From: an uncultured Coriobacteriales bacterium | Lineage (GTDB): Bacteria; Actinomycetota; Coriobacteriia; WRKU01; JAENWW01 | Assembly: GCA_937858655.1 (NCBI GenBank) | Contig: CALLZE010000003.1 | Coordinates: 1-39,802, forward strand | Direction of reading: 5' to 3' | Length of the DNA: 39,802 bases | Part shown: in pieces, positions 1 through 39,802 of the stretch | Position numbering within the stretch: position 1 is the first letter of the stretch | How the letters are laid out: every line of letters begins with the position of its first letter | Translations under genes and position numbers: made by a program | The notes under the pieces: generated by a model | Seen by the model: only the letters and a program-made list of their open reading frames with translations | The model's database searches: none | Told to the model about the DNA's origin: nothing

Positions 1-989
1 CATTAGGGCTTGGTGCGGCCACAGGCATGCGAGAAATCGATGCTGAGCTTCGTAAAGGCACATGTAAATTTTCAGTTCTCCAAGAAGAGAGCAAAGGAAA
101 AGACACTACGACAGGTCACTGGGAACTTATGGGGCTCGTCTTGCGTGAGCCTTTTCCGCTTTTTCCCGAGGGTTTTCCTGAAGAAGTATTGAAGCCGCTT
201 AAGTCCTATGCTGGTCGAGGAGTTCTCTGTAATAAGCCTGCTTCGGGTACAGAAATAATTAATGAGCTTGGCGCGCAGCATATGCAGACAGAAGACCTGA
301 TTGTCTACACAAGTGGCGACAGCGTCTTTCAGATAGCGGCTCACGAGGAGATTGTTCCTCTTTCAGAACTGTATGACATCTGCCAATACATGCGCGACGA
401 AGTTCTTGTCGGGAAGTATTGTGTTGGTCGTGTTATTGCGCGCCCGTTTACGGGAACTGCTGAAACGGGATTTGTGCGCACAGGTAATCGCCGAGATTTT
501 GGAGTGAAGCCTTTCTCGTCAACGGTACTCGATCATCTAATAAGTGCTGGTGTTGACGTGACGGGCGTGGGGAAAATATCAGATATATTTTCCGCTCAAG
601 GGCTCAGTGCTTCAGTGTCAACTCATTCAAATGAAGAGGGTATGGCAGCAACCGCACAACTAGCGACAACGCAAAAAGAAGGATTGATATTTACCAATCT
701 TGTTGATTTCGACATGTTGTGGGGGCATCGCCGAGATTCTTTAGGTTATGCCCATGGCCTTGAGGTTTTTGATGAGTGGCTGGGGGATTTCCTCGATACT
801 CTTACCGACGATGATTTGCTGGTTATTACGGCGGACCATGGATGCGATCCGCGTTTTAAGGGCACAGACCATACGCGTGAATTTGTGCCTGCTTTATGGT
901 ATTGTCCATATCCTCATGCAAAAATTCTCATTGGGGGAGACACGTTTAGCACTGTAGGACAAAGTATTGAAGAATGGTTGGCGCGTTAA
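1..989 (+). CDS. deoB: Phosphopentomutase, 5'-truncated by window edge
   Basis: DeoB interconverts ribose-1-phosphate or deoxyribose-1-phosphate with the 5-phosphates, linking nucleoside salvage to the pentose phosphate pathway in the cytoplasm. The frame is open from base 3, before the first ATG at 27, so the true start lies upstream and a few dozen N-terminal residues are missing. About 329 residues are visible. Family landmarks are KGKDTTTGHWELMG near the visible N-terminus, YTSGDSVFQIAAHE, GRVIARPF, NLVDFDMLWGHRRD and the metal-site segment ITADHGCDP followed by TDHTRE. The two-metal alkaline-phosphatase-superfamily core is therefore present. The family usually has YTSADSVFQ, so the Gly is a small variation. 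The next gene starts 3 bases after the stop, suggesting co-transcription. Confidence 0.95.
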   Translation, partial: LGLGAATGMREIDAELRKGTCKFSVLQEESKGKDTTTGHWELMGLVLREPFPLFPEGFPEEVLKPLKSYAGRGVLCNKPASGTEIINELGAQHMQTEDLIVYTSGDSVFQIAAHEEIVPLSELYDICQYMRDEVLVGKYCVGRVIARPFTGTAETGFVRTGNRRDFGVKPFSSTVLDHLISAGVDVTGVGKISDIFSAQGLSASVSTHSNEEGMAATAQLATTQKEGLIFTNLVDFDMLWGHRRDSLGYAHGLEVFDEWLGDFLDTLTDDDLLVITADHGCDPRFKGTDHTREFVPALWYCPYPHAKILIGGDTFSTVGQSIEEWLAR

Positions 990-992
990 TCA

Positions 993-1634
993 ATGACAGA
1001 AGAATTGCTCCCAAAAAACATTACCCTTATTGATTTTCCTTTTACGGTTGGCTTAGTTCTTGATAAGTTATCAAGTATCACGAAATTTGGACATATGAGT
1101 GGACGTTTTCACTTCTATGTTGTCGGTGGAGTTGTGCGAGATACGTATCGAAATAAGGCAACGAGCAAAACAGATATTGATATTGCTTTTTCGGGAGAGT
1201 TTTCGTTGCTCATGGGGCTTATTCGCGCAGAGGGTAGCTGTACGGTTGTCATGGAAAACACACACCTGCATACAGCCCGTATAGCGTTTACTGACGCGAC
1301 ATCATCGACGCGTGTTGAGTTCGACTTGGCTCAATTGCGCGCTGAGGACTATACGCCAGGAAACATCTATCCCCATGTTTCTTTTGACAATATTCCGATA
1401 CAGTGGGATTTGGCGCGTCGAGACTTTACCATCAACGCAATTGCCTACGATGCAAAAACGCACGAAATTTTTGACCCGTTTAGAGGGTATGAGGATTTAC
1501 AAAAAGGTCTTATTCGCGTGTTGCACGATTTGTCTTTTCAAGACGATCCAACACGTAAAGACCGAGCGCTCGATTTTGTGCGACGCTTTGGCTATGCTTT
1601 AGAAGATTCAACACAGCGTCTCATGGAGGAGTAA
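993..1634 (+). CDS. CCA-adding enzyme / poly(A) polymerase head-domain protein, short
   Basis: The 213-residue protein carries the class II nucleotidyltransferase head domain of tRNA CCA-adding enzymes and poly(A) polymerases. Visible motifs are VVGGVVRD (residues 43-50), the catalytic DxD in TDIDIAF (D61, D63), the RRDFTINAIAYD motif from residue 142 that helps select the nucleotide, and an EDPTR-like segment FQDDPTR. Full enzymes usually run to about 400 residues or more, with neck, body and tail helical domains that hold the tRNA. Here the protein stops soon after the neck begins. The Shine-Dalgarno of the next gene overlaps its last codons, so the end looks natural rather than cut by the assembly. 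It may be a reduced CCA enzyme, a remnant, or a nucleotidyltransferase with another RNA substrate; activity cannot be judged here. Confidence 0.8.
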   Translation: MTEELLPKNITLIDFPFTVGLVLDKLSSITKFGHMSGRFHFYVVGGVVRDTYRNKATSKTDIDIAFSGEFSLLMGLIRAEGSCTVVMENTHLHTARIAFTDATSSTRVEFDLAQLRAEDYTPGNIYPHVSFDNIPIQWDLARRDFTINAIAYDAKTHEIFDPFRGYEDLQKGLIRVLHDLSFQDDPTRKDRALDFVRRFGYALEDSTQRLMEE

Positions 1635-1636
1635 TT

Positions 1637-2311
1637 ATGACTGACGTATTGCAGGGTTTTACTCTTGCGAACATTGCGCTCTGGGCAGCGCGTTTAATGA
1701 TTTTGTTTGGTTCGATTGTTCTTCATGAGATTTCACATGGTTACGCCGCGTATCTTATGGGCGACTCAACCGCTAAGTTCAGTGGCCGTCTTTCGCTTAA
1801 CCCTCTTAAGCATGTTGACCCTTTCGGCACGGTTATTATGCCGGCACTGATGTTGCTTCTGTCGGGGGGTAATTTTGCTTTCGGTTATGCTAAGCCAGTG
1901 CCCATTAACCCGCGCAATTTTCACAATGAGCGCAGAGGTATGCTCATTACTGGAATTGCTGGACCCGCGACCAATATCCTTCTGGCCATAGTGACAGGCT
2001 TGATTGCGCGTGCGTGCATAATGTTCGGGTCACTAAGTAGCTCCTTTATGCTGGTTGTGGTATCTCTACTGTATTACGCCGCCATGATGAATTTGGTTTT
2101 GGCATTCTTCAATTTGATTCCCATACCACCTCTCGATGGCTCGCGAGTACTGCAGCGATTCCTCCCTACTAAAGTTCGTGATATCTACCATAGTATTGAA
2201 CCGTATGGTTTTGTCATCGTCATCGGGATTTCATACTTTTTCCCTAGCTTATTTGAGGGCTACCTCAATATCACCGCATTACCTCTTCTGAAATTGCTGG
2301 TGGGATTCTAG
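1637..2311 (+). CDS. Site-2 protease family (M50) membrane metalloprotease
   Basis: A 224-residue polytopic membrane protein of the short M50 family, predicted to cleave substrates within the membrane. The zinc motif HEISH is at residues 30-34 in a hydrophobic segment. The third ligand is expected at D167 in the NLIPIPPLDGSRVL motif. The conserved KPVPINPRNF loop and NPLKHVDPFGTV are also present. No PDZ domain or extra soluble domain is visible, unlike RseP. It begins 2 bases after the stop of the CCA-like gene, behind a GGAGGAG ribosome-binding site. Its substrate cannot be inferred. In many Gram-positive genomes this short M50 gene lies next to trpS and scpAB, as here, so its job may relate to a housekeeping locus. 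Confidence 0.92.
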   Translation: MTDVLQGFTLANIALWAARLMILFGSIVLHEISHGYAAYLMGDSTAKFSGRLSLNPLKHVDPFGTVIMPALMLLLSGGNFAFGYAKPVPINPRNFHNERRGMLITGIAGPATNILLAIVTGLIARACIMFGSLSSSFMLVVVSLLYYAAMMNLVLAFFNLIPIPPLDGSRVLQRFLPTKVRDIYHSIEPYGFVIVIGISYFFPSLFEGYLNITALPLLKLLVGF

Positions 2312-2388
2312 GGCAACAAACCTAAAGAGAGCTTTGAATACGGTATTATAGATTACTGTTAGTTTTCACTATTTGAATGGAAGTGTTT

Positions 2389-3447
2389 ATGTCTCGCTCT
2401 CGCATCGTCACAGGTTATCGTCCAACTGGCAAACTTCATTTGGGCCACTGGTTTGGCAATCTTCAAAATATGCTCGCGCTTCAGGAGTCTCATGACGCCT
2501 ATTATTTTGTTGCTGACCTTCATGCTTTGACGAGCGAATGGCAAAACTCCGGAAAAATTGCGCAATATACCGAAGAAATGGTGCTTGATTGGTGCGCGGC
2601 TGGTCTCGACCCTGATAAATGCACCATTTATCGCCAAAGTGATATTCCAGAAGTCTGCGAGCTTGACCTGTATTTTAATATGGTGCTCCCTATGACGTGG
2701 CTTGAGCGCACACCCAGTTATAAAGAGCAAAAAGCTCAAATATCTGAGAAGGATTTAGGCAACGTCGGGTTCTTTTTGTATCCTTCGCTCATGGCTGCTG
2801 ATATCGCGATTATGCAGGCAGACTGTGTCCCAGTAGGAGAGGACCAACTGCCTCATCTCGAGTTGACGCGCGAGATTGTGCGCCGCTTCAACCGTTGTTA
2901 CGGCAACTTCCTCATTGAGCCTCAGGCATTGATTGCCAAAGAGGGCGCGCGTGTTCCTGGTTCTGACGGACGAAAAATGTCAAAGAGCTATGGTAACTCA
3001 ATCTACATTTCCGACACCCCTGAAGATATCACGAAGACTATTATGGGATTTATGACCGACCCAGCCCGCAAGCTCAAGACCGACCCTGGCAACCCTGACG
3101 TGTGCCCCCTGCATCAAATTCACAAACTCATTGCACCTGAAAGCGAGATTGCTCAGTGGGAAACTGATTGCCGTGAGGCAACGTGTGGCTGTGTGGCTCA
3201 CAAGAAGGTTATCGCCAAGGAGTTGGTTGAGTATCTCGCTGATTTCCAAGCACGTCGCGCTGAACTCTCTAAAGACCCACATTTTGCGCGCGAAGTACTT
3301 GAGGCGGGCGCACTTAAGGCTCGTCCCATTGCTCAAAATACTGTGGCAATGGCACGCGAACTTATCGGCCTCGACTCAAGAAGCGCGTTGACGAAGGACG
3401 TCGTAATCGATGCTGAGGGCGATGCAAGCGCCCCTTCATTTGTCTAA
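2389..3447 (+). CDS. trpS: Tryptophan--tRNA ligase
   Basis: Class I aminoacyl-tRNA synthetase that charges tRNA-Trp in the cytoplasm. The HIGH signature appears as HLGH (residues 17-20, in TGKLHLGHW) and the KMSKS loop is exact at residues 196-200. At 352 residues the protein is close to the normal bacterial length. An in-frame ATG exists at 2377, but GGAAG at 2379-2383 sits 5 bases before the ATG at 2389, so 2389 is the likely start. The 77-base gap upstream is too short to hold a T-box leader, and none is visible. A dedicated promoter is not obvious; a weak TATTAT at 2344-2349 has no good -35. Translation of scpA starts 8 bases after the stop. Confidence 0.97.
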   Translation: MSRSRIVTGYRPTGKLHLGHWFGNLQNMLALQESHDAYYFVADLHALTSEWQNSGKIAQYTEEMVLDWCAAGLDPDKCTIYRQSDIPEVCELDLYFNMVLPMTWLERTPSYKEQKAQISEKDLGNVGFFLYPSLMAADIAIMQADCVPVGEDQLPHLELTREIVRRFNRCYGNFLIEPQALIAKEGARVPGSDGRKMSKSYGNSIYISDTPEDITKTIMGFMTDPARKLKTDPGNPDVCPLHQIHKLIAPESEIAQWETDCREATCGCVAHKKVIAKELVEYLADFQARRAELSKDPHFAREVLEAGALKARPIAQNTVAMARELIGLDSRSALTKDVVIDAEGDASAPSFV

Positions 3448-3455
3448 GGATATTT

Positions 3456-4296
3456 GTGAGCAACTATTCAGTAAAAACTGAAGTCTTCGAGGGGCCCTTT
3501 GATTTGCTCCTTGATTTGGTGTCGCGTCAAAAGCTCGATATCAATGCTATTTCTCTGACCGAGATTACTGATAACTATATTGAGCATATCGAGCAGATGA
3601 AAGAAAATGAACTTGTAAAGTTCAGAGGAGAAAAAACTTCGATACCTGCGTGCTCTTCATGATCTCGAAGTTGCCAGTGAATTTTTGTTGCTTGCCGCAA
3701 CACTCATTGAAATTAAGGCGCATTCTTTGATGCCTAAGCAAGAGATGTATGTGGGCACGGAGTTAGACGATTTATCTCCGATGGAGATGCGTACCATTCT
3801 GGTAGAGCGACTGATTCAGTATAAGCAGTTTAAAAATGTGGCAAGTGAATTGTCGCTACGCCTCGAATCCGAAGGTCGTATGCATCCGCGTAGCGCGGGA
3901 CTCGAAAAAGAGTATCTGAATCTCATGCCTGACTATTTGGCTGGTGTGACGCTTCATAACCTAGCTACAATTTGTGCTGACTTGGCCTTTAAACGTGAAG
4001 TTTTTCTTCTTGAGGCCGAGCATATCGCGGCGATACCCTTGTCGCTCGAAACAAAAGCAGAGTCAATTCGCCGCCGTCTTCACAACGAATCGCATCTTTC
4101 GTTTAGTGAGATTATCGCGGCAGACGCTTCTCCAGAAATTGTAGTCGTCACTTTTCTTGCGCTTCTTGAACTGTATAAGCGAGGTATTTGTTCGCTCACT
4201 CAAGATGCGCTATTTGGCGATATTTTGATAGACAAACTCGATGATGACCAGGCAAAAATGCTTGGCATAGAGGAAGGTTACGACGAGTATGAATAA
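3456..4296 (+). pseudogene. scpA: Segregation and condensation protein A, +1 frameshift
   Basis: ScpA is the kleisin of the SMC-ScpA-ScpB condensin that organises and segregates the chromosome. A GTG start at 3456 follows AAGGAT. The N-terminus (VKTEVFEGPFDLLLDLVSRQ) is canonical but this frame stops at 3662. The rest (DLEVASEFLLLAATLIEIK and onward) continues in the +1 frame to 4296. That frame is open from 3619, so the shift must fall in 3619-3662, where a run of six A lies at 3631-3636. Removing one A restores a single 279-residue protein of normal size. Everything downstream is intact, including the C-terminal winged helix and the 8-base overlap with scpB. This points to a sequencing error or very recent mutation, less likely a slippage-controlled gene. 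Confidence 0.85.
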
Positions 4297-4936
4297 CCTT
4301 AAGGGTGCTCTTGAGGCACTTTTGTTTGTGAGTGATGAACCCGTGTCTGGCGCGAAACTTGCCGAAGTGCTTGATGCTTCTAGCGGCGATATCGACAGCG
4401 TCTTAGTAGAACTCGCAGAGGAGTATCGCGAGCAGAATCGCGGTTTTCAATTGCGCGAGGTTGCGGGAGGGTGGCGTCTTTTTACCCATCCTGCTTATCA
4501 CGAGCTAATTGAGTCATATGTCCTTTCATGGGATACGCGTCGCTTGTCACAGGCCGCTCTCGAAGCGCTTGCGGTAATTGCGTATCACCAACCAGTCACG
4601 CGCAATGGTGTGAACGCTATTCGTGGTGTTAATTCTGAAGGTGTCATTTCTTCGCTTGTTGAAAAAGGCCTCATTCGTGAGTCGGGGCGAGACAAAAATC
4701 AAGGTAACGCGATTTTGTATGTGACAACCCGAACCTTTCTTGAGAAGTTTGGGCTTAAAGATTTGCACGATTTGCCGCCTCTTGAAGACTTTGCTCCCGA
4801 TGACGCGACGCAGCAAGTCATCAAACATCGCTTGGGTGTTGAGGATGAGCATCAGGATACTCTCGAGGATATTGATGTGGCCGAGTATGACGCGACAACT
4901 ATTGACTTCGATGAGGAAATTGTTGAGGTCGACTAA
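4289..4936 (+). CDS. scpB: Segregation and condensation protein B
   Basis: ScpB dimerises and binds the ScpA kleisin in the SMC condensin complex. The 215-residue protein has the expected tandem winged helices. The first starts at LKGALEALLFVSDEPVSGAKLAEVL and the second contains the conserved RRLSQAALEALAVIAYHQPVTR segment followed by IRGVNSEGVISSLVEKGLI. A long acidic tail (about the last 30 residues, rich in D and E) follows, which is common in the family. It overlaps the end of scpA by 8 bases and its stop overlaps the next start by one base, so translation is coupled through scpA-scpB-rluB. That order is widespread in Gram-positive bacteria. Confidence 0.96.
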   Translation: MNNLKGALEALLFVSDEPVSGAKLAEVLDASSGDIDSVLVELAEEYREQNRGFQLREVAGGWRLFTHPAYHELIESYVLSWDTRRLSQAALEALAVIAYHQPVTRNGVNAIRGVNSEGVISSLVEKGLIRESGRDKNQGNAILYVTTRTFLEKFGLKDLHDLPPLEDFAPDDATQQVIKHRLGVEDEHQDTLEDIDVAEYDATTIDFDEEIVEVD

Positions 4937-5667
4937 TGGAGCCTATGCGTCTCCAGAAATACTTGGCTCGCGCTGGCGTGGCTTCGCGTCGCGCTAGTGA
5001 ACGGATAATTGAGCAAGGACGCGTCGCGGTTAATGGCGCCATCGTCACCGACCAGGGCTGCAAAGTCACGCCTAGCATTGACGTTGTCACCCTCGACAAT
5101 AAGCCCGTATCACTTGTTGAGGAAAATGTGACGTTTATGCTCAATAAGCCGACGGGAGTCATTTCAAGCATGGGCGATCCTTTTGATCGCACAACCGTCG
5201 AAGAATATCTCCCTCTTGATGAATATCCCAGTTTGTTTCCTGTCGGTCGCTTGGACGAGGACACAACAGGTCTTCTTCTCTTCACCACCGACGGACACCT
5301 TGGTCATGAGCTTCTTCATCCCAAAAATAAAGTCGAAAAAACGTACCAAGTGACGGTTGAGGGAATGCTGACTCCCGCTCGGATAGCGCAATTGAGCGAA
5401 GGGGTGCAACTTGATGACGGAGTCACCGCGCCAGCGCGCGTAGGGCATATTGAGCAAATGCGCACAACAACTATGTTCGACCTCACAATTCATGAAGGAA
5501 AAAAGCGTGAGGTGCGACGGATGTGTCAGGCGCTTCATTTGCCTGTCATTGCTCTTCATCGTCATACGTTTGCTGGCATAGAGTTAGGGAGTTTACCCCT
5601 CGGGCATGTTCGACAATTAACGCAAGAAGAAGTAGACATTTTGAAGAAAGCCATTACGGACGCCTAA
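4936..5667 (+). CDS. rluB: RsuA/RluB-family rRNA pseudouridine synthase
   Basis: Predicted to isomerise a specific uridine in rRNA to pseudouridine, most likely in 23S rRNA by analogy with RluB genes next to scpB. The N-terminal S4 RNA-binding domain spans roughly residues 3-60 (MRLQKYLARAGVASRRASE). The catalytic domain carries the family motif FPVGRLDEDTTGLLL with the catalytic Asp at D107, plus KTYQVTVEG and GKKREVRRM. The 243-residue length is normal. The start codon overlaps the scpB stop (TAATG). RsuA versus RluB specificity cannot be decided from motifs alone; the scpAB neighbourhood favours RluB. Confidence 0.93.
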   Translation: MEPMRLQKYLARAGVASRRASERIIEQGRVAVNGAIVTDQGCKVTPSIDVVTLDNKPVSLVEENVTFMLNKPTGVISSMGDPFDRTTVEEYLPLDEYPSLFPVGRLDEDTTGLLLFTTDGHLGHELLHPKNKVEKTYQVTVEGMLTPARIAQLSEGVQLDDGVTAPARVGHIEQMRTTTMFDLTIHEGKKREVRRMCQALHLPVIALHRHTFAGIELGSLPLGHVRQLTQEEVDILKKAITDA

Positions 5668-5714
5668 CGGGCGCGGGCTTCATGTAAATATGCTTGTATG
5701 AACTAGGGATTGAG

Positions 5715-6419
5715 ATGACTTCACGACAACTAAAAAGATCAGGACACTATACGACTTCATTTTTTGCTGCTCTGCGTTCTGCTTTTTGCGTGAGAACAGA
5801 TTATCAAAGTGACCGAGTATCGCGAGTTCGGTTTTTTGAAGCAGCGCTATTCCTTCCTTTTGTGGGGCTCTTTGTGGGCTTTGTGCTCATGGTGCTTGGC
5901 ATGATTGGGTCATTTGTGTTTCAGAGCAACGTTATTGCGGGAGCTCTGGTTGTGTGTGCCTTTGTGGGGTTGTTGCGCGGTTTTTTTAATAGTGCGACTG
6001 CGCGATTTTCTTGGTTTGACGCGTCCCTTCTTATTGGGTTTTTGAGTCTTGCGTATACTGCTTTTGAACGTCATTCATATTTGCCGCTTTTGATGAGCGT
6101 AGGAATAGGGTGTTTGACTACCGTATTTGCCGCTGGTCTTGGCAAAGATTTACCTATGGCTCCACGAAGCAAACAGTTGTGCGGAACATATCGCAACGAA
6201 GATCTGTTCTTTCTCATTTTTATTGTGATAACTTTTGCCGTTATCAGCATTGTGGTCCTTAAGGGGTCATGGTATATCGGCTTTTTGCTCTCAATGCTTA
6301 TTGCGGCAAGCGTGCCACATCTTATTGCTCAGCATGATGGGGGAGTGACATCTCAGGGGATTTCTCGGGGGATATTGCTCGGAACGGTTATTACGTGCGC
6401 TCTCCTTTTAGTTTTGTAA
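5715..6419 (+). CDS. CobS-like integral membrane protein, catalytic motif not conserved
   Basis: A 234-residue hydrophobic protein with about six membrane segments. The ATG at 5715 is preferred to the TTG at 5694 because AGGGA at 5705-5709 lies 5 bases upstream of it. The layout resembles adenosylcobinamide-GDP ribazoletransferase (CobS): a short N-terminal region ending in ALRSAFCVRT, then FEAALFLPFVGLFVGFVL (like the family's PLVGLLIG), and a C-terminal DGGVTSQGISRGILLG that aligns with the GGxTGDxLGA motif. The acidic LDGLADTADG motif essential in CobS is absent; the equivalent place reads LRGFFNSATARFSW. Either this is a degenerate or repurposed CobS relative, or the similarity is coincidental. 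No other cobalamin gene lies nearby. Function unknown. Confidence 0.6.
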   Translation: MTSRQLKRSGHYTTSFFAALRSAFCVRTDYQSDRVSRVRFFEAALFLPFVGLFVGFVLMVLGMIGSFVFQSNVIAGALVVCAFVGLLRGFFNSATARFSWFDASLLIGFLSLAYTAFERHSYLPLLMSVGIGCLTTVFAAGLGKDLPMAPRSKQLCGTYRNEDLFFLIFIVITFAVISIVVLKGSWYIGFLLSMLIAASVPHLIAQHDGGVTSQGISRGILLGTVITCALLLVL

Positions 6420-6436
6420 GAATCGCTCAAGTGCTG

Positions 6437-6465
6437 TTGTAAGAGGTTTCTTTGCGTGTTACACT
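6437..6465 (+). promoter_or_regulatory. Promoter of the pyr operon
   Basis: TTGTAA (6437-6442) as -35, a 17-base spacer, then an extended -10 of TG-T-TACACT (TACACT at 6460-6465). Transcription would start near 6472, giving a leader of about 140 bases before pyrR. The elements were found by inspection, not by a scoring program. Confidence 0.6.
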
Positions 6466-6473
6466 AGTCAAGA

Positions 6474-6504
6474 CCTTTAATCTAGTCCCGTGAGGCTGGT
6501 AAGG
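6474..6504 (+). promoter_or_regulatory. PyrR-binding hairpin in the pyr leader
   Basis: The stretch CCCGTGAGGCTGGTAAGG (6487-6504) matches the conserved PyrR-binding RNA sequence. It folds as expected for the anti-antiterminator: CTAGTC (6482-6487) pairs with GGCTGG (6494-6499) around a hexaloop CCGTGA. Below it is an internal loop (TAAT on one side, T on the other) and a lower stem CCTT/AAGG (6474-6477 with 6501-6504). Known biology: UMP-bound PyrR stabilises this hairpin and so permits the downstream terminator to form. Confidence 0.85.
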
Positions 6505-6530
6505 CACCTGACATACTAAGAAATATCTTG

Positions 6531-6546
6531 ATCGCACTTATGCGAT
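6531..6546 (+). repeat. Small hairpin in the pyr leader
   Basis: ATCGCA-CTTA-TGCGAT forms a perfect 6-bp stem with a tetraloop between the PyrR-binding hairpin and the attenuator. The flanking AATATC (6522-6527) and GATATT (6544-6549) are also complementary and would compete. It may be part of the alternative antiterminator fold or act as a spacer or pause hairpin. Confidence 0.5.
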
Positions 6547-6566
6547 ATTCTTAAAGCCTATGTTGA

Positions 6567-8078
<1,512 letters not shown>

Positions 8079-8104
<26 letters not shown>

Positions 8105-9383
8105 GAACGCACATGTCTGTGACCCTCAAACGGGTGTGAATGAGATCCTTGATCTCGTCATTCGTGACGGAGTTTTCGCTGAAATCGGTAAAAATCTTTC
8201 GATTCCAAAAGGCGTAGAGATTGACTGCCAAGAGAAAATCGTTATCCCAGGAATCGTTGATATGCACGGTCATCTTCGCGAGCCTGGTTTTGAGTACAAG
8301 GAGACTATCGCTTCGGGCGCGAAATCGGCGCTTATGGGTGGCTACACCGATATTTGCTGTATGCCTAATACCGATCCTGTTGCCGATAACGCTTCGGTTA
8401 TTGAATACATCGTCAAACGCGCTCAGGAGCAGAGTTTCTGCCGCGTGCACCCCTTCGGTGCGATTACCCAAGAGCTCGCTGGCAAGAAGTTGGCCGAACT
8501 GTACGATATGAAACAAGCAGGCGCATGCGCCTTTAGCGATGATGGTCGTGGCATTCAGTCAGCAAAAATGATGCGCGCCGCACTCGACTACGCAAAAATG
8601 TTTGATGTGCTCCTTGTTGCGCATAGTGAGGACGAGACTCTAGCAGGAAACGGTTGCGTAAACGAGGGAATTGCTTCCACGAAGCTCGGACTTCCAGGTC
8701 AACCAGGCGAATCCGAAAGCGTCATGGTTGCGCGCGATATGCACCTTGCACGCCTAACGGGGGGACGCGTTCATGTTGCGCATCTTTCTTCGCGGCACGG
8801 TGTTGACGCGTTGCGCGCCGCAAAGGCTCAAAATCTGCGTGTGAGTGGAGAAGTCACTCCCCATCATCTTTTTCTTAATGAGACGGATCTTGATGATTCC
8901 TATGACACGAATCTCAAGGTAAATCCACCGTTGCGTAGCATCGAGGATCAAGAGGCGCTTATTGCGGCGCTTATCGACGGGACTATTGACGTCGTGGCGA
9001 CGGATAATGCACCTCACGCTTCTCAAGAAAAAGAAGTTGAATTTGAAAATGCTGCGTATGGGTCAATTGGGTATGAAACAGCGCTTCCACTCGTATATAC
9101 GAATCTTGTCAAATCGCAGAGAATGTCTTTGGAACGCTTGGTAGAGGTAATGGCAATAAATCCTCGTACTCTTTTAGGATTGCGCCCGGTAAAAATTGAA
9201 GTTGGATCCCAAGCTGATCTCACTATCTTTGACCCAACAAAGACGAAAACATTTAAAGCGGGCAGTTTTGCCTCTTGCGCTCAAAACAGCGCCTTTATTG
9301 GAAAAAAATTGTATGGCGTTGTCACTGACGTGATTGTCAACGGGTATCATACACTACAAGATGGAAAGGTGATTGCTTCATGA
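8079..9383 (+). CDS. pyrC: Dihydroorotase, class I
   Basis: Third step: reversible cyclisation of carbamoyl-aspartate to dihydroorotate by a zinc amidohydrolase. Numbering from the GTG at 8079 (434 residues), the metal motif is HGHLREPG (H63, H65). Other active-site segments are CMPNTDPV, FSDDGR, AHSED, TPHH and ATDNAPHA. The family usually has TDHAPH, so one His is Asn here while the catalytic Asp and the second His remain. The start is uncertain: GTG at 8079 and GTG at 8088 are both possible, the latter giving an N-terminus (ALLLKNAHV) more like homologues but with a GAGGAA too close. It overlaps pyrB and shares an ATGA with carA. Confidence 0.95.
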
Positions 9384-10615
9384 AAGAAAAGCAACGAGCT
9401 TTTTTGGCGCTAGAAAATGGCGATGTGTATGAGGGATTTGCCTGTGGCGCCCAAGGTGAAGCAACGGGTGAGTTGTGTTTTAACACCTCGCTTTCGGGCT
9501 ACCAAGAGATTCTTTCTGACCCCTCTTATGCTGGTCAGATTATCACGATGACCATGCCACAAATCGGAAATTATGGAACTAATAAATTCGACAATGAGTC
9601 GCGCAGTGTTTTCGCGCGCGGTTTTGTCGTACGCGAAATGTGTTTTGAACCTTCGAACTGGAGAAGCGAGCAATCACTTCCCGAGTATCTCGCTGCACAT
9701 AACGTTGTGGGCATTGAAGGAATCGATACACGGGCACTCGTGCGCACGCTGAGAGAATCGGGCGCCATGAACGCTTGTATTTCCACAGAAGATTGCAATC
9801 ATGAGTCACTCATAGCAAAGGCTAAAGCGGAACCAGGCCTCGTTGGTCAAGACCTTATCTCTACGGTTGCCTACGGCAAGGCGTATGAGTTTGGCGCAAA
9901 TGAACCAAGCGAACTACATTGTTATGACTTTGGCGAACCGACCAAAGAACGTTTCCGCGTCGTCGCGTTTGACTCGGGAATTAAATACAATATTCTTAGA
10001 AATCTTTCGTCGTTGGGCTGTAAGGTGACGGTTGTCGCTCCGAACACCTCAGCGCAAGACATTCTCTCGATGAATCCCGATGGTGTATTTCTGGCAAATG
10101 GTCCAGGAGATCCTGAGCCTTTGGATTACTTATATGAGACGGTTTCAAGTCTTATTGGTCAGGTGCCCATTTTTGGTATTTGCCTTGGCCATCAAATGCT
10201 TTCGCTCGCGGTCGGTGCGAAAACATATAAATTGAAATATGGACATCGCGGAGGAAACCATCCCGTCAAAAATCTCGATACAGGTCGTGTAGAAATTACT
10301 GCGCAGAACCATGGTTTCTGCGTCGATTTCGGCTCAATTGGCCATCTTGACGCAGACTGTGAAAAACGTGGCATTCCTGTTGATGATCTTAAAGGTTGGG
10401 CACGTAGCGGAAGTGCGCCCGTGGTTATTTCAAAAAATCATGGCCCTATAAAATTGACCCATATAAACCTCAACGATAATTCTGTTGAAGGTATTGAACT
10501 GCTTGAGAAGCAAGCTTATTCGGTGCAATATCATCCCGAGGCAGCACCTGGCCCTCATGATGCCCATTATTTGTTCGGTAAATTTATCGACCTTATGGAA
10601 AAGAATCAGTCATAA
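9380..10615 (+). CDS. carA: Carbamoyl-phosphate synthase small (glutaminase) subunit
   Basis: CarA hydrolyses glutamine and passes ammonia to CarB for carbamoyl phosphate synthesis, the first step of the pyrimidine (and arginine) pathway. The 411-residue protein has the N-terminal CarA domain (SGYQEILSDPSYAGQIITMT) and a class I glutamine amidotransferase domain. The nucleophile is C268 in FGICLGHQ and the catalytic pair is H385 and E387 in YHPEAAPGPHDA. It is slightly longer than usual, with a few inserted residues around GHLDADCEKRGIPVDDLKG. Start and pyrC stop overlap as ATGA. It is split from carB by the usp gene. Confidence 0.97.
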   Translation: MKEKQRAFLALENGDVYEGFACGAQGEATGELCFNTSLSGYQEILSDPSYAGQIITMTMPQIGNYGTNKFDNESRSVFARGFVVREMCFEPSNWRSEQSLPEYLAAHNVVGIEGIDTRALVRTLRESGAMNACISTEDCNHESLIAKAKAEPGLVGQDLISTVAYGKAYEFGANEPSELHCYDFGEPTKERFRVVAFDSGIKYNILRNLSSLGCKVTVVAPNTSAQDILSMNPDGVFLANGPGDPEPLDYLYETVSSLIGQVPIFGICLGHQMLSLAVGAKTYKLKYGHRGGNHPVKNLDTGRVEITAQNHGFCVDFGSIGHLDADCEKRGIPVDDLKGWARSGSAPVVISKNHGPIKLTHINLNDNSVEGIELLEKQAYSVQYHPEAAPGPHDAHYLFGKFIDLMEKNQS

Positions 10616-10631
10616 ATCGAAAGGAGTACTA

Positions 10632-11477
10632 ATGAAACGAACTATGCTTATTCCAACAGATTTTGATGATTACACGCCCAAACTCATGGACTTTTGTGCG
10701 GGCACACGCGAGCGGGGGATCGTAAGATGCATCCTCGTTCACGTCGTCGATACTTCTGGTCTTGAGGGACCCGTCATTTCGAAAACGCTTGATGATGCAA
10801 AAAATAAACTCAACATTTTGGCAGAGCCCATTCGCCAAGCAGGTATCGAAACTTCACTGCGCGTTGTCACGGGCAACCCTTCGTATGAGATTCTCAAACT
10901 TGTTCGTGCAGAAAATGTTGATGTTGTGGTGGTTGGTACCACGGCCAAATCGAAGTTGGCACGTTTGTTTACGGGCTCGCTTTCAGAAGATATTGCGTTT
11001 GGACAAAAGGCGCCGACACTTATGGTGCGTGATGATTTAATCGTTGACAAAGAAGATGTTGAGCTCTCCTCACTTGAGTGGTCGAAGAAGCTTGTCGTTC
11101 CTGTTGATTATTCTGCAGCCTCAGCGCGCGCAGTTTTGCAATGCACGCGTTTCGAGCCCGAATCGGTGGGGGAGGTTCGCCTTCTCAATGTGATTGAAGA
11201 ACTCCCTAAGGGACAAGATTTGAAGTCTGCCGTCTCTGAGCAAGAGTTTAGGCTCTCTGCTTTTTGCAAGATGCTTGAGGACGTGGGAATAAATGCAGTT
11301 CCTGTTGTGCGTCAGGGTAAGGTTATTGACGAAATTTTGGACGAAGTTAAAGATTCGAATGCAACCGGCATTGTTATTGGATGCAACTCTAAAACGCTTT
11401 TGAGCGAACTGATTGTTGGTTCAACAACGCAAGAAATTATCCGTGTAGCTCCCGTCTATGTAATGGTGGTGCCCTAA
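10632..11477 (+). CDS. Tandem universal stress protein (two UspA domains)
   Basis: A 281-residue protein of two UspA-fold domains, roughly residues 1-135 ([14 protein letters not shown] to APTLMVRDD) and 150-281 ([15 protein letters not shown] to PVYVMVVP). Usp proteins bind ATP or other nucleotides and often tune metabolism under stress. The ATP loop G-2x-G-9x-G(S/T) is present in altered form in both halves: G-TT-A-9x-GS and G-CN-S-9x-GS, so the second glycine is lost each time. AAGGAG precedes the ATG at 10632; the longer frame from 10485 overlaps carA and is rejected. Its place between carA and carB implies the same PyrR control and a link to pyrimidine status, but the role is unknown. 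Confidence 0.9.
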
Positions 11478-11482
11478 CATTT

Positions 11483-14400
11483 ATGCCTAAAAGATTAGAT
11501 ATAAAAAAGATTCTTGTTATTGGTTCAGGACCAATCGTCATTGGTCAGGCCTGTGAGTTTGATTATTCGGGCGCGCAAGCATGTAAGGTTTTGAAAGAGG
11601 ATGGCTATGAAGTCATCCTCATCAATTCAAATCCCGCGACGATTATGACGGACCCAGGTCTTGCTTCGAAAACGTACATTGAACCCATTACTCCTGAATT
11701 CGTGGAAAAAATTATCGAGCGTGAGCGCCCCGACGCCTTGCTTCCTACTTTGGGCGGTCAGACGGGTCTCAACTGCGCCATCGAGTGTGCCGAAGCGGGC
11801 ATTCTTGAGAAGTACGGCGTTGAACTTATTGGCGCTGATATTGATGTCATCAAGAAAGGTGAGGATCGTAAGCTGTTTGCTGAGGCTATGGGACGCATTG
11901 GCCTTGAAGTTCCTCGCCATGGTTATGCTTATTCGCTCAAAGATGCGCGAGAGTTTGTTGAAGAGTTGGGCTTTCCGGCGGTAATTCGTCCCTCATTTAC
12001 TATGGGCGGAGCTGGAGGCGGAATTGCCTACAATCATGATGAATTTGTTGACATTGTTGCCCACGGTCTAGCGCTCTCGCCAGTTCATGAAGTGCTTATT
12101 GAAGAAAGCGTAATCGGTTGGAAAGAATTTGAAATGGAGGTCATGCGCGATAAAAACGATAACGCCGTTATTGTTTGCTCCATTGAAAATTTTGACGCAA
12201 TGGGTGTTCATACGGGAGACTCCATTACGGTCGCACCAGCTCAGACGCTCACCGACAAAGAGTATCAAAGAATGCGCGACGCAAGCCTCGCGATTTTGCG
12301 TGAAATTGGTGTTGAAACGGGAGGAAGTAACGTTCAGTTTGCCTTGAATCCCGCGGATGGCCGCATGACAGTTATCGAAATGAACCCCCGCGTTTCTCGC
12401 TCCTCAGCACTTGCGTCGAAAGCAACGGGATTTCCCATTGCAAAAATCGCGGCTAAGTTGGCTGTTGGCTACACGCTTGATGAGATTGATAACGACATAA
12501 CCAAAAAGACGCCTGCTTGTTTTGAGCCTTCGATTGACTACACTGTTGTGAAAGTGCCGCGCTGGGCGTTTGAAAAGTTCCGTGGTACCGACGAAACACT
12601 TACGACGCGTATGAAATCTGTGGGCGAGGTTATGGCCATTGGCCGTACGTTTAATGAGGCGCTCGGTAAGGCGATGCGCTCTCTTGAAAATGGTCGCTTC
12701 GGTTTAGGCTGCGATGGAAAAGACGACTTTGATGAGCATACGTTTGATCAAGGCCTCTCTATTCCCAATGAAAAGAGAATCTTCTTTATCGCAGAAGCAA
12801 TGCGTAGAGGTCGGTCCGTCGAGGAGATTCACACTCTGACAAATATTGATCCCTGGTTTTTGCGCGAAATTGAGAAAATTGTTGCAGCCGAAAAGCGTCT
12901 TGCCGATTGCGAACTCTCTGCTCTCGGACGAGATGAACTTCTGTCAGCAAAAAAGCAGGGCCTCAGCGACGAACAGATAGCATATCTCACTCATAGTGAC
13001 GCTTCCACGGTTCGCAGTGTGCGTAAAGCTTTAGGCGTAACGCCTTCCTTTAAATCTGTGGATACCTGCGCAGCCGAGTTTGAATCTTTCACGCCGTATT
13101 ATTACAAAACCTATGATGAGCAAGATGAGGTTTCACCAGCTACTAAGCCGCGTGTCTTGATTTTGGGAGCTGGTCCTAACCGCATTGGGCAAGGTATTGA
13201 GTTTGACTACTGCTGTGTTCATGCTGCTTACGCGCTCTCTGATAAGGGCTATGAGACGGTTATGGTTAACTGCAACCCCGAAACGGTTTCGACAGACTAC
13301 GACACGTCAGATCGCCTCTACTTTGAACCGCTCACTTACGAAGATGTCATGGATATTGTTGATCGTGAAAAGCCTGAAGGGGTACTCGTGACTTTTGGTG
13401 GCCAAACTCCTTTAAAGTTGGCGCGTGATTTAGAGAATAGCGGCGTTACGATTTTAGGAACAAAGCCTGAAGCAATCGATCTCGCTGAAGACCGCAAGCG
13501 TTTTTCTGCCATTCTCGATGAGCTCGGCATTTTATATCCTGCTGCTGGTACCGCCAATAGCTTTGAAGAAGCCCTTGAGGTAGCTCGCACTATCGGATTT
13601 CCTTTGTTGGTTCGTCCAAGCTATGTGTTGGGCGGAAGAGGCATGGTCATTGCCTATGACGAGAGGTATCTCGAAAAGTACATGGAGGAAGCCACAAAGA
13701 TTTCACCCGATCACCCTGTTTTGCTCGACCGATTCTTAGAAGGCGCTATTGAGGTTGACTTAGATGCGGTTTGTGATGGCACTGACGTCTACATTGGCGG
13801 CGTTATGGAGCACATTGAAGAAGCAGGAATTCACTCGGGAGATTCTGCCTGTTGCATTCCTCCTTATACGCTCGCTCAAGACACCGTTGAGCGCATTAAG
13901 GATCATGCTCACGCTCTGGCGCTTCGCTTGGGAGTTTATGGCCTCATGAACGTACAGTTCGCGGTTAAAGATGCTGCGATATATGTTATCGAGGTTAACC
14001 CCCGTGCAAGCCGCACCATTCCGTTTGTATCAAAAGCAACGGGTGTGCCTCTCGCCAAGATAGCGGCGCGTGTTATGGCGGGAGAAAAGCTCGCTGACAT
14101 GAACTTGCCAAACGATCGTACGCGCACGTTTGAGCGATATTGCGTTAAAGAAGCGGTCATGCCTTTTGGTAGGTTCCCTGGTGCCGACTCAGTGCTCGGT
14201 CCTGAAATGAAGTCAACAGGTGAAGTCATGGGAAGCGGTAAAGATTTCCCCAGTGCGTACGCTAAAAGCCAACTGTCGATTGATTACTCGATGCCTGAAA
14301 AAGGCGCGGCATTTTTATCAGTCTGCGATCGCGATAAGCGCAATATTGTGCATATCGCCCAATCGCTTGCGTATTTGGGCTTTGATATTGTATCGACTTC

Positions 14401-14713
14401 GGGTACTGCAAAGGCTATTGCTGCCGCTGGCATTCCTGTGCGGACTGTTCTCAAAAAACATGAGGGCCGCCCCAATATTGTCGACGAAATAACCAATGGA
14501 AAAATTGACTTGGTAATTAATACGCCCTTTGGCCAAGGCACACGCAGTGACGGTTATCATATCCGCGCCGCAGCTATTCGGCATGGTGTCACCAACGTGA
14601 CAACACTTTCCGCTGCTGAGGCGCTTGTATCAGCAATTGGCGCACGCGCACGAGGAGAGCTTGATGTATGTCCTATCCAAGAGTTCAACGTGCTTGAAGG
14701 AGTCGAGTACTAA
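11483..14713 (+). CDS. carB: Carbamoyl-phosphate synthase large subunit
   Basis: CarB uses two ATP, bicarbonate and ammonia from CarA to make carbamoyl phosphate. At 1076 residues it is full length. Two homologous ATP-grasp halves are visible. The first begins at [20 protein letters not shown] and carries [12 protein letters not shown] and [18 protein letters not shown]. The second begins near residue 555 ([20 protein letters not shown]) and carries [11 protein letters not shown] and [19 protein letters not shown] methylglyoxal-synthase-like allosteric domain forms the C-terminus (from about residue 940), which in homologues binds UMP or IMP. It follows usp by 5 bases without a strong ribosome-binding site, suggesting coupled translation. 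Its stop overlaps the pyrK start (TAATG). Confidence 0.98.
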
Positions 14714-15528
14714 TGTGTCAAACATCTCAACATGAGCACAAGCACGTTGAGAACGTTGAAGTTGTGAGCAACGTTGAGATTGCGCCTAGGGTGTGGATGG
14801 TCGTACTCCGCGCGCCTAAAATGGCCCATCTCTTGAGGGCTGGGCAGTTTGTACACCTTCTCATCGATGAGTATCTTACTCTTCGGCGTCCTTTCAGCGT
14901 TTGCCAAATTCGCCAAGACGAAATATGCATTATGTATGCCGTTGTGGGTAAGGGAACTGAACTTCTTACTCAGAAAAAAACGCATGATGAATCAATGAGT
15001 GTAATCGGCCCCTGCGGAAACTCATGGCCCCATCCGGCCGTAGGTTCAAAAGCGCTTTTAGTGGGAGGCGGACTTGGTGCTGCGCCGCTTGGTATGCTTG
15101 CTCATGAACTTTTCGAGGCAGGCACTGATTTTCATTTTATTCAAGCGGGAAGAACGGACTCTTTGGTTATTGGGCGCGGTTTTCATGAGAGTATAAGGCG
15201 CGATATCGAATTTGCGACGGACGATGGTTCGCTCGGCTTTCATGGCCTTATCACTGAGCCGGTAAAAAATTCACTCCAATCTGGCGAGTATTCAGTCGTC
15301 TATGTCTGTGGTCCTGAAATTATGCAACGCGCGGTTGTTGCTGTGTGTGCAAACTTTCAGGTAGCGACCTATGTTTCACTTGAAAGATTGATGGCTTGTG
15401 GCATTGGCGCATGTCTGTCGTGCAATGTCGCAACAAAACAGGGTCCGCAAAAAGTGTGTGTTGATGGGCCTATTTTCTTGAGCGAAGATTTGGAGTTTGA
15501 TGACGTTGCTCGATCCTCAATCCATTAA
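14713..15528 (+). CDS. pyrK: Dihydroorotate dehydrogenase electron-transfer subunit
   Basis: PyrK passes electrons from the PyrD flavin through a [2Fe-2S] cluster and FAD to NAD+. The 271-residue protein shows the ferredoxin-reductase layout: an FAD-binding motif RRPFSVCQI, a nucleotide-binding LLVGGGLGAAPLG, and a C-terminal cysteine cluster C229, C234, C237 and C249 (in MACGIGACLSCNV and KVCVDGP). Its presence shows that the organism uses the NAD-dependent class 1B enzyme rather than the quinone-linked class 2. It overlaps carB by one base and pyrD by about 29 bases. Confidence 0.96.
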   Translation: MCQTSQHEHKHVENVEVVSNVEIAPRVWMVVLRAPKMAHLLRAGQFVHLLIDEYLTLRRPFSVCQIRQDEICIMYAVVGKGTELLTQKKTHDESMSVIGPCGNSWPHPAVGSKALLVGGGLGAAPLGMLAHELFEAGTDFHFIQAGRTDSLVIGRGFHESIRRDIEFATDDGSLGFHGLITEPVKNSLQSGEYSVVYVCGPEIMQRAVVAVCANFQVATYVSLERLMACGIGACLSCNVATKQGPQKVCVDGPIFLSEDLEFDDVARSSIH

Positions 15529-16441
15529 TACGAGAATTTCTTTCGCGGGTCTGGAGTTATGCAGCCCGCTAACAGTTGCCTCAGGCACCTTTGGTTCAGG
15601 GCGTGAGTATGCCGACTTTGTTGATCTCGCACAGCTTGGTGCGCTTACCACAAAAGGTGTCTCACCTGTAGCGTGGGCGGGTAATGAGGGGGCGCGCATT
15701 ACCGAGGTTTCTTCAGGTATGCTCAATTCCATTGGGCTTCAAAATTCCGGCGTAGACCATTTTATTCATCATGATCTGGCGTGGTTGCAGAGCCATGCTC
15801 CCGAGGCAAAGGTCATTGTCAATGTGTGTGGCCACGAAATTGATGAGTTCGCTCGTGTTATTGAAAAACTTGAAGACCATCATGGTGTTGGTATGTATGA
15901 ACTCAACATTTCTTGTCCCAACGTGGATAACGGCGGTATGTCATTTGGAACGGACCCCAAAGTTGCGGCACAAGTCGTGGAGCGTGTGCGCCCCCTTACT
16001 AAAAAGCCGCTTATCGCAAAATTGACGCCGAATGTGACTGATATTGCTGAAATTGCTCGAAGCGTCGAAGCCGCAGGTGCTGATGGAATTTCACTCATAA
16101 ATACCGTTTTAGGCATGGCGATAGATGCACATCGTTTTAAGCCAATTTTGAAGCGCAAAGTGGGTGGACTTTCGGGACCCGCTATCAAGCCAATTGCCTT
16201 ACGTATGGTTCATGAGGTTTCTCGTGCAGTGTCTGTTCCTTTGATTGGCCTTGGCGGAGCAACGACGGGCATCGATGTCGTGGAGTTTATGCTTGCTGGC
16301 GCGACGATGGTCGCCCTTGGTACGGCGAACTTTAAAGATCCCTTCGCGACAGATAAAGCGTTGATTGAACTCAAAGAATTTTGCGCCCTGCATGATATTG
16401 AAAATGTATCAGACCTAGTCGGCGCGCTTAAAGAGATATAA
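15500..16441 (+). CDS. pyrD: Dihydroorotate dehydrogenase, class 1B catalytic subunit
   Basis: Fourth step of UMP synthesis: dihydroorotate to orotate, with FMN as cofactor. The TIM-barrel protein has 313 residues. The catalytic base is C139 in NISCPNVDNGG, diagnostic of class 1 enzymes. Also visible are ASGTFGSGREY near the N-terminus and the FMN phosphate-binding GLGGATTG and GTANF near the C-terminus. The ATG at 15500 is preferred over TTG at 15497; GGAG at 15492-15495 lies just upstream, within pyrK. The 29-base overlap with pyrK fits equal production of the two subunits of the complex. Confidence 0.96.
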   Translation: MTLLDPQSINTRISFAGLELCSPLTVASGTFGSGREYADFVDLAQLGALTTKGVSPVAWAGNEGARITEVSSGMLNSIGLQNSGVDHFIHHDLAWLQSHAPEAKVIVNVCGHEIDEFARVIEKLEDHHGVGMYELNISCPNVDNGGMSFGTDPKVAAQVVERVRPLTKKPLIAKLTPNVTDIAEIARSVEAAGADGISLINTVLGMAIDAHRFKPILKRKVGGLSGPAIKPIALRMVHEVSRAVSVPLIGLGGATTGIDVVEFMLAGATMVALGTANFKDPFATDKALIELKEFCALHDIENVSDLVGALKEI

Positions 16442-16443
16442 CA

Positions 16444-17190
16444 GTGAGAGGTATAACTTTGAAACAGTATGATCCTAAGGATAATTTGATTGTTGCGCTT
16501 GATGGGTCAACACAAGATTTGCTTTGGTGGGCACGTGAACTCAAGGGTACGGTTTCTTGGGTCAAAATTGGAATGACGAATTTTTATGCCGAAGGCCCGC
16601 AACTCGTGCGTCAGGTGCAAGAGTATGGCTATAAAATATTTCTCGATTTAAAGTTACATGACATTCCTCATCAGGTCAGAGGGGCCGCCTTCCAACTTGC
16701 GCAACTAGGCGTCGATATGGTCACTATTCATGCAAGCGGCGGATCTGACATGATTGCCGCGGCACGCGAGGGGCTCGATGAGGGAGCTAAACTGGCGCAT
16801 AAGTCTGCTCCCAAACTTCTTGCAGTGACCGTGCTTACGTCACTCGACGATAATGCGCTTCATGCACTTGGTATTGAGAGTTCTTCAGGTGAACACGTGA
16901 AACGATTGGCCCAACTTGCCTATGCGGCGGGGGCGGATGGCGTTGTGTGTTCTCCGCTGGAGTCTGCGTTGGTTCGCGAAACGCTCGGTGATGATGCCTT
17001 GATTGTGACACCGGGCGTGCGTCCTCAGTGGGCTGCGGCAAACGACCAAATGCGCATTACGACACCATCTCAAGCGCTGAAAAACGGCTCAACCCATCTC
17101 GTTATCGGAAGGCCCATTACCGCGGCCAATGATAAGGCTCAGGCAATATTGGACATTCTTGAAGAAATGAAAGAGGCGTGTAATGAATAA
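16444..17190 (+). CDS. pyrF: Orotidine-5'-phosphate decarboxylase
   Basis: Final step: OMP to UMP, by a cofactor-free TIM-barrel enzyme. The catalytic D-x-K-xx-D motif is FLDLKLHDIP (D68, K70, D73 counting from the GTG at 16444). The upstream Lys lies in WVKIGMTNF and the phosphate-binding end is VIGRPITAAND. The 248-residue length is normal for the bacterial type I family. A TTG start at 16459, 7 bases after GAGAGG (16446-16451), is an equally good choice and would give 243 residues. The gene follows pyrD by 2 bases and overlaps pyrE by 8 bases. Confidence 0.95.
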   Translation: MRGITLKQYDPKDNLIVALDGSTQDLLWWARELKGTVSWVKIGMTNFYAEGPQLVRQVQEYGYKIFLDLKLHDIPHQVRGAAFQLAQLGVDMVTIHASGGSDMIAAAREGLDEGAKLAHKSAPKLLAVTVLTSLDDNALHALGIESSSGEHVKRLAQLAYAAGADGVVCSPLESALVRETLGDDALIVTPGVRPQWAAANDQMRITTPSQALKNGSTHLVIGRPITAANDKAQAILDILEEMKEACNE

Positions 17191-17761
17191 CGAAGAAATA
17201 ATGGATGTCTTACTGAAACGACATGCGGTTTTAAAAGGTCATTTTCAATTAACAAGCGGACGACACAGTGATACCTACTGTCAGTGCGCTCGTTTATGCG
17301 AGTACCCGAAAGACACCAATCTTCTTGCAGGAGAAGCAGTCCAGCGCTTACCCCAAGATATTGAAATTGATGGCGTGATTGCTCCAGCTGTCGGCGGGTT
17401 GGTGTTTGGCTATGCGATAGCCTCAGCTCTCGATAAGCGCTTCATTTTCGCTGAGCGCGTTAACGGTGCAATGACGCTTCGGCGTGCGTTTGAAATTATG
17501 CCCGGAGAGAAATTTCTCGTTGCTGAAGATGTAGTGACAACAGGGGGAAGTGTTCAAGAGGTCATCGAAGTTGTTGAAGCCGCCGGGGGAAGTGTCGAGG
17601 GTATCGTGTCATTGATTGACCGTGGGGGAGATAAGAAGTTCTCAAAGCCGTTTTATCCCTTGCTCGCCCTTGATATTAAATCATGGGAAGCAAGCGAGTG
17701 TTCGCTCTGCGAAGAGGGCGTTGAACTTTACTCGCCTGGTTCGCGCAGGATTGCTCAATAG
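17183..17761 (+). CDS. pyrE: Orotate phosphoribosyltransferase
   Basis: Fifth step: orotate plus PRPP gives OMP. The 192-residue protein has the PRPP-binding motif VAEDVVTTGGSV at residues 113-124, the PAVGGLVFGYAIA segment and the FAERVNGAMTLRR segment of the short PyrE family. It carries cysteines near both ends (CQCARLC and CSLCEEG), as in thermophilic and actinobacterial PyrE types. It is the last gene of the pyr operon. No terminator separates it from rpsO; the rpsO promoter begins immediately at the stop codon. Confidence 0.96.
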   Translation: MNNEEIMDVLLKRHAVLKGHFQLTSGRHSDTYCQCARLCEYPKDTNLLAGEAVQRLPQDIEIDGVIAPAVGGLVFGYAIASALDKRFIFAERVNGAMTLRRAFEIMPGEKFLVAEDVVTTGGSVQEVIEVVEAAGGSVEGIVSLIDRGGDKKFSKPFYPLLALDIKSWEASECSLCEEGVELYSPGSRRIAQ

Positions 17762-17790
17762 TTGCGCTGTTCGAAAACACTCGCTATACT
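17762..17790 (+). promoter_or_regulatory. Promoter of rpsO
   Basis: TTGCGC (17762-17767), a 17-base spacer, and TATACT (17785-17790). Transcription should start near 17797, leaving a leader of about 94 bases. The -35 overlaps the pyrE stop region. Confidence 0.7.
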
Positions 17791-17796
17791 TACAAA

Positions 17797-17890
17797 GTTG
17801 TTTTAATTACCTAGGTTCCGGGTTTTTGGATGCCTCGTCCTTTTACTCAGACTTAGGCGAATGCACCGAGGTGCAGAAATGAGGTAACTT
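17797..17890 (+). promoter_or_regulatory. Candidate S15 autoregulatory leader
   Basis: Two folds compete in this leader. TGCAC (17862-17866) and GTGCA (17871-17875) make a hairpin with a CGAG tetraloop just before the ribosome-binding site GAGGT at 17881. Alternatively TGCCTCG (17831-17837) pairs with CGAGGTG (17867-17873), including G-U pairs. S15 represses its own mRNA through varied leader structures in many bacteria, so switching between these folds could control rpsO. No match to a specific known S15 leader class is claimed. Confidence 0.4.
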
Positions 17891-18160
17891 ATGGCTCTCA
17901 CTAAAGAAGTCAAAGCTGCAATTATGGCAGAGTACGGCAAGGATGCAAATGACTCTGGTTCAGCAGAGGTTCAAGTAGCACTCTTGACTCAGCGCATTAA
18001 AGACTTGACTGAGCACTTGAAGTCACACAAAGGCGATCACCACACACGCCGTGGCCTTTTGAAGCTCGTTGGTCAGCGTCGTCGCCTTCTTAATTACATT
18101 AAGAATCGCAACATCGAGGATTACCGTACGCTTATCGCAAAACTTGGCATTCGTGGCTAG
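17891..18160 (+). CDS. rpsO: 30S ribosomal protein S15
   Basis: Primary-binding small-subunit protein that contacts 16S rRNA helices 20-22 and nucleates platform assembly. The 89-residue length and the sequence are canonical. Landmarks are [44 protein letters not shown] and the [20 protein letters not shown] end. GAGGT at 17881-17885 precedes the ATG. It forms a single-gene unit with its own promoter and a strong terminator, and pyr-operon read-through may add to its transcription. The frequent rpsO-pnp pairing is broken here by the iorA-iorB-paaK genes. Confidence 0.98.
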
Positions 18161-18181
18161 GTAGTAAGCGATACACCTTTT

Positions 18182-18209
18182 AAAGGGATGGCTCAGCCAT
18201 CCCTTTTTT
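18182..18209 (+). terminator. Intrinsic terminator after rpsO
   Basis: A perfect stem GGGATGGC (18185-18192) with GCCATCCC (18196-18203), extended by AAA/TTT, loop TCA, then TTTTTT (18204-18209). It ends both rpsO transcripts and any read-through from the pyr operon. Confidence 0.93.
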
Positions 18210-18265
18210 ATTTGTCTAAAAGTTTGTTTATACTCGTTATAGGTAAATATTTGAATGGATGAGGA

Positions 18266-20062
18266 ATGCAAACAAAATTTTTGATGGGTAATCAAGCAAT
18301 CGCTTACGCCGCATACGCTGCTGGTGTCAATATCGCCTGTGGTTACCCAGGCACTCCCTCAACCGAAATTATTGAAACATTCGCAAAGATTCGCGATGAC
18401 GAATCTTATGTTGAATGGTCTATCAATGAAAAAGCGGCCATGGAGGTAGCAGCGGGAGCCTCAATGGCGGGAGCTCGAACCATTGTGACCATGAAACAAG
18501 TCGGGCTCAACGTTGCTTCTGATCCCTTGATGAGCCTTTCATATCTTGGTGTTAAGGGTGGGATGGTTATTATCGTTGCCGATGATCCAGGCCCCATATC
18601 TTCTCAAACCGAGCAGGATACGCGTACCTTTGCTGAATTTAGCAAAGTGCCTCTTTTTGACCCGAGTACGCCAGAAGAGGCCTATGACATGGTATTTGAG
18701 GCCTTTGAACTCTCGGAAAAGTACCACACGCCCGTTTTTATTCGTCCAACAACACGCGTGTGCCACGGTTACGCACAGATAGCTCTTCGCCAAAAAACTC
18801 ATCATGCGATAAGCGGCTTTACGAAAAGTCCGCAGTGGGTCATTTTCCCCAAACTTTCATATGAAGCGCATAAGGCCATCGAAGAGCGCAATAATGTGCT
18901 CTCAAGTGAATTTTCGCATGATCACCTCAACACAATAGAGGGAACAGGTAAATTTGGCATCGCCACATCTGGCATTTCGTATGCTTACGTTAAAGAGGCG
19001 CTGAAAGACCTCAATATTAATGCCCGGATACTCAAAATATCGACTCCTTTTCCGTTTCCAGAAGAGAAGACGCGAGAGTTTTTTGATGAGGTTCATGAAG
19101 TTCTTGTCTTTGAAGAACTTGACCCCTATATTGAACGTCACTTGCTGCAGGTTGCCGCAACGCATAATTGCGAAGTAAACATATTGGGTAAACTCACGGG
19201 AAATGTTCAGCGTGCGGGAGAACTCTCACAAGAGTCGATTCACCATACGCTAACAGATTTCTTCGGGCTTGGTAGCATAAACGAACGCGTAACGCCAGAG
19301 TCTGCAGTTGCACTACCAGTGCGTCCGCCAGCGCTCTGTGCTGGCTGTCCTCATCGCGGGTCGTTTTATATTGTCAAACGTGCGACAAAAGGCAAAAAGG
19401 CCGTTTACTCAGGCGATATTGGTTGTTACACGCTTGGTAATAGCGCACCGCTTGATATGGTTGACACGTGCCTCTGCATGGGCGCGGGAATTACGATGGC
19501 GCAGGGGCTTCATAGGGCAGAGCCCGATGCATACAATATCGCGTTTATTGGTGATTCAACATTTTTTGCTTCAGGTATTACGGGAGTTATCAATGCCGTT
19601 TATAACCAAACTGATATCACCATAATATTGGTGGATAATTCGACGACGGCTATGACTGGTGGCCAACCACACCCAGGCACAGCGCAAACGATGATGAATA
19701 CTACCTCGGCGCGCTTTAATATGGAAGAACTTCTCGGCGCCCTCAAAGTCTCATTTGTCACAACGGCAAATCCTTTTGATATTGATGGTTCTACGGCTAT
19801 TGTCGAACAGGCGCTCCGAGTTAAAGGTGTGTCTGTTGTGATTTTTAAAGCTCCCTGCATCCAATTATTTAAATCGGTATCAACGGTCGTGGTTGATGCA
19901 GAGGCATGCACAGGCTGCTTGCGATGCGTTACGCAACTTGGTTGTCCCGCGCTTTCGTTAGACGGCGACAAAGTAAAAATTGATCAAGGACTCTGTAATG
20001 GATGCGGTCTTTGCCAGCAAATCTGCACCTTTGACGCCTTGAAATCAAAGGAGCTGATGTAG
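18266..20062 (+). CDS. iorA: Indolepyruvate:ferredoxin oxidoreductase, alpha subunit
   Basis: Thiamine-diphosphate enzyme that oxidatively decarboxylates aryl-pyruvates (from transaminated Trp, Phe and Tyr) to aryl-acetyl-CoA and reduces ferredoxin. The 598-residue protein has an N-terminal pyrimidine-binding domain (GNQAIAYAAYAAGVNIACGYPGT), a central linker, and a TPP domain (GDIGCYTLG, GDSTFFASGITG, VDNSTTAMTGGQPHPG). The C-terminus has eight cysteines for two [4Fe-4S] clusters (CTGCLRCVTQLGCP and CNGCGLCQQIC). GAGGA precedes the ATG. A TATACT at 18229-18234 may be its -10, but the -35 is poor. iorB starts 2 bases after the stop. Oxygen-sensitive chemistry of this kind indicates anaerobic life. 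Confidence 0.96.
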   Translation: MQTKFLMGNQAIAYAAYAAGVNIACGYPGTPSTEIIETFAKIRDDESYVEWSINEKAAMEVAAGASMAGARTIVTMKQVGLNVASDPLMSLSYLGVKGGMVIIVADDPGPISSQTEQDTRTFAEFSKVPLFDPSTPEEAYDMVFEAFELSEKYHTPVFIRPTTRVCHGYAQIALRQKTHHAISGFTKSPQWVIFPKLSYEAHKAIEERNNVLSSEFSHDHLNTIEGTGKFGIATSGISYAYVKEALKDLNINARILKISTPFPFPEEKTREFFDEVHEVLVFEELDPYIERHLLQVAATHNCEVNILGKLTGNVQRAGELSQESIHHTLTDFFGLGSINERVTPESAVALPVRPPALCAGCPHRGSFYIVKRATKGKKAVYSGDIGCYTLGNSAPLDMVDTCLCMGAGITMAQGLHRAEPDAYNIAFIGDSTFFASGITGVINAVYNQTDITIILVDNSTTAMTGGQPHPGTAQTMMNTTSARFNMEELLGALKVSFVTTANPFDIDGSTAIVEQALRVKGVSVVIFKAPCIQLFKSVSTVVVDAEACTGCLRCVTQLGCPALSLDGDKVKIDQGLCNGCGLCQQICTFDALKSKELM

Positions 20063-20064
20063 CG

Positions 20065-20643
20065 ATGAACTGTCTCCTTACAGGTATCGGCGGGCAGGGA
20101 ATCGTCTTTGCCTCGAAACTCATCTCACAAACAGCAATGAATGCAGGCAAAAAGGTGCGCACCGCCGAAACGATTGGCATGGCTCAGCGAGGCGGAAGCG
20201 TTGTGAGTCATGTGCGCGTTGGTGATGGCACGGTCTCTCCGCTCATCGGAAAAGGGCACGCCGATGTAATCATCGCGTTCGAACCGGGAGAAGCGCTTCG
20301 GGTAAGTGATTACTTGGCTCCGACAGGCGTTATGATTGTGAGCGATCAGGGTGTACAAAGTCCTGCAGATGCTCTGACAAAGAAAGAATATCGCATCGAA
20401 GAGTACTTGGATGAGCTCAACCATTTGCCGCAGCAGGTCATCATTTTGTCTGGTCAGGCAATTCGTGACATCTTGAAATCATCAAAAGTGCTTAACGTCG
20501 CCCTAGTGGGGGCGGCGTGCGGAGCGGGTAAACTTGATTGTTCGCTTGAAGAATTGGAAGAAACAATTGAGGTTCTTGCGCCCCAAAAATTCGTCGACCT
20601 TAATAAGCGTGCGCTTAAAGTCGGGTATGACCTCGCGAACTGA
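20065..20643 (+). CDS. iorB: Indolepyruvate:ferredoxin oxidoreductase, beta subunit
   Basis: Small partner of IorA in the two-subunit complex, equivalent to the gamma domain of pyruvate:ferredoxin oxidoreductases that contacts CoA. The 192-residue protein has the family's GIGGQGIVFASKLISQ nucleotide-like loop, AETIGMAQRGGSVVSHVR, and IIAFEPGEALR. Length is normal. It follows iorA by 2 bases, so the subunits are co-translated. The CoA ligase gene begins 55 bases downstream. Confidence 0.95.
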   Translation: MNCLLTGIGGQGIVFASKLISQTAMNAGKKVRTAETIGMAQRGGSVVSHVRVGDGTVSPLIGKGHADVIIAFEPGEALRVSDYLAPTGVMIVSDQGVQSPADALTKKEYRIEEYLDELNHLPQQVIILSGQAIRDILKSSKVLNVALVGAACGAGKLDCSLEELEETIEVLAPQKFVDLNKRALKVGYDLAN

Positions 20644-20698
20644 GGTAGTATAGAACCATCGCAAAAGCTGTCGGACTATGGAGCAAAGGAGTCTCCCA

Positions 20699-21934
20699 AT
20701 GAGAATGACTGACGAGCAATTTGCGCTGATAAAAGAACAACTTATTAAACTTTTTCAGCGTGAGAACGGTTTTTACCAGCGTAAGTTTCACGGCATAAAC
20801 ATCGAAGACATCAATTCGCAAGAAGATTTCGAAAAGTTGCCTTTCACTTCTAAAAGTGATTTGCGCGATGCGTATCCGCTTGGCCTTCAAGCGGTCCCTG
20901 ATGAAGATATTGTGCGTATTCATTCATCAAGTGGTACAACGGGAACTCCCGTAATTATTCCTTACACAAATCAAGACGTAAAAGACTGGGCAGAAATGTT
21001 CAAGCGCTGCTACCAGATGGCGGGTGTTACTAACTTAGATCGCATTCACATCACTCCCGGTTACGGACTTTGGACAGCGGGCATTGGCTTTCAATTAGGG
21101 GCTGAATTGCTCGGTGCTATGACCATCCCTATGGGGCCAGGTAACACTGATAAACAACTCAAAATGATGCAAGATTTGCAGTCAACAGTACTGTGCGCGA
21201 CTTCTTCGTATGCCTTGCTCCTTGCGGAAGAGATTGAAAAGCGCGGTATTAAAGAGTCCATTCATCTCAAAAAGGGAATCATTGGCTCTGAACGTTGGGG
21301 CAAAAAAATGCGCAACCGCATCGCCAACGAACTTGGCGTTGAGCTCTATGATATTTATGGACTCACGGAAGTGTACGGTCCTGGTATTGGCATGAGCTGC
21401 GAACATGAAAGCGGCATGCATATGTGGACCGATTATATTTATTTCGAGATCATAGATCCCAAGACAGGAGAAACTGTTCCTGATGGGGAAGTTGGCGAAC
21501 TGGTTATAACGACGTTGCGCAAGCAAGGAGCGCCGCTTATTCGCTACCGCACGCATGATTTGACGCGCGTTATGCCTGGTGAGTGTCCTTGTGGCAATTT
21601 GTTCCCGCGCATAGATACACTGATCGGCCGCACTGATGACATGGTCAAAGTGAAGGGTGTCAATATTTTCCCGAGTCAAATTGATGAGTTGCTCAATCAA
21701 TTTACCGAGGCTTCAAGCGAATATCAGGTTATGATTGACCACCTGAATGGTAAAGACCTATTGACGCTTTTTGTAGAAGTAAAACCAAAGGCTGATAAAG
21801 CGCTCCTCGAAAAACTCATATCCGATATGTTCAAACTTAAAATCGGCATCACAATAAAAGTTAAGCCGGTTGAAATTGGAGATTTGCCTCGCAGTGAAAA
21901 GAAATCGACCAGAATTTTTGATAACCGGTACTAG
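20699..21934 (+). CDS. paaK: Phenylacetate--CoA ligase family protein
   Basis: AMP-binding ligase of about 411 residues joining CoA to phenylacetate-like acids, or running in reverse to make ATP from the aryl-acetyl-CoA. The adenylate loop is SSSGTTGTP (residues 76-84), with YDIYGLTEVYGPG, the hinge RTHDLTRV, and a C-terminal GRTDDMVKVKGVNIFPSQI. The ATG at 20699 follows AAAGGAG (20685-20691) at 7 bases; the upstream ATG at 20678 lacks such a site. Being downstream of iorAB, it likely handles indoleacetyl-, phenylacetyl- or hydroxyphenylacetyl-CoA from amino acid breakdown. Substrate and direction are inferred from context. The pnp promoter overlaps its 3' end. Confidence 0.92.
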   Translation: MRMTDEQFALIKEQLIKLFQRENGFYQRKFHGINIEDINSQEDFEKLPFTSKSDLRDAYPLGLQAVPDEDIVRIHSSSGTTGTPVIIPYTNQDVKDWAEMFKRCYQMAGVTNLDRIHITPGYGLWTAGIGFQLGAELLGAMTIPMGPGNTDKQLKMMQDLQSTVLCATSSYALLLAEEIEKRGIKESIHLKKGIIGSERWGKKMRNRIANELGVELYDIYGLTEVYGPGIGMSCEHESGMHMWTDYIYFEIIDPKTGETVPDGEVGELVITTLRKQGAPLIRYRTHDLTRVMPGECPCGNLFPRIDTLIGRTDDMVKVKGVNIFPSQIDELLNQFTEASSEYQVMIDHLNGKDLLTLFVEVKPKADKALLEKLISDMFKLKIGITIKVKPVEIGDLPRSEKKSTRIFDNRY

Positions 21935-21946
21935 TTTTGCTATTCT
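21918..21946 (+). promoter_or_regulatory. Promoter of pnp
   Basis: TTGATA (21918-21923), 17-base spacer, and an extended -10 TG-C-TATTCT (TATTCT at 21941-21946). The -35 lies inside the last codons of paaK. Start expected near 21953. Confidence 0.72.
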
Positions 21947-21976
21947 AAACGAGTTGTATTTGTTGTAAATAAATGG

Positions 21977-21997
21977 TCGCATACATGGGGTATGCGA
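21977..21997 (+). promoter_or_regulatory. Hairpin in the pnp leader
   Basis: TCGCATAC (21977-21984) pairs perfectly with GTATGCGA (21990-21997) around an ATGGG loop, 17 bases before the pnp start codon. PNPase of enterobacteria represses its own mRNA through a leader hairpin cut by RNase III; a similar role here is inference from position only. No T-run follows, so it is not a terminator. Confidence 0.55.
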
Positions 21998-22014
21998 AAA
22001 GAGTTAGGAAAACT

Positions 22015-24186
22015 ATGGCAAAAATCACTGAAACTTTCGAGCTTTTCGGCAAGCAGTATACGCTTGAAACCGGAGAGATGGCTAAGCAGGCAGGTGGCGC
22101 CGTGCTCGTTCGTCAGGGCGACACGATGGTTCTTGTTACCGCTACAGCAAGCAAAGAGGCAAAGGACGCGGATTTCTTTCCCCTCACTGTTGATTTTGAA
22201 GAGCGTATGTACGCTGCAGGAAAAATTCCTGGCGGCTTTTTAAAGCGTGAAGGTCGTGCTTCTGAGAAAGCTACTTTGACGGCGCGTATGATTGACCGTC
22301 CACTTCGTAGCGCTTTCGCTGACGGCTTCCGCAATGAGGTCCAAGTTGTCGCTACATGCCTTTCGGCAGACCAGCACAATCAACCAGACGTTATTTCAAT
22401 CATGGGCGCATCAGCAGCTTTGATGTGCGCTGGTATTCCTTTTGAGGGACCTCTCGCTGGCGTTCGTATTGCTCGCAACGTTGACACAGGCGAATATATC
22501 GTTAACCCAACCTTCGAAGAAGAGGAAGCATCAGACCTCGACCTCATTGTTGGTGGTTCTGAAGACGCAATCTATATGATTGAAGCGGGCGCGCAAGAAG
22601 TAAGCGAAGAGGACATGCTCGACGCTCTTATGTTCGCGCAGAAAGCACTAGGCGAGTTTTGCGAAGTCCAGAAACGCTTCCTCCAAGAAATTAACCCTAC
22701 TCCTATGGAGATTAAACTTGACGAGGCTCCTGAGTTCATTACAGAGCGCATCTTTGCTGCGGGTAAAGAAAAGATGTATGAGGCATTGCATAATGCTGAT
22801 AAGCACGCTCGCATGGATGATGTAGCTGCTGTTAAGGCTGAGCTCAAAGAACTCTTCACTGATGAAGAGAAGTCAGAGTACGGAAAGTATATTGGCGCAT
22901 CACTCAAGGCGCTCGAGAAAAAGACTATGCGCGCTATGGTTCTTGATGAGGGTGAGCGTGCCGACGGTCGAAAGACGACCGAAATCCGTCCTATCACGTC
23001 ACGTGTAGGCGTTCTCCCAGTTGCTCACGGCTCTGCGCTCTTTACGCGCGGTCAAACTCAGGCACTTTCAGTTGCTACGCTCGGTATGCTCTCAGAGTGG
23101 CAGCGCCTTGATACTATCGATGTTGCTGATGGAAAGCGCTATATCCACCACTACAACTTCCCACCATTCTGTACTGGTGAAGTTGGCTTTATGCGTGGCC
23201 CAAAGCGCCGCGAAATTGGACACGGAGCGCTTGCTGAGCGTTCACTTCTTCCAGTTATTCCTTCAGAGGAAGATTTCCCTTACACCATTCGTGTTGTATC
23301 AGAAGTTCTCGAATCTAACGGTTCGAGCTCACAGGCAAGTGTGTGCGGTTCTACCATGGCATTGATGGATGCTGGTGTTCCTATTACGGCTCCTGTATCA
23401 GGTATCGCAATGGGTCTTATCAAAGAGGGCGACCGCATCGCGATTCTTTCTGATATTCAGGGCCTCGAGGACTTCCTCGGCGATATGGACTTCAAGGTTG
23501 CTGGTACACCTAAGGGTATCACCGCGCTCCAGATGGACAATAAAGCTAAGGGTCTCTCATACGAAATCTTGTCAGCTGCTATTCATCAGGCAAAAGAAGG
23601 ACGTGCCTTTATTCTGGGCAAAATGTTGGAATCAATCACCGAGCCACGCGCTGAACTTTCAGAAAACGCTCCACGCATCATCACCATCAAGATTCCGAGT
23701 GATAAGATTCGTGACGTTATCGGTTCGGGCGGTAAGGTTATCCGTGCTCTCCAGGAAGAGACCGGCGCTCACATCGACATCAATGAAGATGGTACCGCTT
23801 ATATCGCATCTAAGGATAAGGGTGGCGAGGAAGCACTTCGTCGCATCCAAGCTATTATCAAAGATCCTGAGGTTGGAGAAATCTATATGGGACGCGTTGT
23901 GTCAATTCAGGCATTTGGCGCGTTTGTTGAACTCCTTCCTGGCAAGGACGGACTCATCCACATCTCACGCGTAGCCAAAGGCCGCGTTGCCAAGGTTGAG
24001 GATGTTTTGAATGTGGGCGACGAAGTAGAAGTTGAGGTTATTGAAATTGATGACCGCGGCAAGATTTCTCTTGACCGTCTCAATAAGCCTGATGCGCCAG
24101 CATCAAGTAACAACGCAGACGCGGATGCCGGAGCCAGGGCCCATAAGGGGCATGGTAATGACCGCACACCGCGCCGTCGTCATTAA
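22015..24186 (+). CDS. pnp: Polyribonucleotide nucleotidyltransferase (PNPase)
   Basis: Phosphorolytic 3'-5' exoribonuclease of mRNA decay, forming a trimer in the cytoplasm. The 723-residue protein contains two RNase PH domains (from FGKQYTLETGEMAKQAGG and from RADGRKTTEIRPIT), an alpha-helical linker, a KH domain (KIRDVIGSGGKVIRALQEETG) and an S1 domain (GEIYMGRVVSIQAFGAFVELLPGKDGLIHIS). Catalytic-region motifs such as GSSSQASVCGSTMALMDAGVP are intact. The ATG at 22015 follows TAGGAA and gives the normal N-terminus; the longer frame from 21973 runs through the leader hairpin and is rejected. Codon choice looks more biased than in its neighbours, as expected for a highly expressed gene. Confidence 0.97.
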   Translation: MAKITETFELFGKQYTLETGEMAKQAGGAVLVRQGDTMVLVTATASKEAKDADFFPLTVDFEERMYAAGKIPGGFLKREGRASEKATLTARMIDRPLRSAFADGFRNEVQVVATCLSADQHNQPDVISIMGASAALMCAGIPFEGPLAGVRIARNVDTGEYIVNPTFEEEEASDLDLIVGGSEDAIYMIEAGAQEVSEEDMLDALMFAQKALGEFCEVQKRFLQEINPTPMEIKLDEAPEFITERIFAAGKEKMYEALHNADKHARMDDVAAVKAELKELFTDEEKSEYGKYIGASLKALEKKTMRAMVLDEGERADGRKTTEIRPITSRVGVLPVAHGSALFTRGQTQALSVATLGMLSEWQRLDTIDVADGKRYIHHYNFPPFCTGEVGFMRGPKRREIGHGALAERSLLPVIPSEEDFPYTIRVVSEVLESNGSSSQASVCGSTMALMDAGVPITAPVSGIAMGLIKEGDRIAILSDIQGLEDFLGDMDFKVAGTPKGITALQMDNKAKGLSYEILSAAIHQAKEGRAFILGKMLESITEPRAELSENAPRIITIKIPSDKIRDVIGSGGKVIRALQEETGAHIDINEDGTAYIASKDKGGEEALRRIQAIIKDPEVGEIYMGRVVSIQAFGAFVELLPGKDGLIHISRVAKGRVAKVEDVLNVGDEVEVEVIEIDDRGKISLDRLNKPDAPASSNNADADAGARAHKGHGNDRTPRRRH

Positions 24187-24202
24187 TCCCATTACAAATT
24201 AA

Positions 24203-24237
24203 CAAAAGGGCGCTGGTAGCGCCCTTTTGCATTTTTT
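24203..24237 (+). terminator. Intrinsic terminator after pnp
   Basis: Perfect 12-bp stem, CAAAAGGGCGCT (24203-24214) with AGCGCCCTTTTG (24218-24229), loop GGT, and TTTTTT at 24232-24237 after CA. Strong and well placed 16 bases after the pnp stop. Confidence 0.92.
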
Positions 24238-24299
24238 ATTCGATACAAATGCGCGAAGATAGTTGATAATTGAAGGAAGTATTTCGAGGAGAGAAGCGT

Positions 24300-25514
24300 A
24301 TGCGCACTTTTGAGAAGTCACACAAGTTAGATGACGTAGCTTACGATGTGAGAGGTCCCGTAGTCGAAGAGGCCAATCGTATGCAAGCCGAAAATGTTGA
24401 TATTATTAACCTCAATATCGGCAATCCCGCCGCGTTTGACTTCTTCGCGCCTAACGAAATTCTCCAAGACCTTGCTTACAACCTCAAAGACACCCAAGGA
24501 TATTCACACTCCAAAGGAATTTTCTCTGCGCGCAAAGCCATTATGCAGTACTGTCAGCTCAAAGGTATCCCTAATGTTGAGATTGATGACATCTATACCG
24601 GCAATGGGGTTAGCGAGCTCGTCAACCTCTCTATGCAGGGTCTTCTCGATGATGGTGATGAGATACTCATTCCTTCTCCCGATTACCCTCTTTGGACGGC
24701 ATGCGCAAGTTTGGCGGGAGGAAATCCCGTACATTATATTTGCGATGAACAAGCACATTGGTATCCAGACCTCGCCGACATTGAAAGCAAAATTACACCT
24801 CGCACCAAAGGCATCGTTGTAATCAATCCGAATAATCCAACGGGTTCTTTGTATCCACGTGAGGTTCTTGAGGGTCTTGTTGACATTGCGCGCCGTCATG
24901 AACTCATCATTTTTGCCGATGAAATTTATGATCGTTTGACTATGGATGGCAAAGAGCATATTGCTATCGCGTCGCTCGCTCCAGATTTATTTTGCGTCAA
25001 CTTTAATGGCCTTTCAAAATCCCATCGCATTGCAGGTTTTCGTGTTGGCTGGATGTGTCTTTCGGGCGATAAGTCAAAGGCTAAGGGCTATATTGAGGGA
25101 CTCAATATGCTGTCGTCCATGCGCCTTTGTGCCAACGTTCCGGGGCAGTCAATTATCCAGACGGCGCTAGGCGGGCAACAGAGTCTTGACGCACTGCTAG
25201 TTCCTGGCGGACGCATTTATGAACAGAGGGAATTCATCTTTGATACTCTCAACAGCATCGATGGCCTTTCGGCTGAAAAACCTGATGCAGCTTTTTACAT
25301 TTTTCCTCGTATTGATACTAAAAAATTCAATATCACGAATGATGAGAAATTCGCGCTTGATCTGTTGCGTCAGGAACATATTTTAGTTGTACATGGTGGA
25401 GGATTTAACTGGAAAAAGCCAGACCACTTTCGTATCGTGTATTTGCCGAACACTCACGATCTTGAAATTGTAGCTAATCGCCTCGAGTCATTCTTGGCTA
25501 ACTATAAGCAGTAA
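24300..25514 (+). CDS. alaA: AlaA-type PLP-dependent aminotransferase
   Basis: Fold-type I aminotransferase of 404 residues, closely resembling glutamate-pyruvate aminotransferase AlaA. Shared landmarks are YDVRGPVVEEA, LNIGNPAAF, GNGVSELV, SPDYPLWTA, NPNNPTG, FADEIYDR, and FNGLSKSHRIAGFRVGW with the PLP lysine at K240. The end, HFRIVYLPNTHDLE, is also typical. Members make alanine from pyruvate and may accept other amino acids. AGGAG at 24287-24291 precedes the ATG at 24300. A possible -10 GATAAT at 24265-24270 lacks a good -35. It follows the pnp terminator, so it probably starts a new transcription unit with the M16 peptidase. A link to the iorAB pathway through transamination is possible but unproven. 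Confidence 0.9.
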   Translation: MRTFEKSHKLDDVAYDVRGPVVEEANRMQAENVDIINLNIGNPAAFDFFAPNEILQDLAYNLKDTQGYSHSKGIFSARKAIMQYCQLKGIPNVEIDDIYTGNGVSELVNLSMQGLLDDGDEILIPSPDYPLWTACASLAGGNPVHYICDEQAHWYPDLADIESKITPRTKGIVVINPNNPTGSLYPREVLEGLVDIARRHELIIFADEIYDRLTMDGKEHIAIASLAPDLFCVNFNGLSKSHRIAGFRVGWMCLSGDKSKAKGYIEGLNMLSSMRLCANVPGQSIIQTALGGQQSLDALLVPGGRIYEQREFIFDTLNSIDGLSAEKPDAAFYIFPRIDTKKFNITNDEKFALDLLRQEHILVVHGGGFNWKKPDHFRIVYLPNTHDLEIVANRLESFLANYKQ

Positions 25515-25532
25515 ACCCTTAAGGAGAACGCA

Positions 25533-26786
25533 TTGTATTATCGTAAAACGATTTTAGATAATGGAATCACCGTACTCTCTGAGTACGTTCCATCAGTTCA
25601 TTCGATATCCCTTGGTTTTTGGTTTCAAGTGGGATCGCGCGATGAGCTTGAAATTGAAGCGGGCATGTCACACTTCAATGAACACATGATGTTTAAGGGG
25701 ACCCCTTCGGTTGACGCTCAACAACTTTCTGAGCGTTTCGACCGTTTGGGTGCTCGTCAAAATGCGTTTACCTCAAAGGAAGCTACCTGTTATTACGCTG
25801 ATTTTATCGACGAATCATTAGCTTCAATTTTTGAATTAATGTCCGATATGGTGTTAAACGCTTCGATGCAGCAAGAGCATTGCGAACTTGAGCGTGAGGT
25901 TGTTATCGAAGAAATCGCGCGCAGTGAAGATGACCCCGAAGATATCGCGTACGAACTCTTCTGCAAGTCATTGTGGCCCGATCATACGCTCGGTCTTCCT
26001 GTGGCTGGCACGCGCGAATCAGTTGGTTCATTTGGCAAAGAAGAGGCACGGGCTTTTCATGATAAGCACTACCATGCGCAAAACTGTACGATTATTGCGG
26101 CTGGAAACGTTGATCATGATGAACTCGTTGCGCTTGCGAATACATTTTTAAGCACTATGCCCACTGCTTCACAAGGTAACGAAGCGGCGCGTTTTGCTCC
26201 CACATCATCAGAGTCGGGGCAGTTCAATTATCAGAAGGATACCGAACAGGCTCACCTATTTTTGGGTGGTCAGTCAATCTCAATGCGCGATGACCGCCGT
26301 TATGCCTTTAATATGGCTAACTTTGTGCTCGGCGGCTCGATGAGTTCGCGCCTTTTTCAAGAGGTTCGCGAAAAACTGGGCCTCGTCTATTCAGTGTATT
26401 CACATTTAAGTCCGTATGTCGACGCAGGTTTCTTTGCGGTGTACGCAGGTACACGTCCTGATAATGTTGAAAAAGTAGTTGAAGTTATTTATCGCGAACT
26501 AGACAAATTCGCGCAAGGCGACATTTCTGAAGACGATCGTTCTCTGGCGCTTAACGCAATTAAGGGTTCATTGGCGCTTAATCTCGAATCGACTTCTCAG
26601 CGTATGCGCAACCTCGGCATGTCATATTTGGCTCGCAAGGATGCGCAGTCGTATGAAGAAACGATTGCGCGCTACGAGAGTGTCACGCTTGAAATGATGC
26701 ATGAAGCTGCACAAGATATCGCTCAGTCTGACAAAGTCTTGGCGCTTGTGGGCGATTTTGCACCTGACTATAGGATTGGTGAGTAA
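25533..26786 (+). CDS. M16 family zinc metallopeptidase (processing-peptidase-like)
   Basis: Inverted-zinc-motif peptidase of 417 residues, like Bacillus MlpA/YmxG and the mitochondrial processing peptidase beta subunit. The motif HFNEH (residues 47-51) sits in GMSHFNEHMMFKGT, and the third ligand is expected near E127 in ELEREVVIEEI. The second, inactive half carries the GGSMSSRLFQEVREKLGLVYSVYS signature. The start is TTG at 25533, with AAGGAG 7 bases upstream. No signal peptide is seen, so it acts in the cytoplasm. In many Gram-positive genomes this gene lies with pnp and dap genes, as it does here; its physiological substrate is not known from the sequence. Confidence 0.93.
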   Translation: MYYRKTILDNGITVLSEYVPSVHSISLGFWFQVGSRDELEIEAGMSHFNEHMMFKGTPSVDAQQLSERFDRLGARQNAFTSKEATCYYADFIDESLASIFELMSDMVLNASMQQEHCELEREVVIEEIARSEDDPEDIAYELFCKSLWPDHTLGLPVAGTRESVGSFGKEEARAFHDKHYHAQNCTIIAAGNVDHDELVALANTFLSTMPTASQGNEAARFAPTSSESGQFNYQKDTEQAHLFLGGQSISMRDDRRYAFNMANFVLGGSMSSRLFQEVREKLGLVYSVYSHLSPYVDAGFFAVYAGTRPDNVEKVVEVIYRELDKFAQGDISEDDRSLALNAIKGSLALNLESTSQRMRNLGMSYLARKDAQSYEETIARYESVTLEMMHEAAQDIAQSDKVLALVGDFAPDYRIGE

Positions 26787-27551
26787 ATGATAACGGTTGC
26801 CGTCATTGGCGCTGCTGGACGTATGGGCAGCGAAGTAGTTAAGGCTGTCAATGAGTGCGATGAACTTGCTCTTGTGGCCCAAATCGATCCCTCGTTTACT
26901 CGTGACGACACCCACTTTTCGTCTCTCAATGACGCTTTAGCATCTACAAATTTTGATGTTCTTGTTGATTTCACGCGACCGGATGTTGTCGCTCAAAATG
27001 TCGAACTTGCTCTCTCGCGTGGAGTCAATTGCGTTGTTGGAACGACAGGTCTCACGAATGAAACGCTTGAAAAGTTAGCGGATTTTGCGGTTGACGGGGC
27101 ATGTCTTTTTGTTGCTCCGAATTTCGCGATTGGCGCCGTCATGATGATGGAAGTGGCGCAGACTGTCGCAAAGTATATGTCTCATGTAGAAATTATCGAG
27201 CTCCATCATGATCGCAAACTTGATGCGCCGTCTGGTACGGCGCTGCGCACGGCTGAGCTCATTGCTGCGGCGCGCAAAGAGTCACCAGCGAAACCTGGTA
27301 AGGAAACTGAAAATGAGGGGCTTGAAGGTGCTCGTGGTGCCGACTATCACGATATTTCAATACACTCAGTTCGTCTTCCGGGTCTAGTTGCTCATCAAGA
27401 GGTTATCTTTGGTGATCAGGGCCAGACACTTACGATTCGCCATGATTCAATTGATCGTACATCATTTATGCCGGGCGTCGTTCTTGCATGCAAGAAAGTG
27501 CCATCGCTCAGCGGTCTCGTTGTTGGTCTTGAGCATCTTTTGGAGGACTAA
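26787..27551 (+). CDS. dapB: 4-hydroxy-tetrahydrodipicolinate reductase
   Basis: NAD(P)H-dependent reductase of the diaminopimelate/lysine pathway, acting after DapA. The 254-residue protein begins with a Rossmann nucleotide loop (VAVIGAAGRMGSEVV) and has the substrate motif ELHHDRKLDAPSGTA with H140, H141 and K144. VGTTGLT and PNFAIGAVMMM are also characteristic. The ATG directly abuts the stop of the peptidase gene and its stop overlaps lysC (TAATG). Together with lysC and dapA it supplies meso-diaminopimelate for peptidoglycan and lysine for protein. Confidence 0.97.
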   Translation: MITVAVIGAAGRMGSEVVKAVNECDELALVAQIDPSFTRDDTHFSSLNDALASTNFDVLVDFTRPDVVAQNVELALSRGVNCVVGTTGLTNETLEKLADFAVDGACLFVAPNFAIGAVMMMEVAQTVAKYMSHVEIIELHHDRKLDAPSGTALRTAELIAAARKESPAKPGKETENEGLEGARGADYHDISIHSVRLPGLVAHQEVIFGDQGQTLTIRHDSIDRTSFMPGVVLACKKVPSLSGLVVGLEHLLED

Positions 27552-28777
27552 TGAGCGATTCTTCACTCATTGTAATGAAATTTGGGGGTACCTCTGTTGC
27601 CACGGAGGAGGGGAGAGCGTGTATTGCGCAGCGCATTAAAGAGCACCAGGAAAAAGGTGACGCGTGCGTTGTTGTTGTTTCTGCAATGGGTCGTAAGGGC
27701 GAGCCCTATGCAACAGACACTCTTCTTGGATTAGTAGAAAATTTACCCCAGCGCAAAGAAGAACTGGATCTTTTGGCGAGCGTTGGCGAAATGATTTCAA
27801 GTGTAGTGGTAGCAAGTGAACTGCGCGCGCGTGAACTCAACACTGAGGCCCTCACGGGGCCTGCTGCAGGAATTTTTGCTGAGGGCGCGCCACAAAATGC
27901 TGCTATCTCTGTTATTCAGACAGATACGGTGCAAAAACTCGTCGCGGCTGGCGTTGTGCCTGTTGTCTGCGGATTTCAGGCACTGACTGAAACAGGCGAA
28001 ATTATCACCCTTGGCCGCGGGGGCTCAGACACGACTGCGTGCGCGTTGGGTGTTGCGCTTGAGGCTGACGCGGTTGAAATATATTCAGATGTCGATGGAG
28101 TTATGACGGCTGATCCTCGCATCGCTAATGATGCGCAAGTACTCAAAATTATGCGCGCTGACGAGCTCTTTCAGATGGCAAAAATGGGGAGCAAAATCGT
28201 TCATACGCCTGCTGCCGAATTGGCACTTTCGAGCGGCGTTTCTTTGTACGTTAAAAATACGTTTTCCAATCACCCCGGCACGCGTGTCGTAGATATCGCA
28301 GCATATAGGCCACAAACAATTGCTACGGCCGTTGCGCATACTCATGATGTTTCGCGCTTCATTGTGGAGCTCGAATCGTGTGAAGGTTGCGCTGATCACT
28401 CAAAGCGCCAGAATGCCCTCTTCCAATCGCTTGCTGAAAATGCCATTTCTCTGGATATGTTTACTCCAGCGAATGACAAGTTGTTCTTTACGGTTGCCGA
28501 CTCGGCAACGAAAGCAACGGAGAAATGCTTGAAAGATCTCAGTATGAGCTACGTGCTTTCAACAGACCTTTCGAAAGTAACCCTTGTGGGTGCTGGCATG
28601 CACGGCGTACCTGGTGTCATGGCAAAACTTTCGCAGGCCCTAGCCGATGAAAAAATTGATATGTATCAAACATCTGATTCGCATACGACGATCTCGGTCC
28701 TCGTGGCGAGCGTCAACTGCAAGCGTGCTATCGCCGCGCTTCATAAAGCTTTTAACCTAGGAGAAATTAATGCGTAA
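27551..28777 (+). CDS. lysC: Aspartate kinase
   Basis: Phosphorylates aspartate, the entry step to lysine, threonine and methionine. The 408-residue protein has the amino-acid-kinase domain (VMKFGGTSVATEEG at the N-terminus, LGRGGSDTTA, EIYSDVDGVMTADPR) and a C-terminal pair of ACT domains (around FFTVADSATKATEK and VTLVGAGMHGVPGVMAKL) that normally bind the feedback inhibitors. The form is the long monofunctional type with no homoserine dehydrogenase fusion. Being in an operon with dapB and dapA, it is probably tuned to lysine, but the effector cannot be read from the sequence. It overlaps the next gene by 8 bases. Confidence 0.96.
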   Translation: MSDSSLIVMKFGGTSVATEEGRACIAQRIKEHQEKGDACVVVVSAMGRKGEPYATDTLLGLVENLPQRKEELDLLASVGEMISSVVVASELRARELNTEALTGPAAGIFAEGAPQNAAISVIQTDTVQKLVAAGVVPVVCGFQALTETGEIITLGRGGSDTTACALGVALEADAVEIYSDVDGVMTADPRIANDAQVLKIMRADELFQMAKMGSKIVHTPAAELALSSGVSLYVKNTFSNHPGTRVVDIAAYRPQTIATAVAHTHDVSRFIVELESCEGCADHSKRQNALFQSLAENAISLDMFTPANDKLFFTVADSATKATEKCLKDLSMSYVLSTDLSKVTLVGAGMHGVPGVMAKLSQALADEKIDMYQTSDSHTTISVLVASVNCKRAIAALHKAFNLGEINA

Positions 28778-29324
28778 GTGTGTGTACTATGTCACCATGT
28801 CCGTTGATGGGTTTATTGCTCAGCCTGATGGCTCTACTCGGTGGATGAGCGGCGCTCCCAAGTCCGATTATGGTTTCAATGAGTTTTACTATGGCGTTGG
28901 CACAGTAGTCATGGGCAAAAATACCTATGAAAAAATTCTCGGTATGTCTGAGGGAGCATATTTCCCGTATGACGATAAAAACGTCATTGTCGCTACGACT
29001 GATGAAACGTTTACCGCTCATAATTCAGAAATCGAAGTAATCAGCGAAAATTTGAAAGAACGCATTGCGCGCGAGAAAATCTCTGACACTGAGGGTGACA
29101 TTTGGATAGCAGGTGGAGCAGCACTCGCAACTTCTCTTTTCGAAGAGGGTCTCGTGGATGAAGTGCATGTGTTTGTGCAACCCATCTTGCTTGGGGAAGG
29201 AATATCTCTTTTCGGCGCTCTGAGCCGCCCTACCTGCCTGAGACTTGAGAGTATGGAGAAGTGGCCAGGAGACATTGTTGAACTTCGATACCTAACCGTT
29301 AAGTCATGGCGCGTGGATATCTAG
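28770..29324 (+). CDS. Dihydrofolate reductase family (RibD C-terminal-like) protein
   Basis: A 184-residue protein of the RibD_C/DHFR-like fold, similar to the YyaP/YwjB type. It begins VYYVTMSVDGFIAQPDGSTRWM, has VVMGKNTYEKILG, and shows the NADPH-binding IWIAGGAALATSLFEEGLVDEVHVFVQPILLGEG signature in two adjoining parts. True DHFR activity is doubtful for this branch; most members are uncharacterised reductases. It overlaps lysC by 8 bases and precedes dapA, so it is part of the lysine-pathway cluster by position, though no step of that pathway needs it. Function is not assigned. Confidence 0.85.
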   Translation: MRKCVYYVTMSVDGFIAQPDGSTRWMSGAPKSDYGFNEFYYGVGTVVMGKNTYEKILGMSEGAYFPYDDKNVIVATTDETFTAHNSEIEVISENLKERIAREKISDTEGDIWIAGGAALATSLFEEGLVDEVHVFVQPILLGEGISLFGALSRPTCLRLESMEKWPGDIVELRYLTVKSWRVDI

Positions 29325-29374
29325 TGCTTTTGTGGCAAAATAGTAAAGTATAGATTATTCAATAAGGAGTACTC

Positions 29375-30280
29375 ATGACCTCTCGTCCTCGCTTCGGTCG
29401 TTTATTGACGGCAATGGTAACGCCCTTCGATACTGAGGGCTCGCTTGACCTCGAACGTGGCGCTGAACTCGCAAATCGCTTATTTGATAACGGGAGCGAT
29501 GCTCTTGTTGTGTGTGGCACAACAGGGGAGTCGCCAACGGTAAATTACGACCAGAAAATTGAACTCTTCCGTACGGTTCTCGAAGGTGCTGGTACGCGAG
29601 GCGCCATTATTGCTAATGTTGGAGATAATTGCACAGCGGATTCCGTCGCTTTTGCGCAAAAAGTTGAGAAGCTCGGTGTCGATGCTGTCATGGCTGTGAC
29701 GCCTTATTATAATAAGCCTCCCCAAGAGGGATTGTATCGTCATTTTAAGGCAATCGCTGAGTCTGTTGATGTTCCCGTAATTCTATACAACATTCCGGGA
29801 CGTTGTGTGATAAATATTGAGCCTGACACTATCCTGCGTCTTGCACATGATGTCGAAAATATTGTGGCAGTTAAGCAAGCAAACGCAGATTTGGCCCAGG
29901 TTAAGCGCATTGTAGAAGAGGCACCTGATGGTTTTGAACTGCTTTCAGGCGATGACGCGCTTACGCTTCCGATGATGGAGCTTGGCGGCACCGGTGTTAT
30001 TTCGGTGTTGAGCCATGTGGCTGGGCCTTCAGTGAAGGCAATGATTGAATATTTCTTAGCGGGAGATGCTGAAAAAGCACATCAACTTGAAGACATTTTG
30101 ATGCCTTTGGCCGATGCGCTCTTTATGACAGCTAATCCCATTATGGTTAAAGATGCACTCGCAATAGAAGGTTTTCCTGTTGGTGGAGTACGTCTCCCGC
30201 TTGTTGAGCCAACTCGAGAGCAGCATGAAAAGTTGGTCAATATTATGAATGAAACGTTTGCTAAGCTGCAAACGTTATAA
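29375..30280 (+). CDS. dapA: 4-hydroxy-tetrahydrodipicolinate synthase
   Basis: Condenses pyruvate with aspartate semialdehyde in the first committed step to diaminopimelate. The TIM-barrel protein has 301 residues. The Schiff-base lysine is K167 in NIVAVKQAN, the catalytic Tyr is Y138 in ILYNIPGR, and the GTTGES motif is at residues 48-53. AAGGAG precedes the ATG at 29375. The 50-base gap upstream holds a plausible weak promoter (TTGTGG at 29330-29335 and GATTAT at 29353-29358, 17 apart). Genes for aspartate-semialdehyde dehydrogenase and later DAP steps are not in this window. Confidence 0.97.
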   Translation: MTSRPRFGRLLTAMVTPFDTEGSLDLERGAELANRLFDNGSDALVVCGTTGESPTVNYDQKIELFRTVLEGAGTRGAIIANVGDNCTADSVAFAQKVEKLGVDAVMAVTPYYNKPPQEGLYRHFKAIAESVDVPVILYNIPGRCVINIEPDTILRLAHDVENIVAVKQANADLAQVKRIVEEAPDGFELLSGDDALTLPMMELGGTGVISVLSHVAGPSVKAMIEYFLAGDAEKAHQLEDILMPLADALFMTANPIMVKDALAIEGFPVGGVRLPLVEPTREQHEKLVNIMNETFAKLQTL

Positions 30281-30295
30281 ATAGTTTGGAACATT

Positions 30296-32194
30296 ATGAA
30301 TACTACTCCTCAAGAGAACTCTTCTCAAAGTGAGAAGAAGCCTGCACAGAGTGTGCGAGGCAAGAATCAAGGTCAGCAAAAGCGCACGAGGCCACAAGGA
30401 AAGCAGAGGCCAAAGCCACAAAAAGCGACCGAAGAAAAAAGTGAGGGTTTGGCGCCTTCAATTAAAGCCTCAGGGGCAAAAAGCGCTCCTCAGAAAAGAC
30501 CTCAAAAAAAGAGTCCGAACAAAGCGAATAACGCACAGAACGCAAAAAAGTTGCGTGTTATTCCTTTAGGCGGTCTTGATGGTATTGGAAAGAATATGAC
30601 AGCGTTTGAGTATGGCGATGACATGATTGTCGTTGACGCTGGTCTTATGTTTCCTGATGATGACCATCCAGGTGTCGACCTCATTTTGCCTGATTACTCT
30701 TACATTATTGAGAATCAAGAAAAGCTACGAGCTATTCTTATAACCCATGGTCACGAAGACCATACCGGAGCTTTACCTTATTTGATAAAAGACCTTGAGG
30801 TTAAGGTTCCTATTGTCGCGACAAAGCTCACGCTGGGACTGATAAAAGGCAAACTTGAAGAGCGTAAATTGCGCAATCAGCGACTTCATGAGATAAAAGC
30901 GGGCGATACCTTTAAACGCGGTGATTTCTCTATGCGTTTCATTGCAATGAATCACTCGATTCCTGATGGTGTCGCAATATTTATTAAAACTCCTGTAGGA
31001 AATATCTTACATACAGGGGACTTCAAATTTGACCAGACGCCTATCGACGGCGTAGTCGCTGATTTTGGCGCTCTAGCCGAAGCTGGTAAACAAGGCGTTA
31101 TGCTGTTGATGAGCGATTCGACTAACGCTGTATCTCCTGGTTTCACCCAGTCCGAAGCTGAAGTAGGAAAGTCTCTGGCGCCAATTCTTGCTACCGCCAA
31201 AGGTAAGGTCATTGTTGCTTCATTCTCAAGCCATATTCACCGACTCCAGCAGGTTTGTGATGCCGCGATAGCTGCCGGGCGTAAAGTGGTTGTAACGGGC
31301 CGCTCGATGGTTCAAAATACCAAAATTGCGCGTGAACTTGGCTATTTACATATTGATGATGAAAATATCGTTGATGCTTTTGACCTTAAGGGATATTCTC
31401 CCAAGGATATTGTCGTGCTGTGCACGGGTAGTCAGGGTGAGCCTTTGTCGGCTCTTTCTCGAATGGCTGCTGGCGAACATCGTTCTTTTTCTATCGAGAA
31501 AGAAGATACTGTTGTCATCTCTGCCACACCTGTACCTGGCAATGAGAAGGCGGTTTCGAATGTTGTCAATATGCTCATGAAGTCAGGCGCAAATGTGTAT
31601 GATAAGCATCGCGCTCGAGTGCATGTTTCGGGTCATGCTGGTCAAGAAGAGCTTAAATTTATGCTCAACATAACGAAGCCCGAATATTTCATGCCAATTC
31701 ATGGTGAGGCGCAGCATCTCATAGCTCATAAACAACTTGCCGAAGATGTGGGCATTCCTTCAAATTATATTTTTGTTCTTGAGAACGGCGATGTTCTTGA
31801 GTTTGACGAAAAGGGCGCTGTGCTTGCTGAGAGCGTTCCAAACGGCATAATTTACGTTGATGGTCTCAATGTTGGAGACATGGATAACGTTGTGTTGCGT
31901 GACCGTCAGCATTTGAGTCAGGACGGTATCGTGACTATAGTTCTTACGATTAATAAGCGTAAATCTCAACTCATTGGCACGCCAGAAATCGTATCGCGTG
32001 GCGTTGTTTTCCCTGAAGGTGAGGACTTTGCAACTGAGGTAGGAGAACGCGCGACTAAGACGCTTGAGCGTGTTACTAAAGATCACGCCGACCTTTCTAA
32101 CGCTCGTCGTAGTGTGCGTGACTCGGTCTCGCAATTGATTTGGGAGCGCACTAAGCGTCGTCCCATGGTAATTCCAGTCATTATTGAAGTATAA
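30296..32194 (+). CDS. rnj: Ribonuclease J
   Basis: Metallo-beta-lactamase/beta-CASP ribonuclease with endo- and 5'-3' exonuclease activity in RNA maturation and decay. The 632-residue protein has a long N-terminal extension (about residues 1-85) rich in K, Q, R, P and S and probably disordered. The core starts at LRVIPLGGLDGIGKNMTAFE. The zinc motif HGHEDH is at residues 151-156. Later motifs include HTGDFK, MSDSTNAV, SFSSHIHRLQQ, CTGSQGEP and HVSGHAGQEE. Core length matches RNase J. With pnp upstream, the window holds two core RNA-decay enzymes. It starts 15 bases after dapA, an arrangement (dapA-rnj-ftsK) shared with many Actinobacteria. Confidence 0.95.
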   Translation: MNTTPQENSSQSEKKPAQSVRGKNQGQQKRTRPQGKQRPKPQKATEEKSEGLAPSIKASGAKSAPQKRPQKKSPNKANNAQNAKKLRVIPLGGLDGIGKNMTAFEYGDDMIVVDAGLMFPDDDHPGVDLILPDYSYIIENQEKLRAILITHGHEDHTGALPYLIKDLEVKVPIVATKLTLGLIKGKLEERKLRNQRLHEIKAGDTFKRGDFSMRFIAMNHSIPDGVAIFIKTPVGNILHTGDFKFDQTPIDGVVADFGALAEAGKQGVMLLMSDSTNAVSPGFTQSEAEVGKSLAPILATAKGKVIVASFSSHIHRLQQVCDAAIAAGRKVVVTGRSMVQNTKIARELGYLHIDDENIVDAFDLKGYSPKDIVVLCTGSQGEPLSALSRMAAGEHRSFSIEKEDTVVISATPVPGNEKAVSNVVNMLMKSGANVYDKHRARVHVSGHAGQEELKFMLNITKPEYFMPIHGEAQHLIAHKQLAEDVGIPSNYIFVLENGDVLEFDEKGAVLAESVPNGIIYVDGLNVGDMDNVVLRDRQHLSQDGIVTIVLTINKRKSQLIGTPEIVSRGVVFPEGEDFATEVGERATKTLERVTKDHADLSNARRSVRDSVSQLIWERTKRRPMVIPVIIEV

Positions 32195-32217
32195 CGACGA
32201 GATAGGTTTGAGATTTC

Positions 32218-34539
32218 GTGGCACAAAAAAGATCACAAAATAATTCGCGTAGACAAAGCAGCCAATCTAAAGGTCGCTCGCAATCACGTCCAGCACAAAA
32301 TGCTCCAGCCGACATGAGTGCTCGCATGGACATTGCCGGTGTACTTATCACGGCGCTGGGCATTGCTCTTTTTGTCGCTGTCTTAAGTAAGTCAACTGGT
32401 GTCGCGACAAATGCACTTTCGTGGGGGATAAAAGAGCTCTTTGGTATCGGCGCGTATGTTTTGCCTATAGCCTTAATACTTTGGGGACTTTCCTTTTTTA
32501 TTCCGCGTGCCAGCATCAGCGAAGGGCGTGTAGCCACAGGGCTCGTACTGATTTTTCTGAGTGTTGTGTCGTTTGCTGCATTGCCAATCCCCCTAGAGCA
32601 CATGTTTGATAGCGCCATTATTCCAACACATGGTGGGTTTCTAGGAGCCGGCATTACCTGGCTTCTGGTAAAGCTGACCGGTACAGTGATTGCCGGCATT
32701 TTGTTGGGCGCACTCGGTTGCGTTGGTTTGATTGTGCTGGGGCTTTCGTTCTCCCGCTTTTTTGAATTTTTGAGCGATTGGTTCGCAAGCGTACGTCAAA
32801 ACCGTAACGCCTATGACTCTATGTCACGCTCATCACAAAAGGTTGCAAAAACGCGCCAACTCTCGGGGAATCGTCATAAGAAAGAGTTTGACTCGCGTGA
32901 GGCCGATACCACACCTGCACAGTTGAATGCTGACGGTTCAAGCGATGAGACCATTGCGATTCCCGAGCGTTCGCGTTCAGAAAGACCGACCGTTAAGAAA
33001 GCAGATGCGCAAAAACCCGAGCAGGCCCCGCAGGTGGTTGTTGGGCCACAGGCTCTTGAGGGTTTTGAGTTGCCTGATTTTACGCTTCTCAAGCAGAGTG
33101 TTAAGACTGATGCCAATGAGCTCAAACAGGGTGAACGTCAAGCAAAAATCACTGCTGATACAATCGTTGATACGCTCAATACCTTTGATGTACCCGCGCG
33201 CGTTGTTGATTGGATTTCAGGACCAACGGTCACGCTTTTTAAGATTGAAATTGCAAAGGGCGTTCGTCTTGCTAAGGTGACGGGCCTCGATAATGAGCTT
33301 GCTCTTGCACTTGCCGCGCCGACGCTGCGTATTTTGGCGCCGATTCCAGGCGAGTCACTTGTGGGTATTGAAGTGCCCAATGCTTCACGTTCCTCTGTAA
33401 CGCTCGGCGACGTGCTTCCTCCTGCCGGATCAGGTGGTCCGCTTGCGCTTGCTTTGGGCAAAGATGTAGCTGGTAGAAATATCGTGCGCGACCTTGATAA
33501 AATGCCCCATTTGCTTATCGCGGGTACCACAGGATCCGGTAAGTCGGTATGTATAAATTCCATGCTTATGAGCATGATTATGCGCGCTACTCCCTCTGAG
33601 GTTCGCCTGATTTTGGTTGACCCTAAACGCGTAGAAATGTCGCTCTACAATGACATTCCGCATCTCTATGTGCCAGTAGTCACTGAACCTCAAGAAGCTG
33701 CCGCAGCGCTTGCTTGGTCAGTAAGCGAGATGGAACGACGCCTAAAAATATTTTCTAAATTGAAAGTACGCGATATTGGCGAATACAACAAAGTATTGCG
33801 TAGTGGCAAAGCGGGAGAGAATGCAGAAAACTTGCCATTTCTTGTTATTGTCATAGACGAGTTGGCTGACCTTATGATGGTTGCTGCGAAAGATGTTGAA
33901 ACGTCGATTGTTCGCATTGCGCAAAAAGCACGTGCGGCAGGCATTCATCTGATCGTCGCAACGCAAAGGCCTGAGGCTAATATTGTCACCGGTCTCATTA
34001 AGTCAAATATTACTAACCGTATCGCGTTTAATGTTGGCTCTTCACTGGACTCTCGCGTAATCCTTGACCAAACAGGTGCCGAAAGACTGACGGGTAATGG
34101 CGATATGCTCTATATTGCTCCCGAATGGTCGAAGCCAAAACGTATTCAAGGATGTTATGTATCAACGGCGGAAGTAGAAAAAGTTACTGACGCGCTTCGT
34201 GGCCAAATTGCTGTTGATTATCATGAGGAGATTCTATCGAATACGGCCGGCGGAGCTTCCCGCGGTGAGGGTGGCGCCAAAGCTTTGAATGATGAGTATA
34301 TTTGGCCAGCGGCAGAGTTTGTAGTTTCTCAGCAATTAGGTTCTACAAGTTCTATTCAGCGTCACTTTAGTCTAGGATATTCTCGAGCGGGACGCATCAT
34401 TGATACTCTGGAAGAATTGGGTATTGTGGGGCCAAGAGATGGCTCAAAGCCACGCGAAGTGCTCGTTGATCTTGATGGTTTGGATCAAATACGTCGTATG
34501 ACCTACGGCGAACAAATGGAATTTGAGGATGATGAATAA
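32218..34539 (+). CDS. ftsK: DNA translocase FtsK/SpoIIIE
   Basis: Septum-anchored ATPase that pumps chromosome ends during division or sporulation-like events. The 773-residue protein has a short basic N-terminus, four predicted membrane segments (roughly residues 35-190), a charged linker rich in D, E and K, and the motor. Walker A is GTTGSGKS (residues 436-443), Walker B is FLVIVIDELADLMM, and the arginine-rich ATQRPEANIVTGLIKSN follows. The C-terminal gamma winged helix (QRHFSLGYSRAGRIIDTLEELGIVG) reads KOPS-type DNA sites in homologues. Start is GTG at 32218; no strong ribosome-binding site is visible. The linker is shorter than in E. coli FtsK, closer to SpoIIIE. The next gene abuts the stop. 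Confidence 0.96.
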   Translation: MAQKRSQNNSRRQSSQSKGRSQSRPAQNAPADMSARMDIAGVLITALGIALFVAVLSKSTGVATNALSWGIKELFGIGAYVLPIALILWGLSFFIPRASISEGRVATGLVLIFLSVVSFAALPIPLEHMFDSAIIPTHGGFLGAGITWLLVKLTGTVIAGILLGALGCVGLIVLGLSFSRFFEFLSDWFASVRQNRNAYDSMSRSSQKVAKTRQLSGNRHKKEFDSREADTTPAQLNADGSSDETIAIPERSRSERPTVKKADAQKPEQAPQVVVGPQALEGFELPDFTLLKQSVKTDANELKQGERQAKITADTIVDTLNTFDVPARVVDWISGPTVTLFKIEIAKGVRLAKVTGLDNELALALAAPTLRILAPIPGESLVGIEVPNASRSSVTLGDVLPPAGSGGPLALALGKDVAGRNIVRDLDKMPHLLIAGTTGSGKSVCINSMLMSMIMRATPSEVRLILVDPKRVEMSLYNDIPHLYVPVVTEPQEAAAALAWSVSEMERRLKIFSKLKVRDIGEYNKVLRSGKAGENAENLPFLVIVIDELADLMMVAAKDVETSIVRIAQKARAAGIHLIVATQRPEANIVTGLIKSNITNRIAFNVGSSLDSRVILDQTGAERLTGNGDMLYIAPEWSKPKRIQGCYVSTAEVEKVTDALRGQIAVDYHEEILSNTAGGASRGEGGAKALNDEYIWPAAEFVVSQQLGSTSSIQRHFSLGYSRAGRIIDTLEELGIVGPRDGSKPREVLVDLDGLDQIRRMTYGEQMEFEDDE

Positions 34540-35262
34540 ATGTCAACATTAGGTGACATGCTCTATAAGGCGCGCAAAGACGCCGGTTACTCTTTGCCTG
34601 AAATATCAAACGGAACTCATATTCGGCTGAGCTATCTTGAGGCTCTCGAAGATGGTCATTATGATGACTTGCCCGTCAAAGGCTACGTGCGTTTATTTAT
34701 CAATAGTTACGTAAACTATTGTCATCTTGATCCACTGCCATTTCTTGCACAGTACGAGAGAGAAATTGGAACGCCTCCTGATGAAGCTCACGTAGAGAGG
34801 CCTATTCAGGCTACGGAGGTTGTTGCTCCCCAAGGAAAGCAGCACACAATCGACTGGCGCGTGGCGCTCGTTATTTGTGGTGTTATTGCGATTATCGCGT
34901 TTACGATTTGGCTTGCCTTTTCGTTAGCAAACAAAAAGAGCGACGTGTCTCCGGCGCCCGTCACGCCAGCTTCTGTAGAAACGACATCTACTGATAAGGT
35001 AATAACGACGACCACGAGCAAGCCTTTCAAACTTGATATCACAGTTGATGAAGGGTCTGCGACCGAAGTGAAGCTTATTGTTGATGGGGCAGTCGCGTAC
35101 GAAGGGGTTCTGACGAGCTCCAATCGTCTCACGTATGATGTTGAAAGTTCAGCGCAAATCACGGTTGCTAATCCTGCCATTATCAAAGTGAAACGTGATG
35201 GTGAGGATTACGCCCTACCACAGGGAAATAATATTACTGTTGACCTAAAGGCTTCTAAATAG
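34540..35262 (+). CDS. RodZ-like helix-turn-helix membrane protein
   Basis: A 240-residue single-pass protein. Residues 1-75 form a Cro-like HTH_25 domain (LYKARKDAGYSLPEISNGTHIRLSYLEALE in two parts, then DLPVKGYVRLFINSYVNY), which is the RodZ signature. A membrane helix lies at about 107-130, followed by a Thr/Ser/Val-rich linker and a C-terminal beta-rich DUF4115 domain outside the cell (from about residue 160). RodZ connects the MreB cytoskeleton to the cell wall machinery; in Gram-positives without MreB the role is less clear. The ATG follows the ftsK stop directly, and pgsA lies downstream, a common ftsK-rodZ-rimO-pgsA-cinA-recA order. Confidence 0.88.
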   Translation: MSTLGDMLYKARKDAGYSLPEISNGTHIRLSYLEALEDGHYDDLPVKGYVRLFINSYVNYCHLDPLPFLAQYEREIGTPPDEAHVERPIQATEVVAPQGKQHTIDWRVALVICGVIAIIAFTIWLAFSLANKKSDVSPAPVTPASVETTSTDKVITTTTSKPFKLDITVDEGSATEVKLIVDGAVAYEGVLTSSNRLTYDVESSAQITVANPAIIKVKRDGEDYALPQGNNITVDLKASK

Positions 35263-35275
35263 AAACGAGGATCTC

Positions 35276-35773
35276 ATGGCCAAAGATAGTAGTTTTGACG
35301 TTGTATCGGAAGTGGATTTTCAGGAAGTTGATAACGCGTATCAGCAGGCTGCGAAAGAGCTTGTTCAGCGCTACGACTTAAAAGATTCTGGCTCCACGCT
35401 TGAGTATGAAAAAGCATCACATGTTTTCACGCTCCTTGCTCCCAGCGATTTTATTGCTGGTCAGGTGAAAGACATTCTTATTTCAAAATTTGTAAAGCGT
35501 CAGGTAGATCCTCAAGCCCTAAGTTGGAAAGGTCCAGAGAGCGCTTCGGGTGGCAACGTGCGCTACGTTGGCGACATTATCTCGGGCATTGATGACGATT
35601 TGATTAAAAAGATTAATAAAGAGATCAAAGCTCAAAAGTTCAAGGTAAAGACCCAGATCGAAGGCGACAAAATTCGTGTAACAAGCGCAAGTCGCGATGA
35701 GTTGCAGACAGTTATTACCTTTCTGCGTGAACAAGACTTCGGGATTCCTCTTCAATTTACCAATTATCGCTAG
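35276..35773 (+). CDS. YajQ family nucleotide-binding protein
   Basis: A 165-residue protein of the YajQ family (UPF0234), cytoplasmic, with two ferredoxin-like folds. It begins KDSSFDVVSEVDFQEVDNAYQQA, and has ERYDLKDSG-like QRYDLKDSG and the ending DFGIPLQFTNYR. Homologues bind nucleotides, in some species cyclic di-GMP, and RNA; no role can be deduced here. The CGAGG ribosome-binding site precedes the ATG at 35276. It sits between the RodZ-like gene and rimO by 13 and 6 bases, so it is in the same transcription unit. Confidence 0.93.
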   Translation: MAKDSSFDVVSEVDFQEVDNAYQQAAKELVQRYDLKDSGSTLEYEKASHVFTLLAPSDFIAGQVKDILISKFVKRQVDPQALSWKGPESASGGNVRYVGDIISGIDDDLIKKINKEIKAQKFKVKTQIEGDKIRVTSASRDELQTVITFLREQDFGIPLQFTNYR

Positions 35774-35779
35774 GACATC

Positions 35780-37075
35780 ATGGTTAACGTACATTTTATA
35801 ACGCTCGGCTGTCCCAAAAATGAATCGGACACTGCCGCGATGCAGGCACGTATTGTCGCAAGTGATTATGAACTCTGCGAAGATATCGATCAAGCTGACG
35901 TCGTTGTGGTGAATAGCTGTGCTTTTATTCAAAGCGCCACAGAGGAATCTATTGAGGTGATCCTCGAAGCAGCGCGTGATTGGCTCCCCAACGCAAAGAA
36001 TCGTCATATATTGGTTGCTGGTTGCATGCCGAGTCGCTACGGAGATGAGTTAGAGGGCGCTTTCCAAGAGGTGAGCGCATTTCTCTCCGTCGTTGACGAA
36101 CATACTATTTGTGGCACCATTGAGCGTTTGACGGGTGTTGCCTCAAATGCTTCGAATAACCCTGTTGCGCCTCTCGCAACGGCTGCTTATGCTTACATTA
36201 AAATTGCGGATGGATGCAATAAAAGTTGCGCTTACTGTACCATCCCTTCGATACGCGGTCCCTATAAAAGTAAGCCGCTTCAAGACATTATCGACGAGGT
36301 TAATGGCCTTGCGCAACAAGGTGTGAGTGAGTTTATTCTTATCGCTCAGGACACGACAGAGTATGGCTCTGACCTTAGCGAGGATGTAACGCTCATAGAC
36401 GTCATTGATGCAGTTTGCGGACTTGATTCAGTGAAACGTGTTCGCCTTATGTATCTGCAGCCCGATGGTGTTCGAAGTGAGCTCATCCAGACAATTAAAC
36501 GCCAGCCAAAAGTCTGTCATTACATTGAAATGCCTCTTCAGCATGCTTCTCGTAGTGTTTTAAGATCGATGAACCGCAGGGGAGATGGGGAAGAGTTCAA
36601 AGACTTGATAGCTGCCATACGCAACGAGCTTCCTGACGTAGTTTTGCGCACGACGGTCATTGTTGGTTATCCAGGCGAAACCGAAGAAGACTTTGCTCAA
36701 TTATGCAGCTTTATTGAGGAGGTTGAATTCGACTATGTGGGAATTTTCCCTTATTCGCGCGAGGAAGGCACGTCTTCGGCTGATTTGCCTGATCAATTTG
36801 ACGAGGATCTGAAGCTCGAACGCTATCAAACTCTTCGCGATATTGCTGATTCGATAGGCTGGTCAAAAGCCTCTTCACTCATTGGTCAGGAAGTTGAAGT
36901 TCTCGTCGAGGGCATTGATGACACGGATGTGTATGGACGAACGCGCGGCCAAGCCCCCGATATCGACGGGATTGTTAGGCTTTATTCCCATGGGGTAAAC
37001 GATGTTACTATTGGTTCATATGTTCAAGCGAAAATTACCGATGCAATCCTTTACGATCTTGATGGACAGATATAA
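35780..37075 (+). CDS. rimO: Ribosomal protein S12 methylthiotransferase
   Basis: Radical-SAM enzyme that methylthiolates an aspartate of ribosomal protein S12. The 431-residue protein has the three-part layout of the MTTase family. The N-terminal UPF0004 domain carries C11, C47 and C82 (in TLGCPKNESDT, NSCAFI and AGCMPSR) for one [4Fe-4S] cluster. The radical SAM domain has C146, C150 and C153 (GCNKSCAYCTIPSIRG). A C-terminal TRAM domain follows from about residue 370. CPKNESDT and CTIPSIRG favour RimO over MiaB, which has a different first motif. It is followed immediately by pgsA with no gap. Confidence 0.95.
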   Translation: MVNVHFITLGCPKNESDTAAMQARIVASDYELCEDIDQADVVVVNSCAFIQSATEESIEVILEAARDWLPNAKNRHILVAGCMPSRYGDELEGAFQEVSAFLSVVDEHTICGTIERLTGVASNASNNPVAPLATAAYAYIKIADGCNKSCAYCTIPSIRGPYKSKPLQDIIDEVNGLAQQGVSEFILIAQDTTEYGSDLSEDVTLIDVIDAVCGLDSVKRVRLMYLQPDGVRSELIQTIKRQPKVCHYIEMPLQHASRSVLRSMNRRGDGEEFKDLIAAIRNELPDVVLRTTVIVGYPGETEEDFAQLCSFIEEVEFDYVGIFPYSREEGTSSADLPDQFDEDLKLERYQTLRDIADSIGWSKASSLIGQEVEVLVEGIDDTDVYGRTRGQAPDIDGIVRLYSHGVNDVTIGSYVQAKITDAILYDLDGQI

Positions 37076-37708
37076 ATGTTTTCATATAAAAAAATTGGCA
37101 TAGCAAATACCATCACTTTAGTGAGAATTCTACTCATCCCGATATTCTTGGTAATTTTGCTTGTTGACTGGCCACGATTAGGAATTTTTTCTAATCATTC
37201 GGATTTTGTCATTGTCGCGCAACCTATTATTGCCGCGCTTGTTTTCTCCATTATTGCCGCGACCGATGCTGTTGACGGTCATCTTGCGCGTTCACGCAAC
37301 GAAGTAACCACCTTTGGTAAGTTCGTTGATCCACTTGCTGATAAGCTTCTTGTCACCTCCGCACTTCTCGCTCTCGTTCAACTTGGTGGCGTTCCTGCAT
37401 GGGTCGCTTTCGTTATAGTCGCGCGCGAGTTTGTAGTGAGCGGACTGCGTATGATTGCCGTCGCGGAAGGCGTGGTTATCGCAGCATCTCCTTATGGAAA
37501 AATCAAAACAGTTCTCCAGATTGTTGCAATCGTCATGCTTATTTTGGCAGACGGTAAAGCAATGAGCCTATTCTCTGGTCCGTTCGTTTTAGTGTTCACA
37601 GCACTTTCGAATATCGTGTTAGCGGCAGCCGTAATTATGACCATCTGGTCTATGATTGATTATTTTGTCAAGGCATCCGACGCGCTGGAGGGCCCATGGA
37701 CGAAGTAG
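37076..37708 (+). CDS. pgsA: CDP-diacylglycerol--glycerol-3-phosphate 3-phosphatidyltransferase
   Basis: Inner-membrane enzyme of phosphatidylglycerol synthesis. The 210-residue protein shows several membrane helices and the exact CDP-alcohol phosphotransferase motif DGx2ARx8Gx3Dx3D: D67, G68, A71, R72, G81, D85, D89, preceded by D64. It starts on the base after the rimO stop and overlaps the cinA gene by 13 bases. A related phosphatidylinositol- or cardiolipin-type enzyme shares the motif, but length, the NTITLVRI N-terminus and the pgsA-cinA-recA neighbourhood support PgsA. Confidence 0.95.
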   Translation: MFSYKKIGIANTITLVRILLIPIFLVILLVDWPRLGIFSNHSDFVIVAQPIIAALVFSIIAATDAVDGHLARSRNEVTTFGKFVDPLADKLLVTSALLALVQLGGVPAWVAFVIVAREFVVSGLRMIAVAEGVVIAASPYGKIKTVLQIVAIVMLILADGKAMSLFSGPFVLVFTALSNIVLAAAVIMTIWSMIDYFVKASDALEGPWTK

Positions 37709-38232
37709 AAAAATACGGATTTTTTTCTACTTCAGATCTTGAGAAGTCTGCTGAAATATTGCAACTTTTCAAAAATTTTGGGCTTATTTTAGGTACAGCG
37801 GAATCTCTTACAGGCGGTTTGTTATCGGCAGCTTTCACTTCCATTCCTGGGGCATCTCACGCCTTCACAGGCGGCCTTACGGTGTATCAAACCTACCAAA
37901 AACACGACATTTTGGGCGTTCCGGAGGATTTGCTCCAACAGTATGGTCCCGCTTCTGAGCAATGCGCATATGCCATGGCTAAGCGCACTCTTAATACGTT
38001 TTCGTGCGACGGAGCTATCAGCACGACAGGAGTTGCAGGCCCTGATAAGGATGAATGGGGTAGGGCAGTCGGAACCGTATTTGTTTCTTGCGCTTTCGGT
38101 AGCGAGTGCAAGGTAAAAGAACTCCATTTAGATTCTGCGCTCACGCGGCATGAGATTAGGATGCTCACTGTTAAGGAATCTTTAAGTTTTTCATTATCAT
38201 TTTTTCAAAGTTGTGTCGGACCCTTATCGTAA
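37696..38232 (+). CDS. cinA: CinA C-terminal domain protein (NMN amidohydrolase, PncC type)
   Basis: A 178-residue protein containing only the CinA C-terminal domain, without the N-terminal MoaB-like domain of full CinA. The domain hydrolyses nicotinamide mononucleotide to NaMN in the pyridine-nucleotide recycling path of characterised PncC enzymes. Motifs are GTAESLTGGLLSAAFT, IPGASHAFTGGLTVY and STTGVAGPD. An additional 30-residue leader (MDEVEKYGFFSTSD) precedes the domain. GGAGGG at 37687-37692 precedes the ATG, within pgsA. It is upstream of recA, a pairing (cinA-recA) frequent in Gram-positives. The recA promoter begins 18 bases after its stop, and no terminator is visible between. Confidence 0.92.
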   Translation: MDEVEKYGFFSTSDLEKSAEILQLFKNFGLILGTAESLTGGLLSAAFTSIPGASHAFTGGLTVYQTYQKHDILGVPEDLLQQYGPASEQCAYAMAKRTLNTFSCDGAISTTGVAGPDKDEWGRAVGTVFVSCAFGSECKVKELHLDSALTRHEIRMLTVKESLSFSLSFFQSCVGPLS

Positions 38233-38249
38233 AATTTATTTAATTAATA

Positions 38250-38278
38250 TTGACTACGAACATTTGTTCGCTTATCAT
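38250..38278 (+). promoter_or_regulatory. Promoter of recA
   Basis: TTGACT (38250-38255), 17-base spacer, TATCAT (38273-38278). Both hexamers match the consensus at five of six positions. Transcription is expected to start near 38285. Confidence 0.8.
38257..38270 (+). promoter_or_regulatory. LexA (SOS) box at recA
   Basis: CGAACATTTGTTCG is a perfect 5-bp palindrome around ATTT, matching the Gram-positive/actinobacterial consensus CGAACNNNNGTTCG exactly. It lies inside the spacer of the recA promoter, so LexA binding would block RNA polymerase directly. This implies DNA-damage induction of recA and probably recX. Confidence 0.92.
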
Positions 38279-38309
38279 TTAAGAGTTAATTATATGCGAG
38301 GAGAGCCGT

Positions 38310-39350
38310 ATGGACGCACAACAAGAAAAAATGCTTGATCTTACCCGTGATCAAATTGAGAAGAAATTTGGTAAGGGTTCAATTATGCGCTACGGAGACA
38401 CCGATGGCGTTGTCAAAATGGATGTTATTCCTACGGGTTCACTTTCGCTTGATGCCGCTTTGGGCATAGGCGGTATTCCTCGTGGTCGAATTATTGAGAT
38501 ATACGGACCAGAATCAAGTGGTAAAACAACGCTAGCGCTCCAGATGGCAGCTGAGGCTCAGGCTCTAGGAGGCGTTGCTGCAATTATCGACGCTGAGCAT
38601 GCGCTTGATCCAAGTTACGCATCTCGCTTAGGCGTTGATATCGACGATATTCTCATTTCGCAGCCAGATACTGGAGAGCAGGGTCTCGAGATTGCCGATA
38701 TGCTCGTACGTTCAGGTGCAGTCGATATCATTATCGTAGACTCAGTTGCAGCGCTTGTGCCTCGAGCAGAAATCGAAGGTGAAATGGGAGATGTTACCGT
38801 TGGACTTCAGGCACGACTAATGTCCCAGGCTCTTCGCAAGTTGGCTGGTTCTTTAAGTAAGTCGAATACAACCTGCGTCTTTATTAATCAGTTGCGTGAA
38901 AAAATTGGCGTCATGTACGGTAATCCAGAGACCACAACGGGTGGTCGCGCACTGAAGTTCTTCTCAACGGTGCGTATTGATATCCGCCGTATTGACTACA
39001 TAAAGCAAGGTCCCGATATTATTGGTAACCGCGTGCGTGCAAAGGTTGTTAAAAACAAGGTCGCTCCTCCTTTCCGCATCGCCGAATTTGACCTTATGTA
39101 TGGAGAAGGAATCAGCAAAGAAGGTTGTATTGTTGACCTTGCTGTGCAAGAAGGTATCATCCAAAAATCTGGATCATGGTATTCATATGACTCCGATCGT
39201 CTTGGACAAGGACGCGAAGCCGCTAAAGATGTTTTAAAAAACAACCCAGATTTACGTGATGAGATTGAGGCCAAGGTTCGTGAAGCGCTCGGTCTTATTG
39301 AAGAAACCCCTAAAAAAAGCAAGAAAACTGAGACAAAAGAAGACGCATAA
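38310..39350 (+). CDS. recA: Recombinase RecA
   Basis: DNA strand-exchange ATPase of homologous repair and co-protease for LexA. The 346-residue protein is full length. Walker A is GPESSGKTT (residues 66-74), with the catalytic region [21 protein letters not shown] and loop L2 around [15 protein letters not shown]. The acidic/lysine tail ([15 protein letters not shown]) is normal. GAGGAG precedes the ATG at 38310. The SOS promoter and LexA box lie just upstream, and recX follows 3 bases after the stop. Confidence 0.98.
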
Positions 39351-39353
39351 CGC

Positions 39354-39794
39354 ATGCTTACGATAAGCTCAATAGACACGCCTCAAAAGAAATCTAACCT
39401 CAGGCGTGTCTATTTTTCTGAAACAGGCGAGTACGAAAAAATACCGCAACAAGTGGTTCGCTTGCATGACCTCTCAGTCGGCATGTCTTTTAATAGTCTT
39501 GAAGAATTTCATGCTCTTGTTTCAAATGATCAGTATAATCTTGCGAAAGAGCGCGCTTTACGCATTCTTGCGCGAAGCGAAAAAACAACTCACGAAGTCA
39601 GTAAGAAGCTTAAAGAAGATGGCTATTTCGAAACTACCATATCCGAAGTCATTTCTTTTCTTGAAGAATACAAGCTTTGTGATGATGCAGATTTTGCGTC
39701 ACGGTACGTACAACAGCAATTATCACTGGGGCTTCCTCCTCAAAAAATCAAATTCAAGCTCTCTCAACGTGGAATTTCAAGAGACCTGATTTGA
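39354..39794 (+). CDS. recX: RecX family regulator, probably C-terminally truncated
   Basis: RecX binds RecA filaments and limits recombination. The 146-residue reading frame shows the N-terminal region typical of longer RecX forms (RRVYFSETGEYEKIPQQV), then the first three-helix repeat (YNLAKERALRILARSEKTTHEVSKKL) and the second (VISFLEEYKLCDDADFASRYVQQQL). It ends at RGISRDLI, where the third repeat should continue. The stop falls in the inverted repeat at the very end of the window, so the truncation may not be real. The start at 39354 has only a weak AGAAGA upstream. A terminator-like hairpin lies within codons 8-22. Confidence 0.78.
   Translation: MLTISSIDTPQKKSNLRRVYFSETGEYEKIPQQVVRLHDLSVGMSFNSLEEFHALVSNDQYNLAKERALRILARSEKTTHEVSKKLKEDGYFETTISEVISFLEEYKLCDDADFASRYVQQQLSLGLPPQKIKFKLSQRGISRDLI
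39375..39417 (+). terminator. Terminator-like hairpin inside the start of recX
   Basis: GACACGCCT (39375-39383) pairs perfectly with AGGCGTGTC (39402-39410) around an 18-base loop. AATA upstream continues the pairing with TATT downstream (13 bp in all), and TATTTTT follows at 39411-39417. It is 25 bases after the recA stop, where an intrinsic terminator would be expected, but it lies in recX coding sequence. It could reduce recX expression relative to recA by partial termination. Confidence 0.65.
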
Positions 39795-39802
39795 AATTCC
39801 AC
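39769..39802. repeat. Perfect 12-bp inverted repeat at the window end
   Basis: GTGGAATTTCAA (39769-39780) and TTGAAATTCCAC (39791-39802) are exact reverse complements around a 10-base spacer. The second arm ends precisely at the last base given, so it could extend further. It contains the recX stop codon. No T-run is visible within the window. Confidence 0.8.

Follow-up and report, generated by a model that had tools for sequence, protein, structure and literature searches.

A tandem universal stress protein gene held between carA and carB in Coriobacteriia, and its possible role in carbamoyl phosphate synthesis

The pyr operon and its usp gene

The window, a stretch of 39,802 nucleotides from an uncultured Coriobacteriales bacterium, carries a pyrimidine gene cluster on one strand in the order pyrR-pyrB-pyrC-carA-usp-carB-pyrK-pyrD-pyrF-pyrE. 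Its features are as follows:

6588..7175, + strand: pyrR, pyr operon regulator (domain match)
7169..8104, + strand: pyrB, aspartate carbamoyltransferase (aspartate/ornithine carbamoyltransferase domains; "aspartate" from operon position)
8079..9383, + strand: pyrC, dihydroorotase (domain match)
9380..10615, + strand: carA, carbamoyl-phosphate synthase small subunit, full length (NCBIfam TIGR01368; GICLGHQ and HPE present)
10632..11477, + strand: usp, two-domain (tandem) universal stress protein, 281 aa (open reading frame, PF00582; predicted model, best match 3loq)
10638..11030, + strand: Usp domain 1, loop G102-TT-A105-9x-GS, Asp10 (single-domain PF00582 match)
11085..11474, + strand: Usp domain 2, loop G250-CN-S253-9x-GS, Asp159 (single-domain PF00582 match)
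11483..14713, + strand: carB, carbamoyl-phosphate synthase large subunit with MGS domain (NCBIfam TIGR01369)
14713..15528, + strand: pyrK, dihydroorotate dehydrogenase B Fe-S subunit (domain match)
15497..16441, + strand: pyrD, dihydroorotate dehydrogenase (domain match)
16444..17190, + strand: pyrF, OMP decarboxylase (domain match)
17183..17761, + strand: pyrE, phosphoribosyltransferase (domain match; "orotate" from operon position)
18182..18206, + strand: terminator-like hairpin of 11 pairs with a T-rich tail, 3' of the operon (consensus match only)

The usp reading frame begins with ATG, has AAAGGAG upstream of its start codon, and is separated by 16 nt from the carA stop and by 5 nt from the carB ATG. 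Its whole product matches PF00582 over two stretches (124.7 bits, E 5.3e-36), and the single domains score 65.9 and 62.3 bits against a cut-off of 24. The presence of a two-domain universal stress protein (Usp) between carA and carB on the same strand, as described in the initial annotation, is thereby confirmed, and its domains together with its predicted fold indicate a tandem-type member of the universal stress protein family (PF00582). In the source genome (1.39 Mb, 225 contigs), one other Usp match has been detected, which is partial and near a contig end.

Both carA and carB of the window encode ordinary, full-length members of glutamine-dependent CarAB, and GICLGHQ and HPE of the window CarA are taken here to be the catalytic glutaminase motifs. 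The accessible part of the enzyme's description (PMC6022934) includes no Usp gene between carA and carB, whereas the window has one. The window holds 20 terminator-like sites, compared with 15.1 (sd 3.7) in shuffled sequences, the strongest being the one at 18182-18206; a weak site lies within usp (10944-10960). A search for RNA leaders returned no Rfam match in the window at gathering thresholds.

Conservation of the carA-usp-carB order

A first search of 59 genomes, including the window's own, gave a Usp match in 33. Across 28 loci (L005-L032), usp adjoins carA and/or carB in all 28 and both genes in 27, with the remaining locus (L006), at a contig end, having only carA beside usp. A weaker match (L033, in G036) has no pyr gene around it. 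A separate related-locus search with the window Usp as query gave no match. A profile of 19 orthologs (A1) was then run against 396 genomes of the class, with 67 reaching the threshold of E 1e-20, of which 65 are car-type; G036 and G146 have only weaker Usp matches, without pyr neighbours.

When loci were read directly, usp was found to be flanked by both carA and carB in 59 of the 65 car-type genomes. The other six have one car neighbour (carA in G012, G084, G096, G116 and G140; carB in G136), and in these the contig ends on the opposite flank, within usp or at it. Coordinates alone, among the matches listed, gave both neighbours in 47 of the 65, carA only in 10, carB only in 2 and no resolved neighbour in 6. 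Since every one of the 65 car-type genes adjoins carA and/or carB, the arrangement goes beyond chance. Car-type usp spans 18 family codes of the class (f1-f3, f5, f8-f16 and f18-f22), is retained in some genomes of only 1.1-1.5 Mb as assembled, and sits within a broader pyrR-B-C-carA-usp-carB-K-D order that is kept wherever contigs extend far enough. Spacing is tight in the gene-modelled loci of both classes discussed here, some of which are near-copies: carA and usp lie a median of 3 nt apart (50 nt or less in 48 of 49 loci), and usp and carB a median of 17.5 nt apart (50 nt or less in 43 of 50). Fusions of usp to carA or carB sharing a stop codon were absent from these loci.

Two irregular copies have been observed. 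In G122 (L204) usp reads as two pieces, while in G048 (L206) a short usp lies beside unresolved bases; either may reflect decay or assembly error.

A second class and the origin of the gene

Beyond the class, 296 sampled genomes of the phylum included 5 with the carA-usp-carB order. Within the class to which these 5 belong, a second class of the phylum, it was found in 9 of 36 genomes (G542, G657, G671, G648, G609, G619, G669, G668 and G672), which belong to family codes f74, f87, f88, f93 and f97. Taken with the 65 of 396 genomes of the first class, this survey of relatives, which the initial annotation had proposed as a check, speaks against chance insertion. Other Usp loci of the second class (L188-L190) show no pyr gene.

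In the Usp tree, 45 car-type Usps of the first class form one clade (SH-aLRT 99). The five from the second class fall with paralogs when the tree is left free, and a topology placing all 50 together is unrejected (p-AU 0.163). A single origin of the car-type Usps of both classes is thus likely, though not proven.

Loss, divergence and selection

In a tree of 70 CarB rows, 48 of them from loci with usp, the usp trait requires at least nine changes, compared with a mean of 18.9 when it is shuffled. The tree is rooted on the second class, which is an assumption, and parsimony does not separate gain from loss; the simplest reading is ancestral presence followed by about nine losses. One inferred loss covers the group of f4, f6, f7, f23, f25, f26 and f28, and the others fall inside f2, f3, f5, f8, f9, f10 and f12. 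Loss leaves an ordinary carA-carB junction, as seen in G070 when compared with G026, which has the same genus code and carries usp. Among the matches listed, adjacent carA and carB without usp also occur in G028, G036, G060, G074, G098, G112, G142 and G005, as well as in G004. Having been lost about nine times, usp is dispensable, and because these losses leave an ordinary junction, CarAB does not need it. A subunit of the synthase would be expected in every genome of the clade that encodes the enzyme, and the Usp is absent from some of these.

The gene is under purifying selection. Its dN/dS ranges from 0.048 to 0.305 in the 13 of 15 pairs that were computable, with one value (0.068) at a dS of 2.2, and is of the same order as that of pyrC and carA in those pairs; the pair formed by the window and G001 is saturated. 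Conserved order and dN/dS together rule out chance insertion or an assembly artefact. They also bear on the idea of a neutral passenger, inserted once and simply never removed, as might be supposed from the dispensability and fast evolution of usp and from the G122 and G048 copies, which are broken or short, possibly through assembly error. The dN/dS values in all 13 computable pairs largely refute this reading, and the 65 class genomes that have retained usp, some of them small, also count against it, making it highly improbable.

Sequence divergence is nonetheless much faster in usp than in carB: in families from beyond the window's order, identity to the window is about 30-36% for usp and 76-82% for carB. 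Faster evolution of CarA or CarB following usp loss was considered and rejected, with no consistent rate change in seven trios.

The main rival to a regulatory role is co-expression only, whereby a general tandem Usp would work elsewhere and its level would follow growth or pyrimidine demand without contact with CarAB; this is regarded as a serious possibility, though one falling well short of probable. The usual description of Usps as general stress proteins fits this explanation, as do the repeated loss, the fast divergence and the lack of a coupled CarA/CarB rate change. Related two-domain Usps have also been observed directly after a nuoN-like gene (L120:4992-6781 in G412, two in a row; L123:2012-2911 in G397; the names of the nuoN-like gene and the complex I operon having been assigned by eye), pointing to core operons as sites where Usp genes settle. 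A merely co-expressed gene would, however, be free to sit anywhere in the operon, whereas usp has long been retained at one exact site, across 18 family codes of the first class and 5 of the second, at a median of 3 nt from carA.

Predicted structure and known tandem Usps

An AlphaFold2 model of the window Usp, built with 47 orthologs, has a mean pLDDT of 88.4 and a pTM of 0.87, with pLDDT below 50 in the nucleotide-loop segments 106-114 and 255-262. In a structure comparison, the top 12 rows by Z were all Usp structures matched over the whole model, and the nearest solved structures are the tandem Usps 3loq, 3ab7/3ab8, 3cis and UspE. The closest, 3loq (AF1760 from Archaeoglobus fulgidus), has two Usp domains in one chain, as does the window protein (Z 27.1, rmsd 2.7 A, 258 aligned residues, 23% identity), and is matched by the ortholog profile at E 1.7e-43. 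The accessible part of a 2013 survey (PMC3673472) lists this structure with AMP and shows the second Gly in its domain 2 loop; the window protein has Ser at this position. TTHA0350 of Thermus thermophilus (3ab7/3ab8) is likewise a tandem Usp (Z 22.9-23.4, 20% identity), and the title of structure 3ab8 describes it as complexed with ATPs. As a side observation, the model further resembles, at Z 13-15, the regulatory domains at the C-terminus of cation-chloride cotransporters.

Precedents for Usps with dedicated partners are also found among related proteins. Rv2623 of Mycobacterium tuberculosis, a tandem Usp like that of the window (Z 23.1, 17% identity), binds ATP and has Rv1747 as the partner protein on which it acts, as stated in the accessible part of PMC5549992. 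Unlike the partner proposed here, Rv1747 is a putative ABC transporter, and contact is made through a phosphothreonine-FHA link. In Halomonas elongata, the teaD gene is part of the tea operon. Its product, TeaD, is a Usp that may regulate the ectoine transporter TeaABC, according to the same portion of that source (PMC5549992), and constitutes the closest precedent for a Usp acting on the product of its own operon. It differs from the window Usp in having a single domain and in that its target is a transporter rather than a biosynthetic enzyme. The window usp shares one gene cluster with its presumed partner, as would be expected of an operon-partner Usp of the TeaD/Rv2623 type.

Nucleotide loops

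In the window protein, loop 1 reads G102-TT-A105-9x-G115-S116 and loop 2 reads G250-CN-S253-9x-G263-S264, with the first Gly, the final Gly-Ser and the Asp present in both domains. The G-2x-G-9x-G(S/T) motif of the ATP-binding Usp subgroup is therefore absent from both, owing to Ala105 and Ser253. The initial annotation was thus correct in describing both loops as altered at the second Gly, and had taken these parallel changes as a sign of altered ligand preference. This interpretation has been weakened by comparison across 47 aligned orthologs, where the second Gly is kept by 26 in domain 1 (with Ala in 20 and Arg in 1) and by 42 in domain 2 (with Ser in 2, Asp in 2 and Ala in 1). Ser in loop 2 is limited to the window and G001, both of family f1, in which the second Gly is absent from both loops; Ala in loop 1 is a wider trait. 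Asp159 is invariant in all 47. The five aligned orthologs of the second class have the second Gly in both loops, and four of them show the full G-2x-G-9x-G(S/T) in both domains (alignment A3), the sequence from L119 having Cys at the first Gly of loop 1.

The loop argument is weak because most orthologs keep the second Gly and because, in the accessible part of the 2013 survey, that residue is present in only 50% of 26 Usp structures (PMC3673472). The same portion reports that AF0826, with Lys at this position, binds dAMP, and that TTHA0350 binds two ATP despite one degenerate domain (PMC3673472). Since some Usps are reported to bind nucleotide without the second Gly, the Ala and Ser of the window protein are in themselves no proof of a lost or changed ligand, and the unmet motif does not exclude ATP binding.

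A putative role in carbamoyl phosphate synthesis

Usps are widespread, and few have a known molecular target. A Usp long held between the subunit genes of a well-understood enzyme therefore offers a concrete candidate target, which is testable with purified proteins, and sister genomes with and without usp, such as G026 and G070, provide natural controls. As distant relatives keep the gene order, the protein probably serves carbamoyl-phosphate synthase or the pyr pathway. The retained position, the tight spacing and purifying selection together speak for a function connected with CarAB or the pathway. Of what the initial annotation had envisaged, the link to CarAB or the pyr operon stands as the best reading of the protein's role, given that the arrangement is real, conserved and under selection, while the parallel loop changes as a sign of altered ligand do not. 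Usps with specific partners are known, namely Rv2623 with Rv1747 and probably TeaD with TeaABC, in the accessible part of PMC5549992.

Distance correlations hint at carA and carB without being specific. In partial correlations, which remove what other pyr genes explain and whose permutations ignore relatedness, usp correlates best with carA across 28 rows (0.349; 1 of 2000 permutations as high), closely followed by pyrR (0.329). Across the 25 rows of the first class, it correlates best with carB (0.296) and carA (0.293), with pyrB close behind (0.264). These values are suggestive only. Repeated loss, no coupled rate change, no fusion and fast divergence all count against a tight partnership with CarAB.

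Taking these observations into account, the preferred reading, to which a probability of roughly 0.45 is assigned, is that the Usp responds to nucleotide and acts as an accessory regulator, either of carbamoyl-phosphate synthase or of the pyr pathway. Under such a model, usp would have long formed part of the carAB unit in two classes, passed down vertically as its third gene, and would encode two alpha/beta domains of nucleotide-binding type per chain; in the majority of relatives, the loops of these domains retain most of the ATP-binding signature. Produced in step with CarA and CarB, the protein would bind an adenine nucleotide or, less likely, a uridine nucleotide; one nucleotide-bound state might then contact the CarB/CarA core, and this contact could adjust flux, in either direction, as energy or growth changes. 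Either CarB or the CPSase domain of CarA would be a likelier target than glutamine hydrolysis. Five genomes (G002, G003, G010, G011 and G013) keep usp beside a CarA without the glutaminase Cys region (about 170 aa in G002 and 258-263 aa in the others), which makes glutamine hydrolysis an unlikely target.

A stronger version of this proposal is rated as less likely than not, namely that the Usp is a third regulatory component of the synthase, reading adenylate or uridylate and acting on the core formed by CarB and the CPSase domain, ancient in two classes and lost in the group that includes the gut families. If it is true that the Usp regulates CarAB, an energy or stress input would be added to a textbook allosteric enzyme. 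The position of usp between the subunit genes, with short gaps, could also be explained by a scaffold or assembly factor that binds new CarA and CarB and balances or stabilises the heterodimer under stress, with nucleotide serving only as a conformational switch. Framework residues remain conserved while the loops drift in some lineages, which would fit such a factor, but sister genomes have an ordinary carA-carB without usp, and this alternative is considered improbable.

A search of titles and abstract openings in the open-licence literature found no description of carA-usp-carB, and the main text of PMC9686372, on Anaerosomatales, has no mention of stress, carA or pyrimidine.

CarA proteins lacking the glutaminase region

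CarA proteins without a working-looking glutaminase have been observed at L086 (G002), L087 (G003), L088 (G013), L008 (G010) and L010 (G011), and further at L148 (G004), L160 (G006), L161 (G180), L162 (G257) and L163 (G311); those of G344, G356 and G391 also lack it, as judged on match extent only. Two forms occur, one consisting of the CPSase domain alone (143-205 aa in gene models) and the other internally deleted, 258-263 aa long and without the Cys region. Their occurrence in family codes f2, f3, f4, f6 and f27 suggests that ammonia-dependent carbamoyl-phosphate synthases may have arisen more than once. No description of these truncated CarA proteins was found in the open-licence literature searched. 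In L149 (G007), carB comes next after pyrC, no carA being detected between them, and none was found in that genome at E 1e-10 among the matches listed.

Two further irregularities concern individual gene models. An apparent inserted domain in the 1331-aa CarB of L143 (G074) proved to be an internal repeat of CarB itself, and this long protein is probably an assembly artefact. In the window, outside the pyr operon, positions 993-2311 hold a 213-aa reading frame with a poly(A)/CCA polymerase head domain, directly followed by a second frame of 224 aa, so that the polymerase may be split into two genes or interrupted.

Follow-up and report, generated by a model that had tools for sequence, protein, structure and literature searches.

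A hairpin within the first recX codons as a candidate attenuator of the recA transcript in an uncultured Coriobacteriales bacterium

The recA–recX Locus

The stretch of DNA analysed here (39,802 nucleotides, referred to below as the window) belongs to an uncultured member of the Coriobacteriales and carries recA and recX near its right end, on the same strand (Table 1). The recX ATG follows the recA stop codon after a gap of 3 nt. The likely promoter of recA holds an SOS box, CGAACATTTGTTCG, in its spacer. At the sequence level recA thus has the marks of LexA control, with CGAACNNNNGTTCG boxes located 5' of recA in six of the ten members of the window's order whose loci were checked, five of them other than the window.

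Table 1. Positions of the genes and signals at the recA–recX junction of the window
Feature	Position	Strand	Basis or content
Likely recA promoter	38250–38278	+	TTGACT, 17 nt, TATCAT; SOS (LexA) box CGAACATTTGTTCG at 38257–38270 within the spacer
recA coding sequence	38310–39350	+	ORF; Pfam RecA (E 4.5e-135) and RecA_C (2e-27)
recX reading frame	39354–39794	+	ORF; Pfam RecX_HTH1 (9.5e-12) and RecX_HTH2 (7e-8); N-terminus conserved in the sister genus (G001)
Hairpin, 5' arm	39371–39383	+	AATAGACACGCCT; recX codons S-I-D-T-P
Hairpin, 3' arm	39402–39414	+	AGGCGTGTCTATT; recX codons R-R-V-Y-F
U-tract	39413–39417	+	TTTTT; T 1–2 base-paired in the stem, T 3–5 unpaired; codons F-S

The 3' end of recX is probably cut by the contig end, and its apparent stop codon (39792–39794) is probably not real. 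An inverted repeat, GTGGAATTTCA ... TGAAATTCCAC (39769–39802), closes the contig and generates this stop codon, and the window ends 8 bases past it. The contig's final 11 bases are reverse-complementary to GTGGAATTTCA, which lies a few bases upstream of them; the stop is therefore probably an artefact of assembly, and the terminal repeat as a whole is probably of the fold-back kind. The RecX proteins of relatives run about 60 residues beyond this point; the remaining part was looked for across the rest of the genome and was not found. The evidence from the N-terminal part of recX is unaffected by the truncation.

Structure of the Hairpin

A preliminary description of this DNA had reported a terminator hairpin after recA with its onset at 39375, 25 bases after the recA stop. 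The hairpin is real, but 39375 lies inside the 5' arm; the stem starts at 39371, and the distance from the recA stop is 21 nt, within a few bases of the earlier value. The recX codons 8–22 named there are the correct ones for a hairpin spanning 39375–39417. The full element extends from +21 to +64 relative to the recA stop, within recX codons 6–21, and its stem begins 17 nt beyond the recX ATG. It consists of 13 perfect Watson-Crick pairs, six of them G-C, which enclose a loop of 18 nt and are followed by TTTCTG. The predicted RNA fold has an energy of −18.6 kcal/mol against a mean of −5.5 for shuffled sequences (z −6.5), a stability reached by none of 200 shuffles, and in an 80-nt context z is −4.65. 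A simple terminator scan missed the hairpin because it capped loops at 8 nt.

The pairing goes beyond what the protein needs. When the segment was recoded with the RecX amino acids held fixed and synonymous codons drawn at the frequencies found in the window, an equal stability was reached by 39 of 120,000 recoded sequences (p about 3e-4). Rare codons occur in both arms, ATA accounting for 12% of Ile and AGG for 4% of Arg among the window codons. The protein sequence alone does not account for the stem.

Two features of intrinsic terminators are present in the window, a stable G+C-rich stem-loop and a U-tract directly behind the stem, the latter being weak in G001 and in several other relatives. 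The loops of intrinsic terminators typically measure 3–8 nt, while that of the window has 18 nt and those of relatives 3–28 nt; a short loop is typical but not strictly defining, so the 18-nt loop lowers the certainty of assignment to this class without excluding it, and the claim made here is that the element works like an intrinsic terminator. As in an attenuator of the E. coli type, the hairpin lies after recA, before most of recX and on the recA strand.

The Hairpin in the Order of the Window

The window's genus contains no other genome and its family one other, G001, from a sister genus; the nearest named relatives of the window's MAG include Eggerthellales MAGs. The N-terminus of RecX reads MITISSIDTPNPRQRARRVYF in G001 and MLTISSIDTPQKKSNLRRVYF in the window. 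The residues encoded by both arms are kept between the two, whereas the loop residues differ. At the nucleotide level, the 11 bases ATAGACACGCC are identical, and each of the four codons preceding them (T, I, S, S) carries a synonymous difference. In G001 the hairpin is composed of a 9-bp outer stem and a different inner stem of 5 bp and reaches the same −18.6 kcal/mol, with a poorer tail of only UUCGUUG.

In the window's order, RecX starts with a block of 15 codons, I-(D/E)-...-(R/C)-R-x-x-F, which aligns without gaps between family f1 (the window and G001) and family f2 (G003, G004 and G005). The stem falls on the same nucleotides in all five sequences, base i pairing with base 43−i, and five pairs have changed on both sides. 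The covariation in this register is 0.294, compared with 0.118 in shuffled alignments, none of which reached it in 500 trials, and slid registers give at most 0.15. For five sequences this is suggestive, not overwhelming, evidence of compensatory change. Family f3 of the same order has no stem in the register of f1 and f2. Two further relatives from the order, L012 and L013, have a RecX without the N-terminal domain, and in these a strong stem is found between recA and recX instead.

These comparisons bear on two earlier claims. The first, that the segment serves both as protein code and as hairpin, is supported: the arm residues are kept in G001, and in the relatives checked the pairing is not lost where the amino acids are kept, compensatory changes appearing to preserve it. 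The second, offered as an alternative, was that the true recX start lies downstream. A start 3' of the hairpin is disfavoured by the conservation of the arm residues in G001 and by the gap-free N-terminal block in other families; G001 retains ISSIDTP and RRVYF, so recX likely does begin at the upstream codon, 39354.

The recX gene of G001 is itself split, its first part lying at a contig edge (L241, end of G001:C4) and its C-terminal part on L248 (G001:C16). The sequence at the break is common to three contig ends and is followed by a transposase-like ORF, MHSQEQRQKAVQLFIEGGKSK, so that the gene looks interrupted by an insertion element. A 14-base match, GACCTGATTTGAAA, connects the end of the window with an insertion in G001. 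A shared insertion element was considered and rejected because GACCTGATT is ordinary recX coding sequence (DLI) in the window.

Survey of the Coriobacteriia and of Other Loci

The strongest simple hairpin in each 80-nt segment along the locus has been compared with shuffled sequences in 96 genomes of the class Coriobacteriia. The mean z is −1.35 in the 80 nt past the recA stop, against values between −0.36 and +0.13 inside recA and between about −0.2 and 0 over most of recX; the sole other rise lies at about +720 to +900, near the recX end. At a threshold of p<0.01 against 200 shuffles, a significant hairpin is present within the first 130 nt at 31 of the 96 recA 3' junctions, representing 11 of the 17 sampled families, and about two thirds of the sampled genomes show no significant stem under this strict test. 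Other tight co-directional junctions, taken as controls from 20 of the surveyed neighbourhoods and from the window, carry such stems in 12 of 174 cases (7%), which is also somewhat above chance. Among the 29 significant cases with recX identified, 27 have the entire hairpin downstream of the earliest codon at which recX could start, and 20 have it past an ATG. The synonymous test with amino acids fixed is positive at 22 of 92 junctions and in 8 of 265 control windows inside recX.

The eight bases past the 31 significant stems contain 34% U, compared with 20% in the next 200 nt (Wilcoxon P 0.0014), and in many class members a strong stem is followed by a poor U-tract. Since the genomes are related, the P values of the survey (Fisher P 1e-7 for the junctions, P 1e-8 for the synonymous test) overstate the independence of the observations, and the number of families represented is the more cautious guide. 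In a strand test, the ratio of GU to AC pairs is 35:17 at the recA junctions and 52:36 in controls. Terminators at the recX end were used as a yardstick, with only five significant ones, which are few for a comparison of tails.

Within the class, three members of genus g20 have stems of 13–16 bp on ELEVR/RASSS codons, with the tails TTTTTC, CTTTTC and TTTTCC, that is, TTTTC after the stem in all three. In five members of families f8 and f10 the stem is one nucleotide out of register. Both groups agree with the picture of putative compensatory change. The stems differ among lineages and the junction site is the same, which indicates a lasting position with a stem that is formed anew.

Beyond the class, the shuffle test gives a hairpin at p<0.01 in 11 of 59 other loci with recX adjoining recA, a few of which belong to class members. 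The stems outside the class measure 17 bp in Micromonospora, 16 bp in Cellulomonas, 15 bp in Nocardioides, 14 bp in Brevibacterium and 13 bp in Alloscardovia, and their tails are mostly not U-rich. The arrangement had been called unusual at the outset; it turns out to be recurrent in the Coriobacteriia and in several other Actinomycetota. The loci L028 and L041 (Micromonospora), L051 (Cellulomonas) and L093 (Nocardioides), all from high-GC Actinomycetota, have stems of 15–17 bp in the recX codons right behind recA, without U-tracts.

Proposed Function and Alternatives

The hairpin and its U-tract are likely to be an intrinsic terminator or attenuator of the LexA-controlled recA transcript, made of the first codons of recX. 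This reading as an attenuator that limits recX is based on the location on the same strand at +21 to +64, the SOS box CGAACATTTGTTCG, the U-tract and the precedent in E. coli, and its placement within recX may be put down to the lack of intergenic room. From the arrangement we infer termination, its efficiency, the RecA:RecX ratio and any link to translation. Most polymerases would halt at about 39417, giving recA mRNA, and a minority would read through to give a recA–recX mRNA from which RecX would be translated starting at 39354. With the terminator inside the recX frame, RecX would be made from read-through transcripts only. A single promoter would in this way supply RecA, which forms filaments and is needed in bulk, in far greater amounts than RecX, the partner that limits those filaments. 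As a refinement, ribosomes re-initiating on recX, three bases past the recA stop, could melt the stem, in which case recX translation and recA termination would compete.

A more general form of this proposal is that the N-terminal RecX codons across the Coriobacteriia and other Actinomycetota with tight recA–recX pairs are selected as a recA terminator, a dual-coding attenuator that is lineage-wide and repeatedly rebuilt, and that recX translation melts the stem and sets the read-through and the RecA:RecX ratio in the SOS response. We put this forward only tentatively, as a possibility with well below even chances.

Against a terminator stand the long loop of 18 nt and the short U-tract with three unpaired U, as well as the large share of sampled genomes with no significant stem and the stems at 7% of the other tight junctions. 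Loop and U-tract, together with the weak tails in many relatives, leave room for RNA-stabilising or translational roles. The hairpin could act on the finished mRNA, either as a processing site or as a shield of the 3' end against exonucleases, and the recA mRNA would then outlive the recX part. Such a role is in line with the better conservation of stem strength than of the U-tract, and stable stems in E. coli also shield 3' ends that Rho-dependent termination has produced (discussed in PMC8780764). It is nevertheless unlikely in view of the U-rich tails above background behind the stems and the TTTTC directly behind the stem in several relatives; processing would, moreover, still require removal of the recX part.

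Control of recX translation, in which ribosomes are slowed or blocked just past the start codon and transcription is not ended, is decidedly improbable. Most stems lie no more than about 60 nt from the recX start and, in related genomes, track the recX codons instead of keeping a fixed distance from the recA stop, as such control would lead one to expect. On the other hand, a stem that sets in 17 nt past the ATG is for the most part clear of the initiation footprint, and ribosomes in elongation unwind stems of this kind. U-rich tails would be unexpected for translational control, and in L012 and L013 the stem is upstream of the recX start.

Amino-acid and codon usage at the recX start, with the stem as a mere side effect, would account for the similar stems seen in 12 of the 174 control junctions, the LARAGVASRRASE start of rluB among them, but synonymous recoding destroys the stem and the apparent compensatory changes preserve it, which contradicts this explanation and makes it very improbable. 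A role at the level of the DNA itself, for instance as a binding site for a protein or as a mobile palindrome, would fit the perfect inverted repeat but deserves almost no credence: it is contradicted by the sequence turnover among relatives that retain the pairing, a search of Rfam for a known RNA family gave nothing at or near threshold, and the arm core GACACGCC is at chance frequency in the genome (27 occurrences, 23 for the reversed control), on which ground a mobile or repeated palindrome was rejected.

Comparison with Known Systems

Throttling of a downstream gene by a terminator is known for recX, dnaG and gluQ-rs (PMC3542578). In E. coli, a terminator lies between recA and recX, and a read-through of 5–10% supplies the recX mRNA (Pages et al. 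2003, as quoted in PMC6662834 and PMC3542578). The two systems share the gene pair, the site after an SOS-controlled recA and a hairpin followed by a U-rich tail. As scored here, however, the E. coli stem has 9 bp and lies at +19 to +40 in a non-coding gap of 68 bp, whereas the window has a gap of 3 bp and a 13-bp stem composed of recX codons.

The dksA-gluQ-rs terminator of Shigella flexneri also lies at the beginning of the downstream gene, with one candidate AUG in its bulge, and mutation of its stem raised downstream expression more than 2-fold (PMC3542578). The authors place this terminator in the intergenic region, and a second candidate AUG lies 27 nt downstream (PMC3542578); in the window, by contrast, each arm codes for conserved amino acids of the downstream product. 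Mycobacteria are likewise Actinomycetota in which recX adjoins or overlaps recA and is co-transcribed with it; M. tuberculosis differs in an extra promoter inside recA that raises recX (PMC3062782), and the searched text of that source has no mention of a hairpin or terminator between the two genes.

No description of a recA terminator within recX codons was found in a search of the open literature. A Term-seq study of Streptomyces discarded all 3' ends except intergenic ones, allowing no more than 10 bp of overlap with the following gene (PMC8780764). Such a filter would discard terminators within the first codons of the next gene, and a blind spot is exposed in which at least one Term-seq study would hide embedded terminators. 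An attenuator of the proposed kind would be a compact and testable answer to how RecA can outnumber its inhibitor when the two genes have no space between them, one stretch of DNA seeming both to encode a protein and to set its amount. As the stems turn over and the location persists, the junction is a handy natural series for overlapping protein and RNA selection.

Stems in Other Genes

The opening rluB codons of the window (LARAGVASRRASE), directly behind scpB, contain a 12-bp stem at 4970–4998 that may merely reflect repetitive residues of the S4 domain. In two genomes of one genus (L191:13436–13540 and L192:13313–13420), a stem of 13–15 bp occupies the opening codons of the gene that follows rny, 3' of recA–recX, which suggests that embedded stems are not limited to recX.
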